Below, piece after piece: positions 1 through 64,000 of a DNA stretch of 64,000 nt. Numbering within the stretch: position 1 is the first letter of the stretch; the number at the start of each line of letters is the position of its first letter. The position numbers were made by a program, and so were the translations under genes. The DNA is from Streptomyces sp. CB01635 (GTDB taxonomy: Bacteria > Actinomycetota > Actinomycetes > Streptomycetales > Streptomycetaceae). The stretch is from contig NZ_NNBL01000001.1 of the NCBI RefSeq assembly GCF_002803065.1, positions 838,724 through 902,723 on the forward strand. The letters run 5' to 3'. The notes under the pieces are model-generated. The model was not told the DNA's origin. It searched no databases and worked only from the letters and a program-made list of their open reading frames with translations.

Positions 1-753
1 GTCCCGGAACGGCATCTCGTCGGGGCGGTCGAAGTACGGGGCCATGAGGTTCTGCGGTGAGATGACGCGCAGGACCTTGCCGTCGCCTCCGCGGATGACG
101 AGCTTGTCCCAGGGCTGCCCGTCCTTGGCGGTCTGGGCCGCGAGATCCGCGGCGATCCTGTCCACCGCGCCGTCCGGCAGCGGCGCGACGGTGTGCGTGG
201 CATCGCCCTCCAGGGTCAGGCCGATGGGCAGGGCCGTCACCAGGTCGACGTAGCTGATGTTCGCGTACAACTGGTCGGAGTTGAAGGTGAATTCACAGAA
301 CGACCAGGTCTTCGCGTAGTTCGCGTCGGTGGAGGTCGCGAAGGCCGGCTCGACGAGCGCGGGGCCCGGGTTGAGGAAGAAGTCGAGCGTGTTGTCGCGT
401 ACGAAGTAGACGCGGGCGCCGTACATCTGAGGGAGCGTCAGAACCTTCGGTGCCGAACCCGCCGCGCCCAGCGGGATGGCGCAGTCGACGGGCAGCGGGG
501 TCTGCGGGGCTGACGGTGAGTCGGGGTGGTAGACCCCGCCGTCGGGCTTGAGCAGCACCCAGCGGTCGGTGCCCTGCTCGTGGCCCGTGACATAGGCACG
601 CACGGTGCCGGGCAACGACTTGTTCTGCAGGGCGAGTTCGCAGGTGGCGGGTGCTGCGTCGGCGTCCGGGCTGAGAGCGCTGCCCCAGGCCGGGTAGGTG
701 AGTGCGGTGGCGGCCGTGGCGGCGCCGGTCAGGAACAGTCTGCGCGATATCAC
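1..753 (-). CDS. Secreted beta-1,3-glucanase, GH64 (3' part cut by window edge)
   Basis: The visible 251 residues start at a GTG with AGGAG upstream. The N-terminus carries a twin-arginine signal (SRRLFL, residues 3-8) followed by an Ala/Thr-rich hydrophobic stretch, so the protein is probably exported folded. The mature part (TCELALQNK, RAYVTGHE, FEFTF near residue 150, then LYANISYVD and LPIGLTL) looks to me like the thaumatin-like GH64 family, which cuts beta-1,3-glucan such as fungal wall laminarin. The C-terminus lies outside the window, so any carbohydrate-binding module cannot be judged. A CebR-like operator and a candidate promoter lie just upstream. The family call is from remembered sequence features. 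Confidence 0.78.
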   Translation of the reverse strand, partial: MISRRLFLTGAATAATALTYPAWGSALSPDADAAPATCELALQNKSLPGTVRAYVTGHEQGTDRWVLLKPDGGVYHPDSPSAPQTPLPVDCAIPLGAAGSAPKVLTLPQMYGARVYFVRDNTLDFFLNPGPALVEPAFATSTDANYAKTWSFCEFTFNSDQLYANISYVDLVTALPIGLTLEGDATHTVAPLPDGAVDRIAADLAAQTAKDGQPWDKLVIRGGDGKVLRVISPQNLMAPYFDRPDEMPFRD

Positions 754-782
754 GGAGGACTCCTGAGATGTGGGGGAGCCCC

Positions 783-811
783 ACTGTTGCGAGTGCGGCG
801 CGACGGGTCAA
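783..811 (-). promoter_or_regulatory. Candidate promoter of the GH64 gene
   Basis: On the minus strand TTGACC (806-811) and AACAGT (783-788) are separated by 17 bp. They lie 30 to 58 bp upstream of the glucanase GTG start. The -35 is good; the -10 departs from TANNNT, so this is moderate evidence only. Confidence 0.35.
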
Positions 812-821
812 GACTTGTGAC

Positions 822-835
822 GGGGAGCGCTCCCA
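822..835 (-). promoter_or_regulatory. CebR-like LacI-family operator
   Basis: The 12-bp perfect palindrome GGGAGCGCTCCC sits at 823-834. Read on the minus strand with its flanks it matches 13 of 14 positions of TGGGAGCGCTCCCA, the box bound by CebR upstream of Streptomyces cellulase and glucanase genes. It lies 69 bp before the glucanase start, just upstream of the candidate -35 element. Cello- or laminari-oligosaccharide control is inferred. Confidence 0.7.
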
Positions 836-1064
836 TTTCTGTGGACCGTTCAACTCTTGGCGATGGCTTGGTGATGCCGGGCGTTGGCTGCGCGGTGGCA
901 CGGTCGAGGCTGGTCGGCGGCTCATCGGCGACTGGGCGCCGGTCCGGAGCGGCGGCGGCGCGTGGTGACGGCGCGTGGAACGGCGATTGTCAGTGCGCGG
1001 TGCCAGACTCGCTGAGGCAGACAACGGGACCCCCAAGGGGGGCACCCTCAACGAGGAGGGCACC

Positions 1065-1856
1065 ATGCTCACCACCCGTTTCGTCGACGGCTCGCCGAAC
1101 TGGCTGGATCTCGGAACCCCGGATCTCGACGCCGCCGTTTCCTTCTACACCGGGCTCTTCGACTGGCAGTTCCAGTCGGGCGGCCCCGAGGTCGGCGGTT
1201 ACGGCCTGTTCCAGCTGGACGGCAAGACCGTAGCCGGCGGGATGACCGTCACGCCCGACCAGGCGCCGCCGTCCTGGACCGTCTATTTCCAGACGCAGGA
1301 CGCGGATGCGACCGTGAAGGCCGCGGAGCAGGCCGGCGGATCCGCGCCCTTCCAGCCCATGGACGTGACGGACCTGGGCCGCATGGCGATCATCGCCGAT
1401 CCCGCTGGGGCGACGTTCGGCCTCTGGCAGCCCGGTCAGAACAAGGGCCTGGGTCTCGCCACGCAGGACGGCTCGCTGAACTGGATCGAGCTGTACACCC
1501 CGGATGTCGAGGTGGCGAAGGACTTCTACGGCTCGGTGCTCGGCTGGGGCACGTTCGACGTGCCGTTCCCCGGCGGCACCTACGTGACGGTGAACCCGGC
1601 GGGCACGGGCGAGGACGACATGTTCGGCGGCATGGTCACACTGGGCGACGACCCGGCGGAGTCCGACATCGGGGCGCACTGGTCGCCGTACTTCCATGTG
1701 CCGGACGTCGACGCGATCGCCGCCCGGGCGCAGGAGCTCGGCGGTAAGGTGCGCTTCGCGCCCACGAACCTGCCGGGCGTCGGCCGCATCACCAAGCTCA
1801 CCGACCCGCAGGGCGCCCGCTTCGCGGTGATCAAGGGAGATCCGAACCAGACCTGA
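1065..1856 (+). CDS. Two-domain VOC (glyoxalase/bleomycin-resistance-like) protein
   Basis: This 263-residue protein has two tandem vicinal-oxygen-chelate modules, roughly residues 8-118 and 134-260. Each starts with NW[LI][DE]L-T-D and ends with a DPxGAxFG/DPQGARFAV strand. The family includes glyoxalases, dioxygenases and antibiotic-binding proteins; the substrate here cannot be told. The ATG is chosen over upstream in-frame starts because GAGGAGGG lies at ideal spacing. It stands alone between a divergent glucanase gene and a possible terminator at 1852-1899. Confidence 0.88.
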   Translation: MLTTRFVDGSPNWLDLGTPDLDAAVSFYTGLFDWQFQSGGPEVGGYGLFQLDGKTVAGGMTVTPDQAPPSWTVYFQTQDADATVKAAEQAGGSAPFQPMDVTDLGRMAIIADPAGATFGLWQPGQNKGLGLATQDGSLNWIELYTPDVEVAKDFYGSVLGWGTFDVPFPGGTYVTVNPAGTGEDDMFGGMVTLGDDPAESDIGAHWSPYFHVPDVDAIAARAQELGGKVRFAPTNLPGVGRITKLTDPQGARFAVIKGDPNQT

Positions 1857-1899
1857 GCCGGGTCCGGGCACGTCCCGGAGGGGCCGGGGCGGGCTCAGG
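1852..1899 (+). terminator. Probable terminator after the VOC gene
   Basis: An outer 8-bp stem CCTGAGCC / GGCTCAGG (1852-1859, 1892-1899) encloses a 6-bp hairpin TCCGGG-CACGT-CCCGGA (1063+800 region, 1863-1879). It overlaps the VOC stop codon. There is no T tract, as is common in Streptomyces. Confidence 0.5.
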
Positions 1900-1972
1900 A
1901 CGAATCCGCCCGGCGCGCCGCGTTGATCAGTCGTTGATCGTCTGTTTTTCGCCACGCGGCACGATCAGTGGC

Positions 1973-2281
1973 ATGTACTCGAACCACACGCTGCGCCCCG
2001 TCACGAGCGCTCCCGGGGCCCCCACCTCCGCGCGGCAGGCCATGAACCCGGGGGGCGCGGCAGCGTCCGTCCCCGCCTGGCAGGACGAGGCGCTGTGTGC
2101 CCAGACGGGCGCCGACTTCTTCTTTCCCGAGCCCGGCAGCTCGGTACGCGAGGCGAAGAGCATCTGTGGCCGGTGCGAGATGCGCTCCGCCTGCCTGGAG
2201 TACGCGCTCGCCAACGACGAGCGCTTCGGCGTCTGGGGAGGCCTCTCCGAGAAGGAGCGCCACCAGCTGCGCCGCGGCTGA
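1973..2281 (+). CDS. WhiB-family Fe-S transcription factor
   Basis: The 102-residue product carries the WhiB signature: a first Cys in ALCAQTG, then CGRCEMRSAC with the Cys-x2-Cys-x5-Cys spacing that binds a 4Fe-4S cluster, followed by the GVWGG turn and a basic tail (KERHQLRRG) for DNA contact. WhiB-like proteins usually act by binding region 4 of the principal sigma factor. The start is uncertain: ATG 1973 is listed, and ATG 2042 would still keep the whole domain. Two TTGATC repeats, 11 bp apart, lie 35-50 bp upstream. I recall a wbl gene in this part of the S. coelicolor map but do not assign a letter. Confidence 0.88.
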   Translation: MYSNHTLRPVTSAPGAPTSARQAMNPGGAAASVPAWQDEALCAQTGADFFFPEPGSSVREAKSICGRCEMRSACLEYALANDERFGVWGGLSEKERHQLRRG

Positions 2282-2327
2282 ACCAGCCGCGGCGCTCGGT
2301 GTGCGGGGCCTACTGCGGGGTTCAGCC
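2276..2327. terminator. Possible bidirectional terminator between wbl and desaturase genes
   Basis: A 9-bp inverted repeat GGCTGAACC (2276-2284) / GGTTCAGCC (2319-2327) spans the stop codons of the two convergent genes, with a 34-nt GC-rich loop. The long loop lowers confidence. Confidence 0.4.
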
Positions 2328-3299
2328 CGCGGCGCGGGCCGCCATGCGGGCCTTGCGGGCGGCGAGCTTCTCGTCGAACTTGGAGGCCTCGCTGTCCAGG
2401 CCGCCCATGTACAGACCGAGCTCCTCCTGGGCCTTGAGACCCTCCGGGCCGAGTCCGTCGATGTCCAGGACCTTGAGGTAGCGCAGCACGGGCTGGATCA
2501 CGTCGTCGTGGTGGATGCGCATGTTGTAGATCTCGCCGATGGCCATCTGGGCGGCGGCGCGCTCGAAGCCGGGCATGCCGTGTCCGGGCATGCGGAAGTT
2601 GACGACGACGTCGCGCACGGCCTGCATCGTGAGGTCGGGGGCGAGCTCGAAGGCCGCGCCGAGCAGGTTCCGGTAGAAGACCATGTGCAGGTTCTCGTCG
2701 GTGGCGATGCGCGCCAGCATGCGGTCGCAGACCGGGTCGCCCGACTGGTGGCCGGTGTTGCGGTGCGAGACGCGGGTCGCGAGCTCCTGGAAGGCGACGT
2801 AAGCGACCGAGTGCAGCATCGAGTGCCGGTTGTCGGACTCGAAGCCCTCGGCCATGTGCGCCATGCGGAACTGCTCGAGCTGGTCCGGGTCGACGGCGCG
2901 CGACGCCAGCAGGTAGTCACGCATCACGATGCCGTGGCGTCCCTCCTCGGCGGTCCAGCGGTGCACCCAGGTGCCCCAGGCGCCGTCGCGGCCGAAGAGG
3001 GAGGCGATCTCGTGGTGGTAGCTGGGGAGGTTGTCCTCGGTCAGCAGGTTGACGACGAGCGCGATCCGGCCGATCTCGGTGACCTTGGACTGGTCCTTCG
3101 CCCAGGCCTCGCCGTCCTCGAAGAAGCCGGGGAAGTTGCGGGCGTCGGCCCACGGCACGTACTCGTGCGGCATCCAGTCCTTGGCCACCTTGAGGTGCCG
3201 GTTCAGTTCCTTCTCGACCACTTCCTCCAGCGCGTACAGCAGCTGGGCGTCCGTCCAGGTGGAGGACGAGCTGCCGAGGTGGGGAGAGGTGATGGTCAC
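2322..3299 (-). CDS. Acyl-ACP desaturase (stearoyl-ACP desaturase family)
   Basis: The 325-residue protein is a soluble ferritin-like diiron enzyme that introduces a cis double bond into acyl-ACP. The iron ligands are visible: E88 (TEDN), E118 and H122 in AEEGRHG, E172 (FQEL), and E202 plus H205 in DENLH. The GTG start gives a product beginning VTITSPHLG; an upstream in-frame extension has no conserved content. It is a plant-type soluble desaturase, like mycobacterial DesA1/DesA2, and should tune membrane fluidity. A repeat operator lies 60-95 bp upstream, pointing to dedicated repression. Confidence 0.9.
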   Translation of the reverse strand: MTITSPHLGSSSSTWTDAQLLYALEEVVEKELNRHLKVAKDWMPHEYVPWADARNFPGFFEDGEAWAKDQSKVTEIGRIALVVNLLTEDNLPSYHHEIASLFGRDGAWGTWVHRWTAEEGRHGIVMRDYLLASRAVDPDQLEQFRMAHMAEGFESDNRHSMLHSVAYVAFQELATRVSHRNTGHQSGDPVCDRMLARIATDENLHMVFYRNLLGAAFELAPDLTMQAVRDVVVNFRMPGHGMPGFERAAAQMAIGEIYNMRIHHDDVIQPVLRYLKVLDIDGLGPEGLKAQEELGLYMGGLDSEASKFDEKLAARKARMAARAAG

Positions 3300-3360
3300 G
3301 AGGGCTCCAGGGGGGACGGGAGTAGTGCGAGGGGACGACTCGCAGGCACGAGCGGTTGTA

Positions 3361-3393
3361 CCTACGGTGTCGTAGGTTACGTTGCCGTAGGTT
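3361..3393 (-). promoter_or_regulatory. Operator repeats upstream of the desaturase
   Basis: Three copies of the half site CCTACG lie in 33 bp: a perfect inverted pair CCTACG-GTGT-CGTAGG (3361-3376) and a third CGTAGG at 3386-3391. In the gene's direction the 8-mer AACCTACG is repeated 15 bp apart. This is typical of a TetR-family repressor site near a promoter. No TetR gene is adjacent. A MadR-like desaturase regulator is my guess. Confidence 0.6.
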
Positions 3394-3445
3394 AAACCCT
3401 CTGTAAAGAGCCCCCCGGAACCGGCCCCTCCGGTCTCAGTGGCCT

Positions 3446-3467
3446 CTGAGGCTTCATTGCGCCTCAG
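3446..3467 (-). terminator. Short hairpin after dimethylargininase
   Basis: CTGAGGC (3446-3452), 8-nt loop, GCCTCAG (3461-3467). The 7-bp stem overlaps the stop codon of the dimethylargininase gene and separates it from the downstream desaturase promoter. Confidence 0.4.
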
Positions 3468-4240
3468 GAATGCAGCTCGCGGAGCCTGACTGAGAGGCAC
3501 GTCACACAGCCCTCGAGCTTTTCGAACTCGCCGATGTCCACCAGAACCGGCTCCAGGCCGAGATCCGCGTACAGCTCCGCCGTCCTCGGCGCGCTCGCCG
3601 CCATCAGGAGCTTCCCGCCGCCCAGGAGCACCACATGCGCGCCGGCCTCTTCCGGGACGGGCAGGAAGCGCGGGAAGAGGGACGGCACGTCCACCATCGG
3701 CTCGTGCCCGACGACCGTGCCGTCGGGCAGGGCCGTCACCGCCGACTTCAGATGCAGCACCTTGCTGACCGGTACGGCGACGACCCGCGCCCCGAGCGGC
3801 TCGAACACGGCCCGCAGCTGCCGCACGCCGTCCGCGTTCGTGCGCCCGCCACGGCCCACGTAGATCGTGTCGCCGACCTTGAGGACGTCGCCGCCGTCGA
3901 GGGTGCCGGGTTCCCGCACCCGGTTCACGGAGCAGCCGAGCCGGGCCACGGCCTCCTCGATCCCGGCCGTCTCCGCACGCCGGGACGCCGCGCCGGGACG
4001 GGTGATCAGCGCGACGTTGCGGTACATGACGACCGCGTCCTCGACGAAGACCGCGTCGGGGCACTCGTCGGCGGCCCCGACCTCGACCGTCTCCCAGCCG
4101 TGCTCCCCGAGCGCCGCGACGTAGGCCTCCCACTGCGTGAGCGCCAGCTCCGGATCGACGGGCGTGCGCTCGACGTGTGTGACGAGCCCGTCCGCGAGGC
4201 GGGGTCCGGGGCGGCGGATCAAGGCCTTCTGGCTGGGCAC
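3464..4240 (-). CDS. Dimethylargininase (DDAH)
   Basis: The 258-residue protein belongs to the guanidine-modifying superfamily and should hydrolyse N-omega-methylated arginines to citrulline and methylamines. Visible family marks are the N-terminal IRRPGPRLADGL, the DECPDAVFVEDAVV substrate segment, DGGDVL, the catalytic His in LHLKSA and the catalytic Cys248 in CVTCLSVR near the C-terminus. Length matches bacterial DDAH. Arginine deiminase is a relative but is about 400 residues, so is excluded by size. It lies upstream of the desaturase on the same strand with 160 bp between them and probably separate promoters. Confidence 0.9.
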   Translation of the reverse strand: MPSQKALIRRPGPRLADGLVTHVERTPVDPELALTQWEAYVAALGEHGWETVEVGAADECPDAVFVEDAVVMYRNVALITRPGAASRRAETAGIEEAVARLGCSVNRVREPGTLDGGDVLKVGDTIYVGRGGRTNADGVRQLRAVFEPLGARVVAVPVSKVLHLKSAVTALPDGTVVGHEPMVDVPSLFPRFLPVPEEAGAHVVLLGGGKLLMAASAPRTAELYADLGLEPVLVDIGEFEKLEGCVTCLSVRLRELHS

Positions 4241-4372
4241 GGGCGGCTCTCCTCGGGACTGGACGGCTCGTGGGCGGGTTCATGGTCCCGCGCGCACATC
4301 ATGCACAGCCCGGCGCCGGTGACGGAATCCCCGGCCCGCGCCCCGTTTCGGCCCGCCCGCCCAACGCGGCAG

Positions 4373-6007
4373 CTACCCGCCGTATCCGGCCTCCCCCTTC
4401 GTGACGTCCCGCAGCCGCCCACCCTCCATGAGCAGCGTCCGCGTGACCCCGATGGCCTTCAGGAACGGCAGGTCGTGGCTGGCCACGAGCAGCGCGCCCT
4501 CGTAGGACTCCAGGGCCGTGGTCAGCTGCCGGACGCTCGCCAGGTCGAGGTTGTTCGTCGGCTCGTCGAGCATCAGCAGCTGGGGCGCCGGCTCGGCGAG
4601 CATCAGCGCCGCGAGGGTCGCCCTGAACCGCTCGCCGCCCGAGAGGGTCGCCGCCGGCTGATCGGCCCGTGCCCCCTTGAACAAGAAGTGGGCGAGCCGC
4701 GCCCTGACGCGGTTGTTCGTCACTCCGGGAGCGAACCGCGCCACGTTCTCGGCGACGGTCATGCCCTCGTCGAGCACGTCGAGCCGCTGCGGCAGGAACC
4801 GCAGCGGAACATGCGCGACCACCTCACCCGCGACGGGTTCGAGGTCCCCGGCGATCGTGCGCAGGAGCGTGGTCTTGCCCGAACCGTTGCGCCCCACGAG
4901 CGCGATCCGCTCAGGGCCGCGCACCTCGAACTCGCCTTCCACACGCGCCCCGTAGGCCATCCCCAGCCGGCACAGAGTGAACACGGAACGGCCGGGCGGC
5001 ACCGCCGTGTGCGGCAGATCGACGCGGATCTCGTCGTCGTCGCGCACGGCCTCCACCGCCTCGTCGAGCCGCTCCTTCGCCTCGGCGAGCCGGCCCTCGT
5101 GCAGTTGGCGGTGCTTGCCCGCCGAGACCTGGGCCTGCCGCTTGCGCTGGGCCATGATCGCCTTCGGCTCGCGCTTGGTGTCCCACATCTTCTGTCCGTA
5201 GCGCTTGCGCCGGGCCAACTTGACCTGTGCGTCCGCCAGTTCGCGTTTCTGCTTCTTCAGATCGGCATCGGCGACCCGCAGCATGCGCTCCGCCGCCTCC
5301 TGCTCGGTCGCGAGCGCCTCCTCGTACGCCGAGAGGTTCCCGCCGAAGCGAACGAGGCCGCCCGCGCGCAGATCGGCGATCTGGTCGACCCGTTCGAGGA
5401 GTTCGCGGTCGTGGCTGACCACGACCATGACGCCCGGCCACGCATCGACGGCCGCGTACAGGCGCCTGCGGGCGGCCAGATCCAGGTTGTTCGTCGGCTC
5501 GTCGAGCAGCAGGACGTCGGGGTGGCGCAGGAGCAGCGCGGCGAGGCGGATCAGTACGGACTCGCCTCCCGAGAGCTCGCCGACGGTGCGGTCGAGACCG
5601 ATGCGGCCGAGACCGAGCCCGTCGAGGGTCGCGACGGCGCGCTCCTCGACGTCCCAGTCGTCGCCGACCGCGGCGAAGTGCTCGTCGCGTACGTCGCCCG
5701 CCTCGATGGCGTGCAGCGCGGCGCGGGCACCGGCGATGCCGAGGGCCTCGTCGACGCGCAGCGAGGTTTCGAGGGTGGCGTTCTGCGGCAGACAGCCGAT
5801 CTCGCCCGCCACCTTCACGGCGCCGTCCGTCGGGGCGAGCTCTCCGGAGATCAGCTTCAACAGCGTTGATTTACCTGCGCCGTTGAGGCCGATGAGCCCG
5901 GTCCTGCCGGGGCCGAACGCGGCCTGAAGACCGTCGAAGACCCGAGTGCCGTCGGGCCAGGCGTAGGTGAGGGAGGTGCAGGTGATGGAGGTGGGGGAGG
6001 TAGACAT
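4373..6007 (-). CDS. ABC-F family ATPase (ribosome-associated type)
   Basis: The 544-residue protein has two nucleotide-binding domains and no membrane segments. Walker A motifs are GLNGAGKST (residues 40-48) and GRNGSGKTT (about 367); signatures are LSGGE in both halves, each followed by LLLDEPTNNLDL or LMLDEPTNNLDL. A charged linker rich in Lys, Arg and Gln (about 230-330) joins them, as in ABC-F translation factors and antibiotic target-protection proteins. Cargo export is unlikely because no permease exists nearby. Whether it confers resistance or acts in housekeeping translation cannot be told from sequence alone. Confidence 0.88.
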   Translation of the reverse strand: MSTSPTSITCTSLTYAWPDGTRVFDGLQAAFGPGRTGLIGLNGAGKSTLLKLISGELAPTDGAVKVAGEIGCLPQNATLETSLRVDEALGIAGARAALHAIEAGDVRDEHFAAVGDDWDVEERAVATLDGLGLGRIGLDRTVGELSGGESVLIRLAALLLRHPDVLLLDEPTNNLDLAARRRLYAAVDAWPGVMVVVSHDRELLERVDQIADLRAGGLVRFGGNLSAYEEALATEQEAAERMLRVADADLKKQKRELADAQVKLARRKRYGQKMWDTKREPKAIMAQRKRQAQVSAGKHRQLHEGRLAEAKERLDEAVEAVRDDDEIRVDLPHTAVPPGRSVFTLCRLGMAYGARVEGEFEVRGPERIALVGRNGSGKTTLLRTIAGDLEPVAGEVVAHVPLRFLPQRLDVLDEGMTVAENVARFAPGVTNNRVRARLAHFLFKGARADQPAATLSGGERFRATLAALMLAEPAPQLLMLDEPTNNLDLASVRQLTTALESYEGALLVASHDLPFLKAIGVTRTLLMEGGRLRDVTKGEAGYGG

Positions 6008-6357
6008 ACGGCCTCGCGGTCGCTCGGTGGGAACGGTGGGCAGCGCATGGGGACACCACGGACGACCACGGCCGGAGGCAACGAGAGCGCACAGGGCGCG
6101 AAGGACAGTCCTGTGCCGGATTCAGGCGGGAGGACGGCTCGGTCATCCGAGGTCGCACACGCAAGACACGTGGCGCACCGGTGAGGTGCGGCCGCGTGAC
6201 GCGGTGTCCGAGAACCTCAGAAGAGCAACGTCCTACTCCGATCGACGACAACAGGATCAACGGGAACGCTGTTCACCGTACGAAGGTGGCTGTCGGCCGT
6301 CAACGAATTATCGTGAGCCCTCACGCCCTCGCCCCTACCCCGCAGGAGGAGACCCCC
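6008..6357. other. Divergent intergenic region, ABC-F / GPP34
   Basis: These 350 bp lie between divergent genes. I see a 6-bp inverted repeat CGCACC-N5-GGTGCG at 6174-6190 and a ribosome binding site CAGGAGGA at 6343-6350, but no convincing promoter hexamers. ABC-F antibiotic-resistance genes often have long attenuator leaders, which could explain the length, but I cannot identify a leader ORF with confidence. Confidence 0.4.
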
Positions 6358-7047
6358 GTGGCCCACGGCTCGCTCTCGCTGCCCGCCCGGCTCCTGCTGC
6401 TGGGTTTCGACACGGAGAAGGGCAGGGTCTCCGGCGCCCCCGACATCGAGCTCGCGGTCCGCGCCGCCGCCCTCGTCGAACTGGCCCGGCGCCGCATCAT
6501 CAGCGACGTGGACGGGATCGTCACCCCGGTCTTCGACGCGCGCACCGGTGACCCCGTCCTCGACGAACTGATGGAGCTCGCCGAGGAGTCGAGGCCGCGC
6601 ACCTGGCGCGCCTGGATCGGCTACCGCGCCCGCGCCACCCTCGACACCGTGCGCCGCCAACTCGCCTCCGAGGGCTATCTGTCGGCCGAGCGCAAGCGCG
6701 TCTTCGGGCTCTTCCCCGTGACCCGGTACGGCCTGGAGCGCGCCGGATACGTCGAGGTGCTGCGGGCCGAGGTGCTCGGAGCGCTGGAGGGCGGCGAGCC
6801 GGTCGGCCGGGTGGACGAGGACGACGCGGTACTCGCGGTGCTCGCCGCCACGGGCAAGCTCCGCAGGCTGATCCCGGGCAAGGCCAGGCGCACGCACAAG
6901 GACCGCCTCGACCACCTCGCCGCGCGCGCCGGCGACATCTCCCCCGAACTGCGGCAGAGCCTGGGCGACATCCGCGCCGCGCTCGCCGCGGCCGTCAAGG
7001 CGGCGGAGGCGTCGCGGGCCTCGGCGGGCGGGGGCGGCGGGGGCTGA
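6358..7047 (+). CDS. GPP34 (GOLPH3/Vps74-like) family protein
   Basis: The 229-residue protein starts at a GTG with CAGGAGGA upstream. It has the GPP34 pattern: LSLPARLLLLGFD at the N-terminus, then helices including AALVELARRRII and WIGYRARATLDTVRRQLASEG. The eukaryotic members bind phosphatidylinositol 4-phosphate in the Golgi. Streptomyces have many copies of unknown function, some near sporulation or secondary metabolism genes. A Gly/Ala-rich tail ends the protein. No membrane segment is visible. The role here is unknown. Confidence 0.8.
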   Translation: MAHGSLSLPARLLLLGFDTEKGRVSGAPDIELAVRAAALVELARRRIISDVDGIVTPVFDARTGDPVLDELMELAEESRPRTWRAWIGYRARATLDTVRRQLASEGYLSAERKRVFGLFPVTRYGLERAGYVEVLRAEVLGALEGGEPVGRVDEDDAVLAVLAATGKLRRLIPGKARRTHKDRLDHLAARAGDISPELRQSLGDIRAALAAAVKAAEASRASAGGGGGG

Positions 7048-7077
7048 ACAGGGGGTGCGCAGGGTTGAGCGTGGGTC

Positions 7078-7089
7078 ACACGTACGTGT
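7078..7089. promoter_or_regulatory. Perfect 12-bp palindrome upstream of the PEP-mutase-like gene
   Basis: ACACGTACGTGT reads the same on both strands and lies 49-60 bp before the ATG at 7138, where an operator would sit. No regulator can be assigned. Confidence 0.35.
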
Positions 7090-7137
7090 CGGATTCCTGC
7101 CAGCTGTACGCGGGAGCCAGGTGGTTGGCTGTACGGC

Positions 7138-7983
7138 ATGACGAACCGAACGCACCTCAATGACCAGGCCTTGGACTTCCGTTCGCGGCATGTCGCCGGC
7201 CGCCCGCTCGTTCTGCCCAACGCCTGGGACGTCGCGAGTGCCCGCATCGTCGCGGACGCCGGAGCCACCGCCGTCGCCACCACCAGCGCCGGACTGTCCT
7301 GGGACCTCGGTGCGGCGGACGGGGACCGGCTCGGCAGGGACGAGGCGCTCGACGCCGTCGCGCGGATCGCCGCCGCCGTGGACGTGCCGGTGACGGCGGA
7401 CATCGAGAGCGGCTACGCCGACGCGGCCCAGGACGTCGCCGTCACCGTGCGCGCCGTGCTCGACGCCGGAGCGGTCGGCGTCAACATCGAGGACGCCTGG
7501 CACGGCGGGAGCGCGCCGCTGCGGCCCGTCGAGGCACAGGCGGAGCGGATCGCGGTGGCCCGTGTCGCGGCGGACGCGGAGGGCGTGGCGCTGTTCGTGA
7601 ACGCGCGTATCGACACGTATCTGATGGGCGCGGGGGAGCCGGAGGAGCGGCTCGCGGCGACGCTGGAGCGGGCCGTGGCCTACCTCGCGGCGGGTGCTGA
7701 CGGGATCTTCGTGCCCGGGGCCGTCGACCCGGTGACCGTGAAGGCGCTCGTCGCCGGTGTCGAGGGGCCGCTCAACGTGATGGCCTGGCCCGGGGCGCCG
7801 TCCGTGGACGAGTTCGCCGCGCTCGGGGTCGCCCGGATCAGCGTCGGCGCGGGCATCGCGCAGGCCGCGCACGCCCTCGTCCGCAGGGCGGCCCGGGAGC
7901 TGCTCACCGAGGGAACGTACGGGAGTCTGGCCGGCGGGCTCGAATACGGAGAGCTCAACGCCCTGCTCGGTGACGGGAGTTGA
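7138..7983 (+). CDS. Isocitrate lyase/PEP mutase superfamily protein
   Basis: The 281-residue protein is a TIM-barrel carbon-carbon lyase-like enzyme. It shows LPNAWDVASARIVADAG, the metal-binding stretch PVTADIESGY near residue 85 and GVNIEDAW near 118. It lacks the EDKxxxxxS motif of true PEP phosphonomutase and the KKCGH motif of isocitrate lyase. A 2-methylisocitrate-lyase-like or oxaloacetate-hydrolase-like role is therefore likelier than phosphonate formation. No phosphonate genes lie nearby. A perfect palindrome upstream suggests its own regulation. Confidence 0.82.
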   Translation: MTNRTHLNDQALDFRSRHVAGRPLVLPNAWDVASARIVADAGATAVATTSAGLSWDLGAADGDRLGRDEALDAVARIAAAVDVPVTADIESGYADAAQDVAVTVRAVLDAGAVGVNIEDAWHGGSAPLRPVEAQAERIAVARVAADAEGVALFVNARIDTYLMGAGEPEERLAATLERAVAYLAAGADGIFVPGAVDPVTVKALVAGVEGPLNVMAWPGAPSVDEFAALGVARISVGAGIAQAAHALVRRAARELLTEGTYGSLAGGLEYGELNALLGDGS

Positions 7984-8004
7984 GCCCGGTGGAGGGGACT
8001 CTCG

Positions 8005-8421
8005 TCAGTACGCGTCCCGCATCAGCTCCGCCAGATCGCCGTCCAGGTCCACGTGCAGATGCTCGTCGCCCACCGGCACCATCGCCGCCGTGCTGCTGAG
8101 GAAGCGGCGCAGCTCGCCGGTCCGGATGTGCACGATCGCGGTGCCCTCGTGGGCGTGGAACTCCAGGACCGTGCGGTCGTAGCCGTACGGCCGTACCCGG
8201 ACGTCGCCCGCACCGGCCGGCTCGCGCACCCCGGCCGCGAGCAGCTCGCGGGCGAACGTCCAGCTGACGTCGACGCCCTCGAGCGTGGCCGGCGCGGGGA
8301 ACGACATGCGCACGGCGAAAGGGTCCCGTATGTCGTAGCGCAACGTCGCGGGAATGGTCGACATCCGCGGCGCGGCGGCGACGAGACGGGCCTCTACGGC
8401 TTGCTCGATGACGGTGGACAA
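8005..8421 (-). CDS. ssgD: SsgA-like sporulation/cell-division regulator (SsgD-like)
   Basis: The 138-residue protein has the SsgA-like protein pattern: IPATLRYDIRDPFAVRMSF, WTFARELLAAG, GDVRVRPYGYDRTVLEF and a C-terminal DLDGDLAELMRDAY. SALPs are actinomycete-specific and control septum placement, spore wall and peptidoglycan maturation, partly by recruiting FtsZ or wall enzymes. The ssgD assignment rests on sequence resemblance as I remember it and on the neighbourhood matching that of SCO6722. It converges with the PEP-mutase-like gene; only 21 bp separate the stops. Confidence 0.8.
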   Translation of the reverse strand: MSTVIEQAVEARLVAAAPRMSTIPATLRYDIRDPFAVRMSFPAPATLEGVDVSWTFARELLAAGVREPAGAGDVRVRPYGYDRTVLEFHAHEGTAIVHIRTGELRRFLSSTAAMVPVGDEHLHVDLDGDLAELMRDAY

Positions 8422-8470
8422 CGCCTGCTCCCTTGTGACGGCTGAACGGACGGCGGTTCGGGCAACAGCT

Positions 8471-8518
8471 CGGACGGCGAGTCGGACGGCATGTCGGACG
8501 ACGGGTGGGTCGGCGGGT
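8471..8518. repeat. Degenerate 12-bp tandem repeat
   Basis: Four head-to-tail 12-bp units, CGGACGGCGAGT, CGGACGGCATGT, CGGACGACGGGT and GGGTCGGCGGGT, lie between the divergent ssgD-like and beta-propeller genes, 50-97 bp upstream of the ssgD-like start. Confidence 0.6.
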
Positions 8519-8676
8519 AGGACTCCCCGCCACTTGAAGAGACGGCGGAACGCGGGAATCCGTGCACCGGACGGCCGAGGAAAGGTGAGTGACCTCTGTC
8601 ACCGGTCTCCGCTCGCTGCTCCCTGCGGCGCGGGCCATCTGGACGGGGCCGGGGGAGTGGGCTAGCTTCCCCCGCC

Positions 8677-9780
8677 ATGAGGGCCATGGGGAAGTCGCGA
8701 CGCAGGGTGTCCATGGGGCTGGCCGGGGCGGCACTCGCCCTCGCGTTCGCTCCGGCGGGTCCGGCGCAGGCCGCCGGTGCGCAGGCCGACGGAGGGCACG
8801 CGCAGGCGAAGCCGCACTGGGCATTGAAGGGATCCGGTACCGACGCGCGGTTCCGGGGACTTGCCGCGGTGAACCGGGACGCCGCCTGGGTGGCCGGGTC
8901 CAAGGGCACTGTCCTTCGCACCTCGGACGGCGGCGCCCACTGGCGGAACGTGTCGCCGCCGGGCGCGGGCGAGCTGGAGTTCCGCGACATCGAGGCCTTC
9001 GACGGCCGGCGCGCGGTCGTCCTCGCGATCGGTGAGGGCGACGCCTCGCGGGTCTTCCGCACGGACGACGGCGGGGCCACCTGGACCGAGTCCTTCCGCA
9101 ACCCCGACCCGAAGGCGTTCTACGACTGCCTGACGTTCTTCGACACGCGCCACGGCCTCGCGATGAGCGACCCCGTCGACGGCAAGTACCGGATCCTGTC
9201 CACGCGCGACGGAGGACGCTCCTGGGACGTCCTGCCCGGCGACGGCATGCCGGCGGCACAGGAGGGCGAGGCCGGCTTCGCGGCGAGCGGCCAGTGCCTG
9301 GTCAGCTCGGGGTCGCGCGATGTGTGGCTGGCCACGGGCGGCGGCGCACGCGCACGTGTGCTGCACTCGTCGGACCGTGGCCTGACGTGGCGGGCGACCG
9401 ACGCCCCGGTCCCGGCGGGCGACCCGGCGCGCGGCGTCTTCGGCCTCGCCTTCCGCGACCGTACGCACGGGATCGCGGTCGGCGGCGACTACCGCGCTGA
9501 CCAGGCGTCTCCCCGGGCCTCGGCCACGACGCGCGACGGCGGCCGCACCTGGACGCAGTCCGCCGAGCCCGTCCCCGCCTACCGCTCGGGCGTCACCTGG
9601 CTCCCGCACAGCCGGACGAGCGCCCTCGCGGTCGGCCCGACGGGGACCGACCTCACCCTCGACGCGGGCCGCACCTGGCGCACCGTCGACACGGGCTCGT
9701 ACGACACGGCGGACTGCACGCACGACGGCGCGTGCTGGGCCTCGGGCGAGAAGGGACGCATCGCCCGGCTCGAACGTTGA
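8677..9780 (+). CDS. Exported Ycf48-like beta-propeller (BNR repeat) protein
   Basis: The 367-residue protein begins with a charged segment and a hydrophobic signal ending at an Ala-Gln-Ala region (about residues 30-33), so it is secreted or surface-held. The mature part is a series of blades with Asp-box-like motifs: TSDGGAHWR, TDDGGATWTE, TRDGGRSWD, SSDRGLTWR and TRDGGRTWT. This resembles photosystem II assembly factor Ycf48 and sialidase-like propellers, and is widely annotated as oxidoreductase without evidence. No catalytic residues are recognisable. The ATG at 8686 is an alternative start. Confidence 0.82.
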   Translation: MRAMGKSRRRVSMGLAGAALALAFAPAGPAQAAGAQADGGHAQAKPHWALKGSGTDARFRGLAAVNRDAAWVAGSKGTVLRTSDGGAHWRNVSPPGAGELEFRDIEAFDGRRAVVLAIGEGDASRVFRTDDGGATWTESFRNPDPKAFYDCLTFFDTRHGLAMSDPVDGKYRILSTRDGGRSWDVLPGDGMPAAQEGEAGFAASGQCLVSSGSRDVWLATGGGARARVLHSSDRGLTWRATDAPVPAGDPARGVFGLAFRDRTHGIAVGGDYRADQASPRASATTRDGGRTWTQSAEPVPAYRSGVTWLPHSRTSALAVGPTGTDLTLDAGRTWRTVDTGSYDTADCTHDGACWASGEKGRIARLER

Positions 9781-9796
9781 CCTGCGGCGGGGCCGT

Positions 9797-10096
9797 CTAG
9801 CCGGCCAACTGCTGCCGGAATCGTTCCAGTTCGGGTGCCGTCTTCGTCGCGATGAACTCCGTGACGCGGTACGCGCACACGTCGCCGGTGACGAAGGGGT
9901 CGGCCGCCGTGATCTTCTCGATCTGCGTGCGGTCGTCCGCGACGGCGAGGATGATCCCGCCGTCGCGCGGGTTCTTGCGGCCGGAAGCGATGAAGACGCC
10001 GGCTTCGTACTGCTCGTCGAGCCAGGCGACGTGCGCTTCGAGCAGCGGGTCGACGCGCTCGACCGGGGCCGTGTAGGTCAGTTCGAGTACAAACAT
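9797..10096 (-). CDS. YciI family protein
   Basis: The 99-residue product has the YciI ferredoxin-like fold pattern: FVLELTYTAP, a His in EAHVAWLDEQYEAG, SGRKNPRDGGIIL and DPFVTGDVCAYRV. The conserved His and Asp suggest a small hydrolase or isomerase; no member has a firm physiological role. The ATG at 10096 is chosen over a longer extension that overlaps the divergent endonuclease V gene. It converges with the beta-propeller gene with 16 bp between the stops. Confidence 0.82.
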   Translation of the reverse strand: MFVLELTYTAPVERVDPLLEAHVAWLDEQYEAGVFIASGRKNPRDGGIILAVADDRTQIEKITAADPFVTGDVCAYRVTEFIATKTAPELERFRQQLAG

Positions 10097-10151
10097 GATC
10101 GCCAGGCTACCCGTGGCCCGCCGGCGCCCCGGCCCTATGGTGGTCGCCATC

Positions 10152-10856
10152 ATGAGCCACCAACAGATCCTCGCCGACTGGCCCACCGACGAGCGCGCCG
10201 CGCGCGCGGTCCAGGACGAACTGCGCGCCCGCGTCGTCCTCGACGAGCCGGGGCCCCCGCCCGGCACCGGACTCGTGACCGGCGTCGACGTGGCCTACGA
10301 CGACGAGCGCGACCTCGTCGTGGCGGCGGCCGTCGTGCTCGACGCGGCGACCCTCGACGTCGTCGAGGAGTCCACGGCCGTCGGCCGGATCTCCTTCCCG
10401 TACGTGCCGGGCCTGCTGGCCTTCCGCGAGATCCCGACCGTGGTCGCCGCCCTGGAGGGCCTCGACTCCGGCCCCGGTCTTGTCGTCTGCGACGGGTACG
10501 GCCTCGCCCACCCGCGCCGCTTCGGCCTCGCCAGCCACCTCGGCGTCCTGACGGGGCTGCCCACGATCGGCGTCGCGAAGAACCCGTTCACCTTCACGCA
10601 CGAGGAGCCGGCGGCGCCGCGCGGCAGCACGGCGCCCCTGCTGGACGGCGACGAGGAGGTCGGCCGGGCACTGCGCACCCGCGACGGCGTCAAGCCCGTC
10701 TACGTCTCGGTCGGCCACCGCACGAGCCTCGACACCGCATGCGCCCACACCCTGAGCCTCACGCCGAACTACCGCCAGCCCGAGACGACCCGCAGAGCGG
10801 ACGCGCTGTGCAGGCGAGCGCTGGCGGATGCCCAGGAGGGGGCCACGCGCGCGTAG
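10152..10856 (+). CDS. nfi: Endonuclease V
   Basis: The 234-residue protein closely matches endonuclease V, which nicks DNA one base 3' to hypoxanthine or other deaminated bases. Visible motifs are the metal-binding Asp in GVDVAYDD, the PYVPGLLAFREIP tyrosine-wedge segment, CDGYGLAHPRRFGLASH and the Lys in GVAKNPF, with VGHRTSLDTA near the C-terminus. The start at ATG 10152 follows a second possible ATG at 10137. It diverges from the YciI gene across only 55 bp, so the two share a very short promoter region. Confidence 0.93.
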   Translation: MSHQQILADWPTDERAARAVQDELRARVVLDEPGPPPGTGLVTGVDVAYDDERDLVVAAAVVLDAATLDVVEESTAVGRISFPYVPGLLAFREIPTVVAALEGLDSGPGLVVCDGYGLAHPRRFGLASHLGVLTGLPTIGVAKNPFTFTHEEPAAPRGSTAPLLDGDEEVGRALRTRDGVKPVYVSVGHRTSLDTACAHTLSLTPNYRQPETTRRADALCRRALADAQEGATRA

Positions 10857-10912
10857 TCGCCAGCCCGGCCGGCCTCCCCGTGTCGCGTGGGCACCGCCGC
10901 GCGCGTAGCCGC

Positions 10913-12154
10913 CTACCGCGTAGCCGCCACCCGGAACCTGATCCCCGCGTCCTGCAGGCGCGCCGTCAGGGCGTCGCCCATCGCGACGGCCGTCGTGACC
11001 TGGCCCGAGGTCTCGGGCAGGTCGTCGAGCGCCAGGCACATCGCGGACTCGCCGAGCATCTTCGCCGTCTCGTCGTAGCCGGGGTCCCCGCCCGAGACCT
11101 CCGTGTACACGCGGCGGCCGCCGCCCTCGCCGACGAAGCGCACCGAGAACCAGCTGGCCGCGCGCCGCGCCTCGTCCGGGCCGTCACCCGGCTTGAGCCG
11201 ATCAGACAACCACCTGCGCGCGGGCGGCAGTTGGGCGGCGGTGAACAGCGCACCCGTAGCCGCGACGCCGCCGAACGCGACGGGCAGGTGCCGCACCGCC
11301 GCGTAGTGCCGATAGCGGAAGTCGGGACCGTAGCGCTCCAGGACCCGCGCGGACCGCTGCACGATCTGCGGGTCGATCGTCGGGAGCGGCAGCGCCCAGG
11401 CGTCGACCTCCTTGGCGTAGCGGGGCGCGCCCGTCGGCGCGTACGCCCTGCGGCCCACGAGGCGCGGTTGGTGCCGCCGCCTGTCCTGCTGCGCGGCCAG
11501 CATCTGCCGACCCCGCGAGAACTGCGTCAGCGCGGACGCGAACGTGCCGCCCGAGAACGTCGCGTTCGACCGCACGAACCCGTCGATGCGCAGCGGCACG
11601 TCCTCGGGGAGCTGACCCACCGTGAAGAGCACGCCCAGGTCGTGCGGGATCGAGTCGAAGCCGCACGCGTGGACGAGGCGGGCCCCGGTCTCTCGCGCGC
11701 GGGCGTCGTGGCGGACGTAGGTGACGTCGACGAACTCGGGCTCGCCGCACAGGTCCGTGTAGTCGGTGCCCTCCTCGGCGCACGCCGCCACCAGGTCCTG
11801 GCCGTACGTGACGTACGGGCCGACGGTCGTGGCCACCACGCGCGTGCGTGCCGCGAGGGCGCGCAGGGACGCCGGGTCGGCGACGTCGGCGCGGACCAGC
11901 GGCAGCACGGCGCACGCGGGGTCGATCGCGGTGAGGCGCTCGCGCAGCCGCTCCAGCTTCCCCGTGTCGCGCCCCGCGACGGCCCACCGCAGCCCCTCGG
12001 GCGCGTGCGCCGCCAGATACTCGGCGGTGAGCGCACCGGCGAACCCGGTCGCCCCAAAGAGCACGATGTCGTACTCGCGGCCTGTCCTGTCGGCTCTGCC
12101 GGGCCTGTCCCGCATGTCCCGATCCTTGCCGTGCCCGCTGTCCTGCCTGGTCAT
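10913..12154 (-). CDS. Saccharopine dehydrogenase-like NAD(P)-binding oxidoreductase
   Basis: The 413-residue protein has an N-terminal Rossmann motif, VLFGATGFAGALTAEYLA (about residues 31-48), preceded by a charged 28-residue leader. Further family marks are GPYVTYGQDLVAACAEEGTDYTDLCGE and ACGFDSIPHDLG. This is the trans-acting enoyl reductase/saccharopine dehydrogenase-like family that includes mycobacterial Rv2449c and Rv2953. Those act on lipid or polyketide intermediates; the substrate here is not known. A start at an internal ATG 13 codons downstream is also possible. Confidence 0.82.
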   Translation of the reverse strand: MTRQDSGHGKDRDMRDRPGRADRTGREYDIVLFGATGFAGALTAEYLAAHAPEGLRWAVAGRDTGKLERLRERLTAIDPACAVLPLVRADVADPASLRALAARTRVVATTVGPYVTYGQDLVAACAEEGTDYTDLCGEPEFVDVTYVRHDARARETGARLVHACGFDSIPHDLGVLFTVGQLPEDVPLRIDGFVRSNATFSGGTFASALTQFSRGRQMLAAQQDRRRHQPRLVGRRAYAPTGAPRYAKEVDAWALPLPTIDPQIVQRSARVLERYGPDFRYRHYAAVRHLPVAFGGVAATGALFTAAQLPPARRWLSDRLKPGDGPDEARRAASWFSVRFVGEGGGRRVYTEVSGGDPGYDETAKMLGESAMCLALDDLPETSGQVTTAVAMGDALTARLQDAGIRFRVAATR

Positions 12155-12254
12155 GACACCCCTCAGCCCTGCGCCCCGCGCCGTTGTCGGTGGCCGAGGC
12201 TAGCGTGAGGGCTGAGCGGAGGTTCAAGGGCCCCGCCCGGAGCGGGAGGTCGTC

Positions 12255-12647
12255 GTGGCCGAGCCGAAGAGGCCGTCGCAGCGCGCGCTCAAGACATGGG
12301 CGCGCGTACGGGAGTTCGCACTCGGGATGCCGGGTGCGACGGAGGACTTCCCGTGGGGCGAGACGGTCGCGAAGGTGAACAAGAAGGTGTTCGTGTTCCT
12401 CGGCGTCGACGACGGCAGCTGTCCGATGGGGCTCACGGTCAAGCTCAGGGACGAGGAGGCCCATGCGCACGCGCTCACGACCCCGGGTGCCGAGCCCGCC
12501 GGATACGGCCTCGGCAGGGCGGGCTGGGTGCGGATCCCCCTGGACGTGAAGGGCGCCCCGGGCGCGGCGCTGCTCTGCGACTGGGTGGAGGAGAGCTATC
12601 GAACGGTGGCCACGAAGAAGCTCGTCGCCGAACTGGACGCGCGATGA
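12255..12647 (+). CDS. MmcQ/YjbR-like protein
   Basis: The 130-residue protein starts at a GTG preceded by GGGAGG. It has the YjbR fold pattern with FALGMPGATEDFPWGETVAKVNKKVFVF, then a basic segment GRAGWVRIPLD and a C-terminal helix ESYRTVATKKLVAELDAR. The family is called DNA-binding on structural grounds, but its role is not established. It diverges from the oxidoreductase gene with about 100 bp between. Confidence 0.82.
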   Translation: MAEPKRPSQRALKTWARVREFALGMPGATEDFPWGETVAKVNKKVFVFLGVDDGSCPMGLTVKLRDEEAHAHALTTPGAEPAGYGLGRAGWVRIPLDVKGAPGAALLCDWVEESYRTVATKKLVAELDAR

Positions 12648-12745
12648 GCGCCGCCCCGGCCGGACGTGACGGAATCCCGTTTCAGGCGAGTTACCCCGAA
12701 TCCATACGTGCCTCCTGGCAACACCGCAGCAGTGCGTCGTAAATT

Positions 12746-12759
12746 ACTAAGCGCTTGCT
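12746..12759. promoter_or_regulatory. KstR2-like/TetR operator of the acyl-CoA operon
   Basis: ACTAAGCGCTTGCT matches nine of the ten fixed positions of the KstR2 consensus AnCAAGnnCTTGnT and has the 8-bp palindromic core AAGCGCTT (12749-12756). It lies 80 bp before the first gene of a fatty-acyl-CoA operon. Acyl-CoA-responsive TetR repression is inferred. Confidence 0.6.
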
Positions 12760-12838
12760 CGCCAGGGGTTGTGCTGAGTGGAACACGTTCTTAGCATCGC
12801 TGGTGTTACATCAGTTGTGTCACAGTGCTGGGGGCTCG

Positions 12839-13975
12839 ATGGCAGTGGCAGGGATGACGGACAGCGGCCCGCTCGCCGGGGTGCGCGTGGTCGAACTGGC
12901 GGGCATCGGCCCGGGCCCGTTCGCCGCGATGCTCCTCGCCGACCTGGGCGCCGATGTCGTGCGCGTGGACCGCCCCGGAGGCGCCGGGCTCGCGATCAAC
13001 CCCGAGTACGACATCACGAACCGCAACAAACGCTCCGTGATCATCGACCTCAAGGCGGACGACGGCCCCGCGCGCGTCCTCGACCTCGTCGCCAAGGCGG
13101 ACGTCCTCATCGAGGGCTACCGTCCAGGCGTCGCCGAGCGCCTCGGCGTCGGCCCCGACGCCTGCCACGCCCGCAACCCGCGCCTCGTCTACGGACGCAT
13201 GACCGGCTGGGGCCAGGACGGCCCCCTCGCCCAGCGCGCCGGGCACGACATCGCGTACATCGCCCTCACCGGCACCCTCGGGATGATCGGCAAGCCGGAC
13301 GAGCCGCCGACCGTCCCCGCGAACCTCGTCGGGGACTACGCGGGCGGTTCGCTCTACCTCGTCGTCGGCATCCTCGCCGCCCTCCACCACGCGCGCGACA
13401 CCGGCGCGGGCCAGGTCGTGGACGCCGCGATCGTCGACGGCGCCTCGCACCTCGCCGCGATGATCCACGGCATGCTCGCGGCCGGCGGCTGGCAGGACCG
13501 GCGCGGCAGCAACCTCCTCGACGGCGGCTGCCCGTTCTACGGGACGTACGAGACCTCCGACGGCCAGTACATGGCGGTCGGCGCCCTTGAGCAGCAGTTC
13601 TACGACGAGTTCAGCGCGCTCCTCGGCATCGGGGACACGGCCCCCGCCCGCAAGGACCTCGCCCGCTGGGGCGAGCTGCGCGACGCCGTCGCCGCCCGCT
13701 TCAAGACCCGTACCCGCGAGGAGTGGACCGCCGTCTTCGAGGGGTCCGACGCGTGCGTGGCGCCGGTCCTGTCCCTGCGCGAGGCGCCCGGCCACCCCCA
13801 CCTGGCGGCGCGCGGCACCTTCACCGACCACGGCGGCATCACCCAGCCCGCCCCCGCACCCCGCTTCTCCGCGACCCCCACCGCCGTCCGCAGCGGCCCC
13901 GCGCAGCCGGGCGCCGACACCGCCGGGGTGGCCCGTGACTGGGACGTACCGAGCCTGACGAAGGAAGAGAACTGA
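12839..13975 (+). CDS. CaiB/BaiF family CoA transferase (alpha-methylacyl-CoA racemase-like)
   Basis: The 378-residue protein is a class III CoA transferase or racemase: GVRVVELAGIGPGPFAAMLLADLGADV at the N-terminus, NRNKRSVIIDLK, YGRMTGWGQDGP, GHDIAYIALTG and LDGGCPFYGTYE. The last stretch, with GHD and the Asp-Glu region, resembles alpha-methylacyl-CoA racemase, which epimerises 2-methyl-branched acyl-CoA so beta-oxidation can proceed. That fits an organism with branched fatty acids. ATG 12854 is an alternative start. It heads the operon and overlaps the next gene by one base (TGATG). Confidence 0.88.
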   Translation: MAVAGMTDSGPLAGVRVVELAGIGPGPFAAMLLADLGADVVRVDRPGGAGLAINPEYDITNRNKRSVIIDLKADDGPARVLDLVAKADVLIEGYRPGVAERLGVGPDACHARNPRLVYGRMTGWGQDGPLAQRAGHDIAYIALTGTLGMIGKPDEPPTVPANLVGDYAGGSLYLVVGILAALHHARDTGAGQVVDAAIVDGASHLAAMIHGMLAAGGWQDRRGSNLLDGGCPFYGTYETSDGQYMAVGALEQQFYDEFSALLGIGDTAPARKDLARWGELRDAVAARFKTRTREEWTAVFEGSDACVAPVLSLREAPGHPHLAARGTFTDHGGITQPAPAPRFSATPTAVRSGPAQPGADTAGVARDWDVPSLTKEEN

Positions 13976-15000
13976 TGGAGCTGTCCGCACCCCTCGCCTA
14001 CGCAGCCGACCCCCGGCAGGCGGCCGACGACGCCGCCGCGCTCGAGTCGGCGGGCCTCGACGCCGTCTGGGTCGCGGAGGCCTACGGCTTCGACTCGCCC
14101 ACGATCATGGGCTATCTCGCCGCCCGCACCGAGCGCATGAAGATCGGCGCCGCGATCCTCAACGTCTACTCGCGCACCCCCGCCCTCATCGCCCAGACCG
14201 CCGCCGGACTCGACGCCGTCTCCGGCGGCCGCGCCATCATCGGCCTGGGCGCGTCGGGCCCGCAGGTCGTCGAGGGCTGGCACGGCAAGGCGTACGACAA
14301 GCCGCTCGGCCGCACCCGCGAGACCATCGAGCTGACCCGCCGCATCCTGCGCCGCGAGGTCATCGACCACCACGGCATCACGGACATGCCGCTGCCCCCG
14401 GAGAAGGGCGGCAGGCTCGGCAAGCCCCTGAAGATCCTCTCCAAGCCGGTACGCCCCGAAGTGCCTTTGTACGTCGCCTCGTTGGGCCCGGCGAACGTGC
14501 GGATGACCGCCGAGATCGCCGACGGCTGGCTGCCCACGCTCTTCATTCCGGAGAAGGCCCACCAGGTGTGGGGCACCCCGCTCGCCGAGGGCGCCGCCAA
14601 GCGCGCCCCCGAGCTCGGGCCGCTCCAGGTCGTCGCCGGCGGACTGCTCGCCATCGGCGAGGACGCGGCAGCCGCTCGCGACCTCGCCCGCCCCAACATC
14701 GCCCTCTACGTGGGCGGCATGGGAGCGGTCGGCAAGAACTTCTACAACGACCTCGCCGTGGCCTACGGCTACGAGAAGGAGGCCAAGCTCATCCAGGAGC
14801 TCTACCTCTCGGGGAAGAAGAAGGAGGCCGAGGCCGCCGTCCCGGACGAGTTCTGCGAGCTCATGAGCCTGTGCGGGCCAGAGAGCTACGTGCGCGAGCG
14901 TGTCGAGGCCTTCCGCGCCGCCGGCGTCACCATGCTGAACGTCATCCCGGTCGGCCCCGACCCCGCCCGGCTGGTCGAGACCGTCAAGAACTGGCTGTAG
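13975..15000 (+). CDS. LLM-class F420-dependent oxidoreductase
   Basis: The 341-residue TIM-barrel protein belongs to the luciferase-like monooxygenase class: GLDAVWVAEAYGFDSPTIMGYLAARTERMKIG, ILNVYSRTPALIAQTAAGLD and LGLGASGPQVVEGWHG. The last pattern is usual in F420-dependent members rather than flavin luciferases. Its start codon overlaps the stop of the CoA transferase, so translation is coupled. In this context it probably oxidises or reduces an acyl-CoA-derived intermediate; the exact step is unknown. Confidence 0.88.
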   Translation: MELSAPLAYAADPRQAADDAAALESAGLDAVWVAEAYGFDSPTIMGYLAARTERMKIGAAILNVYSRTPALIAQTAAGLDAVSGGRAIIGLGASGPQVVEGWHGKAYDKPLGRTRETIELTRRILRREVIDHHGITDMPLPPEKGGRLGKPLKILSKPVRPEVPLYVASLGPANVRMTAEIADGWLPTLFIPEKAHQVWGTPLAEGAAKRAPELGPLQVVAGGLLAIGEDAAAARDLARPNIALYVGGMGAVGKNFYNDLAVAYGYEKEAKLIQELYLSGKKKEAEAAVPDEFCELMSLCGPESYVRERVEAFRAAGVTMLNVIPVGPDPARLVETVKNWL

Positions 15001-15014
15001 GGGAGGGCACCACG

Positions 15015-16163
15015 ATGGCAATGGAACGGCAGATCTTCACCGAGGAGCACGACGCGTTCCGCGAGACCGTCCGCACCTTCCTCGCCAAGGAGGTCACCCC
15101 GCACTACGAGCAGTGGGAGAAGGACGGCATCGTCTCGCGCGAGGCCTGGCTCGCGGCGGGCCGGCAGGGCCTCCTCGGGCTCGCCGTGCCCGAGGAGTTC
15201 GGGGGCGGCGGGAACGCCGACTTCCGCTACAGCGCCGTCATCGCCGAGGAGTTCACGCGCGCGGGAGCCGCCGGCCTCGCGATCGGCCTCCACAACGACA
15301 TCATCGGGCCGTATCTGACGTCGCTCGCCACGGACGAGCAGAAGCGCCGCTGGCTGCCCGGCTTCTGCGACGGCTCCCTGATCACGGCCATCGCGATGAC
15401 CGAGCCGGGCGCCGGATCCGACCTCCAGGGCATCCGCACCTCGGCCGAGGACCGCGGCGACCACTGGGTGCTCAACGGCTCCAAGACGTTCATCTCGAAC
15501 GGGATCCTCGCCGACCTCGTGATCGTCGTCGCGAAGACGACGCCCGACGGCGGCGCCCACGGCCTGTCCCTCCTGGTCGTCGAGCGCGGCATGGAGGGCT
15601 TCGAGCGCGGCCGCAACCTCGACAAGATCGGCCAGAAGTCGCAGGACACGGCCGAGCTCTTCTTCAACGACGTCCGCGTCCCGAAGGAGAATCTCCTCGG
15701 CGAGCTCAACGGCGCCTTTGTCCACCTGATGACGAACCTCGCGCAGGAGCGCATGGGCATCGCCGTCGCCGGGATCGCCGCCGCTGAGTACCTCCTGGAG
15801 ATCACCACGACGTACGTCAAGGAGCGCGAGGCCTTCGGCCGCCCGCTCGCCAAGCTCCAGCACATCCGGTTCGAGATAGCCGAGATGGCCACCGAGTGCG
15901 CCGTCACCCGGACCTTCCTGGACCGCTGCATCGTCGATCACTCGAACGGCGAACTCGACGCGGTGCATGCCTCGATGGCCAAGTGGTGGGCCACCGAGCT
16001 CCAGAAGCGCGTCGCGGACCGCTGCCTCCAGCTCCATGGCGGCTACGGCTACATGACGGAGTACCGCGTCGCCAAGGCCTTCACCGACGGACGCATCCAG
16101 ACGATCTACGGCGGCACGACCGAGATCATGAAGGAGATCATCGGGCGCTCCCTGCTCGGCTGA
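15015..16163 (+). CDS. Acyl-CoA dehydrogenase
   Basis: The 382-residue flavoenzyme makes the alpha-beta double bond in acyl-CoA. FAD-binding motifs AMTEPGAGSDL (127-137) and GSKTFISNG (155-163) are intact. The usual catalytic Glu of YEGT is replaced: the C-terminus reads YGGTTEIMKEII. Instead the base is likely E245 in LAQERMGIA, the arrangement of long-chain and isovaleryl-CoA dehydrogenases. This predicts long-chain or branched substrates. It follows the LLM gene by 14 bp with GGGAGGG as ribosome binding site. Confidence 0.93.
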   Translation: MAMERQIFTEEHDAFRETVRTFLAKEVTPHYEQWEKDGIVSREAWLAAGRQGLLGLAVPEEFGGGGNADFRYSAVIAEEFTRAGAAGLAIGLHNDIIGPYLTSLATDEQKRRWLPGFCDGSLITAIAMTEPGAGSDLQGIRTSAEDRGDHWVLNGSKTFISNGILADLVIVVAKTTPDGGAHGLSLLVVERGMEGFERGRNLDKIGQKSQDTAELFFNDVRVPKENLLGELNGAFVHLMTNLAQERMGIAVAGIAAAEYLLEITTTYVKEREAFGRPLAKLQHIRFEIAEMATECAVTRTFLDRCIVDHSNGELDAVHASMAKWWATELQKRVADRCLQLHGGYGYMTEYRVAKAFTDGRIQTIYGGTTEIMKEIIGRSLLG

Positions 16164-16182
16164 CTCCCCACCGACCTCCCGG

Positions 16183-16217
16183 CCCGGCCCACCTCATTGC
16201 CCGGCCCACCCTCATTG
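16183..16217 (+). repeat. Tandem 17/18-bp duplication before the thiolase gene
   Basis: CCCGGCCCACCTCATTG (16183-16199) is followed directly by CCCGGCCCACCCTCATTG (16200-16217). The copies differ by one inserted C and end 12 bp before the thiolase GTG, next to its ribosome binding site. Confidence 0.8.
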
Positions 16218-16229
16218 AAAGGCAAGCGA

Positions 16230-17444
16230 GTGAGCACCGAAGCGTACGTATACGACGCGATCCGCACCCCGCGCGGACGCGGCAAGGCGAACGGCGCCCT
16301 GCACGGCACCAAGCCGATCGACCTCGTCGTCGGACTGATCCACGAGGTCCAGCGGCGCTTCCCGGATCTCGACCCCGCCGCCATCGACGACATCGTGCTC
16401 GGCGTCGTCGGACCGGTCGGCGACCAGGGCTCCGACATCGCGCGGATCGCGGCCATCGCGGCCGGACTCCCCGACACGGTGGCCGGTGTGCAGGAGAACC
16501 GCTTCTGCGCCTCGGGCCTCGAAGCGGTCAACCTGGCGGCCATGAAGGTCCGTTCGGGCTGGGAGGACCTCGTCCTCGCCGGCGGCGTCGAGTCGATGTC
16601 GCGCGTCCCGATGGCCTCGGACGGCGGCGCCTGGTTCGCCGACCCGATGACCAACTACGAGACGGGCTTCGTGCCGCAGGGCATCGGCGCCGACCTGATC
16701 GCCACCATCGAGGGCTTCTCCCGGCGCGACGTCGACGAGTACGCGGCGCTCTCGCAGGAGCGCGCGGCCGCCGCCGTGAAGGACGGCCGCTTCGCCCGCT
16801 CCGTCGTGCCCGTCACGGACCGCAGCGGCCTGACGGTCCTCGACCACGACGAGTTCCTGCGCCCCGGCACGACCGCCGACTCGCTCGCCAAGCTGAAGCC
16901 GTCGTTCGCGGACATCGGTGACCTCGGCGGCTTCGACGCCGTCGCGCTGCAGAAGTACCACTGGGTCGAGAAGATCGACCACGTCCACCACGCGGGCAAC
17001 TCCTCCGGCATCGTCGACGGCGCGTCCCTCGTCGCCATCGGCACCAAGGAGGTCGGCGAGCGCCACGGCCTGACCCCGCGCGCGCGGATCGTCTCCGCGG
17101 CGGTCTCCGGCTCCGAGCCCACCATCATGCTCACCGGACCCGCGCCGGCCGCCCGCAAGGCCCTCGCCAAGGCCGGTCTGACCATCGACGACATCGACCT
17201 CGTCGAGATCAACGAGGCGTTCGCCGCCGTCGTCCTGCGCTTCGTCAAGGACATGGGCCTCTCCCTCGACAAGGTCAACGTCAACGGCGGCGCCATCGCG
17301 CTCGGACACCCGCTCGGCGCCACCGGCGCGATGATCCTCGGCACCCTCATCGACGAACTGGAGCGCCAGGACAAGCGCTACGGCCTCGCCACGCTGTGCG
17401 TCGGCGGCGGCATGGGCATCGCCACGATCGTCGAGCGACTCTGA
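16230..17444 (+). CDS. Acetyl-CoA C-acyltransferase (thiolase)
   Basis: The 404-residue enzyme cleaves 3-ketoacyl-CoA with CoA to give acetyl-CoA. The nucleophile is C93 in [12 protein letters not shown], the His motif is GHPLGATGA, and the second Cys is C390 in LCVGGGMG, with [12 protein letters not shown] before it. The GTG start is preceded by GAAAGGCAAG. Placed directly before the FadB-type gene, it forms a FadA/FadB pair and so degradative rather than biosynthetic direction is likely. Confidence 0.94.
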
Positions 17445-17485
17445 CCCCCGTCCTTTCCCGCACTGGCATCTACGGAGCAGCAGAA

Positions 17486-19657
17486 ATGACCGAGAGCACC
17501 ACCATCCGCTGGGAACAGGACGAGACCGGAATCGTCACCCTCGTCCTCGACGACCCCAACCAGTCCGCGAACACCATGAACCAGGCGTTCAAGGACTCCA
17601 TCGCGGCGATCGCCGACCGCGCGGAGGCCGAGAAGGACTCGATCCGCGGCATCATCTACACCTCCGCCAAGAAGACGTTCTTCGCGGGCGGTGACCTGAA
17701 GGACATGATGAAGGTCGGCCCCGAGAACGCCCAGCAGGCGTTCGAGACCGGCACCGGCATCAAGCGCTCCCTGCGCCGCATCGAGACGCTCGGCAAGCCC
17801 GTCGTCGCCGCGATCAACGGCGCGGCCCTGGGCGGCGGTTACGAGATCGCGCTCGCCTCCCACCACCGCATCGCCCTCGACGCGCCCGGCTCCAAGATCG
17901 GCCTTCCCGAGGTCACGCTCGGCCTGCTCCCCGCGGGCGGCGGCGTCACCCGCACCGTACGCCTCATGGGCATCACCGACGCCCTGCTGAAGGTGCTCCT
18001 CCAGGGCACCCAGTACACGCCGAAGCGCGCCCTGGAGAACGGCCTCGTCCACGAAGTGGCGGCCACCCCCGAGGAGATGCTCGCCCAGGCGCGCGCCTTC
18101 ATCGACGCCAACCCCGAGTCGCAGCAGCCCTGGGACAAGCCCGGCTACCGCATCCCGGGCGGCACCCCGGCCAACCCGAAGTTCGCGGCGAACCTGCCCG
18201 CCTTCCCGGCCAACCTCAAGAAGCAGCTGAACGGCGCCCCCTACCCGGCCCCGCGCAACATCCTCGCCGCGGCCGTCGAGGGCTCCCAGGTCGACTTCGA
18301 GACGGCCCTGACCATCGAGGCGCGCTACTTCACCGAGCTCGTCACCGGCCAGACCGCGAAGAACATGATCCAGGCGTTCTTCTTCGACCTCCAGGCCGTC
18401 AACTCCGGCGCGAACCGGCCCAAGGGCATCGAGAAGCGCACCGTCCGCAAGGTCGCCGTCCTCGGCGCCGGCATGATGGGCGCGGGTATCGCCTACTCGT
18501 GCGCCCGCGCGGGCATCGAGGTCGTCCTCAAGGACGTGACCGCCGACGCCGCCGCCCGGGGCAAGGGCTACTCCGAGAAGCTCTGCGCCAAGGCCGTCTC
18601 CCGCGGACGCACCACCCAGGAGAAGGCGGACGCGCTCCTCGCCCGCATCACGCCCACCGCCGAACCGCAGGACCTCGCCGGCTGCGACGCCGTGATCGAG
18701 GCCGTCTTCGAGGACCCGGCGCTCAAGCACAAGGTGTTCAAGGAGATCCAGCACGTCATCGAGCCGGACGCGCTGCTGTGCTCCAACACCTCGACCCTGC
18801 CGATCACCCTCCTCGCCGAGGGCGTCGAGCGGGTCGAGGACTTCATCGGGCTGCACTTCTTCTCGCCCGTCGACAAGATGCCGCTCGTCGAGATCATCAA
18901 GGGCGAGCGCAGCGGCGACGAGGCGCTCGCCCGCGCCTTCGACCTGGTCCGCCAGATCAACAAGACGCCGATCGTCGTGAACGACTCGCGCGGGTTCTTC
19001 ACCTCGCGCGTGATCGGGCACTTCATCAACGAGGGTGTCGCGATGGTCGCCGAGGGCATCGAGCCCGCCTCCGTCGAGCAGGCCGCGGCCCAGGCCGGCT
19101 ACCCGGCCAAGGTCCTGTCCCTGATGGACGAGCTGACGCTGACCCTGCCCCGCAAGATCCGTAACGAGACCAAGCGGGCCGTCGAGGAGGCGGGCGGCAC
19201 CTGGGCCGGCCACCCCTCGGACGTCGTCATCGACCGCATGGTCGAGGAGTTCGACCGTCCCGGACGCAGCGGCGGCGCGGGCTTCTACGAGTACGTGGAG
19301 GGCAAGCGCGCCGGCCTGTGGCCGGGCCTGCGCGAGCACTTCACCAAGCCCGGGTACGAGATCCCGTTCAAGGACATGCAGGAGCGCATGCTCTTCTCCG
19401 AGGCGCTCGACACGGTGCGCCTCCTGGAGGAGGGCGTCCTGACCTCGGTCGCTGACGCCAACATCGGCTCCATCTTCGGCATCGGCTTCCCGGGCTGGAC
19501 CGGCGGAGTCCTGCAGTACATCAACGGTTACGAGGGCGGCCTGCCCGGCTTCGTAGCCCGCTCGCGTGAACTGGCCGAGCGCTACGGCGAGCGCTTCCAG
19601 CCGACCGCGCTGCTCGTCGAGAAGGCCGAGAAGGGCGAGACCTTCACCGACGCCTGA
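17486..19657 (+). CDS. FadB-type 3-hydroxyacyl-CoA dehydrogenase/enoyl-CoA hydratase fusion
   Basis: The 723-residue fusion catalyses hydration and then NAD-dependent oxidation in beta-oxidation. The N-terminal crotonase part (about 1-200) has the oxyanion loop AGGDLKDM and GGGYEIALASHHRI with both catalytic Glu, E120 and E142. The second part starts near residue 325 with the dinucleotide motif LGAGMMGAGIA, followed by SNTSTLPI and HFFSPVDKMPLVEII carrying the catalytic His. Duplicated C-terminal dehydrogenase domains complete it. It is 42 bp behind the thiolase and ends the operon at a strong hairpin. Confidence 0.94.
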   Translation: MTESTTIRWEQDETGIVTLVLDDPNQSANTMNQAFKDSIAAIADRAEAEKDSIRGIIYTSAKKTFFAGGDLKDMMKVGPENAQQAFETGTGIKRSLRRIETLGKPVVAAINGAALGGGYEIALASHHRIALDAPGSKIGLPEVTLGLLPAGGGVTRTVRLMGITDALLKVLLQGTQYTPKRALENGLVHEVAATPEEMLAQARAFIDANPESQQPWDKPGYRIPGGTPANPKFAANLPAFPANLKKQLNGAPYPAPRNILAAAVEGSQVDFETALTIEARYFTELVTGQTAKNMIQAFFFDLQAVNSGANRPKGIEKRTVRKVAVLGAGMMGAGIAYSCARAGIEVVLKDVTADAAARGKGYSEKLCAKAVSRGRTTQEKADALLARITPTAEPQDLAGCDAVIEAVFEDPALKHKVFKEIQHVIEPDALLCSNTSTLPITLLAEGVERVEDFIGLHFFSPVDKMPLVEIIKGERSGDEALARAFDLVRQINKTPIVVNDSRGFFTSRVIGHFINEGVAMVAEGIEPASVEQAAAQAGYPAKVLSLMDELTLTLPRKIRNETKRAVEEAGGTWAGHPSDVVIDRMVEEFDRPGRSGGAGFYEYVEGKRAGLWPGLREHFTKPGYEIPFKDMQERMLFSEALDTVRLLEEGVLTSVADANIGSIFGIGFPGWTGGVLQYINGYEGGLPGFVARSRELAERYGERFQPTALLVEKAEKGETFTDA

Positions 19658-19667
19658 CGGTCACGGG

Positions 19668-19701
19668 GTTCCGCGCCGGGGGTCAGCCCTCGGCGCGGAA
19701 C
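19668..19701. terminator. Strong bidirectional terminator after fadB-like gene
   Basis: GTTCCGCGCCG (19668-19678) pairs perfectly with CGGCGCGGAAC (19691-19701), and the loop can add three more G-C pairs. It lies between the convergent FadB-type and MerR genes and overlaps the MerR stop codon. Confidence 0.85.
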
Positions 19702-20414
19702 GCCTCCCGCAGCTGCTCCTTGAGCGACCGCTGGAACGCGGTCACCAGGGCCTGCACCACCATCGGCTGCATATGGGCCGACAGCGACTTCATCGCCGCC
19801 ACGTGCTCCGGGTCCGACTCCCGTTCCCGGTAGGGCCCCCACACCTCGTCGCGGAACAGCCGCGTCAGCTCCTGGGCGGCGTCCCGTGTGTGCTTCATGA
19901 GGACGGTGCGCGCCGCGAGGATCGTCTCGTGCGCGATCGGCACCCCGAGCAGCTCCACCCCGAGCCGCAGCAGACCGGGGTCCACGCGGAAGGTGTCGCT
20001 GTCCTCCAGGTACGCGACTACGCCCATCGCGGCGAGCCGGTCCAGATCCTCCCCGGACAGGGGCCGCCCCGCCCGGCGCTCCAGCTCCGCCCGCGTGACG
20101 TCCTCCGCCGCGTCCGGGGCCCAGCTCGCGACCAGGGCACGGTGGATCGCCAGATCGTCGGCGCTCAGGTCCGCCGGCAGCTGCTCCAGATACCGCTCGA
20201 TCGCGGAGAGTGTCATGCCCTGGTGCTGGAGCTCCTCGATGAGCGCGAGCCGGGAGAGGTGGTCCCGGCCGTAGTGGCCGACCCGGCGCGGCCCGATCAC
20301 GGGCGGCGGGAGCAGGCCCTTCGTGCTGTAGAAGCGGATCGTACGGACGGTGACGCCCGCGCGCGCGGCCAGTTCGTCGACCGTGAGCGTCGGCTCCCCG
20401 GTGTCCGTCGTCAT
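19683..20414 (-). CDS. MerR family transcriptional regulator
   Basis: The 243-residue protein has a MerR winged helix-turn-helix at residues 9-77: LTVDELAARAGVTVRTIRFY then GLLPPP and GHYGRDHLSRLALIEELQHQGMTL. No Cys-rich metal loop follows. The C-terminal 160 residues are helical and charged, suggesting an organic ligand or protein partner. It converges with the beta-oxidation operon and may regulate it, but this is position only. A candidate promoter, TTCACA-18 bp-TACTGT (20507 to 20478 on the minus strand), overlaps an imperfect dyad CAACAGTATTGCTG, as MerR sites usually do. Confidence 0.88.
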   Translation of the reverse strand: MTTDTGEPTLTVDELAARAGVTVRTIRFYSTKGLLPPPVIGPRRVGHYGRDHLSRLALIEELQHQGMTLSAIERYLEQLPADLSADDLAIHRALVASWAPDAAEDVTRAELERRAGRPLSGEDLDRLAAMGVVAYLEDSDTFRVDPGLLRLGVELLGVPIAHETILAARTVLMKHTRDAAQELTRLFRDEVWGPYRERESDPEHVAAMKSLSAHMQPMVVQALVTAFQRSLKEQLREAFRAEG

Positions 20415-20759
20415 GCTGCGCCTCGCTTCTCGGGTCCCGCGTCCTGCGTACTCCGGTTCCGCACCCGGACAGGTTCAACAGTATTGCTGAGACACCAAAG
20501 TTGTGAAAGCGCTGCGGGGTGGAAAGGGCGGGTGTGAAGGGGCTGTTGGGGTGTGAGTGAGCGCTTATACGCCTCGCGGAACCCGCTGTACAGAGGCTGA
20601 TCATCATGTGAGAAGTGCCGCTATGTGATCTCCGCCACCGCGTGCTCCCTGCCTGGTGGGGGAAGGTGCACAGTCGGTCCGCGCCATGTCAGGAATGTCG
20701 CGGGCCGCAGCACATCCGGACCCCGGAGCAATCCGGGCACCACAGAGGGATCCCCCCAC
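20415..20759. other. Divergent intergenic region, MerR / asparagine permease
   Basis: These 345 bp hold the candidate MerR promoter (20476-20507), an AGCGCTTA element at 20560-20567 that on the minus strand repeats the TAAGCGCT core of the operator at 12748-12755, and the ribosome binding site AGAGGGA of the permease near 20743-20749. No clear promoter hexamers are visible for the permease and no ORF is convincing. Confidence 0.5.
20476..20507 (-). promoter_or_regulatory. Candidate MerR promoter with internal dyad
   Basis: Minus-strand TTCACA (20502-20507) and TACTGT (20478-20483) are 18 bp apart. The dyad CAnCAnTAnTGnTG (20476-20489) overlaps the -10. It is 62 bp upstream of the MerR start, which fits autoregulation. 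Confidence 0.4.
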
Positions 20760-22232
20760 GTGAGCAAGGAAGCCGCCAACACGGCTCTGGACGCATCCCG
20801 CACAGATGCGTCCCAGGCGCCCGCCGACGCGGGTGACGCCGGCTACAGCAAGGACCTCAAGGCCCGCCACGTCAACATGATCGCGATCGGTGGCGCGATC
20901 GGTACCGGACTGTTCCTCGGAGCGGGCGGCCGCCTCCATTCGGCGGGCCCCGCACTCGCCGTCGCATACCTCGTCTGCGGAGTCTTCGCGTACCTGGTCG
21001 TGCGCGCCCTCGGCGAGATGGTCGTGTACCGGCCGTCCTCGGGTTCCTTCGTCTCGTACGCGCGCGAGTTCCTCGGTGAGAAGGGCGCCTACGTCGCCGG
21101 CTGGATGTACTTCCTCAACTGGTCGATGACGGGCATCGCGGACATCACCGCGATCGCCCTCTACACCCAGTACTGGAGTGCCTTCACGACCATTCCGCAG
21201 TGGGTTCTCGCGCTGATCGCCCTCGCGGTCGTGCTCGGCGTGAACCTGATCTCGGTGAAGTACTTCGGCGAGATGGAGTTCTGGTTCGCGATCATCAAGG
21301 TGGCCACGCTCGTCGCCTTCCTGTTCGTGGGCGTCTTCCTGATCGCCACGCAGCACCCGATCGACGGCCAGACCCCGGGCCTGAGCATGATCACGGACCA
21401 CGGCGGATTCATGCCGAGCGGCACTATGTCGGTGATCCTCGTCATGCAGGGCGTCGTCTTCGCGTACGCCGCCCTGGAGCTGGTGGGTGTCGCGGCAGGC
21501 GAGACCGCCGACCCGCAGAAGGTCGTCCCGCGCGCGGTGAACTCGATCATGTGGCGCGTCGGCCTGTTCTACTGCGGATCGGTGGTGCTGCTCGCACTGC
21601 TGCTGCCGTCCTCGGTGTACTCGTCGAACGAGAGCCCGTTCGTCACCCTGTTCAGCAAGCTGGGCGTCGGCGGCATCGGCGACATCATGAACCTGGTCGT
21701 GCTCACCGCGGCCATGTCCAGCCTCAACTCGGGCCTCTACTCCACCGGCCGCATCCTGCGCTCGATGGCGATGTCGGGCTCCGCGCCCAAGTTCACCGCC
21801 CGCATGAACCGCAGCCAGGTGCCGTACGGCGGCATCCTGCTCACCGCGGGTGTCGGCGTCCTCGGAGTCGGCCTCAACTACCTCCTCCCGCACGACGCCT
21901 TCGAGATCGTCATCGAGGTCTCCTCGATCGGCATCATCGGCACCTGGGTCATGATCATGGTCGCCCACCTGGCGTTCGTCCGGCGGGCCAAGCAGGGCCT
22001 GATCAAGCGGCCGTCGTTCCGCCTGCCCTGGTCCCCGGTCACCGAGATCGTCACGATCGTCTTCCTGCTGCTCGTGCTCGGCCTCATGTGGAACGACCCG
22101 GACACGGGTCGCAAGACGCTGATGCTGATCCCGGTCATCGCGGTCATGCTCGTCGCCGGCTGGTTCGCCGCCCGCCGCCGCATCCAGCGTGAGTCGACCC
22201 AGGAACTGGCCAAGCTGACCGACGGCGAATAA
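20760..22232 (+). CDS. ansP: L-asparagine permease (AnsP-like amino acid transporter)
   Basis: The 490-residue protein of the APC superfamily has 12 hydrophobic segments. Diagnostic stretches are IAIGGAIGTGLFLGAG, ALGEMVVYRPSSGSFVSYA, FLGEKGAYVAGWMYFLNW and VVFAYAALELVGVAAGETADP. These closely resemble mycobacterial AnsP, which imports L-asparagine with protons. The GTG start is chosen for its AGAGGGA site. Other substrates such as D-serine or glycine (CycA) cannot be excluded. It stands alone, transcribed away from the MerR gene. Confidence 0.82.
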   Translation: MSKEAANTALDASRTDASQAPADAGDAGYSKDLKARHVNMIAIGGAIGTGLFLGAGGRLHSAGPALAVAYLVCGVFAYLVVRALGEMVVYRPSSGSFVSYAREFLGEKGAYVAGWMYFLNWSMTGIADITAIALYTQYWSAFTTIPQWVLALIALAVVLGVNLISVKYFGEMEFWFAIIKVATLVAFLFVGVFLIATQHPIDGQTPGLSMITDHGGFMPSGTMSVILVMQGVVFAYAALELVGVAAGETADPQKVVPRAVNSIMWRVGLFYCGSVVLLALLLPSSVYSSNESPFVTLFSKLGVGGIGDIMNLVVLTAAMSSLNSGLYSTGRILRSMAMSGSAPKFTARMNRSQVPYGGILLTAGVGVLGVGLNYLLPHDAFEIVIEVSSIGIIGTWVMIMVAHLAFVRRAKQGLIKRPSFRLPWSPVTEIVTIVFLLLVLGLMWNDPDTGRKTLMLIPVIAVMLVAGWFAARRRIQRESTQELAKLTDGE

Positions 22233-22242
22233 CGCCGGCCCC

Positions 22243-22268
22243 CCACTGTCAGTGGCAGCCCCTACGGT
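22243..22268 (+). promoter_or_regulatory. PafBC/RecA-NDp-type DNA-damage promoter
   Basis: TGTCAGTG (22247-22254), exactly 8 bp, then TACGGT (22263-22268) fits the actinobacterial consensus TGTCRGTG-N8-TANNNT recognised with PafBC. The upstream half also makes a CCACTG-T-CAGTGG palindrome (22243-22255). The predicted start of transcription falls on the ATG at 22275, so the mRNA would be leaderless. Confidence 0.75.
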
Positions 22269-22274
22269 GGCGTC

Positions 22275-22355
22275 ATGTCGGAGATCACGTATGTCCGAGG
22301 TGACGCCACCGTGCCGTTGGGCATAGCGGTGACGGTGTACGACCACGGGGACTGA
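22275..22355 (+). pseudogene. Truncated macro-domain (ADP-ribose-binding) gene remnant
   Basis: The 26-codon ORF begins MSEITYVRGDATVP, the canonical first strand of Streptomyces macro-domain (Appr-1-p processing) proteins, which bind or hydrolyse ADP-ribose or O-acetyl-ADP-ribose. After residue 15 the sequence departs (LGIAVTVYDHGD, stop), and the expected HVCNDxGxWGxGF core is absent. About 100 residues are missing, so I read it as a decayed gene or deletion scar. It still sits directly behind an intact DNA-damage promoter. A genuine 26-residue peptide is possible but less likely. Confidence 0.6.
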
Positions 22356-22397
22356 GCCGCACGTTGCTAGTGGCGGGTGGTCGGGTAGGTCCATGGC

Positions 22398-22718
22398 ATG
22401 GCCCTTGTATCCCTGCCCCTGGAATTCCACCTCAAGGTGGGTCAACTCGGCGCATCCGTCGCCCTGTTCGCGGCGGGGGTCGTCGGCCGGGCGCGGCGGT
22501 GGGCCGGGGATCAGGAGGCGGCCGCCCCGGGGAGCGAGCAACTGCCTCAGCCCTGCCAGTGCGCTCCCGTGCGGCCCCGCGCGGACCTCGCCGCCGGGCC
22601 GCGCGGCCCGGTCGCCGCCGCCGAGACGGACCTGCGCACCTGTGTCTCGGAGCTCGCGTCCGACCTGGCGTCCCGCCTGGGCAGTGAGTCGCAGGGCGGC
22701 GGCATGGCACACCCCTGA
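22398..22718 (+). CDS. Small hypothetical protein
   Basis: A 106-codon ORF with strongly GC-biased third positions. The N-terminus (LPLEFHLKVGQLGASVALFAAGVVGRARRW) is amphipathic to hydrophobic and could touch a membrane; the rest is Pro/Ala/Glu-rich with four Cys and no recognised domain. No good ribosome binding site is visible, and the DNA-damage promoter 130 bp upstream might read into it. It could be a by-product of high-GC composition. Confidence 0.4.
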   Translation: MALVSLPLEFHLKVGQLGASVALFAAGVVGRARRWAGDQEAAAPGSEQLPQPCQCAPVRPRADLAAGPRGPVAAAETDLRTCVSELASDLASRLGSESQGGGMAHP

Positions 22719-22786
22719 GCCGCACCACAGGAACCGGGGCCGCGCATACTGGATCACGTATCACCCGGGAACCGCTGGGGAGCCGT

Positions 22787-23650
22787 ATGAAGCAGCACGA
22801 CCTCGATCCCGAGCCCCCTCCGCCCGGCGGCATCCTGTGGGACATCGCCGGTGAGGTGCGCTCCCTGCTCGCCCTCCCCGCGGCGCTCACCCTTCAGGTC
22901 GCCCACCCGGCCGTCGGCGCGGGCGTCGACGAGCACTCCGTGTTCCGCACGGACCCCTGGGGCCGCGGCGAGCGCTCACTGCGCTCGGTGATGCTGTGGG
23001 TCTACGGCGGTGAGGACGCTGCACAGGAAGGCCGCCGCCTGCGACAGCTCCACCGGACCATCCGCGGCACCGACACCCGGGGCCGCAGCTACCACGCGCT
23101 CACTCCTGAGTACTACGCCTGGGTCCACGCCACGGGCTTCCCCGTGTACCGGCAGGCACAGCGCTACCTCGGCCGCCGCCCCTTCACCGAGGCGCAGGAA
23201 CGCCGGCTCTACGCGGAGTGGCTTCAGGTCGGCCGGATCCTCGGCCTGCACGACCGCGACATGCCGCAGACCGTCGAGGAGTTCTGGCCCTACTACCGCA
23301 AGGTTCTGGCCGACGAGATCGAGCTGACGGCCGTCGTACGCGAACTCGTCGCCGTCGACGCACCGGTCCCGCCGCCCGACCGCGGGCCGCTGCCGGTCAG
23401 GCTCGCGCTGCGCGCACTGTGGCCGCTGCTGCTGCCCCCGCTCGCCCGCTTCCGCCGCTTCCTCACGATCGGACTGATGCCGCCCGACGCGCGCGAGGCC
23501 ATCGGCCTGCCGTGGACCCCGGTCCAGGAGCGCAGACTGCGACGGTTCGGCGCGGTCGTCCGGCGGGTGGTGCCGCTCCTGCCGGAGCGCCTGCGCTATC
23601 TGCCGATGGCGCGACGGGCGCGCGCCGCCGAAACGGCCCGCGCCCGATGA
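22787..23650 (+). CDS. MpaB/rubber-oxygenase family protein (DUF2236)
   Basis: The 287-residue protein belongs to the heme b-binding oxygenase family that includes fungal MpaB and the latex-clearing protein Lcp. It shows LLALPAALTLQVAHPAVGAGVDEHS near the N-terminus, LMLWVYGG-like VMLWVYGGED, YYAWVHATGFPVY, and a hydrophobic LWPLLLPPLARF before the C-terminal basic tail. The His in QVAHPAVG is a likely heme ligand region. The substrate is unknown; Streptomyces hold several copies. The ATG is preceded by GGGGAG. Its TGA opens a tandem hairpin array. Confidence 0.82.
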   Translation: MKQHDLDPEPPPPGGILWDIAGEVRSLLALPAALTLQVAHPAVGAGVDEHSVFRTDPWGRGERSLRSVMLWVYGGEDAAQEGRRLRQLHRTIRGTDTRGRSYHALTPEYYAWVHATGFPVYRQAQRYLGRRPFTEAQERRLYAEWLQVGRILGLHDRDMPQTVEEFWPYYRKVLADEIELTAVVRELVAVDAPVPPPDRGPLPVRLALRALWPLLLPPLARFRRFLTIGLMPPDAREAIGLPWTPVQERRLRRFGAVVRRVVPLLPERLRYLPMARRARAAETARAR

Positions 23651-23698
23651 CCCCGAAAGGTCACTGACCCCGAAAGGTCACTGACCCCGAAAGGCCAC
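23648..23698. terminator. Triple tandem hairpin repeat (likely bidirectional terminator)
   Basis: Three contiguous 17-bp units TGACCCCGAAAGGTCAC (23648-23664, 23665-23681, and 23682-23698 with one T-to-C change). Each forms a TGACC/GGTCA hairpin with a CCGAAA loop; with the preceding G the stem is 6 bp. The first TGA is the stop codon of the MpaB-type gene, and the array lies between two convergent genes. Confidence 0.65.
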
Positions 23699-23704
23699 TG
23701 CGCC

Positions 23705-25195
23705 TCAGTGGTCGTGCACCGAGTTCGTCGCCGCGATCTGCTTCCACGACTTCGGCTGCGCCGGCGCCACCCCGGCCCGCGCGACCCGGTCCCGCTGCGC
23801 CGCGGCCGTGCCCGGCTTCGACGGCTGGTAGAGCCACGTGTCGAAGAGCGCCGCGAGCGGCTTGCCCGAGACCCTCTCGGCGAACTTCACGAAGTCGGCG
23901 ACCTTCGCGTTCCCGTACGCGTGCTCCTGCGGCCACCCCTTGAGGATCGCGGCGAACTTCTTCTCGCCGACCTCGTTGCGCAGCGCCTGGATGGCCAGCG
24001 CCCCCCGGTCGTACACGGCGATGTCGAACTGGTTCTCCGCGCCCGGGTCACCCGGCTTGACCTTCCAGAACGCGTCGTCGGCCGGGTGCTGCGCGTAGGT
24101 GTAGTCCGCCAGCTCCTGCGCCGTGCCCTCACCCTCCTTCTCCGACCACAGCCACTGGCTGTAGCGGGCGAAGCCCTCGTTGATCCAGATGTCCTTCCAG
24201 CCGTCGACGGAGACGCTGTCGCCGTACCACTGGTGCGCCAGCTCGTGCACGATCACCGACACGTTCGACCCGTTCGCGAACTGCTTCGGGCTGTAGAACG
24301 GCCGCGTCTGTGTCTCCAGGGCGAAGCTGGACGGCACGTTCGGGACGTACCCGCCGAGCGCGTTGAACGGGTACTTCCCGAACTTCGTCTCCAGCCACTC
24401 GGCGACCTCGGTGGTCCGCTCGACGCTGGCGCGCGCCGCGCCGTAGTTGTCGCCCAGGTCCTTGCTGTACGCGTTCACGACCGGCAGGCCGTCCGCCGTC
24501 TTGTCCGTGGTGATGTCGAACTTGCCGACCGCGAGCGTGGTCAGATACGTCGTCTGCGGCTTGTTGGAACGCCAGTTGAAGCGCGTCCAGCCGAGCTTCG
24601 ACGACTGCGACTGGAGCACGCCGTTGGAGATCGCCTGCGTCCCGTCCGGCACGGCCACCGACACGTCGTACGTCGCCTTGTCGCGCGGGTGGTCGTTCGA
24701 CGGGAACCACCAGGCCGCGGACTCCGGCTCGTTGGCCCCGATGCCGCCGTCCGGGGTGCGCTGCCAGGACGTGAAGCCGTACAGCTTCACCTCGGACGGC
24801 TTGCCGGCGTAGCGGACGACGACGGTGAACGTCGATCCCTTGGGCAGGCCCGCCGGCGGAGTGACCTCGAGTTCCTCCACGTCGGACGTGGCGAACTTGG
24901 CCTTCTTGCCGTTGACGAGGACCTCGCTGACCTTGAGGCCGAAGTCGAGGTCGAAGCGCGAGAGGTCCTGCGTGGACGTGGCGAGGATCGTCGCCGTGCC
25001 CTCCAGGAGGTCCGTCTTCGGCTGGTACTTCAGGCGCAGGTCGTAGTGGGAGACGTCGTAGCCGCCGTTCCCGTAGTCCGGGTAATAGGGGTCGCCGATG
25101 CCCGGAGCCCCAGGTTCGAAGTCCGCCGCCGATGCCGGGATCGCCAGCATGAGAGCGGCCGCCAGTGCGCCCGGGGCGATGAGTCTGCGGTACAC
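23705..25195 (-). CDS. Secreted M1 family zinc metallopeptidase
   Basis: The 496-residue protein has a signal peptide (about 1-23, cleavage after ASA). The zinc site HELAH (317-321) with the third ligand E340 in WINEGFARY is intact, and FALETQTRP near 291 takes the place of the GAMEN exopeptidase loop. It should remove N-terminal residues from peptides outside the cell. It is shorter than classical aminopeptidase N, lacking the large C-terminal helical domain, like other secreted actinomycete M1 enzymes. It diverges from the S15 peptidase gene. Confidence 0.92.
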   Translation of the reverse strand: MYRRLIAPGALAAALMLAIPASAADFEPGAPGIGDPYYPDYGNGGYDVSHYDLRLKYQPKTDLLEGTATILATSTQDLSRFDLDFGLKVSEVLVNGKKAKFATSDVEELEVTPPAGLPKGSTFTVVVRYAGKPSEVKLYGFTSWQRTPDGGIGANEPESAAWWFPSNDHPRDKATYDVSVAVPDGTQAISNGVLQSQSSKLGWTRFNWRSNKPQTTYLTTLAVGKFDITTDKTADGLPVVNAYSKDLGDNYGAARASVERTTEVAEWLETKFGKYPFNALGGYVPNVPSSFALETQTRPFYSPKQFANGSNVSVIVHELAHQWYGDSVSVDGWKDIWINEGFARYSQWLWSEKEGEGTAQELADYTYAQHPADDAFWKVKPGDPGAENQFDIAVYDRGALAIQALRNEVGEKKFAAILKGWPQEHAYGNAKVADFVKFAERVSGKPLAALFDTWLYQPSKPGTAAAQRDRVARAGVAPAQPKSWKQIAATNSVHDH

Positions 25196-25386
25196 GAAAG
25201 CTCCAAGTCGTAGGACCGTGAACGTTGTTGCGACCCTATTCAGCCCCTCCCGCCTCGGTCATGTCCATGGCCCCACGTGTCACACGATCGCCATTCGGCC
25301 GACATGTGCCAATCCGTCCCATGGACCTTTCATCGCCAAGGACTGCCCTCTTTTGCAAGGGAGTTCGCCGGGGTAGCTTCCGCCCC

Positions 25387-27354
25387 ATGCCGATACCTGA
25401 GAGACGCATGCGCCCCCTGTGGAGGACGCTCGCGACAGCGGTCACCGCCGCACTCCTTGCCGTCCTCGTCTCTCCCGGGGCCGCCCAGAGCGCCACGCCC
25501 CGTGAGTCGAAGCCCGTCTACTCGTACGACAAGGCCATCCGCGAATCCGTCTGGGTCGACACCCGGCTCGACGGCGACGGCGACGGGAAGACCGACCGGG
25601 TCGCCGTCGACATCATCCGGCCGCGCGAACCCGCACAGCAGGGCCGCAAAGTCCCCGTGATCATGGACGCGAGCCCGTACTACTCCTGCTGCGGCCGCGG
25701 CAACGAGAGCCAGCTGAAGACGTATGACGAGCACGGGAACGTCGTCCAGTTCCCGCTGTACTACGACAACTACTTCGTGCCGCGCGGCTACGCCTTCGTC
25801 GCCGTGGACCTCGCGGGAACCAACCGCTCCGACGGCTGTGTCGACGTCGGCGGCCGCTCCGACATCCAGTCCGGCAAGGCCGTCGTCGACTGGCTGAACG
25901 GCCGCGGCAAGGGCTACACCAGCCGTACCGGCACCGAACGCGCCAAGGCCGGCTGGACGAACGGCAGAACCGGCATGATCGGCAAGAGCTACGACGCCAC
26001 CATCGCCAACGGTGTGGCCGCGACCGGAGTCGAGGGCCTGAAGACGATCGTCCCGATCGGCGGCATCTCCTCCTGGTACGACTACTACTTCCAGCAGGGC
26101 GCGCCCCTGTACGACAGCGGACCCGAGTGGCTGTCCGACTACGTCGAGAGCCCCGAGGCCCGCGCCCGCTGCGCCGCCGTACAGAAGCGACTTGTCGACG
26201 AGGCACCCAGGACCGGTGACTGGACCGGCCTGTGGGACGAGCGGAACTATGTGCCCGACGCCGGCAAGGTCAAGGCCAGCGTCTTCGTCGTGCACGGCAT
26301 GCAGGACCTCAACGTCCGCGCCAAGCACTTCGGCCAGTGGTGGGACGCCCTCGCCAAGGCGGGCGTCGACCGCAAGATCTGGCTCGCGCAGACCGGCCAC
26401 GTCGACCCCTTCGACTCCCGCCGGAGCGCCTGGGTCGACACCCTCCACCGCTGGTTCGACCATGAACTCCTCGGCTACGACAACGGCGTGGACCGCGAAC
26501 CGATGGCCGACATCGAGCGCACCCCCGACCACTGGACCACCGACCGCGTCTGGCCGCCCCGCACCACCGACTCGGTGCGCCTGAGCCCCGCCAAGGGCAG
26601 CGCGGCCGGCGTCGGCAAGCTCGGCCTCAAGCACGGCTCGGGCACCGAGGCGTTCACCGACGACCCGAAGCTGAGCGAGACCGACTGGGCCGCGCAGATC
26701 GACAAGTCGACGCCCGACAAGGCCGGGTTCATCACCGAGCCGCTCGGCAAGGACCTGCGCCTGTCCGGCTCGTCGAAGGTCACCGTCACCGCCACCCCGT
26801 CGACCACGACCGCCCACCTCTCGGCCGTACTCGTCGACCTCGGCCCGGCCACCATCCGCGACTACGCCGACGGCGGCGAGGGCATCACCACGCTCACCGA
26901 CCGCACCTGCTGGGGCGCGAGCACGGCCGGCGACAGCTCCTGCTTCCTGCGGACCGAGGCCAAGACCGCCGACGTCGACCGGACCGTCTTCAGCCGCGGC
27001 TGGGCCGACCTCGGCAACTACGCCTCGGAGCGCACGGGCAAGCCGCTCACCCCGGGCAAGCCGTACACGATCACCCTCGACCTGGCCCCGAGCGACCACG
27101 TCGTGCCGGCGGGCCACCGCCTCGCGCTGATCGTCGCGGGCACCGACAAGGACCTCATCGACCCGCCGTCGACCAGGCCCACGCTCACCCTCGACCTGGC
27201 CAGGACGTCCGCGCGCGTCCCGCTCGTCGGCGGAGCCCACGCGTTCGAGTCCGCCACGGCCGGCACCCACACCGCCGCGCCGCGCACGTCGGCACCCGAA
27301 CGCCTGGCCGACCCCCGCCCGTTCCGCCCCGTCCCGGGAGGCAGCACTCGATGA
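25387..27354 (+). CDS. Secreted X-Pro dipeptidyl-peptidase/CocE-type S15 serine hydrolase
   Basis: The 655-residue protein has a signal peptide (cleavage near residue 36, AQSA). The alpha/beta-hydrolase core holds nucleophile S201 in GKSYDA, with the Asp in HGMQDLNV and the His in QTGHVDPF; a C-terminal jelly-roll domain (about 420-640) follows. S15 enzymes release X-Pro dipeptides or hydrolyse small esters. The start at ATG 25387 places the signal correctly; ATG 25408 is an alternative. Its stop overlaps the next gene's ATG by four bases, so the two are coupled. Confidence 0.88.
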
Positions 27355-28658
27355 CACCGCGCTCGACGACACCCCGTATCCGTATCCGTACCCTCGCCCT
27401 GGCCGCGACGGCGGCCGCCCTCGCCGCGCCCCTGCTCACGGCCCCGGCCCAGGCCACCTCCGCGCCACCGAGGACCGGTTTCGAGCTGAGCGACGGCGCC
27501 CGCTGGACCGGTCAGCCCGAGGAGCAGGACTTCCTCGCGGCGGTCGACAAGGGCAGTGACCGCGTCTCCGTCGACACGGCCGGCACCACCGAACAGGGCA
27601 GGCCCGTCCAGCTCGTCCGCATCGGCGCGCACCGGACCGCGAACACCGTGCTGCTCATCTGCAGCCAGCACGGCAACGAACCGTCCGGCCGCGAGGCGTG
27701 TCTCACCACGATCCGCGACCTCGCCTACGCCAAGGACAGAAGGACGAAGGCCTTCCTGTCCCGCACCACCCTGCTCGTCGTCCCCACCGCCAACCCCGAC
27801 GGCCGCGCCGCGAACACCCGCGGCAACTCCGACGGCATCGACATCAACCGCGACCACATCGCCCTGGAGACCGCCGAGGCGCGGGCCATGGCCGCCGTCA
27901 TCCGCGACCGCAAGCCCGACGTGATCTACGACCTCCACGAGTACGGGGCCACACCCAAGTACTACGACAAGGACCTCTTCGACCTCTGGCCGCGCAACCT
28001 CAACACCGACACCCAGGTCCACGACGAGGCGGAGACCCTCTCCACGGCATACGTCCGTCCTGCCGCCAACGCGGGCGAATACTCGACCGGCACGTACGGC
28101 ATCTGGACCGACCCGGTGACCGGCGAGCCCGTCAAGCAGACCGCGGGGGACGGGCAGGAGCGCATCCTGCGCAATGTCTCCGGCGTGAAGCACGCGGTCG
28201 GACTGCTCATAGAGAGCCGCGTCGACCCTCAGACCGACGCGGAGAAGGCCGACCCCGCACTCAACAACCGGCGCCGCGTCAAGAGTCAACTCTCCGCGCT
28301 CGGCGGCCTGTTCACATTCACCGACCAGCATCGCGGCAGGATCGAGGCGGCCACCGGTGCCGCCCGCGTGGCCGGATACCGCGACCGCGGACCCGTCTAC
28401 GTCGGCGGCGCGGACAACGACCCGGCCGAACCCGCGGAGACCATCCAGAACCCGCCGTGCGGCTACCGCCTCGACCCGTCGCAGTACGCGTCCGTCAAGG
28501 ACAAGCTGGCGCTGCACGGGATCACCGTGCGCAAAAACCGGACAGGGGAAGGGGCGTTCGTGCCGCTGCGCCAGTCCGAACGGGCGCTCGTGACACTGCT
28601 CCTCGACGCGCGTGCTCCGTACCACCTCATCGAGGGGGAGCCCGACACCACGTGCTGA
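27351..28658 (+). CDS. Secreted M14 family zinc carboxypeptidase
   Basis: The 435-residue protein carries a signal peptide (to about residue 37, AQATSA). Zinc ligands are H107 and E110 in SQHGNEPSG and H196 in DLHEYG; NPDGR (148-152) and DINRDH (164-169) are M14 substrate-site motifs. It should trim C-terminal residues from extracellular peptides. The ATGA overlap with the S15 gene and the divergent M1 gene make a three-enzyme extracellular peptide-digestion group. Confidence 0.9.
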
Positions 28659-28697
28659 AACCGGGGCGTTCGCGTCGTTTGTGGTAGGTCCTGAGGG

Positions 28698-30380
28698 GTG
28701 AATAATCCCGAAATCAAACCTGCCGCGGAGGCGACGGGGCGACGGAGTCCGGCGACCGACCGGGTGGTGTTCGGCGTGACAGCCGCACTCACCGTGGCGT
28801 TCGTCATCTGGGGCTCCGTCGCCACCGACTCCCTTGAGGACGTCTCGACACGCCTCCTCAAAGGGTTGATCCACAACGGCGGTTGGGCGTTCATGCTGGC
28901 CGCGTCCGGCTTCGTCGTCTTCGCGCTCTGGCTGGCGATCAGCCGGTACGGGAAGATCACGCTGGGCGACGAGGGCGAGACTCCCGAGTTCAGGACCGTC
29001 TCCTGGGTCGCCATGATGTTCAGCGCCGGCATGGGCATCGGCCTGATGTTCTACGGAGTCAGCGAGCCACTCGCCCACTACACCAGGCACCCGCCGGGCA
29101 CCCAGCCCGTCGACTCGGCCCAGGCCATGGAGACTTCCATGGCCACGACCCTGTTCCACTGGACGCTGCACCCCTGGGCGATCTACGCCGTCGTCGGACT
29201 GGCCATCGCCTACAGCACGTTCAGGCGCCGCCGCCGGCAGACCATCAGCTCCGTCTTCGTACCGCTGATCGGCGAGCGGCACGCGCACGGCGCCTGGGGC
29301 CGCGTCATCGACATCATCGCGATCTTCGCCACGCTGTTCGGCTCCGCCGCGTCCCTCGGCCTCGGCGCCCTGCAGATCGGCAGCGGATTCGAGGTCCTCA
29401 ACTGGATGGACAAGGCGAGCACGGGCCTCCTCGTCACCATCATCGCGGTCCTCACCGTCGCCTTCGTCGCCTCGGCGGTGTCCGGCGTCGAGAAGGGCAT
29501 CCAGTGGCTGTCCAACATCAACATGGTCCTCGCGCTGATCCTGGTCGTGTTCGTGTTCATCGCCGGGCCGACGATCCTGGTCCTCGACCTGCTGCCCACC
29601 TCACTGGGCGCGTACCTCGGTGACCTGCCGCAGCTCATCGGCAGGACCGAGGCATCCAGCGGCAAGGGCGTCGCGGCCTGGCTGGGCAGCTGGACGGTCT
29701 TCTACTGGGCGTGGTGGATCTCCTGGACGCCGTTCGTCGGCATGTTCATCGCCCGGATCAGCAAGGGCCGTACGATCCGCCAGTTCGTCGGCGGCGTCAT
29801 CCTCGTCCCCAGCACCGTCAGCCTCGTCTGGTTCGCGGTCTTCGGCGGCACGGCGATGGACCTGAAGGAGCACGGAGCCCTCCGCGGCGCGACCACTCCC
29901 GAAGCCCAACTCTTCGGCGTGCTCGACGAGTTCCCCATCGCCACCGCGACGAGCCTGCTCGTGATGATCCTCGTCGGGATCTTCTTCGTGTCCGGCGCCG
30001 ACGCGGCCTCCATCGTGATGGGCACGCTCTCGCAGAAGGGCGCCCTCGAACCCGGCCGCTTCGTGGTCATCTTCTGGGGCGTCGTCACCGGAGCCGTCGC
30101 CGCCGTGATGCTCCTCATCGGCAACGGCTCGGGCAACGCGCTGACGGGACTGCAGAACCTGACGATCCTCGTCGCCGCGCCCTTCACCCTCGTCATGATC
30201 GGGATGTGCGTGGCCCTCATGCGGGACCTGCGCCACGACCCGCTGATCGTCCGCAGTGACAGGGGCGACGAGGCCGTCGAGGCGGCGGTCATCGCCGGCC
30301 ACGAGCAGTACGACGGCGACTTCGAGATCCGGATCGGGCCGGGCCAGGGCACGGAGGGGGAGGACGACCCGATCGACTGA
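28698..30380 (+). CDS. BCCT family transporter (betaine/choline/carnitine type)
   Basis: The 560-residue protein has twelve hydrophobic segments and the BCCT marks MGIGLMFYGVSEPLAHY, the aromatic stretch FHWTLHPWAIYAVVGLAIAY and WTVFYWAWWISWTPFVGMFIA. It imports glycine betaine, choline or carnitine with Na+ or H+. A highly acidic C-terminal tail (GTEGEDDPID) could sense osmotic state. The GTG start has no spaced ribosome binding site (GAGGG abuts it), so initiation may be leaderless or at a nearby codon. Confidence 0.9.
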   Translation: MNNPEIKPAAEATGRRSPATDRVVFGVTAALTVAFVIWGSVATDSLEDVSTRLLKGLIHNGGWAFMLAASGFVVFALWLAISRYGKITLGDEGETPEFRTVSWVAMMFSAGMGIGLMFYGVSEPLAHYTRHPPGTQPVDSAQAMETSMATTLFHWTLHPWAIYAVVGLAIAYSTFRRRRRQTISSVFVPLIGERHAHGAWGRVIDIIAIFATLFGSAASLGLGALQIGSGFEVLNWMDKASTGLLVTIIAVLTVAFVASAVSGVEKGIQWLSNINMVLALILVVFVFIAGPTILVLDLLPTSLGAYLGDLPQLIGRTEASSGKGVAAWLGSWTVFYWAWWISWTPFVGMFIARISKGRTIRQFVGGVILVPSTVSLVWFAVFGGTAMDLKEHGALRGATTPEAQLFGVLDEFPIATATSLLVMILVGIFFVSGADAASIVMGTLSQKGALEPGRFVVIFWGVVTGAVAAVMLLIGNGSGNALTGLQNLTILVAAPFTLVMIGMCVALMRDLRHDPLIVRSDRGDEAVEAAVIAGHEQYDGDFEIRIGPGQGTEGEDDPID

Positions 30381-30404
30381 CCTGCTGTCGCGCGGTCGAA
30401 CCGC

Positions 30405-31364
30405 TCAGGAGACGGCGAGCCCTGCCGCCTCCTGAGCGCAGCCCCACGCGACCGTCACCCCGGCCCCGCCGTGCCCGTAGTTGTGCACCAACACCCCGCC
30501 CCATGAAGCCCGTTCACGCTCCACCCGCACCTCGGGCCGCGTCGGCCGCAGCCCCACCCGATGCCCGATGACCCGCGCCCCCGCGATCTCGGGCCGCACC
30601 CGCGCACACCGCGCCACGATCGCCTCCGCCACGGCGGGGTCCGGTTCGAGCGACCAGTCGTCCTCCTGTGCCGTGCCACCGAGGATCAGCCGGCCGGGCT
30701 GCGGAAAGAAGTACGTCGAGGTGTCCGGGGAGTCGCCGCCGCCGACGAACCACGTGTCCACACCCGGGTTCTCCACGAGGACGAGCTGCCCGCGCAGGGG
30801 GCGTACGGCATCGTCCGGCACGAGCGCTCGCGCGCCGGCGCCCGTGCAGTTCACGACGACCGGCGCCTGAGAGCCCGCCTCCGCGAGGTCCGTGACCTCC
30901 CGCGTCTCCACGCGCCCGCCCGCCGCCAGGAAGCGCTCCTTCAGCCACTCCAGGTGCACCGGCATGTCCACCAGCGGAAGCCGCGCCCACAGGCCCGTGC
31001 CGCCCCCGTACTCCGCCGGGGTCGCCGGACGAAGCCCCGCCACCCCGTCCGCCCACGGTCCAAGCCCCTCAAGGAGGGTGTCGGCCTGCACGCCCTCCGC
31101 CATGCGCACGCCCGCAGGACCGCGCTGCGCCGCCAGCTCCTCGTACACGCGCAGGGACCGCAGCGACCAGTCACTCACCCGTTCCACCGGGTCGATCCTG
31201 TACGGCCACCACAGCGCTCCCGCGACCGCCGACGTCGTCAGAGCGGCGGGATCCCGCGTCCACACCCGCACGCGCCGCCCCATGCGTACGAGTTCAAGAG
31301 CCGTCGTCAGGCCGATGACCCCGCCGCCGACCACGATCACATCGCTGCTCGCGTCACTGTCCAC
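30405..31364 (-). CDS. FAD-dependent D-amino-acid oxidase
   Basis: The 319-residue flavoprotein has the dinucleotide motif VVGGGVIGLTTALEL (11-25), AGALWWPYRIDP (active-site loop), VVNCTGAGARAL and the C-terminal signature HNYGHGGAGVTVAWGCA of D-amino-acid and D-aspartate oxidases. It should deaminate D-amino acids to keto acids with release of H2O2. Length is slightly under eukaryotic DAAO; no peroxisomal-like tail is present. It converges with the BCCT gene, 24 bp between stops. Confidence 0.9.
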   Translation of the reverse strand: MDSDASSDVIVVGGGVIGLTTALELVRMGRRVRVWTRDPAALTTSAVAGALWWPYRIDPVERVSDWSLRSLRVYEELAAQRGPAGVRMAEGVQADTLLEGLGPWADGVAGLRPATPAEYGGGTGLWARLPLVDMPVHLEWLKERFLAAGGRVETREVTDLAEAGSQAPVVVNCTGAGARALVPDDAVRPLRGQLVLVENPGVDTWFVGGGDSPDTSTYFFPQPGRLILGGTAQEDDWSLEPDPAVAEAIVARCARVRPEIAGARVIGHRVGLRPTRPEVRVERERASWGGVLVHNYGHGGAGVTVAWGCAQEAAGLAVS

Positions 31365-31430
31365 GAACGGACCGTAGCGGAATGGGTCATGCCGTGCTCA
31401 CATCAGGTCGCGGGTGGGAATACTCAGGGC

Positions 31431-32456
31431 ATGTCTGCCGAGTACGCGACTTTCGGCCTGGCACCGGCCATGCGCGCCGGTGGAGTTCTCACGAACGGGG
31501 ACTACCAAGTCCACCGGGAGTTCCTGGACTTCATCGTGAACGGCTCGCCGCTGCTGTTCCAGCTCTCCGACCTCGACGCCGTCTCCCCGCTCGCCTCCGA
31601 CATCCCGCCGGCGATCTTCACGGCCCACGTCCGCAGCCTGCTCCTCGAAGCGGACGCTCCGCTCCCCGACGGCCGCTACGTCATCTACGGGTGTCCCGAG
31701 TGCGAGGGCCTCGAATGCGGGGCCGTCACCGCGGTCATCGAGGCGGACGGGCCCGACGTCATCTGGCGGGACTTCGCCTGGCAGACCGAGGAACGAGCCG
31801 ACCTGGAGCTCAACGGCTACCACGGGATAGGCCCCTTCCGCTTCCACGGCGCCGCGTACCGCGAGTCCCTGCGGCCGCTGCTCGACGGCGGCGCGGAGCC
31901 CGCCCCGGCCCGCCGTGTCCTGCTCATCGGGGCCCGCGTCGCCGTCCTCGCCAGGCTCGCCGCCGCGCTGCGCACCATCGGCATCGGCGCCGAGATCACC
32001 CAGGACGCGGCCGGTGTGCCGCCCGACGAACTGCGCACCTACGGCGCGGTCGCCTTCGGCCGTGCCGTCAGTGAGTCCGACCGGGCCGCGGTGCGCGAAC
32101 AGTTCGAGCGGGCGGGCGCCGAGACCGCCTACGTGGACGGGCTCGCCCCGATCATCCCGCTCCTCGTCGCCCAGATAGAGAGCGCCCTGGACCGCCGCGC
32201 CGTCCCGCAGCGCCGCCTCACCCGCCTCGTCGCCGCCGACGGGGAGGCGGGCCTGGAGGTCACCTCCGCCTGCCGCGTCCGCCTCACCGCGTACCGCCTC
32301 GACCGGCTCTACCGCAGCCACGCCCAGGACGTCTTCGACGCCGTACTCGAACCGGGCCGCCACCGCATCGCCCTCGACCCGAAGGCGACCAGGGGCGAGT
32401 CGTTCGTCGTGGCCCGCACCACGGGCAGCGTGCTGGTGGCGCCGATGGCCCGGTGA
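31431..32456 (+). CDS. Conserved protein of unknown function (annotated oxidoreductase in relatives)
   Basis: I recognise this 341-residue protein only as a recurrent Streptomyces type, not by function. The N-terminal part (about 1-145) contains a Cys-rich strip YGCPECEGLECGAVTAV and WRDFAWQTEE. The middle (about 160-245) resembles a Rossmann-like alternation, RRVLLIGARVAVLARLAAALRTIG, without a clean GxGxxG. The C-terminus (260-341) is basic with a possible recognition segment YRLDRLYRSHAQDVFD. The Cys pair could bind metal. It is divergent from the DAAO gene and 68 bp before the ABC-F gene. Confidence 0.7.
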   Translation: MSAEYATFGLAPAMRAGGVLTNGDYQVHREFLDFIVNGSPLLFQLSDLDAVSPLASDIPPAIFTAHVRSLLLEADAPLPDGRYVIYGCPECEGLECGAVTAVIEADGPDVIWRDFAWQTEERADLELNGYHGIGPFRFHGAAYRESLRPLLDGGAEPAPARRVLLIGARVAVLARLAAALRTIGIGAEITQDAAGVPPDELRTYGAVAFGRAVSESDRAAVREQFERAGAETAYVDGLAPIIPLLVAQIESALDRRAVPQRRLTRLVAADGEAGLEVTSACRVRLTAYRLDRLYRSHAQDVFDAVLEPGRHRIALDPKATRGESFVVARTTGSVLVAPMAR

Positions 32457-32524
32457 GGGGGTCTTCCGCAGCCGGGGAGCGGCGGGCGTGGGCGGTCCGT
32501 CCGATCGCTAAAATCGGCGGTCTG

Positions 32525-34168
32525 ATGACTGCCACTCTCGTAGCCAAGAACCTCGCCGCCGGGCACGGCGACCGGTCCCTGTTCTCCGGGCTCGACCTCG
32601 TGGTCGCGCCCGGGGACGTGATCGGGCTCGTCGGCGCCAACGGCGCCGGGAAGTCCACGCTCCTCAAGCTCCTCGCCGGCCTCGACACCCCCGAGCAGGG
32701 CGAGCTGCGGCTCTCGCCGCCCGGCGCGACCGTGGGGCACCTGCCCCAGGAGCCGGAGCGCCGCCCCGGCGAGACCGTGCGCGAGTTCCTCGCCCGGCGC
32801 ACCGGCGTCGACGCCGCGCAGCGCGCCATGGACGAGGCCACCCAGGCCCTCGTCGACGGGGCCCCGGGGGCCGACGACGCGTACTCCGTGAGCCTGGAGC
32901 GCTGGCTCGACCTCGGCGGCGCCGACCTCGACGAGCGTGCCGAGGAGGTCACCGGCTCCCTCGGCCTCGGTGTCGGGCTCGACCAGGAGATGGCCTCGCT
33001 CTCCGGCGGCCAGGCCGCGCGCGCGGGCCTCGCCTCGCTGCTGCTGTCGCGCTACGACGTGTTCCTGCTCGACGAGCCGACCAACGACCTCGACCTGGAC
33101 GGCCTGGAGCGCCTGGAGTCCTTCGTGCGCGGGCTGCGCGCGGGCACGGTCGTCGTCAGCCACGACCGAGAGTTCCTGACCCGCACCGTCACCAAGGTCC
33201 TGGAGCTCGATCTCGCCCAGCAGGAGATCAACCTCTACGGCGGCGGATACGAGGCCTACCTGGAGGAGCGCGAGGTCGCCCGCCGGCACGCGCGCGACGA
33301 GTTCGACGAGTACGCCGACAAGAAGGCCGCGCTCGAAGGCCGCGCCCAGATGCAGCGCGGCTGGATGGACAAGGGCGTCAAGAACGCCCGCCGCAAGGCC
33401 ACGGACAACGACAAGATCGGCCGCAAGTTCCGCAGCGAGGCCAGCGAGAAGCAGGCGGCCAAGGCCCGGCAGACGCAGCGCATGATCGAGCGCCTCGACG
33501 CCGTGGACGAGCCGCGCAAGGAGTGGGAGCTGCGCATGGAGATCGCGGCGGCGCCGCGCTCCGGCGCCGTCGTCGCCACGCTGCGCGACGCAGAGGTGCG
33601 GCGCGGCGACTTCACGCTCGGTCCGGTCTCGCTCCAGATCGACTGGGCCGACCGCATCGCGATCACGGGGGCGAACGGCGCCGGGAAGTCGACGCTGCTC
33701 GGCGCGCTTCTCGGCCGGGAGCCGCTGGACGCGGGGCACGCGACGCTCGGCTCCGGTGTCGTCGTCGGCGAGGTCGACCAGGCGCGGGCCCTGTTCCACG
33801 GCTCGGAGTCGCTGCTCGACGCGTTCTGCGCGGCCGTGCCGGACACCGAGCCGGCCGAGGTGCGCACCCTGCTCGCGAAGTTCGGCCTGAAGGCCGATCA
33901 CGTCCTGCGGTCGGCGGCCACACTGTCGCCGGGCGAGCGCACCCGCGCCGCGCTGGCGCTGCTCCAGGGCCGGGGCGTCAACCTGCTCGTCCTGGACGAG
34001 CCGACCAACCACCTCGACCTGCCCGCCATCGAGCAGCTGGAGTCGGCGCTCGACTCGTACGAGGGCACGCTCCTGCTTGTCACCCATGACCGCCGCATGC
34101 TGGACGCCGTCAGGACGCAGCGGCGTCTCGAGGTCGCCAACGGCAAGGTGACGGAGCTGTCGGTCTGA
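32525..34168 (+). CDS. ABC-F family ATPase (second in window)
   Basis: The 547-residue protein has two ATPase domains and no membrane spans. Walker A motifs are GANGAGKST at 37-45 and again in the second half; signatures are LSGGQ and LSPGE, with LLDEPTNDLDLDG and LDEPTNHLDLPA. The interdomain linker (about 235-345) is long and very basic. The second signature LSPGE rather than LSGGE is typical of a subgroup often called multidrug ABC-F. A role at the ribosome is expected from the family; resistance is possible but unproven. Confidence 0.88.
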   Translation: MTATLVAKNLAAGHGDRSLFSGLDLVVAPGDVIGLVGANGAGKSTLLKLLAGLDTPEQGELRLSPPGATVGHLPQEPERRPGETVREFLARRTGVDAAQRAMDEATQALVDGAPGADDAYSVSLERWLDLGGADLDERAEEVTGSLGLGVGLDQEMASLSGGQAARAGLASLLLSRYDVFLLDEPTNDLDLDGLERLESFVRGLRAGTVVVSHDREFLTRTVTKVLELDLAQQEINLYGGGYEAYLEEREVARRHARDEFDEYADKKAALEGRAQMQRGWMDKGVKNARRKATDNDKIGRKFRSEASEKQAAKARQTQRMIERLDAVDEPRKEWELRMEIAAAPRSGAVVATLRDAEVRRGDFTLGPVSLQIDWADRIAITGANGAGKSTLLGALLGREPLDAGHATLGSGVVVGEVDQARALFHGSESLLDAFCAAVPDTEPAEVRTLLAKFGLKADHVLRSAATLSPGERTRAALALLQGRGVNLLVLDEPTNHLDLPAIEQLESALDSYEGTLLLVTHDRRMLDAVRTQRRLEVANGKVTELSV

Positions 34169-34269
34169 GGTGCGCCGCATGGGCCGGCGGGTGCCGTGTG
34201 GGCAGACGCGCGGCGCCGGCCCGACGTGTGCAGGCCGCGTCTGCATGGGCCGCCCGCGTTGACGTGCTG

Positions 34270-34306
34270 CCCGGGGCCGGTCACCTGCGTGGTGACCGGC
34301 CCCGGG
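34270..34306. terminator. Strong bidirectional terminator between ABC-F and tex
   Basis: A perfect 16-bp stem, CCCGGGGCCGGTCACC (34270-34285) with GGTGACCGGCCCCGGG (34291-34306), has a 5-nt loop. It lies 4 bp from the tex stop and about 100 bp past the ABC-F stop. Confidence 0.88.
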
Positions 34307-34310
34307 TGTG

Positions 34311-36833
34311 TCAGCGACCCTTCGGGTCGAGCAGGCCCGCGCGGCGCAGCGCCTCGGCCATCTCACTGTTCGCGGGCGCCGGGGCGGACGCGCCACCGCG
34401 CCGCTGCCCCTGGGACTGTTGCCGCTGTCCCTGGCCCTGGCCCTGTCCCTGGCGTCGGCCCTGGCCGCCCTGACCCTGGCCGCCCTGACCCTGGCCGCCC
34501 TGTGCCTGTCCGCCCTGTCCCTGGCGCTGCTGCCCTCGCTGCTGCGGCGGGCGTCCGCCACGCTCCCGGCGGCCGCCACCGGCACCGGCACCGGCGCCGG
34601 CCCCGCCACCGGCGCCCGGCTCGCCCGTCGCCGCCTCGTCGTCGAGACGCAGCGTCAGCGAGATGCGCTTGCGCGGGATGTCCACGTCGAGGACCTTCAC
34701 CTTGACGATGTCGCCCGGCTTCACGACGTCCCGCGGGTCCTTCACGAACGTCTTCGACATCGCGGACACATGCACGAGCCCGTCCTGGTGCACACCGACG
34801 TCCACGAACGCGCCGAACGCCGCCACATTCGTCACGACGCCCTCGAGCACCATCCCGGAGGCCAGGTCGGAGATCTTCTCGACGCCGTCCTTGAAGGTCG
34901 CCGTCTTGAAGGCGGGACGCGGGTCGCGCCCCGGCTTCTCCAGCTCCCTCAGGATGTCCGAGACCGTCGGCAGACCGAACTTGTCGTCCACGAACTCGGC
35001 CGGCCGCAGCCCGCGCAGCGCCGCCGCGTTCCCGATCAGGGACGCGACCTCGCCGCCCGTCGTCTTCACCATGCGCCGGACCACGGGGTACGCCTCCGGG
35101 TGCACCGAGGACGCGTCGAGCGGGTCGTCGCCGCCGCGGATCCGCAGGAAGCCCGCGCACTGCTCGTACGCCTTCGGGCCCAGCCGGGACACGTCCTTGA
35201 GGCCCTTGCGGGAGGTGAACGGGCCGTTCGCGTCGCGGTGCGCCACGATGTTCTCCGCGAGGCCCGAGCCGATGCCGGACACGCGGGCGAGGAGGGGCGC
35301 GGACGCCGTGTTCACGTCCACGCCCACGCCGTTCACACAGTCCTCGACGACCGCGTCCAGGGAGCGCGACAGCTTCACCTCGGACAGGTCGTGCTGGTAC
35401 TGGCCGACACCGATCGACTTCGGGTCGATCTTCACCAGCTCGGCCAGCGGGTCCTGGAGGCGGCGGGCGATCGACACGGCGCCGCGCAGCGACACGTCCA
35501 TGTCGGGCAGCTCCTGCGAGGCGAAGGCCGACGCCGAGTACACCGACGCGCCCGCCTCCGACACCATCACCTTGGTGAGGTTCAACTCCGGGTGCTTGGT
35601 GATGAGTTCACCGGCGAGCTTGTCGGTCTCGCGCGACGCCGTGCCGTTCCCGATCGCGATCAGGTCGACCGAGTGCTGGGCCGCGAGGCGGGCCAGCTTG
35701 GCCAGCGCCTCGTCCCACCGGTTCGCGGGCACGTGCGGGTGGATGACGTCCGTCGCCACGACCTTGCCCGTCGCGTCGACGACCGCGACCTTCACCCCCG
35801 TACGGAAGCCGGGGTCGAGGCCCAGCGTCGCGCGCGTGCCCGCCGGGGCTGCCAGCAGCAGGTCCCGCAGGTTCGCCGCGAAGACCTGCACGGCCTCGTC
35901 CTCCGCGGTCGTGCGCAGCCGCAGCCGCAGATCGAGGCCGAGGTGCACCAGGATGCGGGTCCGCCAGGCCCAGCGCACCGTGTCGGACAGCCACTTGTCC
36001 CCGGGCCGCCCCTGGTTCCTGATCCCGAACCGGTCCGCGACGATCGGCTCGTACGAGGACGGGCCACCGGCGACGTCGCCCGGCTCCTCCGGCTCCAGGG
36101 TCAGGTCGAGGATGTCCTCCTTCTCGCCGCGGAGCATCGCGAGGATCCGGTGGGAGGGCAGCGCGGTGAACGGCTCCGAGAAGTCGAAGTAGTCGGCGAA
36201 CTTGGCGCCCGCCTCCTCCTTGCCCTCGCGGACCTTGGCGGCCAGCTGACCCCGGCCCCACATGCGCTCACGCAGCTCGCCGATCAGGTCGGCGTCCTCG
36301 GAGAAGCGCTCGGTGAGGATGGCGCGGGCGCCGTCGAGCGCGGCCTGCGCGTCCGCGACGCCCTTGTCGGCGTCGACGAACGAGGCGGCCGCGGCGGCCG
36401 GTTCCACCGTGGGGTCCCCGAGCAGCCCGTCCGCCAGCGGCTCCAGCCCTGCCTCGCGCGCGATCTGCGCCTTGGTGCGGCGCTTCGGCTTGAACGGCAG
36501 ATAGATGTCCTCGAGGCGCGCCTTGGTCTCGGCGGACATGATCTGCGCCGCCAACTCGTCGGTCAGCTTGCCCTGTTCCCTGACCGAGTCGAGTACCGCC
36601 GCGCGCCGCTCCTCCAGCTCCCGGAGATAGCGCAGCCGCTCCTCGAGCGTGCGCAGCTGCGCGTCGTCGAGCATCTCGGTCGCTTCCTTGCGGTAGCGCG
36701 CGATGAACGGGACCGTCGAACCGCCGTCGAGCAGCTCGACGGCGGCCTTCACCTGCCGCTCCCGTACGCCGAGCTCCTCGGCAATCCTGCCTTCGATGGA
36801 CCCCGTGATGGGACCTGCGCTGGGTGTTGCCAC
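34311..36833 (-). CDS. tex: Tex family RNA-binding transcription accessory protein
   Basis: The 840-residue protein has the Tex order: N-terminal helical region with [10 protein letters not shown], a YqgF-like RNase H fold near 330-450 ([28 protein letters not shown]), helix-hairpin-helix motifs ([16 protein letters not shown]) and an S1 RNA-binding domain at about 650-720. Tex acts in transcription and RNA handling. After the S1 domain comes a tail of about 110 residues of low complexity, dominated by Gly, Gln and Arg, coded by 15-bp tandem repeats. The GTG at 36833 gives VATPSAGP; longer starts add unconserved residues. Confidence 0.94.
34459..34518 (-). repeat. 15-bp tandem repeat inside tex
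   Basis: Four 15-bp units (CCCTGGCCGCCCTGA twice, then two variants ending in T) run 34459-34518 and code for the GQGGQ repeats of the Tex tail. They lie in a longer CCTGGCC-rich stretch, about 34420-34540, prone to slippage. Confidence 0.85.
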
Positions 36834-36933
36834 GATGCCGTACCGCCTTCTCAACTGAGGGTGCGCGGCAATTGTGGCAGGTGGCGCCGACAACGGGGGG
36901 CAGCCCACCGGCCTGCCGACGCCATGTGCCCGT

Positions 36934-37803
36934 TCAGGCGGCCTTGCCGATCAGGTCGGCGGGGAACGCGCCCGCGCCGAGGGCGGTGCCCATGAAACCG
37001 CCCGCCAGCTCCGTGAGCCGGGCCACGCCCGCCTCGCCCAGGTGCGCGTACGGCTCCCGGTCGAGCCGGTCGGTCTGCGCCTCCAGGTCGTGGCGCAGCG
37101 CCGCCCCGAGTTCGGTCAACTCGCCCTGCGCGTCGAGCACCTTGCGCTCCCGCAGCCGGTCGGCGGCCGCGTCGAACTCCTCGCGGGTCCAGCCGCGCGT
37201 GGCGAGCAGCCACTTCGGGGCCATGCCCTTGCCGGTCGCGACATGGCTCACCAGCGCCTCGACGGGGTCGAGGTCAGCGGCGAGCAGCGCGGCCACATGC
37301 CCGTCGCCACGGTGCTCGCGCAGCAGCGTGGCGGCGTGCCAGTACGCGAGGTGCGGCTCCTCGGGCACCGGCAGGTCGGCGTGGGCGGCGTACAGCGGCC
37401 GGGCGTGGCGGGTGCAGGCCTCCGTGGCCCGAAGCGCGAGAGCGGCGGCCTCGGCCATCTCCGGGGAGGCCACGATCTCGTCGCCGAGGAGCCTGCGCAG
37501 CGTCGAGTCGACGGCACGCGCGCGTGCCGCGAGGACCGTCTCCGGGGAGGCCGTTTCCCACACAGCGGGCACGTGTTCGGCGACGAGCTCGTGCTTGAAG
37601 TTGTAGAAGGTCGCCGTCACGGTCCCGGCACCGACGGCCCCCATCGCCGCCGCGCGGGCCGCGAAGTACGCCGCGCTCCGGTGGGTGATCCCGATGGCGC
37701 CCAGCTCCTTGCCCAGGTCGGGCGAGAAGTAGTGCATCGAGTGGAACGGGTTGAGCATGTTGTGGCAGCGGCGGGCGGCGCGGGGGTCCGGGGAGGTCGT
37801 CAT
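36934..37803 (-). CDS. SCO6745 family protein
   Basis: The 289-residue protein begins with [29 protein letters not shown] and GYF-like [25 protein letters not shown], which I recognise as the SCO6745 family of actinobacteria. A C-terminal stretch (about 205-255, [20 protein letters not shown] then [11 protein letters not shown]) looks like a winged helix of the MarR type without a separate DNA-binding proof. The function is unknown. A TetR-type operator overlaps its start region. Position in this gene order also agrees with the SCO6745 locus name. Confidence 0.8.
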
Positions 37804-37813
37804 GCGAGTACGT

Positions 37814-37829
37814 TACCGACTGGTTGGTA
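37814..37829. promoter_or_regulatory. TetR-type operator before the SCO6745-family gene
   Basis: TACCGACTGGTTGGTA is a 16-bp near-perfect dyad (TACCrAC half sites) 11 bp upstream of the SCO6745-family start and about 150 bp before the divergent GlxA-type gene. Actinobacterial TetR/AcrR proteins commonly bind such sites. No TetR gene is nearby. Confidence 0.55.
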
Positions 37830-37976
37830 CGGGCGGAACGTGCGGGGCGCGGACCGTTCGCCGAAGCGTTCGCCAGACCATTCACCGGATTGCTCCCACC
37901 ACGTCAGGCGCGCGATGGCAGCAAAGGTGGGGTACTCGTCATTGCGGCCATCCCGCCGTGCCCGAAGACTGGCCGT

Positions 37977-38984
37977 ATGGCCGCCCGCACCGTGCTCATC
38001 CTGCTGTTCGACGACGTCCAGAGCCTGGACGTGACCGGACCGGCAGAGGTCTTCGCCGGAGCCGCCCTCTGCCGGGGCCCGCGCCCCGGGGACACGTACC
38101 GCATCCGCACGGCCTCCCTCGACGGCGGGCCCGTCCGCACCTCCAGTGGGCTCACGCTCGTTCCCGATCACGCACTCGCCGACGCGCCCGCCCCGCACAC
38201 GCTGCTCGTCCCCGGCGGCCGGGGCACGCGCCGCCCGGATCCGCGCCTGACCGCCTGGCTGCGGGAGCACGGCCCGCGCGCGCAGCGTCTCGTCTCCGTC
38301 TGCACGGGCGCCATCCTGCTCGCCGAGGCGGGCCTGCTCGACGGCCGCCGGGTGACCACGCACTGGGCGTACTGCGAGCGCCTCGCCCGCGACCACCCGG
38401 CCGTCGAGGTCGACCCCGACCCCATCTACGTACGCGACGGGAACGTGGCGACCTCGGCCGGCGTCACCGCGGGCATCGACCTCGCCCTCGCGCTCGTCGA
38501 GGAGGACCACGGCCGCGACACCGCGCTGACGGTCGCCCGCCACCTCGTCGTGTTCCTGCGACGCCCGGGAAACCAGGCCCAGTTCAGTGCCCAGCTCTCC
38601 GCCCAGACCGCGCGGCGCGAGCCGCTGCGCGAGGTCCAGCACTGGATCACCGAGCACCCCGACGACGACCTCTCCGTCGAGTCGCTCGCCTCCCGCGCCC
38701 GCCTCTCGCCGCGCCACTTCGCCCGCGCCTTCCAGGCCGAGACCGGCATGACCCCGGGCCGGTACGTCGACCTGGTCCGCCTCGAACAGGCGCGCCGCCT
38801 CCTGGAGGACACCTCCGACGGCGTCGAGGAGATCTCCCGCACCTGTGGCTACGGCACCCCCGAGGCGATGCGCCGCGCCTTCACCAGAGCGCTCGGCGCG
38901 TCCCCGGCCGAGTATCGCCGCCGCTTCTGCGCACCTGGAACCCGTACAACGGGCCGGCGCCCGTCCGAGCCCACCCATTCCTGA
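37977..38984 (+). CDS. GlxA-type regulator (DJ-1/PfpI domain plus AraC DNA-binding domain)
   Basis: The 335-residue protein has an N-terminal DJ-1/PfpI-like domain (1-190) with VLILLFDDVQSLDVTGPAEVF and the nucleophile-elbow-like SVCTGAILLAEAGLLDG, then an AraC double helix-turn-helix at about 220-320: LSVESLASRARLSPRHFARAF and GVEEISRTCGYGTPEAMRRAF. The domain order is that of GlxA family activators, which sense small metabolites. It ends 14 bp before a free-standing DJ-1 domain gene on the same strand, a likely target or partner. Confidence 0.9.
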   Translation: MAARTVLILLFDDVQSLDVTGPAEVFAGAALCRGPRPGDTYRIRTASLDGGPVRTSSGLTLVPDHALADAPAPHTLLVPGGRGTRRPDPRLTAWLREHGPRAQRLVSVCTGAILLAEAGLLDGRRVTTHWAYCERLARDHPAVEVDPDPIYVRDGNVATSAGVTAGIDLALALVEEDHGRDTALTVARHLVVFLRRPGNQAQFSAQLSAQTARREPLREVQHWITEHPDDDLSVESLASRARLSPRHFARAFQAETGMTPGRYVDLVRLEQARRLLEDTSDGVEEISRTCGYGTPEAMRRAFTRALGASPAEYRRRFCAPGTRTTGRRPSEPTHS

Positions 38985-38998
38985 CCGAAAGGCATCCG

Positions 38999-39634
38999 AT
39001 GAAGATCGCCATCGTCCTTTTCGACCGCTTCACCGCGCTCGACGCCGTCGGCCCCTACGAGACGCTCGGCAGGCTCCCCGACGCGGAACTCACCTTCGTC
39101 GCCGAGCGGACCGGGCCCGTGCGGTCGGACACCGGACGGCTCGCCCTCACTGCCGACAAGACGCTCTCGGAGCTGACCGACCCGGACATCGTCATCGTCC
39201 CCGGCGGGCCGGGCCAGAGCGCGCAGATGGAGAACGAGGTCCTGCTCGACTGGCTGCGTGCCGTCGACGCCACCAGCACCTGGACGACCTCCGTGTGCAC
39301 GGGGTCGCTGCTCCTCGCCGCCGCCGGTCTGCTGGACGGCCGGCGCGCGACGTCGCACTGGCTGGCGCTCGACGCCCTGAAGACGTTCGGCGTCGAGCCG
39401 ACGGGCGAACGGGTCGTCGTCGACGGCAAGTACGTCACTGCCGCCGGGGTTTCCTCCGGCATCGACATGGGCCTGACCCTCGTCGGCACGATCGCGGGCG
39501 ACGAGCACGCGCAGGCCGTACAGCTGCTCACCGAGTACGACCCGCAGCCGCCGTACGACGCGGGTTCGCCCGAGAAGGCGCCCGCGCACCTCGTGGAGAA
39601 GTTCCGCGCGGAGAGCCGCTTTCTCCAGGCGTAG
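38999..39634 (+). CDS. DJ-1/PfpI family protein
   Basis: The 211-residue protein has the DJ-1 fold: IVLFDRFTALDAVGPYETLG, a conserved Glu early on, VPGGPGQ near residue 75 and the Cys in SVCTGSLLLAAAGLLDGRRATSHW. This subgroup includes isonitrile hydratase-like enzymes (InhA) and glyoxalase III relatives. The GAAAGG site upstream supports ATG 38999. Its sequence parallels the N-terminal domain of the regulator before it, suggesting both bind related ligands or that they arose by duplication. Confidence 0.88.
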   Translation: MKIAIVLFDRFTALDAVGPYETLGRLPDAELTFVAERTGPVRSDTGRLALTADKTLSELTDPDIVIVPGGPGQSAQMENEVLLDWLRAVDATSTWTTSVCTGSLLLAAAGLLDGRRATSHWLALDALKTFGVEPTGERVVVDGKYVTAAGVSSGIDMGLTLVGTIAGDEHAQAVQLLTEYDPQPPYDAGSPEKAPAHLVEKFRAESRFLQA

Positions 39635-39672
39635 TGCAGAGAGCCGCCTCCGCCGTGCGTAGGCCGGGACAG

Positions 39673-39722
39673 CCGTTTCATCCTGACGCGGTCGAGGCGA
39701 CCCGTTTCATCCGGACGTGGTC
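39673..39722. repeat. 29-bp-spaced direct repeat at the 3' end of the enoyl-CoA hydratase gene
   Basis: CCGTTTCATCCTGACGCGGTC (39673-39693) recurs at 39702-39722 with two substitutions. The second copy contains the stop codon of the hydratase gene, so the first looks like a duplicated gene end. Confidence 0.7.
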
Positions 39723-40465
39723 CATGTGAAGCGCGGCTTCCTGCGCTCCATGAACGCGGCGACGCCCTCCGCGGCGTCGCCGCTCCCGCGCGCCTGCTCG
39801 GCCCAGTGCGCGGCCCGCTCCACGCGGCCGTCGGCGAAATCCTTCGCCGCGGCCTGCGTCAGCTGCGAGCGCTCACCGAGAATCCGAGCGAACTCGCCGA
39901 CCCGCTTGTCCAGTTCGTCCCCGGCGAGCACCTCGTCCACGAGCCCGGTCCGCAGGGCGCGCTCCGTTCCGATCAACTCGCCCGAGAACAACAGGTACTT
40001 GGCGGTCGCGGGGCCCACCAGAGAGGCGAGGCGGCGCGTCGAGCCCGCCGGGTACACGATCCCCAGCTTCGACGGCGTGACCCCGAACAGCGCGTCCTCG
40101 GCCGCGAACCGCAGGTCACAGGCCGCCGCCAGCTGGCAGCCGCCGCCCACGCAGTACCCGCGCACGGCGGCCAGCGTCGGCTTGGCGAAGGCCGCGAGCG
40201 CCTCCTCGGCCGCGACCGCGAGCTCCTGCGCCCGCGACCCCGAGCCGCCGAGCGTGGAGATGTCGGCGCCCGCGCAGAACGTCCCGCCGGCCCCGGTCAG
40301 CACGAGCACCCGCACCGCAGGATCGGCGTCGAGGGAAGCGAGCAGCGGCGGCAGCGAGCGCCACATGCCGTCCGTCATGGCGTTCCGTTTGGCGGCGTGG
40401 TCGATGACGACGGTGGCGATGCCGTCCGTGACCGAGTGCGTGAGCTGCGGCGGTGTGTGCGACAT
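39707..40465 (-). CDS. Enoyl-CoA hydratase/isomerase family protein
   Basis: The 252-residue crotonase has the oxyanion loops AGGTFCAGADIS and CVGGGCQLAAACDLRFA. At the two catalytic positions the second Glu region reads FGVTPSKLGIVYPAG, so one Glu of classic hydratase (xxxPExxxG) is replaced by Ser. This suggests another reaction of the family, such as isomerisation or hydrolysis, rather than straightforward hydration. The start ATG 40465 follows a short leader. It is convergent to the DJ-1 gene and divergent from the HdeD-like gene. Confidence 0.87.
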   Translation of the reverse strand: MSHTPPQLTHSVTDGIATVVIDHAAKRNAMTDGMWRSLPPLLASLDADPAVRVLVLTGAGGTFCAGADISTLGGSGSRAQELAVAAEEALAAFAKPTLAAVRGYCVGGGCQLAAACDLRFAAEDALFGVTPSKLGIVYPAGSTRRLASLVGPATAKYLLFSGELIGTERALRTGLVDEVLAGDELDKRVGEFARILGERSQLTQAAAKDFADGRVERAAHWAEQARGSGDAAEGVAAFMERRKPRFTWTTSG

Positions 40466-40530
40466 GCGCCGGATGCTATCCGCATGCCTCGAACGTACGA
40501 TCAAGAAGGGGTGACCGGCGAGGAGGCCTC

Positions 40531-41163
40531 ATGGCACGGTCGCACCACAGAGACGCACGGTCCCACCAGGAAGGGGCTGATCCGGCGACGGGCTCGAAGA
40601 AGCTGCGGCGCGGATTCGGCTGGATCGCCGGGCTCGGCGGCGTCCTCGTGATCGCCGGACTCGTGGGCCTCGTCTACACCGGTGTCGCCACGCTGACGTC
40701 GATGCTCCTCTTCGGCTGGCTGCTGCTCATCGGCGGTGTCGTCGGCCTCCTGCACGCCATCCAGTCGAGGGGCACCAATTTCTTCTGGCTGGGCGTAGTC
40801 GTCGCCGCGCTCAACCTCGCGGCGGGCGTCGTGGTGATCCATCACCCGGAGGGCACGGCCGAGGCGCTCACCATGTTCGCGGCGCTGCTGTTCCTCACCG
40901 GTGGTGTGTTCCGGCTGGTCGGCGGGCTCGTGGTGCGTGGACCCCAGTTCGGCTGGACGCTCGTGCAGGGCGCCTTCGGCATCCTGCTCGGCGTCCTCGT
41001 CCTCGGCAACTGGCCGAGCAGCAGCCGCTACGTCATCGGTTGCTTCTTCTCGCTCGCGCTGCTCTTCGACGGCCTGGGCCTGCTCGCCACCGGTCTCGGC
41101 GGCCGACGCGTCGTGGGGCTCATGACGGCCGATGACGAGTCCAAACACGTACAACCTGAATAG
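40531..41163 (+). CDS. HdeD-like membrane protein (DUF308)
   Basis: The 210-residue integral membrane protein has six hydrophobic segments in three helical pairs after a charged 25-residue N-terminus. GWLLLIGGVVGLLHAI and FAALLFLTGGVFRLVGGL are typical of HdeD/DUF308 proteins, linked in enterobacteria to acid resistance. No enzyme motif is present. GAGGAGG is well placed before the ATG. It is divergent from the crotonase gene. Confidence 0.85.
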   Translation: MARSHHRDARSHQEGADPATGSKKLRRGFGWIAGLGGVLVIAGLVGLVYTGVATLTSMLLFGWLLLIGGVVGLLHAIQSRGTNFFWLGVVVAALNLAAGVVVIHHPEGTAEALTMFAALLFLTGGVFRLVGGLVVRGPQFGWTLVQGAFGILLGVLVLGNWPSSSRYVIGCFFSLALLFDGLGLLATGLGGRRVVGLMTADDESKHVQPE

Positions 41164-41337
41164 CCATGGAAGAGGGCACTAGAACGGCAGGATCAGTCGC
41201 ACACCTGACGCTGTCATACGCCAACGGTCAAATTACGTCGATACTCGCTGACTTCTGGTCAGTCATTCGGTACGGACCAGTGGATTCCCAACACTCGATG
41301 TGTGGTGACAATCGAGCGCAAGGGCGGCGACCGGACG

Positions 41338-41844
41338 ATGAGCGACCAGGGGTGGGGGTCCCGCCCGAGTCCTCAAGACACTGGGGGAGTGCCCCCCGAC
41401 CAGCAACCGGGAAGTCCGCTGCCCTACGAGGGGGTCTGGCGCTTCACGGCGCAGGCCGTCGACGCTTCCGTGCCGCAGGCCCGGCACGCCGTCCGTGACC
41501 TGCTGGTCCGTCAGGGCGTACCCGCCTCCGACGACCTCGTTCAGGGACTGCTGCTCATCGTCTCCGAGCTGGTCACCAACGCCGTGCGGCACGCGGCCCT
41601 GCTGTCACCCGTCCTGGCGGTGGAGGTCGCCGTCGGCGCCGAGTGGGTGCGCGTCTCCGTGGAGGACGAACACCCCTACCGCCCGACCGCCCTGGAGGCC
41701 ACCGACGGGCAGACGGGCGGGCGCGGCCTCCTCCTCGTACGCGAGGTCACCCGCGAGGCGGGCGGGGTGTGCGACGTCGAGCACACGGCGAGCGGGGGCA
41801 AGGTGATCTGGGCCGCCCTGCCCCTCAAGCCCGCCGACGCCTGA
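41338..41844 (+). CDS. ATP-binding anti-sigma-factor-type kinase (HATPase_c_2)
   Basis: The 168-residue protein has a 30-residue Pro/Gly-rich N-terminus and one GHKL ATPase domain: SELVTNAVRHA (N box, about 89-99), VEDEHP in place of the usual WDxxP, and GGRGLLLVREV (G2 box). Such small RsbW/SpoIIAB-like proteins of Streptomyces bind and inhibit SigB-type sigma factors or act as anti-anti-sigma kinases. No sigma or STAS gene is adjacent, so the partner is not known. A GTG at 41302 would add 12 residues. Confidence 0.85.
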   Translation: MSDQGWGSRPSPQDTGGVPPDQQPGSPLPYEGVWRFTAQAVDASVPQARHAVRDLLVRQGVPASDDLVQGLLLIVSELVTNAVRHAALLSPVLAVEVAVGAEWVRVSVEDEHPYRPTALEATDGQTGGRGLLLVREVTREAGGVCDVEHTASGGKVIWAALPLKPADA

Positions 41845-41853
41845 GCGGCGGAC

Positions 41854-42447
41854 TCACCAGCCGGCGGACGGCCCCGTCAGCTCCCGGATCGCCGGCCGCG
41901 CCGCGTCCAGCACGGTCATGAACCACGCCGAGAACGGCCCCTGGGCGTGCCGCACGGCCAGCTCCTCCGCCGTCACGTACACGGTCTCGCCCACCTCGGA
42001 GGGGTCCGGCCGCAGCGGCGCCTGGACCATCCCCACGAACAGGTGGTTGAACTCCTGCTCCACCAGGCCCGAGTCCGGGTCCGGGTGGTTGTAGCGCACC
42101 GTCCCCGCCTCCGCGAGCAGCGAGGGCGAGACCCCCAGCTCCTCGAACGTCCTGCGGGCGGCCGCGGCGAACGGCGCCTCGCCCGGATACGGGTGCCCGC
42201 AGCACGTGTTCGACCACACGCCGGGGGAGTGGTACTTGCCGAGCGCGCGCTGCTGGAGCAGCAGCCGGCCCTGTTCGTCGAAGAGGAACACGGAGAACGC
42301 TCTGTGCAGCTGTCCGGGCGCCTGATGCGCGGAGAGCTTCTCCGCCGTGCCGATCGTCCTGCCGTCCTCGTCCACGAGTTCCAGCAAGATCGCTTCTCCG
42401 GTGCCGTTCGACGAACTGTTCGCCGCGGTCGCAGGTGTGGTCGGCAT
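41854..42447 (-). CDS. idi: Isopentenyl-diphosphate delta-isomerase, type I
   Basis: The 197-residue Nudix-fold enzyme interconverts IPP and DMAPP. C83 in TCCGHPYPGE is the catalytic Cys, E130/E132 in VEQEFNHLF the acid/base-metal residues, and the Nudix-like segment EAPFAAAARRTFEELG is present. GAAGGA upstream favours ATG 42447 over ATG 42453. It lies about 11 kb before the hopanoid operon, where dxs and ispG also occur, so it may help balance C5 units for hopanoids. It converges with the anti-sigma-type gene by 9 bp. Confidence 0.94.
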   Translation of the reverse strand: MPTTPATAANSSSNGTGEAILLELVDEDGRTIGTAEKLSAHQAPGQLHRAFSVFLFDEQGRLLLQQRALGKYHSPGVWSNTCCGHPYPGEAPFAAAARRTFEELGVSPSLLAEAGTVRYNHPDPDSGLVEQEFNHLFVGMVQAPLRPDPSEVGETVYVTAEELAVRHAQGPFSAWFMTVLDAARPAIRELTGPSAGW

Positions 42448-42562
42448 ACCCATCCTTCGCTTCGGTCCTCGAACCCCAAGTCTGCCGTACCGGGCAGACT
42501 GTCCCGGCACTTGGCAGCGCCCGCATGTCCCGCCTGGAGGTCCGGGCGGGACACGCACAGGC

Positions 42563-43816
42563 TCAGACGCCGAAAGGGGCCGGGTAGGTGATCGTGCCCT
42601 GCGGCACCTGCCAGGAACCGTCCGCCGCGCCCAGGACGAGCGCCATCATCGCCTCGTCCGGCGCCTCGAATCCGGGCCGGATGCCGTACCCGGAGGCCGG
42701 GGTGAAGCCGAATTTCGGGTAGTACGCCGGGTGTCCGAGTACGAGGACGAGGCGCTCCCCACGCGCGCGTGCCGCGTCCAGCACCGCGCGGACGACGGCC
42801 GAACCGGCGCCCCGGCGCTGGTATCGCGGAAGTACCGCGACGGGTGCCAGGGCCGCCGCGGGCGCGCCGCCGACCAGGCAGCGGGTGATCAGCGCGTGCG
42901 CCGCCACGGTGCCGTCCGGCGCCTCGGCGACGTACGAGAGGCCGGGCAGCCACGCGTCGGTGTCCGCCCGGAGGGCGTCCACCAGGTCGGCCTCCGCCTC
43001 CGTCGGGAAGGCGGCGGCGTTCACGGCGTGGACGGCCGCGATGTCGGCGGCCGACTCCGGCCGCGTGGGCCACGACGCCGCGGGGCGCAGCGCGTAGCCG
43101 GTGTAGCCGTAGTCCCCGCCGTGGTCGCGCCGCATCGCCAGCTCGGCGCGGGCGCCCGCGAGGGCCTCGGCCATGCCGGGTGCCTGCGGGTCCGTGGCGT
43201 CGGCGCGCTCGGCGAGCGGGCCGTAGTACTCGTCCCAGTCGGACTCGGGCTGCCGGTGGACGCCGAGCACGGAGTACCCGGCGCTGGTGCAGGCCCGGAC
43301 GTTCTCCTCGCCCGTCCGCAGTGCGTACTGCGGCTCCCAGAAGGCCCGCGCCTCGGTGGACGGGTCGGCGGCGGTCCACTCGCACTCGGTGAGCACGAGC
43401 GAGCCGCCCGGGGCGAGCAGCCGCTTCCACCGCCGCAGCGCGTTGTCGAAGCCGATGGAGTACGCCGAGCTCTCGGCCCAGATCAGATCGAACGAAGCAT
43501 CCTGATAGGGGAGTTCGTCCATGTCGGCGTTGACGGGGTGGATTCGGTCGGCGAGGCCCCGCGCCTTCGCGGCCGCGCGCAGCTCGTCGAGGAACGGCTC
43601 GTGGAGGTCGACCGCGGTGACCTCACCGCCGGTCTCGGCGGCCAGGAGCAGCGCGGAGCGGCCGGGGCCGCAGCCGAGGTCGAGCACGCGCGGGCGCTCG
43701 GGCAGCGGCCCCACGAAGGAGAGGAGCCGCAGGGTGGTGGAGTCGGAGCCGGGGCCCTGCCGGGGAAGTCCGTGGTGCAGGGCGAAGAAGGCGTCACGTA
43801 CGACGTTGTCGGTCAA
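42563..43816 (-). CDS. Methyltransferase-GNAT acetyltransferase fusion
   Basis: This 417-residue protein joins two enzymes. Residues 1-245 form a class I SAM methyltransferase with motif I VLDLGCGPGRSALLLA (44-59), VTAVDLHEP and LLAPGGSLVLTE. Residues about 255-417 form a GNAT N-acetyltransferase with acetyl-CoA loop PRYQRRGAGSAVVRA and the VLGHPAYYPKFGFTPASGYGIRPG signature. The start is a TTG with AAGGG nine bases before it. The substrate is unknown, but one molecule may be both methylated and acetylated. A 23-codon leader ORF lies 64 bp upstream. Confidence 0.88.
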   Translation of the reverse strand: MTDNVVRDAFFALHHGLPRQGPGSDSTTLRLLSFVGPLPERPRVLDLGCGPGRSALLLAAETGGEVTAVDLHEPFLDELRAAAKARGLADRIHPVNADMDELPYQDASFDLIWAESSAYSIGFDNALRRWKRLLAPGGSLVLTECEWTAADPSTEARAFWEPQYALRTGEENVRACTSAGYSVLGVHRQPESDWDEYYGPLAERADATDPQAPGMAEALAGARAELAMRRDHGGDYGYTGYALRPAASWPTRPESAADIAAVHAVNAAAFPTEAEADLVDALRADTDAWLPGLSYVAEAPDGTVAAHALITRCLVGGAPAAALAPVAVLPRYQRRGAGSAVVRAVLDAARARGERLVLVLGHPAYYPKFGFTPASGYGIRPGFEAPDEAMMALVLGAADGSWQVPQGTITYPAPFGV

Positions 43817-43880
43817 CGGTTTGAACCCTTGGGTGAGAGGGCCCCGTCGACGCGCACTCCTGCTGCGTGAGCGGGAAGGG

Positions 43881-43952
43881 TCAGGCGTGGGCCCGGAAGA
43901 TGGGGATGCACCTGTCGCTGCGCGGGGCAGCGCTCACCGCGACGACAGTCAT
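43881..43952 (-). CDS. 23-residue leader peptide ORF
   Basis: The ATG at 43952 has a very strong ribosome binding site (GAGGAGGTGGG, minus strand of 43956-43967) followed by 23 codons, including a Cys codon (C15) and several Arg codons, then TGA. It lies 64 bp upstream of the methyltransferase-acetyltransferase fusion. This layout fits Streptomyces leader peptides that control a downstream gene by ribosome stalling, often in response to sulfur amino acids. No clear terminator/antiterminator pair is obvious, so mechanism is inferred. Confidence 0.6.
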   Translation of the reverse strand: MTVVAVSAAPRSDRCIPIFRAHA

Positions 43953-44023
43953 CAACCCACCTCCTCAAGATTCATGGCCAACCTAGCACGCAGCGTCCAT
44001 GCCTGGCCCTAGAGAGCGGGCGG

Positions 44024-44956
44024 TCAGTGGCAGAGCTTCGCCTCGTGCTCCGCGTGACCGACCGGCTCCAGCTGGAACGTGCAGTGCTCGACGTCGAAGT
44101 GGACGCCGAGGCAGCCCTGGAGCTCGTGCAGCATCTTCTCGTGGCCGATGGCGTTGAGGGCCTCCGAGCTCACGACCACGTGTGCGGACAGGACGGGCAT
44201 GCCCGACGTGATCGTCCAGGCGTGCAGGTCGTGGATGTCCAGGACGCCGGGGAGCTCCGTGATGTGGGCCCGCACCTCCGCCATGTCGACGCCCTTCGGC
44301 GCCGCTTCGAGCAGCACGTTCAGCGTCTCCCGCAGCAGCTTCACGGTCCGCGGGACGATCATGAGACCGATCGCGATCGACGCGATCGGGTCCGCGGCCT
44401 GCCAGCCGGTGGCCAGGATGATCGTCGCCGAGATGATCACGGCGACCGAGCCCAGTGCGTCGGCAGCCACCTCGAGGAAGGCGCCGCGCACGTTGAGGCT
44501 CTCCTTCTGGCCGCGCACCAGGATCGACAGCGAGATCATGTTCGCGACGAGACCGATCACGCCGAAGACGATCGTCAGCCCGCCCTCGGTCTCGGCCGGC
44601 TCCAGGAACCGCTGGATCGCCTCGACCAGCACATAGCCGCCGACGCCGAGCAGCAGCAGGCAGTTGGCGAGCGCGGCCAGGATCTCGGCGCGGGCGAAGC
44701 CGAACGTGCGCTGTTCACTCGCGGGGCGGTTGGCGAAGTGGATGGCGAGCAGCGCCATACCGAGGCCGAGCGCGTCGGTCGCCATATGGGCGGCGTCCGC
44801 GACCAGGGCGAGCGAGTCGGCGAGGAGTCCGCCGACGATCTCGACCACCATCACGGTGAGCGTGATGCCGAGCGCGATGCGCAGCCGGCCCAGATGCGCG
44901 GCCGAGACCGTGCCCGTGGGCGCGTGGCTGTGCCCGTGATCGTGTCCGGCCCCCAT
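44024..44956 (-). CDS. Cation diffusion facilitator (zinc/cobalt/cadmium exporter)
   Basis: The 310-residue protein has a His-rich N-terminus (HDHGHSH), six hydrophobic segments and a cytoplasmic C-terminal domain ending in further His. Metal-site motifs are ADSLALVADAAHMATDALG in segment II and FLEVAADALGSVAV in segment V, the HxxxD-type tetrahedral site of ZitB/CzcD. It should export Zn2+ or similar ions against protons from the cytosol. I could not fit a known metal-repressor box to the AT-poor upstream region. Confidence 0.92.
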   Translation of the reverse strand: MGAGHDHGHSHAPTGTVSAAHLGRLRIALGITLTVMVVEIVGGLLADSLALVADAAHMATDALGLGMALLAIHFANRPASEQRTFGFARAEILAALANCLLLLGVGGYVLVEAIQRFLEPAETEGGLTIVFGVIGLVANMISLSILVRGQKESLNVRGAFLEVAADALGSVAVIISATIILATGWQAADPIASIAIGLMIVPRTVKLLRETLNVLLEAAPKGVDMAEVRAHITELPGVLDIHDLHAWTITSGMPVLSAHVVVSSEALNAIGHEKMLHELQGCLGVHFDVEHCTFQLEPVGHAEHEAKLCH

Positions 44957-45068
44957 GGAAACCGCCCTCCGTCCGCTCGTCGGCGCGCCTGGCCGGCCGC
45001 CCCCGCGATCACAGTGAACTACGGGTAGGGGGTATCTGCAAACACTGCACTGAACACCGTTGTCATGT

Positions 45069-45102
45069 GCCCTGACCTGCGGAAATGGCCGCAGGTCAGG
45101 GC
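45069..45102 (-). terminator. Strong terminator after galE
   Basis: A perfect 14-bp stem GCCCTGACCTGCGG (45069-45082) and CCGCAGGTCAGGGC (45089-45102) with a 6-nt loop starts 10 bp after the galE stop codon. Confidence 0.88.
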
Positions 45103-45112
45103 GTCGCCCGGG

Positions 45113-46096
45113 TCAGTTGGCGGTGCTCTCCGGATGCCGCAGCCGCCAGCCCGCCCACGCCGACTCGACCATCTCGCGCACCCCACGGCTCGCCACCCAG
45201 CCGAGTTCCTTCGCCGCGAGTTCCGCGGAGGCCACCGCACGCGGGGAGTCGCCCGCGCGGCGCGGCTCGACCACTGCCGCCCGCGGGTCGCCGCTGACCT
45301 CGGAGATCAGGCCGACCAGTTCGCGCACGGAGACGCCCTCGCCGGAGCCGATGTTCACCGTCAGGTCGCCCGTCGCGCCCGGCGCGGTCAGCCGCCGCGC
45401 GGCCGCGAGATGGGCCTCGGCGAGATCGGCGACGTGCAGATAGTCACGTACACAGGTGCCGTCCGGCGTGCCGTAGTCGTCACCGAAGATCCGGGGGGCC
45501 TCGCCGCGGCTCAGCCGGTCGAAGATCATCGGGATCACATTGAAGATGCCGGTGTCCGCGAGCTCGGGGGCTGCGGCGCCCGCCACGTTGAAGTAGCGCA
45601 GGCACACGGTCGCCATGCCGTGCGCCCGGCCGGCCGCGCGCACCAGCCACTCGCCCGCCAGCTTCGTCTCGCCGTAGGGGCTCATCGGCGCGCAGGGGGT
45701 GGACTCCGTGATGAGGTCCACATCCGGGTTGCCGTACACGGCAGCGGACGAGGAGAACACGAAGCGCCGCACGCCGGCCTCGGCGACCGCGTCCAGAAGC
45801 ACCGCCAGGCCACCCACGTTGTCGCGGTAGTAGAGCTCGGGCCGCTCCACGGACTCGCCGACCTGTTTGCGGGCCGCGAGATGCACCACACCGGTCACGG
45901 AGTGCTCCGCGCACACCCGCTTCACCAGCTCGGGGTCCAGGGCCGAGCCCCTGACCAGCTCGATGTCCGACGGCAGCCGTTCGGACACCCCGGTCGAGAC
46001 GTCGTCGAGGACGACCACGTCCTCCCCGGCGGCGGCCATCGCCCGCGCCACATGTGCCCCGATATAACCCGCTCCACCTGTGATCAGCCATGTCAT
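45113..46096 (-). CDS. galE: UDP-glucose 4-epimerase
   Basis: The 327-residue short-chain dehydrogenase has the NAD motif TGGAGYIG (6-13), S116 in FSSSAAVYG and the catalytic pair Y141/K145 in PYGETK. It interconverts UDP-glucose and UDP-galactose, or the N-acetyl forms. It stands apart from gal operon genes and diverges from the CDP-alcohol/ABC-exporter cluster, so it may supply the sugar nucleotide for the glycan that cluster makes. A strong terminator follows. The 282-bp divergent spacer holds paired palindromes. Confidence 0.93.
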   Translation of the reverse strand: MTWLITGGAGYIGAHVARAMAAAGEDVVVLDDVSTGVSERLPSDIELVRGSALDPELVKRVCAEHSVTGVVHLAARKQVGESVERPELYYRDNVGGLAVLLDAVAEAGVRRFVFSSSAAVYGNPDVDLITESTPCAPMSPYGETKLAGEWLVRAAGRAHGMATVCLRYFNVAGAAAPELADTGIFNVIPMIFDRLSRGEAPRIFGDDYGTPDGTCVRDYLHVADLAEAHLAAARRLTAPGATGDLTVNIGSGEGVSVRELVGLISEVSGDPRAAVVEPRRAGDSPRAVASAELAAKELGWVASRGVREMVESAWAGWRLRHPESTAN

Positions 46097-46139
46097 GGTC
46101 GACCACCCTAGGGCGTGTCCCTATGTGCCCTCCCGGGCC

Positions 46140-46163
46140 CTCGTACGAGCACTCGTACGAGCA
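46140..46163. promoter_or_regulatory. Two tandem 10-bp palindromes between galE and the CDP-alcohol cluster
   Basis: CTCGTACGAGCA is repeated head to tail (46140-46151 and 46152-46163). Each unit contains the perfect palindrome CTCGTACGAG, so two dyads sit one helical turn apart, 44-67 bp upstream of galE. A dimer-of-dimers repressor or activator could bind here. Confidence 0.5.
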
Positions 46164-46378
46164 GCAGTTTGTGGGGCGGGGCCTTGATCGACAATGATGA
46201 CGGGGCGTCGCGCACACGCAGACCGCTCTTATCGGGCCATGAACGGGCGGTGAACGTCCGCTTCTCATCATCCGATAGCCTCTGCCGACGTGCCGCCCGG
46301 CCGCACCAGGCCCGGGGCGCCCCCATCACGCCTGTGCCCGCTGCGCCGGCGTGCAGGCAATCCAAGGAGTGAGTTCGT

Positions 46379-48205
46379 CTGTCGACCGCCATCGTCACCG
46401 GTCAGCCGGTACCCGGGTCGTCGCTCGAGGGCGAGCTGCGGGCGCTCGGCTTCGACGTGCGGCTCGCCCCGGACGCCGCACAGGCAGGGACGGCGCTCGC
46501 CGCGGTCCCGGCAGGACAGCGGGTCGCGCTCGTCGACGCGGGCTTCGTGGGCCACACCCACGCCCTGCGCCTCGGCCTCACCGACCCCCGCTTCGCCGCC
46601 TCGGCCGTCCCCGGAGCCGTCTCCGTACAGCCCGCGGCCCGCGAGGCGCTGACCGACGCCCTGCGTGACACCGCCGAAGGGCCGTCCGCGGCTGACTTCG
46701 GCACGCGGGCCGGCACCCTGGCCGGTGTGCTCGCCGACCGCGTCGCCGAGCGCCTGGCAGCGGCGTACGGCACCGACGTGCACCGGCCCGAGCTCGGTGA
46801 GCTCGTCGCCGCCGTGCCCGCCGACCCGCAGGCCCGCAACGAGGCCCGCCAGGCGGTCGCCGCCGTCGACGACGAGGCGATCCGGCTGCGTACGGCGGTC
46901 AAGGCGCGCGACGGCTTCTTCACGACCTACTGCATCAGCCCGTACTCCCGCTACATCGCCCGCTGGTGCGCCCGGCGCGGTCTCACCCCGAACCAGGTGA
47001 CGACGGCCTCGCTGGTCACCGCTTTGATCGCGGCGGGCTGCGCGGCCACCGGCACCCGTCCCGGCTTCGTCGCCGCGGGACTGCTGCTCCTCTTCTCCTT
47101 CGTCCTGGACTGCACGGACGGGCAGCTCGCCCGCTACTCCCTGCAGTACTCGACGCTCGGCGCCTGGCTCGACGCGACCTTCGACCGGGCCAAGGAGTAC
47201 GCCTACTACGCGGGCCTCGCGCTCGGCGCGGCCCGCGGCGGTGACGACGTGTGGGCGCTCGCGCTCGGCGCGATGGTCCTGCAGACCTGCCGCCATGTCG
47301 TGGACTTCTCCTTCAACGAGGCGAACCACGACGCGACGGCGAACACCAGCCCCACCGCGGCCCTCTCGGACAAGCTCGACAGCGTCGGGTGGACGGTCTG
47401 GGTGCGCCGGATGATAGTTCTGCCGATCGGCGAACGCTGGGCCCTGATCGCGGTACTCACCGCGCTGACGACGCCGCGGGTCACGTTCATCGTCCTGCTG
47501 ATCGGCTGCGCCCTCGCGGCGGCGTACACCACGGCCGGCCGCGTCCTGCGCTCGCTGACCCGCCGGGCCACCCGCACGGACCGGGCCGCGCAGGCCCTCG
47601 CGGAGCTCTCCGACAGCGGCCCGCTGAGCGAACTCCTCCAGCGCGCGGTGCGCGGTGTGCCTCGTCACACGGCCCCGGCCGTCGCCGCGCTCGGCGCCCT
47701 GGTCCTCGTACTCGCCACAGCGCTGTCGGACTACGGCAGCTGGTGGCCCGTCCTCGGCGCCGCCGTCTACGCGCTGACCTCCGCCGCGGCCGTCTCTCGC
47801 CCCCTCAAGGGCCCCCTCGACTGGCTGGTCCCGCCCGTCTTCCGCGCCGCCGAATACGGCACGATCCTGCTGATCGCAGCGAAAGCGGACGTAAACGGAG
47901 CGTTGCCGGCGGCTTTCGGACTGGTGGCCGCGGTCGCCTACCATCACTACGACACCGTGTACCGCATCCGCGGCGGCACCGGCGCGCCCCCGCGCTGGCT
48001 GGTCCGGGCGATCGGCGGGCACGAGGGCAGGACGCTGGTGGTCACGGTGATCGCCGCACTGCTCACCAACACAGATTTCACTGTCGCGCTCACGGTTTGC
48101 GCCGTGGCTGTGGCACTGGTGGTGCTCGTCGAGAGCATCCGCTACTGGGTGACCGCCCACAGGCGCGGCGCACCCGCCGTACACGATGAAGGAGAACCCG
48201 CATGA
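46379..48205 (+). CDS. DUF5941 / CDP-alcohol phosphatidyltransferase fusion protein
   Basis: This 608-residue protein likely begins at a rare CTG: AAGGAG lies nine bases before CTG 46379, and the first GTG (46457) would lose 26 conserved-looking residues; the frame is closed by TGA at 46370. The first 170 residues are cytosolic-looking with a nucleotidyltransferase-like feel. From 200 on it is a membrane protein with the full CDP-alcohol phosphotransferase motif, D244, D247, G248, A251, R252, G261, D265 and D269. The C-terminal part (about 420-600) is the DUF5941 region. It should join a CDP-activated alcohol to an acceptor. Confidence 0.85.
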   Translation: MSTAIVTGQPVPGSSLEGELRALGFDVRLAPDAAQAGTALAAVPAGQRVALVDAGFVGHTHALRLGLTDPRFAASAVPGAVSVQPAAREALTDALRDTAEGPSAADFGTRAGTLAGVLADRVAERLAAAYGTDVHRPELGELVAAVPADPQARNEARQAVAAVDDEAIRLRTAVKARDGFFTTYCISPYSRYIARWCARRGLTPNQVTTASLVTALIAAGCAATGTRPGFVAAGLLLLFSFVLDCTDGQLARYSLQYSTLGAWLDATFDRAKEYAYYAGLALGAARGGDDVWALALGAMVLQTCRHVVDFSFNEANHDATANTSPTAALSDKLDSVGWTVWVRRMIVLPIGERWALIAVLTALTTPRVTFIVLLIGCALAAAYTTAGRVLRSLTRRATRTDRAAQALAELSDSGPLSELLQRAVRGVPRHTAPAVAALGALVLVLATALSDYGSWWPVLGAAVYALTSAAAVSRPLKGPLDWLVPPVFRAAEYGTILLIAAKADVNGALPAAFGLVAAVAYHHYDTVYRIRGGTGAPPRWLVRAIGGHEGRTLVVTVIAALLTNTDFTVALTVCAVAVALVVLVESIRYWVTAHRRGAPAVHDEGEPA

Positions 48206-48954
48206 TCGGCCTCGTGCTGGCTGCCGGCGCCGGACGGCGTCTGCGTCCCTACACCGACACCCTGCCCAAGGCCTTGGTGCCGGTCGGCCCCGAGGGTGAC
48301 GAGGAGAGCCTCACGGTTCTGGACCTGACGCTCGGCAACTTCGCCGAGATCGGTCTGACCGAGGTCGCGATCATCGTCGGGTACCGCAAGGAGGCCGTCT
48401 ACGAGCGTCGCGAGGCGCTCGAGCAGAAGTACGGCGTCAAGATCACTCTGATCGACAACGACAAGGCCGAGGAGTGGAACAACGCCTACTCCCTGTGGTG
48501 CGGTCGTGACGCGATCAAGCACTCGGTGATCCTCGCCAACGGCGACACCGTGCACCCGGTCTCCGTCGAGAAGACGCTGCTCGCCGCCCGCGGCGACGGC
48601 AAGAAGATCATCCTCGCCCTCGACACGGTGAAGTCCCTCGCCGACGAGGAGATGAAGGTCGTCGTCGGCCCCGAGGGCGGCATGACGAAGATCACCAAGC
48701 TGATGGACCCGGCCGAGGCGACCGGTGAGTACATCGGCGTCACGCTCATCGAGGGCGAGGCGGCCGACGAGCTCGCCGACGCGCTCAAGACCGTCTTCGA
48801 GACGGACCCGCAGCAGTTCTACGAGCACGGTTACCAGGAGCTCGTGAACCGTGGCTTCAGGATCGACGTCGCCCCGATCGGCGAGGTGAAGTGGGTCGAG
48901 ATCGACAACCACGACGACCTCGCCAAGGGACGTGAGATCGCGTGCCAGTACTGA
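48202..48954 (+). CDS. LicC/IPCT-like cytidylyltransferase (sugar-phosphate nucleotidyltransferase family)
   Basis: The 250-residue protein has the nucleotidyltransferase start LVLAAGAGRRLRPYTDTLPKALVPV, VGYRKEAVYE and IDNDKAEEWNNAYSLWCGR; the last is characteristic of phosphocholine (LicC) and inositol-phosphate cytidylyltransferases, and NGDTVHP is the metal site. It should form a CDP- or NDP-activated alcohol or sugar. It overlaps the DUF5941 gene by four bases (ATGA) and the next gene by 13, so all three are made together. Confidence 0.87.
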   Translation: MIGLVLAAGAGRRLRPYTDTLPKALVPVGPEGDEESLTVLDLTLGNFAEIGLTEVAIIVGYRKEAVYERREALEQKYGVKITLIDNDKAEEWNNAYSLWCGRDAIKHSVILANGDTVHPVSVEKTLLAARGDGKKIILALDTVKSLADEEMKVVVGPEGGMTKITKLMDPAEATGEYIGVTLIEGEAADELADALKTVFETDPQQFYEHGYQELVNRGFRIDVAPIGEVKWVEIDNHDDLAKGREIACQY

Positions 48955-50006
48955 CGAGGCTCATCCCCTCGCCGGTTGTCGTCGACATCCGGGCGGGGGC
49001 GATCGACGACCTGGCGACCGTTCTCGCCGACCAGCGGATCTCTTCGTCCACCGGACGCCTGGCCATCGCGATCAGCGGTGGCTCGGGCGCCGTCCTGCGC
49101 AAGCGCCTCGAGCCGCAGCTGCCCCGTGCGGAGTGGTTCGAGGTCGGCGGCGGGACGCTGGACGACGCGATCAAGCTCGCCGATGCCATCAAGAAGGGCC
49201 GCTACGACGCGGTCGTGGGCCTCGGCGGCGGCAAGATCATCGACTGCGCCAAGTTCGCCGCGGCGCGCGTCGGCCTGCCGCTGGTCGCCGTCGCGACGAA
49301 CCTGTCGCACGACGGTCTGTGCTCGCCGGTCGCGACGCTCGACAACGACGCGGGCCGCGGCTCGTACGGTGTGCCGAACCCGATCGCCGTGGTCATCGAC
49401 CTCGACATCATCCGTGAGGCCCCGGTCCGCTTCGTGCGCTCCGGCATCGGCGACGCCCTGTCCAACATCTCCGCGATCGCGGACTGGGAGCTTGCCGCGC
49501 GCGAGCGCGGCGAGGACATCGACGGCCTGGCCGCCGCCATGGCGCGCCAGGCCGGCGAGGCCGTGCTGCGCCATCCCGGCGGCGTGGGGGACGACGCGTT
49601 CCTCCAGGTCCTGGCCGAGGGCCTGGTCCTCACCGGTATCGCGATGTCGGTGTCGGGCGACTCCCGTCCGGCCTCCGGCGCCTGCCACGAGATCAACCAC
49701 GCCTTCGACCTCCTCTTCCCCAAGCGCGCCGCGAGCCACGGCGAGCAGTGCGGCCTGGGCGCGGCCTTCGCGATGTTCCTCCGTGGAGCGCGCGAGGAGT
49801 CGCTTTACATGGTCGAGGTCCTGCGCAGGCACGGCCTGCCCGTGACCCCCGAGGAGATCGGCTTCACCGTGGACGAGTTCGTCCAGGTCGTGGAGTTCGC
49901 GCCGCAGACCCGTCCGGGCCGGTACACGATCCTCGAGCACCTCAATCTGTCCACCGACCAGATCAGGGACGCCTACGCCGACTATGCAAAAGCCATCGGT
50001 AGCTGA
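48942..50006 (+). CDS. Glycerol-1-phosphate dehydrogenase-like enzyme (Fe/Zn alcohol dehydrogenase superfamily)
   Basis: The 354-residue protein has the nucleotide loop GLGGGKIIDCAKFAA (93-107) and the G1P dehydrogenase marks NLSHDGLCSPVA (120-131), CHEINHAFD (248-256) and SHGEQCGLG (265-273). The predicted zinc ligands D124, H249 and H266 correspond to those of archaeal EgsA and Bacillus AraM, which reduce dihydroxyacetone phosphate to sn-glycerol-1-phosphate. Other members make different polyol phosphates, so glycerol is inferred. Its GTG overlaps the cytidylyltransferase end, coupling product and activation. Confidence 0.82.
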   Translation: MPVLTRLIPSPVVVDIRAGAIDDLATVLADQRISSSTGRLAIAISGGSGAVLRKRLEPQLPRAEWFEVGGGTLDDAIKLADAIKKGRYDAVVGLGGGKIIDCAKFAAARVGLPLVAVATNLSHDGLCSPVATLDNDAGRGSYGVPNPIAVVIDLDIIREAPVRFVRSGIGDALSNISAIADWELAARERGEDIDGLAAAMARQAGEAVLRHPGGVGDDAFLQVLAEGLVLTGIAMSVSGDSRPASGACHEINHAFDLLFPKRAASHGEQCGLGAAFAMFLRGAREESLYMVEVLRRHGLPVTPEEIGFTVDEFVQVVEFAPQTRPGRYTILEHLNLSTDQIRDAYADYAKAIGS

Positions 50007-50763
50007 GCTCCGCCCGGTCGTTCACCCCGCGGGGGTGAAGGACCGGCGGAGCGGCGAGCACTGGGGCGGGCGGCTCTACATGCGCGAGATCTCGCTGCGT
50101 GTGGACCGCCACCTCGTGAACACCAAGGTCACCCCTAACCAGCTGACCTACCTGATGACCGTCTGCGGCGTCCTCGCGGCCCCCGCGCTGCTGATCCCGG
50201 GCATCTGGGGCGCCGTCCTCGGCGTCGTCGCGGTCCAGCTGTACCTGCTGCTCGACTGCGTCGACGGCGAGATCGCCCGGTGGCGCAAGCAGTACTCGCT
50301 CGCCGGCGTCTGGATGGACCGCGTCGGTGCGTACCTGACCGACGCCGCGGTCCTCGTCGGCTTCGGTCTGCGCGCCGCCGACCTGTGGGGTTCCGGCCGG
50401 ATCGACTGGCTGTGGGCCTTCCTCGGCACGCTCGCCGCGCTCGGCGCCATCCTGATCAAGGCCGAGACGGACCTGGTCGGCGTGGCCCGCGCACAGAACG
50501 GCCGGGAGCAGGTCAAGGAGTCCGCCTCCGAGATCAAGGCCTCCGGCATGGCGCTTGCCCGCAAGGCGGCGTCCGCGCTGAAGTTCCACCGCCTCATCCT
50601 CGGCATCGAGGCATCGCTGCTGATCCTGGTCCTCGCGATCGTCGACCAGATCCGGGGCGACCTGTTCTTCACGCGCCTGGGTGTCGCGGTCCTGGCCGGC
50701 ATCGCGCTGCTCCAGACCGTGCTGCACCTGGTGTCCATCCTGGCGTCGAGCAGGCTCAAGTGA
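49984..50763 (+). CDS. CDP-alcohol phosphatidyltransferase family protein (atypical motif)
   Basis: The 259-residue membrane protein has about six hydrophobic segments. The CDP-alcohol motif is present as D91, D94, G95, A98, R99, G108 and D112, but the fourth Asp, expected at 116, is Ala (the next Asp is D120). That residue is the proposed base in known enzymes. It may use D120, act on an unusual acceptor or pair with the complete enzyme upstream. The ATG lies inside the end of the dehydrogenase gene (23-base overlap); the stop overlaps the next GTG. Confidence 0.87.
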   Translation: MQKPSVAELRPVVHPAGVKDRRSGEHWGGRLYMREISLRVDRHLVNTKVTPNQLTYLMTVCGVLAAPALLIPGIWGAVLGVVAVQLYLLLDCVDGEIARWRKQYSLAGVWMDRVGAYLTDAAVLVGFGLRAADLWGSGRIDWLWAFLGTLAALGAILIKAETDLVGVARAQNGREQVKESASEIKASGMALARKAASALKFHRLILGIEASLLILVLAIVDQIRGDLFFTRLGVAVLAGIALLQTVLHLVSILASSRLK

Positions 50764-51644
50764 GTACGGCGATGAAGGTCGGCGCGGTGATCATCACCAT
50801 GGGCAACCGCCCCGAGGAGCTGCGCGCCCTCCTCGACTCCGTCGCCAAGCAGGACGGCGACCGGGTCGACGTGGTCGTGGTCGGCAACGGCTCCCCGGTC
50901 CCGGACGTCCCCGCCGGTGTGCGCACCGTCGAACTGCCCGAGAACCTCGGCATCCCGGGCGGCCGCAACGTCGGGATCGAGGCCTTCGGGCCCTCGGGCT
51001 CCGACGTGGACGTGCTGCTCTTCCTCGACGACGACGGCCTGCTGCCGAAGACGGACACCGCTCAGCTGTGCCGCGAGGCCTTCGAGTCCGACCCGAAGCT
51101 GGGCATCGTCAGCTTCCGGATCGCCGACCCGGAGACCGGCGTCACCCAGCGCCGCCACGTCCCGCGCCTGCGCGCCGCCGACCCGATGCGCTCCTCGCGC
51201 GTCACCACGTTCCTCGGCGGCGCCAACGCGGTGCGCACCCGCGTGATCGCGGAGGTCGGCGGCCTGCCCGACGAGTTCTTCTACGCCCACGAGGAGACCG
51301 ACCTCGCCTGGCGTGCCCTCGACGCGGGCTGGATGATCGACTACCGCGCGGACATGGTGCTGCACCACCCGACAACGGCCCCCTCCCGGCACGCGGTCTA
51401 CCACCGCATGGTCGCCAGGAACCGGGTCTGGCTCGCGCGCCGCAATCTGCCCGCGCTCATCGTCCCCGTCTACCTCGGCGTCTGGCTGCTCCTCACGCTC
51501 GCCCGCCGACCCTCCGGACCTGCGCTGAAGGCCTGGTTCGGCGGGTTCAAGGAAGGCTGGACGAGCCCGTGCGGCCCCAGGCGTCCCATGAAGTGGCGTA
51601 CGGTGTGGCGCCTGACCCGACTGGGCCGACCTCCCATTATCTGA
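50760..51644 (+). CDS. GT2 family glycosyltransferase
   Basis: The 294-residue protein is a GT-A fold inverting transferase: VGAVIITMGNRPEELRALLDS, LPENLGIPGGRNVGI, the metal/nucleotide site FLDDDG (D90-D92), FLGGANAVRTRV and HEETDLAWRALDAGW, the acid region like rhamnosyl- and galactofuranosyltransferases. It acts at the inner face of the membrane. The GTGA overlap with the preceding gene couples translation. It would add a sugar to the polyol-phosphate carrier or a spore or wall polymer; donor and acceptor are unknown. Confidence 0.88.
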   Translation: MSTAMKVGAVIITMGNRPEELRALLDSVAKQDGDRVDVVVVGNGSPVPDVPAGVRTVELPENLGIPGGRNVGIEAFGPSGSDVDVLLFLDDDGLLPKTDTAQLCREAFESDPKLGIVSFRIADPETGVTQRRHVPRLRAADPMRSSRVTTFLGGANAVRTRVIAEVGGLPDEFFYAHEETDLAWRALDAGWMIDYRADMVLHHPTTAPSRHAVYHRMVARNRVWLARRNLPALIVPVYLGVWLLLTLARRPSGPALKAWFGGFKEGWTSPCGPRRPMKWRTVWRLTRLGRPPII

Positions 51645-51740
51645 CAAGCTCGTGTCTGAGAGCATTCGGCCCGTACCCCGGTCCCTGGCTCATGCCTATG
51701 CCCGACCGGCTGCGCACTTTGAAGACGAAAGTTTCCACTA

Positions 51741-52670
51741 GTGAGTGAGACAACGCATGACGGCGGTGTCGCGGTGACCGCGCGTCCGTCGCCCGATGAG
51801 GGGCTCTCCCCGGCCGACCTGGCCGCCAAGTACGGTCTGACCGTCAGTGGCGCCAGGCCCGGCCTGTTCGAGTACGTCAGCCAGCTGTGGGGCCGGCGTC
51901 ACTTCATCCTCGCCTTCTCACAGGCGAAGCTCACCGCCCAGTACAGTCAGGCCAAGCTCGGCCAGCTCTGGCAGGTGGCGACGCCGCTCCTGAACGCGGC
52001 CGTGTACTACCTCATCTTCGGCCTCATCCTGCACGCCAGCCGGGGCATGTCGATGGACGTGTACATCCCGTTCCTGGTCACGGGCGTCTTCGTCTTCACC
52101 TTCACGCAGAGCTCGGTGATGGCGGGCGTGCGGGCGATCTCGGGCAATCTGGGCCTGGTGCGCGCTCTGCACTTCCCACGGGCCTCGCTGCCGATCTCGT
52201 TCGCGCTCCAGCAGCTCCAGCAGCTGCTGTTCTCGATGATCGTCCTGTTCGTCGTCGCGATCGGCTTCGGCAGCTACCCGGGTCTGTCCTGGCTGCTGAT
52301 CATCCCGGTGCTCGCGCTCCAGTTCCTCTTCAACACCGGACTCGCGCTGATCATGGCGAGGCTGGGCTCGAAGACCCCGGACCTGGCACAGCTCATGCCG
52401 TTCGTGATGCGTACATGGATGTACGCGTCCGGCGTGATGTTCTCCATCCCGATCATGCTGGCCGACAAGCCCGCGTGGGTCGCCGACATCCTGCAGTGGA
52501 ACCCCGCCGCCATCTACATGGACCTGATGCGCTTCGCGCTCATCGACGGATACGACTCGGGGAACCTGCCGCCGCACGTGTGGGCGGTCGCAGCCGGCTG
52601 GTCGGTACTGGTCGCCGCCGGCGGCTTCGTCTACTTCTGGAAGTCCGAGGAGCGGTACGGCCGTGGCTGA
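51741..52670 (+). CDS. ABC-2 polysaccharide/teichoic-acid exporter permease (TagG/Wzm-like)
   Basis: The 309-residue membrane protein has a cytosolic N-terminus of about 65 residues and six hydrophobic segments. The segment FSQAKLTAQYSQAKLGQLWQVATPLLNAAVYYLIFG is the ABC-2 entrance helix typical of polysaccharide and teichoic acid exporters. It starts at a GTG and is 96 bp after the glycosyltransferase. With the following ATPase it forms an exporter for a finished lipid-linked glycan. Confidence 0.88.
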   Translation: MSETTHDGGVAVTARPSPDEGLSPADLAAKYGLTVSGARPGLFEYVSQLWGRRHFILAFSQAKLTAQYSQAKLGQLWQVATPLLNAAVYYLIFGLILHASRGMSMDVYIPFLVTGVFVFTFTQSSVMAGVRAISGNLGLVRALHFPRASLPISFALQQLQQLLFSMIVLFVVAIGFGSYPGLSWLLIIPVLALQFLFNTGLALIMARLGSKTPDLAQLMPFVMRTWMYASGVMFSIPIMLADKPAWVADILQWNPAAIYMDLMRFALIDGYDSGNLPPHVWAVAAGWSVLVAAGGFVYFWKSEERYGRG

Positions 52671-53460
52671 CGAAGACATCCTGGGCAAGAACGCAGGCAA
52701 GGGACACATCCCGACCGTCATCGCGGACGGGCTGCACATCGTGTACCGCGTCAACGGCGCCAAGACGGGCAAGGGCAGCGCGACCTCCGCGTTGAGCCGC
52801 ATCGTCAAGCGCGGCGAGGAGCGCGGCGTCCGCAAGGTGCACGCCGTCAAGGGCGTCACCTTCACCGCGTACCGCGGCGAGGCCATCGGCCTGATCGGCT
52901 CGAACGGGTCCGGCAAGTCGACCCTGCTGCGTGCCATCGCCGGGCTCCTGCCGGCGGAGAAGGGCAAGGTCTTCACGGACGGCCAGCCCTCGCTCCTCGG
53001 TGTGAACGCGGCGCTCATGAACGACCTGACGGGCGAGCGGAACGTCATACTCGGCGGGCTCGCGATGGGTATGTCCCGCGAGCAGATCCGGGAGCGCTAC
53101 CAGGAGATCGTCGACTTCTCGGGCATCAACGAGAAGGGCGACTTCATCACGCTCCCGATGCGCACCTACTCCTCCGGTATGGCGGCGCGGCTGCGCTTCT
53201 CCATCGCGGCCGCGAAGGACCACGACGTCCTCATGATCGACGAGGCCCTGGCCACGGGTGACCGCAAGTTCCAGAAGCGCTCCGAGGCCCGCATCCGGGA
53301 GCTGCGCAAGGAGGCCGGCACGGTCTTCCTCGTCAGTCACAACAACAAGTCGATCCGCGACACCTGCGACCGTGTGCTCTGGCTGGAGCGCGGCGAGCTG
53401 CGTATGGACGGACCGACAGCTGAGGTACTCAAGGAGTACGAGAAGTTCACGGGCAAGTAG
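52663..53460 (+). CDS. ABC transporter ATPase of polysaccharide/teichoic-acid exporter (TagH/Wzt-like)
   Basis: The 265-residue ATPase has Walker A GSNGSGKST (79-87), a Q-loop region with SLLGVNAALMNDLTGERN as in Wzt/TagH, the signature YSSGMAARLRF and Walker B VLMIDEALATGD. The first 60 residues with a charged SRIVKRGEERGVRKVHAVKG insert are as in this subfamily. There is no C-terminal carbohydrate-binding domain, so export is of TagH or short Wzt type. The GTG overlaps the permease end by eight bases. A terminator follows. Confidence 0.9.
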   Translation: MADEDILGKNAGKGHIPTVIADGLHIVYRVNGAKTGKGSATSALSRIVKRGEERGVRKVHAVKGVTFTAYRGEAIGLIGSNGSGKSTLLRAIAGLLPAEKGKVFTDGQPSLLGVNAALMNDLTGERNVILGGLAMGMSREQIRERYQEIVDFSGINEKGDFITLPMRTYSSGMAARLRFSIAAAKDHDVLMIDEALATGDRKFQKRSEARIRELRKEAGTVFLVSHNNKSIRDTCDRVLWLERGELRMDGPTAEVLKEYEKFTGK

Positions 53461-53505
53461 TCCGGGCGCCCCCCGGGCAACCCTTCGCACCCGTTTTCGC
53501 GTCCA

Positions 53506-53536
53506 AGGCCCCGCCGGGATATCTTCGGCGGGGCCT
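53506..53536 (+). terminator. Terminator of the CDP-alcohol/exporter cluster
   Basis: AGGCCCCGCCG (53506-53516) and CGGCGGGGCCT (53526-53536) form a perfect 11-bp stem with a 9-nt loop, 46 bp past the ATPase stop. Confidence 0.85.
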
Positions 53537-53642
53537 CGGCATGTATGTAGATGGCAATTAATTCCCGCTGAGGTCAAGTGGAGGTCAACTTCCTTGCGTG
53601 CAGGGAATCTTGGGGCCGATCGGTGTGTTGTTGTGATCTGCG

Positions 53643-53676
53643 GGAAACCCCGTCGGGGCAGGGCCGGTTGTACAAC
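53643..53676 (+). promoter_or_regulatory. Candidate hopanoid-operon promoter with palindrome
   Basis: GGAAA (53643-53647), 19 bp, GTT (53667-53669) departs by one base from the sigma-R consensus GGAAT-N18-19-GTT. The 10-bp palindrome GTTGTACAAC (53667-53676) starts on the GTT, where a repressor could block it. This is 149-182 bp before the small upstream ORF. Confidence 0.3.
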
Positions 53677-53824
53677 GTAAGCTGTACCGGTGCCGATTCG
53701 CGGCAAAGGGGCGATAATGCGCGACACCCTGACTCGGGGGTCGGTCTGCCGCGCGTAAGACTGGGCGGCGTGTCCGAAATGGGATGTTTTGGGTCAGCAG
53801 TGTAGAACGGGAGATGTGACGGCA

Positions 53825-53890
53825 ATGGCTATGGAAACTCTCCAGCTCCACGATGCTCTCGCCGTCCTAGTACCGGGCAGCGCGTGGTGA
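53825..53890 (+). CDS. 21-codon upstream ORF coupled to hpnC
   Basis: The ATG at 53825, with GGGAG 11 bases before it, opens a 21-codon ORF (MAMETLQLHDALAVLVPG, then SAW) whose TGA overlaps the hpnC GTG as GTGA. A GTG at 53816 could add three codons. The overlap suggests that ribosomes finishing this peptide start hpnC. The peptide has no known motif. It may be regulatory or merely a translational primer. Confidence 0.45.
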   Translation: MAMETLQLHDALAVLVPGSAW

Positions 53891-54792
53891 CGGGATCATC
53901 GGGGGCGCCCGCCGGGTCCCCGGCCGGGGCGACACTCGACAAGGCCGCCGACGAGAATTTTCCGGTGGCCCCTTTCTTCCTGCCCCGGGACTGGCGCGAC
54001 GACCTCATGGCGGTCTACGGCTTCGCCCGCCTCGTCGACGACATCGGTGACGGCGACCTCGCTCCCGGCGGCGCCGACGCCCGCCTCCTGGGCGTGTCAC
54101 CCGAACGGGCCGATGACGACCGACTGGCTTTGCTCGACGCCTTCGAAGCTGACCTTCACCGGGTGTTCGATTCCACCCCCCGTCACCCCCTCCTGCGCGC
54201 CCTGCAGCCCACCGTGCACCGCCGCGGCCTCACCCCCGAACCCTTCCTCGGCCTCATCCAGGCCAACCGCCAGGACCAGCTGGTCACGCGCTACGAGACG
54301 TACGACGACCTGCTGGCCTACTGCGAGCTCTCCGCCAACCCGGTCGGCCGCCTCGTGCTCGCGATCACCGGAACGGCGACCCCCGAGCGCATCCGCCTCT
54401 CGGATTCCGTGTGCACCGGCCTGCAGATCGTCGAACACCTTCAGGACGTCGGCGAGGACCTACGGCAGGGGCGGATCTATCTGCCCGCCGAAGACATGAA
54501 ACAGTTCCACGTCCAGGAGTCCGATCTCGCCGCACCCACGGCGGGCGCATCGGTGCGCGCCCTGGTCGCGTTCGAGGCCGAACGCGCCCTCGGTCTCCTG
54601 AATGAAGGCACCCCCCTCGTGGGTAGCGTCCACGGCAGGCTGAAGCTGCTGCTTGCCGGGTTCGTGGCAGGAGGGAAGGCGGCGGTCACCGCGATCGCCG
54701 CCGTTTCGTACGACGTACTTCCTGGACCGCCCAAGCCCACCAAGCTCCGGTTGCTGCGTGAGGTGGGAGCGACTCTGCGAGGAGAGGGGTGA
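53887..54792 (+). CDS. hpnC: Hydroxysqualene synthase HpnC
   Basis: The 301-residue protein is a squalene/phytoene-synthase family member. DDIGD (51-55) is the first Asp-rich motif and EHLQDVGEDL the second. In the HpnCDE route it is assigned conversion of presqualene diphosphate to hydroxysqualene. The N-terminal 20 residues are Gly/Ala/Pro-rich and unconserved. GTG 53887 is chosen because it overlaps the upstream ORF's stop; GTG 53884 is one codon earlier. It overlaps hpnD by four bases. Confidence 0.92.
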   Translation: MTGSSGAPAGSPAGATLDKAADENFPVAPFFLPRDWRDDLMAVYGFARLVDDIGDGDLAPGGADARLLGVSPERADDDRLALLDAFEADLHRVFDSTPRHPLLRALQPTVHRRGLTPEPFLGLIQANRQDQLVTRYETYDDLLAYCELSANPVGRLVLAITGTATPERIRLSDSVCTGLQIVEHLQDVGEDLRQGRIYLPAEDMKQFHVQESDLAAPTAGASVRALVAFEAERALGLLNEGTPLVGSVHGRLKLLLAGFVAGGKAAVTAIAAVSYDVLPGPPKPTKLRLLREVGATLRGEG

Positions 54793-55739
54793 GCCGGACC
54801 GTGGAGTCAGACCAGCACGTGTCGGCAGCGGTGCTCGCCGCATACAGCTACTGCGAGACCGTGACCGGACAGCAGGCACGCAACTTCGCCTACGGCATCA
54901 GGCTGCTGCCGACGGCCAAGCGGCGGGCCATGTCGGCGGTGTACGCGTTCTCACGCCGTGTCGACGACATCGGCGACGGAGGGCTGCCGCCGGACGTCAA
55001 GGCCGACCGGCTCGACGAGACCCGGGCACTGCTCGCCCGGGTCCGTGACGGCGATGTGGCGGAGGACGACACCGACCCGGTGGGCGTGGCCCTCGCGCAT
55101 GCCGCGCACCGGTTCCCGATCCCGCTCGGCGGCCTCGACGAGCTCATCGACGGTGTCCTGATGGACCTGCGCGGCGAGACGTACGAGACCTGGGACGATC
55201 TCAAGGTCTACTGCCGCTGCGTCGCCGGCGCCATCGGCCGGGTCTCGCTCGGCATCTTCGGCACCGAGCCGGGCGCGCGCGGCGCCGAGCGCGCCTCCGA
55301 GTACGCGGACACGCTCGGGCTCGCGCTCCAGCTCACGAACATCCTGCGCGACGTGCGGGAGGACGCGGCGGACGGCCGCACCTACCTGCCGGCCGACGAC
55401 CTCGCCAAGTTCGGCTGCTCGGCCGGCTTCGACGCCCCGACGCCCCCGGCGGGCTCGGACTTCGCGGGCCTCGTGCACTTCGAGGTGCGCCGCGCCCGCG
55501 CCCTGTTCGCCGAGGGATACCGGCTGCTTCCGCTCCTCGACCGGCGCAGCGGCGCCTGTGTCGCCGCCATGGCCGGCATCTACCGGCGCCTGCTCGACCG
55601 CATCGAACGCGAGCCCGAGGCCGTCCTGCGCGGCCGCGTCTCGCTCCCCGGGCGCGAGAAGGCCTACGTCGCCGTGCGCGGCCTGTCCGGACTCGACGCC
55701 CGCAGCGTCTCCCGGCAGTCCCTCAGGAGGCGTGTCTGA
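54789..55739 (+). CDS. hpnD: Presqualene diphosphate synthase HpnD
   Basis: The 316-residue protein is the second squalene/phytoene-synthase-type enzyme and should condense two farnesyl diphosphates into presqualene diphosphate. Motifs are VYAFSRRVDDIGDG (51-64), TYETWDDLKVYCRCVAG and NILRDVREDAADGRTYLP. It is distinguished from HpnC by the full DxxxD pairs and the YCETVTGQQARNFAYGIRLLP start typical of HpnD. The GTG overlaps hpnC (GTGA) and its stop overlaps the following small ORF (TGATG). Confidence 0.93.
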   Translation: MSRTVESDQHVSAAVLAAYSYCETVTGQQARNFAYGIRLLPTAKRRAMSAVYAFSRRVDDIGDGGLPPDVKADRLDETRALLARVRDGDVAEDDTDPVGVALAHAAHRFPIPLGGLDELIDGVLMDLRGETYETWDDLKVYCRCVAGAIGRVSLGIFGTEPGARGAERASEYADTLGLALQLTNILRDVREDAADGRTYLPADDLAKFGCSAGFDAPTPPAGSDFAGLVHFEVRRARALFAEGYRLLPLLDRRSGACVAAMAGIYRRLLDRIEREPEAVLRGRVSLPGREKAYVAVRGLSGLDARSVSRQSLRRRV

Positions 55740-55888
55740 TGAGCGTGTCCGACAGAGCGGTCCGCACCGACGGGAAACGGCGGGCAACCCTCCACGCCGA
55801 CGCGGCGTCCATGACTTCAGCGGCCTGCCGTGCGTCTTTCAACCATCGCGCGCACACTGACGGAACGGCCGAAGGGGAGGGCCCATGA
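55739..55888 (+). CDS. 49-residue small protein between hpnD and hpnE
   Basis: The ATG overlaps the hpnD stop (TGATG) with AGGAGG eight bases upstream, and its TGA overlaps the hpnE ATG (ATGA). Third positions are about 75 percent G or C. The sequence, MSVSDRAVRTDGKRRATLHA at its start, is basic then His/Ala/Gly-rich, without known domain. I recall that the S. coelicolor cluster leaves a locus number (SCO6761) between the hpnD and hpnE homologues, which supports a real gene. It may keep translation coupled or encode a small partner. Confidence 0.55.
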   Translation: MSVSDRAVRTDGKRRATLHADAASMTSAACRASFNHRAHTDGTAEGEGP

Positions 55889-57300
55889 GCGACGGGAACA
55901 TGCGGCCCGACGGGCCGGGCGCGAACACCGCCGGCGGCACCGGACGGCAGACCGCGGTCGTGGTCGGCGGAGGTCTCGCCGGCTCCACGGCCGCCCTCGC
56001 GCTCGCCGACGCGGGCCTCGACGTCACCCTGCTCGAAGGACGCCCGAGACTGGGCGGCCTCGCGTTCTCCTTCAAGCGCGGTGACCTCACCATCGACAAC
56101 GGCCAGCATGTGTACCTGCGCTGCTGCACCGCCTACCGCTGGTTCCTCGACCGCATCGACGGCACGGCCCTGTCGCCCCTGCAGGAACGTCTCGACGTAC
56201 CCGTACTCGACGCCGACAGGAACCGGCTCGGCAGACTGCGCCGCACCGCGCTGCCCGTGCCGTTGCATCTCGCCGCGAGCCTGGCCACGTATCCGCATCT
56301 CTCGCTCGCCGAGCGCGCCAACGTAGGGCGTGCCGCGCTGGCCCTCAAGGGGCTCGACCTGGGCGATCCGGCCCTGGACGAACGGGACTTCGGCAGCTGG
56401 CTGGCCGAGCACGGCCAGTCGCGGCGCGCCATCGAGGCCCTCTGGGACCTGGTGGGCGTCGCCACCCTGAACGCCGTCGCCGGCGAGTCCTCGCTCGGGC
56501 TCGCCGCCATGGTGTTCAAGACGGGGCTGCTGTCCGAACCGGGCGCGGCCGACATCGGCTGGGCGCGCGTCCCCCTCGGTGAACTCCACGACACTCTCGC
56601 CCGCAAGGCGCTCGACTCCGCGGGCGTACGCACCGAACTCCGTACCCGCGTCACCTCCATCTCCCGTACCGAGAACGGACGTTGGAGCGTGGAGGTTCCC
56701 GGGGAGCGGATCACGGCGGACACCGTCGTCCTCGCCGTGCCCCAGCGCGAGACGTACGACCTGCTGCCCGACGGCGCGCTCGACGACGCCGAGCGGCTGC
56801 TCGCCATCGGGACCGCGCCGATCCTCAACCTGCACGTCGTCTACGACCGCAAGGTCCTCAAGCGGCCCTTCTTCACTGCGCTCGGCTCGCCCGTGCAGTG
56901 GGTCTTCGACCGCACGGAAGCCTCCGGACTCACCGAGGGGCAGTACCTCGCCGTGTCCCAGTCCGCCGCGCAGGACGAGATCGACGAGCCCGTCGCCGTG
57001 CTCCGCGAGCGCTACCTGCCCGAGTTCGAGCGGCTGCTGCCCGCCGCGCGGGGCGCGAAGGTACTCGACTTCTTCGTCACCCGGGAGCGCACGGCGACCT
57101 TCGCGCCGGCCCCCGGCGTCGGCGCGCTGCGGCCCACGGCCCGCACCAACGCCCCCGGCCTGTATCTGGCCGGCGCGTGGACCGCCACCGGGTGGCCCGC
57201 GACCATGGAAAGCGCGGTACGCAGCGGTGTCAGCGCCGCCGATGCCGCTCTCGCCGCACTCGACCGCCCACGCGGTCATCTGTTCCGGGAGGCGGCATGA
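55885..57300 (+). CDS. hpnE: Hydroxysqualene dehydroxylase HpnE
   Basis: The 471-residue FAD protein is related to phytoene desaturases. The dinucleotide motif AVVVGGGLAGSTAALALA (24-41) is followed by EGRPRLGGLAFSF and DNGQHVYLRCC; the C-terminal FAD contact LYLAGAWTATGWPATMESAVRSG is clear. It reduces hydroxysqualene to squalene in the HpnCDE route. The first 22 residues are a Gly-rich extension. GGGGAGGG precedes the ATG. Its TGA overlaps the next ATG. Confidence 0.93.
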   Translation: MSDGNMRPDGPGANTAGGTGRQTAVVVGGGLAGSTAALALADAGLDVTLLEGRPRLGGLAFSFKRGDLTIDNGQHVYLRCCTAYRWFLDRIDGTALSPLQERLDVPVLDADRNRLGRLRRTALPVPLHLAASLATYPHLSLAERANVGRAALALKGLDLGDPALDERDFGSWLAEHGQSRRAIEALWDLVGVATLNAVAGESSLGLAAMVFKTGLLSEPGAADIGWARVPLGELHDTLARKALDSAGVRTELRTRVTSISRTENGRWSVEVPGERITADTVVLAVPQRETYDLLPDGALDDAERLLAIGTAPILNLHVVYDRKVLKRPFFTALGSPVQWVFDRTEASGLTEGQYLAVSQSAAQDEIDEPVAVLRERYLPEFERLLPAARGAKVLDFFVTRERTATFAPAPGVGALRPTARTNAPGLYLAGAWTATGWPATMESAVRSGVSAADAALAALDRPRGHLFREAA

Positions 57301-58427
57301 AGCTCGATCTCCAGGGGGCGGACCATCCGGCCCCCGGCGACGCAACAAAAGGAGACCCTGTGCCCGCTGTGCCCTCGGCCGAACCGGCTGCCGACGCGGT
57401 GGACGTGACCGCGCTGCTCGAGCGCGGCCGGACCCTGGCCACCCCGGTGCTGCGGGCCGCCGTCGACCGCCTCGCACACCCGATGGACACCGTCGCCGCC
57501 TATCACTTCGGCTGGATCGACGCGCAGGGCAATCCGTCCGAGGGCGACGGCGGCAAGGCCGTACGCCCCGCGCTCGCCGTGCTGTCCGCCCAGGTCCCGG
57601 GCGCGGCACCCGAGGTGGGCGTGCCCGGCGCGGTCGCCGTCGAGCTGGTGCACAACTTCTCGCTCCTGCACGACGACCTGATGGACGGCGACGAACAGCG
57701 CCGCCACCGGGACACAGTCTGGAAGGTGCACGGCCCGGCGCAGGCCATCCTCGTCGGCGACGCCCTCTTCGCCCTCGCCAACGAGGTGCTCCTCGAACTC
57801 GGCACCGTCGAGGCCGGCCGTGCCACGCGCCGCCTGACCTCCGCCTCGCGCGCCCTCATCGACGGGCAGGCGCAGGACATCAGCTACGAGCACCGCGAGC
57901 GGGTCACCGTCGAGGAGTGCCTGGAGATGGAGGGCAACAAGACCGGCGCCCTGCTGGCCTGCGCCTCCTCCATCGGCGCCGTGCTCGGCGGCGCCGACGA
58001 CCGGACCGCGGACCAGCTGGAGAAGTACGGCTACCACCTCGGTCTCGCCTTCCAGGCCGTCGACGACCTGCTCGGCATCTGGGGCGACCCGGAGGCCACC
58101 GGCAAGCAGACCTGGAGCGATCTGCGCCAGCGCAAGAAGTCACTGCCCGTCGTCGCCGCGCTCGCCGCGGGCGGCCCCGCGTCCGAGCGGCTCGGTGAAC
58201 TCCTCGCCGCCGACGCCAAGAGCAGCGACTTCGACACCTTCTCCGAGGAGGAGTTCGCGGCCCGCGCCGCCCTCATCGAGGAGGCCGGCGGCCGCGACTG
58301 GACCGCCGAGGAGGCGCGCCGGCAGTACGCCGTCGCCATCGAGGCCCTGGACTCCGTCCAGATGCAGGATCAGGTGCGGGCGCAGTTCGTCGCGCTCGCG
58401 GACTTCGTCGTCGTACGAAAGAGATGA
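57297..58427 (+). CDS. Polyprenyl (farnesyl) diphosphate synthase
   Basis: The 376-residue trans-prenyltransferase has the first Asp-rich motif HDDLMDGDEQRRH (125-137) and a second, FQAVDDLLGIWGD, plus GGKAVRPAL and GNKTGALLA. By context it supplies farnesyl diphosphate for HpnD. Two starts are possible: ATG 57297, overlapping the hpnE stop with GGGAGG upstream, and GTG 57361, with AAAAGGAGA. The residues between are poorly conserved, so the shorter form may be the main product. Chain length is not read with confidence from the sequence. Confidence 0.92.
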   Translation: MKLDLQGADHPAPGDATKGDPVPAVPSAEPAADAVDVTALLERGRTLATPVLRAAVDRLAHPMDTVAAYHFGWIDAQGNPSEGDGGKAVRPALAVLSAQVPGAAPEVGVPGAVAVELVHNFSLLHDDLMDGDEQRRHRDTVWKVHGPAQAILVGDALFALANEVLLELGTVEAGRATRRLTSASRALIDGQAQDISYEHRERVTVEECLEMEGNKTGALLACASSIGAVLGGADDRTADQLEKYGYHLGLAFQAVDDLLGIWGDPEATGKQTWSDLRQRKKSLPVVAALAAGGPASERLGELLAADAKSSDFDTFSEEEFAARAALIEEAGGRDWTAEEARRQYAVAIEALDSVQMQDQVRAQFVALADFVVVRKR

Positions 58428-58531
58428 TCACTATCGGCCGCATATGACTCGCAGTCGCCGGCCGGTGTCCATCCAGGGCATCGGCCGACGGCGGACCCAG
58501 CAGAGATCGAGCACTGCACGAAGGGGAAGCC

Positions 58532-60541
58532 ATGACAGCGACGACCGACGGAAGCAGCGGAGCAGCCGCTCCCGGCGCGACCTCGGCCACCACTGCCCAT
58601 TTGACCGACACGAGCCCCGGGGCGGCCGGGACGCACGACGCCGCCACCCGTTCCGTCCAGCGCGCCACGGACTTCCTGCTCGCCCGGCAGGACGCACAGG
58701 GGTGGTGGAAGGGGGACCTCGACACGAACGTCACGATGGACGCCGAGGACCTGCTGCTGCGCCAGTTCCTCGGGATCGGGGACGAGGCGACCACCCGCGC
58801 CGCCGGGCTCTTCATCCGCGGTGAACAGCGCGACGACGGCACCTGGGCCACTTTCCACGGCGGCCCGGGCGAACTCTCCACCACCATCGAGGCGTACGTG
58901 GCCCTGCGCCTGGCCGGGGACGCCCCCGACGAGCCGCACATGGCGAAGGCCTCCGCCTGGATCCGGGAGCGGGGCGGGATCGCCGCGAGCCGCGTCTTCA
59001 CCCGCATCTGGCTGGCCCTGTTCGGCTGGTGGAAGTGGGACGACCTGCCCGAACTGCCCCCGGAACTCATCTACTTCCCGAAGTGGATGCCGCTCAACAT
59101 CTACGACTTCGGCTGCTGGGCCCGCCAGACCATCGTGCCGCTCACGGTCGTCTCCGCGAAGCGCCCGGTACGGCCCGCGCCCTTCCGGCTCGACGAGCTC
59201 CACACCGACGCGCGGAACCCCAACCCGGCCAAGCCCCTTGCCCCCGTGGCGAGTTGGGACGGCGCCTTCGAGCGGCTCGACAAGGCGATGCACCTGTACC
59301 GCAAGGTCGCGCCGCGCAGGCTGCGCAAGGCGGCCATGAACTCGGCCGCCCGCTGGATCATCGAGCGCCAGGAGAACGACGGCTGCTGGGGCGGCATCCA
59401 GCCCCCGGCGGTGTACTCCGTCATCGCCCTCCACCTGGTCGGCTATGACCTCGAACACCCCGTGATGAAGGCGGGGTTGGAGTCCCTCGACCGGTTCGCC
59501 GTGTGGCGCGAGGACGGGGCCCGGATGATCGAGGCCTGCCAGTCGCCCGTGTGGGACACCTGTCTCGCCGTCATCGCCCTCGCCGACGCCGGCCTGCCCG
59601 CCGACCACCCCCGGCTCGTCAAGGCCGCCGACTGGATGCTCCGGGAGCAGATCGACCGGCCCGGTGACTGGTCCGTCCGCAGGCCCCAACTTGCCTCCGG
59701 CGGCTGGGCGTTCGAGTTCCACAACGACAACTACCCCGACATCGACGACACCGCCGAGGTCGTCCTCGCGCTGCGCCGCGTCCGGCACCCGGACCGGACG
59801 CGCATGGAGAAGGCCATCGAGCGGGGGGTGCGCTGGAACCTCGGCATGCAGTCGAAGAACGGCGCCTGGGCCGCCTTCGACGTCGACAACACCAGCCCGT
59901 TCCCGAACCGGCTTCCGTTCTGCGACTTCGGCGAGGTCATCGACCCCCCGTCCGCGGACGTCACCGGGCACGTGGTGGAGATGCTCGCCGTCGAGGGCAT
60001 GTCGCACGACCCGCGCACCCGGCGCGGCATCGAGTGGCTGCTCGCCGAACAGGAACCGAACGGCGCCTGGTTCGGCCGCTGGGGCGTCAACTACGTATAC
60101 GGGACAGGATCGGTGCTGCCCGCCCTGACCGCCGCCGGGCTGCCCCCCTCGCACCCCGCCGTCCGCCGCGCCGTCACCTGGCTCGAATCCGTCCAGAACG
60201 ACGACGGCGGCTGGGGCGAGGACCTGCGCTCCTACCGCTACGAGGACTGGAAGGGCCACGGCGTCTCGACCGCCTCGCAGACAGGCTGGGCGCTGATGGC
60301 GCTCCTGTCGGCGGGAGAGCGGGACTCCAAGGCCGTCGAGCGAGGAGTCGCCTGGCTGACCGAGACCCAGTTGGAGGACGGCACCTGGGACGAGCCGTAC
60401 TTCACCGGCACCGGCTTCCCGTGGGACTTCTCGATCAACTACCACCTCTACCGCCACGTCTTCCCGCTCACGGCACTTGGCCGGTACGTCCACGGGGAGC
60501 CGTTCGCCGACCAGGCGGCCTTGACGGGCAAGGGGAGCTGA
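58532..60541 (+). CDS. shc: Squalene-hopene cyclase
   Basis: The 669-residue membrane-associated triterpene cyclase turns squalene into hopene and hopanol. The acid motif DIDD (403-406, DxDDTAEV) that protonates the terminal double bond is intact. QW repeats such as QDAQGWW, QENDGCWGG, QPNGAWFG-like QEPNGAWFG and QNDDGGWGE run through it. The first 35 residues are low-complexity Ala/Thr/Gly. AAGGGGAAG lies before the ATG. It is separated from the prenyl synthase by 104 bp without a visible terminator. Its stop overlaps hpnG. Confidence 0.96.
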   Translation: MTATTDGSSGAAAPGATSATTAHLTDTSPGAAGTHDAATRSVQRATDFLLARQDAQGWWKGDLDTNVTMDAEDLLLRQFLGIGDEATTRAAGLFIRGEQRDDGTWATFHGGPGELSTTIEAYVALRLAGDAPDEPHMAKASAWIRERGGIAASRVFTRIWLALFGWWKWDDLPELPPELIYFPKWMPLNIYDFGCWARQTIVPLTVVSAKRPVRPAPFRLDELHTDARNPNPAKPLAPVASWDGAFERLDKAMHLYRKVAPRRLRKAAMNSAARWIIERQENDGCWGGIQPPAVYSVIALHLVGYDLEHPVMKAGLESLDRFAVWREDGARMIEACQSPVWDTCLAVIALADAGLPADHPRLVKAADWMLREQIDRPGDWSVRRPQLASGGWAFEFHNDNYPDIDDTAEVVLALRRVRHPDRTRMEKAIERGVRWNLGMQSKNGAWAAFDVDNTSPFPNRLPFCDFGEVIDPPSADVTGHVVEMLAVEGMSHDPRTRRGIEWLLAEQEPNGAWFGRWGVNYVYGTGSVLPALTAAGLPPSHPAVRRAVTWLESVQNDDGGWGEDLRSYRYEDWKGHGVSTASQTGWALMALLSAGERDSKAVERGVAWLTETQLEDGTWDEPYFTGTGFPWDFSINYHLYRHVFPLTALGRYVHGEPFADQAALTGKGS

Positions 60542-61200
60542 TGACCGGATCACCGGCGGCCCCGCGCCCGCCGGACGCCGCCCCGCTGCTGGTCGCCTGC
60601 GCGCTCGGCATCGAGTACTTCGCCCTGCGCACCGGCGCCCGCACCGGAGCACCGGCCCACGTCACCGTGCTGCGCACCGGCATGGGACCCAGGGCGGCCG
60701 AGCGGTCCGTGGCCAAGGCCCTCGAGGACCCCGCCCTGCACGACGCGGCCGTCGTCGCGACCGGCTTCTGCGCCGGCCTCGCCCCCGGCATGCACCCGGG
60801 CGACCTGGTCGTCGCCGAGGAGACCCGCGACCCGTACGGCTCCACGCCGTGCACCGGCACGGAACTCCTCGTCAAGGAGCTGGTCAGGGCGGTACCGGGA
60901 CGGACCGTGCACACCGGCCCGCTCACCGGCTCCGACCATGTCGTGCGCGGTCACGAGCGCGGCGACCTGCTCGCCACGGGCGCGATCGCCGTGGACATGG
61001 AGTCGGCGGCCACGCTGCGCACGGCGGCCGCGCGGGGCCCGCGCCCGGTTGCGGCCGTACGGGTGGTCGTGGACGCTCCAGAACATGAACTCGTCCGTAT
61101 CAGCACGGTGCGCGGTGGAATATCGGCTTTCCGCGTTCTTCGTGCCGTGCTTCCCGCATTTTTCGAATGGCACCGTTCTTTGCTGCTCCCCCGGAGGTGA
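60541..61200 (+). CDS. hpnG: Adenosylhopane nucleosidase/phosphorylase HpnG
   Basis: The 219-residue protein is of the nucleoside phosphorylase (PNP/UDP) fold. LLVACALGIEYFALRTG, TGFCAGLAPGMHPGDLVVAEET and the AIAVDMESAATLRTAAA base-binding strand are typical. HpnG removes adenine from adenosylhopane, giving ribosyl- or phosphoribosylhopane on the way to bacteriohopanetetrol. The ATG overlaps the shc stop (TGATG). GGAGGTGA at its end serves hpnH. Confidence 0.88.
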   Translation: MTGSPAAPRPPDAAPLLVACALGIEYFALRTGARTGAPAHVTVLRTGMGPRAAERSVAKALEDPALHDAAVVATGFCAGLAPGMHPGDLVVAEETRDPYGSTPCTGTELLVKELVRAVPGRTVHTGPLTGSDHVVRGHERGDLLATGAIAVDMESAATLRTAAARGPRPVAAVRVVVDAPEHELVRISTVRGGISAFRVLRAVLPAFFEWHRSLLLPRR

Positions 61201-61205
61201 GCCAG

Positions 61206-62228
61206 ATGGCCATGCCGCTTCGTCAGTCCATCAAGGTCGCGACGTACCTCATTGAACAGAAGGTTCGCAAGCGCGACAAGTTCCCGCTCATTGTCGAACT
61301 GGAGCCGCTGTACGCCTGCAACCTCAAGTGCGAGGGCTGCGGAAAGATCCAGCATCCCGCCGGAGTGCTCAAGCAGCGGATGCCCGTGGCGCAGGCCGTG
61401 GGCGCCGTCCTGGAGTCCGGTGCGCCGATGGTGTCCATCGCCGGCGGCGAGCCGCTCATGCACCCGCACATCGACGAGATCGTCCGGCAACTGGTGGCGA
61501 AGAAGAAGTACGTCTTCCTCTGCACGAACGCGCTGCTCATGCGCAAGAAGATGGACAAGTTCACGCCCTCGCCGTACTTCGCCTTCACGGTGCACATCGA
61601 CGGGATGCGCGAGCGTCACGACGAGTCCGTCGCCAAGGAAGGCGTCTTCGACGAGGCGGTGGAGGCGATCAAGGAGGCCAAGAAGCGAGGCTTCCGCGTC
61701 ACCACGAACTCCACCTTCTTCAACACGGACACCCCGCAGAACATCATCGAGGTCCTGAACTACCTCAACGACGACCTCGAGGTCGACGAGATGATGCTCT
61801 CGCCCGCCTACGCCTACGAGAAGGCGCCCGACCAGGAGCACTTCCTGGGCGTGGAGCAGACCCGGGAGCTCTTCAAGAAGGCTTTCGCGGGCGGCAACAG
61901 GCGCCGCTGGCGCCTCAACCACTCGCCGCTGTTCCTCGACTTCCTCGAGGGCAAGGTCGACTTCCCGTGCACGGCGTGGGCGATCCCGAACTACTCGCTC
62001 TTCGGCTGGCAGAAGCCCTGCTACCTGATGGCGGACGGGTACGTGACCACGTACAAGGACCTCATCGAGAAGACCGACTGGGACGCCTACGGGCGTGGCA
62101 AGGACGAGCGCTGCAACAACTGCATGGCGCACTGCGGCTACGAGCCGACAGCCGTCCTCGCCACGATGGGCTCGCTCAAGGAGTCCATCCGCGCCGCCCG
62201 CGAGACCGTCTCCGGAAACCGCGGGTGA
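61206..62228 (+). CDS. hpnH: Adenosylhopane synthase HpnH (radical SAM)
   Basis: The 340-residue radical SAM protein has the Cys-x3-Cys-x2-Cys motif as C38, C42 and C45 ([11 protein letters not shown]), then [13 protein letters not shown] late Cys group, [15 protein letters not shown], is typical of HpnH. It joins a 5'-deoxyadenosyl radical to hopene to give adenosylhopane, the first step of extended hopanoids. GGAGGTGA precedes the ATG at 61206. It follows hpnG by 5 bp. Confidence 0.95.
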
Positions 62229-62235
62229 CACGGAC

Positions 62236-63402
62236 ATGACCTCAGGAGAGCCCGTCTCACTGGGGCTCCCTTCGCTGCCGGTCCGACCGATCGCCGACCG
62301 CAGAACGAGTCGGCAGATCCACGTCGGGCCGGTGGCAGTGGGGGGCGGAGCGCCGGTGTCCGTGCAGTCGATGACGACGACACGGACCTCGGACATCGGG
62401 GCCACGCTGCAGCAGATCGCCGAACTGACGGCGTCCGGCTGCCAGATCGTGCGGGTGGCGTGCCCCACGCAGGACGACGCGGATGCGCTCGCGACCATCG
62501 CGAGGAAGTCGCAGATCCCCGTCATCGCGGACATCCACTTCCAGCCGAAGTACGTCTTCGCCGCCATCGAGGCGGGCTGCGCGGCGGTCCGGGTGAACCC
62601 GGGCAACATCAAGCAGTTCGACGACAAGGTCAAGGAGATCGCGCAGGCGGCCAAGGACCACGGCACCCCGATCCGCATCGGGGTCAACGCCGGTTCCCTG
62701 GACGCCCGGCTGCTGAAGAAGTACGGGAAGGCGACGCCCGAGGCGCTCGTCGAGTCGGCGCTGTGGGAGGCGTCCCTCTTCGAGGAGCACGGGTTCAGCG
62801 ACATCAAGATCTCGGTCAAGCACAACGACCCCGTGGTGATGGTGAACGCCTACCGGCAGCTCGCCGCTGCCAGTGACTATCCGCTGCATCTGGGTGTGAC
62901 CGAGGCGGGCCCGGCGTTCCAGGGCACCATCAAGTCCGCCGTCGCGTTCGGCGCGTTGCTGAGTGAGGGGATCGGCGACACGATCCGCGTCTCGCTGTCC
63001 GCGCCGCCGGTCGAGGAGATCAAGGTCGGCATCCAGATCCTGGAGTCGCTGGGGCTGCGCGAGCGGCGCCTGGAGATCGTGTCGTGCCCGTCGTGCGGGC
63101 GGGCGCAGGTCGACGTCTACAAGCTGGCCGACGAGGTCTCCGCGGGCCTCGACGGGATGGAGGTGCCCCTTCGGGTCGCCGTCATGGGGTGTGTGGTGAA
63201 CGGTCCCGGCGAGGCGCGCGAGGCGGATCTCGGCGTCGCGTCGGGCAACGGCAAGGGCCAGATCTTCGTCAAGGGCGAGGTCATCAAGACCGTCCCCGAG
63301 TCGAAGATCGTCGAGACCCTCATCGAAGAGGCGATGAAGATCGCCGAGCAGATGACGGACGCCGGGGTGGCCTCGGGCGCTCCCGACGTCACCGTGAGCT
63401 GA
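62236..63402 (+). CDS. ispG: 4-hydroxy-3-methylbut-2-enyl diphosphate synthase (flavodoxin/ferredoxin-type) IspG
   Basis: The 388-residue MEP-pathway enzyme converts methylerythritol cyclodiphosphate to HMBPP. It has [18 protein letters not shown], the TIM-barrel DIHFQP and RVNPGN, and the cluster ligands in SCPSCGR and [10 protein letters not shown]. It lies 7 bp after hpnH. Streptomyces commonly carry a second ispG elsewhere for housekeeping; this copy is probably the one tied to hopanoids. Confidence 0.96.
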
Positions 63403-63427
63403 GGACAACCGGAGAGGGGGCCCGAGC

Positions 63428-64000
63428 GTGACAATTCTGGAAAGCATCCGGGGGCCGCGCGATCTGAAGGCGCTGAGCGAGGATCAGCTCGGCGAACTGG
63501 CCGCGGAGATCAGGGAGTTCCTGATCCACGCGGTCGCGAGGACCGGCGGCCACCTGGGACCCAACCTCGGGGTGGTGGAGCTCTCGATGGCCCTGCACCG
63601 GGTCTTCGAGTCGCCCGTCGACCGGATCCTGTGGGACACCGGCCACCAGAGCTACGTACACAAGATGTTGACGGGTCGTCAGGACTTCTCGAAGCTGCGC
63701 GGGAAGGGGGGCCTGTCCGGCTACCCCTCGCGCGAGGAGTCCGAGCACGACGTCATCGAGAACAGCCACGCGTCCACCGCGCTCGGCTGGGCGGACGGCC
63801 TCGCCAAGGCGAACCAGGTCCTGGGCGAGCGGGGCCACGTCGTCGCCGTCATAGGAGACGGGGCGCTCACCGGCGGCATGGCCTGGGAGGCGCTCAACAA
63901 CATCGCGGCCGCCAAGGACCGCCCGCTGATCATCGTCGTCAACGACAACGAACGGTCGTACGCCCCGACCATCGGTGGACTCGCCAACCACCTGGCGGCC
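63428..64000 (+). CDS. dxs: 1-deoxy-D-xylulose-5-phosphate synthase (3' part cut by window edge)
   Basis: The first 191 residues of DXS are present from a GTG with AGAGGGGG upstream. The TPP site begins with SHLGPNLG-like [17 protein letters not shown], then [15 protein letters not shown], the glycine-rich [11 protein letters not shown] and the [17 protein letters not shown] metal/TPP motif. It makes the first committed MEP-pathway intermediate from pyruvate and glyceraldehyde 3-phosphate. It sits 25 bp after ispG and so is likely cotranscribed. Confidence 0.95.

Follow-up and report, generated by a model that had tools for sequence, protein, structure and literature searches.

We analyzed a window of 64,000 nt from Streptomyces sp. 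CB01635, which carries, all on the plus strand, an amino-acid permease gene, a damage-type promoter motif, a 26-codon frame, a predicted RNA hairpin, and a further gene of 106 codons. The promoter and the short frame had been recognized in the original prediction, but the hairpin spanning the start codon and the C-terminal codons of the frame had been overlooked. The features are as follows.

20625..22232, plus strand: amino-acid permease, SCO6734-type, start codon uncertain (Pfam AA_permease, E = 1.6e-113, residues from 20745)
22247..22268, plus strand: RecA-NDp/PafBC-type promoter motif TGTCAGTG-N8-TACGGT (pattern match versus shuffles)
22266..22310, plus strand: conserved RNA hairpin, proposed permease terminator (fold energy, covariation, permease association)
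22275..22275, plus strand: putative leaderless transcription start, placed by spacing alone (6 nt past the -10 box)
22275..22355, plus strand: relic of an SCO6735-type macrodomain gene, with ~16 codons from its beginning, ~10 from its end, and the stop (comparison with full-length orthologues)
22319..22323, plus strand: deletion junction region (~399 nt missing compared with the 159-codon orthologue in locus L005)
22398..22718, plus strand: older 106-codon gene, family unknown (frame kept in three sister genomes; no Pfam match)

Both ends of a lost macrodomain gene

The 26-codon frame, MSEITYVRGDATVPLGIAVTVYDHGD, runs from the ATG at 22275 to the TGA at 22353-22355. It opens with MSEITYVRGDATVP, as SCO6735-type proteins of relatives do, and closes with ~10 codons from the C-terminal end of the same gene. 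In several relatives, a first piece of the query matched up to ~22323 and a second piece from ~22319, ~460 to 480 bp further along; the junction was placed where the two pieces overlap (22319-22323). Judged by this comparison, the frame is both ends of the gene joined in frame by an internal deletion of ~399 nt, which removed ~133 codons, including the body of the domain, relative to the L005 orthologue (159 codons). The predicted macrodomain N-terminus with a stop after 26 codons was thus borne out. The check proposed with it, a search for a full macro gene at this locus in relatives, was run, and full-length genes were present at the same syntenic place; the region was matched in 22 of 61 genomes of the genus (own genome counted). 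Orthologues read whole have ~158 to 171 codons and begin with MSEITYVRGDATVP or similar, and most end with VTVYDHG or similar. Together with the published UV inducibility of the orthologue SCO6735, described in the available part of PMC5087735, these genes uphold the proposed loss of a damage-inducible macrodomain gene. What did not hold was that only a promoter and a start codon had been left, as the in-frame deletion kept both ends. The syntenic place has both terminal sequences of the family but not the complete domain with its catalytic region; with the body of the domain missing, we regard the frame as a relic and not as a member of the SCO6735-type family.

The macro protein query had a match at E = 0.001 in 230 of 392 genomes, own genome counted (225 of the 380 good ones), the best E value being weaker than 1e-40 in 33 of the 230 (read off the table). 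In the own genome, the search with this query, which included no positive control of its own, found no full second copy. The single Pfam Macro match there is another gene, presumably YmdB-like. Because PF01661 misses SCO6735-type proteins at E = 0.001 (0/3 tested), the Pfam search leaves the question of a full copy unsettled, and Pfam-based annotation may miss such proteins. Among 80 named loci around the neighboring oxygenase gene, 8 had only a macro match of 65 residues or less.

A second genome of the species (G161) has the identical 26-codon frame. The sister species share the deletion but have lost start, frame, or stop: in L183 (G308) the frame ends after 5 codons; in L032 (Streptomyces sp. 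NBC_01446) ATG, frame, stop, and promoter motif are all gone; and in L067 (S. antnestii) the loss is greater still, most of the frame being gone. These losses also mark the 26-codon ORF as a relic. Two other loci showed different fates of the macro gene. In L009 (G024), the frame breaks after 44 codons and the macro pieces lie ~2.3 kb apart, so something was inserted; the gene is split by ~1.8 kb of extra DNA, an alternative route of loss. Start-codon capture is possible in L165 (G061), where, behind the permease, the former start codon of the macro gene shares its reading frame with the next gene (314 codons), which resembles a sugar-kinase-type gene that elsewhere sits after a relic.

The damage promoter motif

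The window has a single copy of the motif TGTCAGTG-N8-TACGGT (22247-22268, plus strand), and 100 shuffles gave no match, in agreement with the exact PafBC/RecA-NDp motif that had been predicted. In the own genome, TGTCAGTG-N8-TANNNT gave 40 sites and a reversed control pattern gave 0. Thirty of these sites were inspected; 29 had a downstream frame, with the chosen start codon 6 to 10 nt past the -10 box in 12 of the 29. A Pfam scan of ten downstream proteins, chosen by eye as repair-gene look-alikes, returned RecA, UvrB, a UvrD-type helicase, two DEAD-box helicases, a PD-(D/E)XK nuclease, a 6-O-methylguanine methyltransferase, a uracil-DNA glycosylase, DNA polymerase III alpha, and ribosomal protein S6. 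Near pafA, the genome also encodes two WYL proteins, one of them with HTH_PafC. The number of sites and the repair genes behind several of them point to a PafBC-type regulon of considerable size in Streptomyces; according to the available part of PMC9380542, however, a first search did not show conservation in S. venezuelae of the Mycobacterium smegmatis PafBC motif. At our locus, the ATG (22275) lies 6 nt past the -10 box, a spacing from which we infer a leaderless start at this very position.

The TGTCAGTG box itself is part of a small perfect palindrome, CCACT-GTC-AGTGG (22243-22255), and many relatives show a similar GCCACTGTCAGTGGC. In L186 (G229), right after the permease stop, the main hairpin described below is lost and the palindrome at the TGTCAGTG box is extended to GGGGCCACTGTCAGTGGCCCC (z = -2.0), perhaps as a substitute terminator.

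The hairpin over the start codon and its association with the permease

A 45-nt hairpin reaches from the -10 box over the ATG to codon 12. It consists of an outer stem of 11 bp (22266-22276 with 22300-22310) and an inner stem of 5 bp (22278-22282 with 22294-22298), with a predicted energy of -32.1 kcal/mol (z = -7.0), and the A and T of the ATG are paired in the predicted fold of the long RNA. An RNA beginning at the ATG folds no better than shuffles (z = -0.9). Since the 5' arm lies upstream of the putative start site, only read-through RNA would form the hairpin.

The hairpin is GC-rich and stable and lies 34 nt after the permease stop. A terminator scan for a U tract after the stem gave 0, and the hairpin was therefore not filed as a classical intrinsic terminator. 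The missing U tract would also suit a hairpin that protects or marks the 3' end of the permease mRNA after Rho-dependent termination without being a terminator itself, and structured U-lacking ends in S. clavuligerus can be read either way (available part of PMC8269248). This role is compatible with the sequence evidence, and we give it a tangible, if minor, chance.

The terminator role that we prefer draws on the association of the hairpin with the permease. We compared 86 intact loci, 80 from the best-scoring matches listed and 6 further ones, which is a non-random draw; 46 had the permease within 120 nt, 38 had no upstream permease hit, and 2 loci with the permease farther off were set aside. 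At least 9 of the 10 outer pairs were formed in 43 of the 46 permease-adjacent loci versus 5 of the 38 loci without permease, leaving 3 exceptions with fewer than 9 pairs in the first group and 5 with the stem in the second. The median fold was -29.7 kcal/mol with permease versus -12.4 without, and the contrast had a Mann-Whitney p of 1e-11 when relatedness was ignored. On the macro gene tree (86 loci, 201 columns), each label changed 9 times on the best tree and only 2 independent pairs were supported, so this tree cannot correct the contrast of 43/46 versus 5/38 for relatedness. Use of the codon GGT, with which pairing to the A of the ATG becomes possible, was seen in 38/46 permease-adjacent loci versus 10/38 others. 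The promoter motif behaves differently from the hairpin, being present in 44/46 versus 30/38. The two loci set aside combine the permease with a separate strong hairpin, and neither has the element. In L246, one of the 38 loci without permease, the last residues of a permease seem by eye to be left upstream, as if it had been lost recently.

We also examined the DNA that follows the permease in genomes lacking a macro match (160, in two sets of 80), and 43 loci had a permease C-terminal part at least 72% identical. The hairpin element was kept in 16 of these 43 loci and absent from 27, two of which (L179 and L202) were not judged because a contig ends there or close by. Among the other 25 element-less loci, all of them checked, a different hairpin with z below -2 was present in 11 and absent from 14. 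Retention of the hairpin after loss of the macro gene is thus common, not general.

Relics, alternatives, and a proposed mechanism

The fate of the hairpin was followed in 21 relics chosen by the pattern of its arms, a choice that partly builds in stem retention and makes a hairpin in 21/21 true by construction, the 16/43 above being the fairer figure. We removed L195 (decayed) and L039 (the same as L161), no match came from L158, and L148, added by a second pattern, is absent from alignment A1 (20 sequences). Across the 20 relics, two-sided changes were found in 7 of 19 pairs versus 2.5 in shuffles, none of 500 shuffles being as high, and slid control structures had 0 to 2 such pairs; 89.7% of cells were paired versus 87.4% when shuffled. 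Where only one side had changed among the ten outer pairs of the relics, the outcome was U-G in 5 cells and an unpaired cell in one, a pattern that fits an RNA. Under the same arm-based selection, 7 changes fell in the arms versus 93 in the middle. The arms of L189 and L188 pair across 19 positions, with G-U pairs in L188. One pair is blocked in the intact gene by two coding G residues, that of the ATG and the first one of a glycine codon; it was formed in 0 of 84 intact loci versus 6 of 16 relics of equal length. Comparative evidence of this kind suggests that the hairpin, once freed from coding, can get more perfect in relics.

Loss too recent to have erased anything would make the locus an ordinary young pseudogene, in which promoter, start, and stem simply remain. 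With 1 change in 45 relative to the intact consensus (P = 0.096), the window relic is too young to be informative alone, and the full promoter motif persists in 9 and the ATG in 11 of the 21 arm-selected relics. Against this account stand six relics (L067, L159, L163, L169, L188, and L189) with 7 to 16 changes, no ATG, and a stem kept or strengthened, together with pairs never seen in intact loci, both of which arm selection inflates; we consider recent loss alone unlikely to explain the locus. The same counts do not support the predicted promoter plus start codon as a conserved remainder, the hairpin going instead with the permease.

The palindrome could instead act as DNA, with no RNA structure, if a dimeric regulator of the damage promoter bound it as an operator; it adjoins the -10 box and has near-symmetric arms. 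Where the permease is absent, however, the stem is found in only 5/38 loci although 30/38 have the promoter motif; moreover, the hairpin is kept in promoter-less relics, and one-sided changes yielding U-G pairs occur. We find this very improbable.

Equally improbable is that the promoter now drives the 106-codon ORF, as had been suggested. The ORF is on the same strand, its ATG lies 43 nt behind the relic stop, and RNA initiated at the relic ATG would form no hairpin. It is, however, an older gene: three sister genomes keep its frame, with whole-codon indels and dN/dS of 0.28 to 0.60 (six comparisons), it is open in L032 and L067 despite their broken promoter motif, and other species hold relatives at ~43% identity, although a Pfam search gave no match. 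The window and the three sister genomes have in common a conserved stretch with GGTCGGGTAGG directly upstream of it (22356-22397), a possible promoter of its own to judge from this conservation. With a kept frame and its own upstream stretch, the ORF need not depend on the damage promoter, and its capture of that promoter is not supported. Finally, a functional damage-induced peptide of 26 residues was rejected as next to impossible: two genomes of the species retain its complete frame from start to stop, but the closest other genomes, L183, L032, and L067, have it broken.

The remnant seems to persist for its RNA structure, not for a protein or a promoter. The best explanation, which we consider probable, is that the 26-codon frame is a dead macrodomain remnant and that the hairpin is a terminator or 3'-end structure of the upstream permease gene. 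From the gene identity, deletion, covariation, and permease association that we observed, and from the predicted hairpin, we infer termination, the start site, and gating in the following scheme. In intact species, the hairpin overlaps the -10 box, the putative leaderless start codon, and codons 1 to 12. Read-through RNA from the permease would hold both arms and fold, and would either end there or have its start codon hidden, while damage-promoter RNA, starting at the ATG without the 5' arm, would pass. After loss of the macro body, the hairpin could be retained for the permease, and pairing could be perfected once the coding constraint had gone. In its full form, a terminator gated by transcript origin, which halts or silences permease RNA, is invisible to damage-promoter RNA, and was perfected as a stand-alone terminator after gene loss, repeatedly in the genus, this proposal has in our view about an even chance of being right.

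Under this scheme, a dead bacterial gene could keep its 5' end after its body has gone because a neighbor needs that end, and a damage gene could be insulated from its neighbor using no spare DNA. Intact, freshly broken, and long-broken loci would form a natural series in which the coding constraint on an RNA structure is lifted and the structure improves. In the literature searched, we found no case of a bacterial pseudogene exapted as a transcription terminator and no report of a terminator hairpin overlapping the start codon of a downstream gene.

The closest known systems each share part of this arrangement. SCO6735 of S. coelicolor, an ALC1/TARG1/DarG-like macrodomain hydrolase, has an amino-acid permease upstream (PMC9411070) and a RecA-NDp promoter, with an ~5-fold rise after UV (PMC5087735), according to the available parts of these reports. 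The window locus is like it in protein ends, upstream permease, and promoter type but lacks the ~133 codons of the domain body. RecA-NDp/PafBC-type promoters of actinobacteria are matched in motif, 8-nt spacing, leaderless-like start, and PafB/PafC-like genes near pafA. As far as the accessible part of PMC8269248 describes them, the structured U-lacking ends of S. clavuligerus are I-shaped terminators or ends of Rho-dependent transcripts; our hairpin resembles them in its strong stem, below their divide of -23 kcal/mol, and in having no U tract, but differs in overlapping the -10 box and coding start of a neighbor. In gene e (lysozyme) of phage T4, the start is hidden by a hairpin when transcripts are long; the 5' strand of this hairpin lies upstream of the transcripts of the near promoter, which escape it (PMC3014915, accessible part). 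The logic would be shared, with a start codon in a predicted hairpin of the long RNA and, if transcription starts at the ATG, a 5' arm upstream of that start. However, T4 gene e is a case of translation control of a Shine-Dalgarno gene, whereas the window has a candidate leaderless start and its hairpin probably acts on the end of the upstream RNA, a second role that, unlike in gene e, gene loss reveals at this locus.
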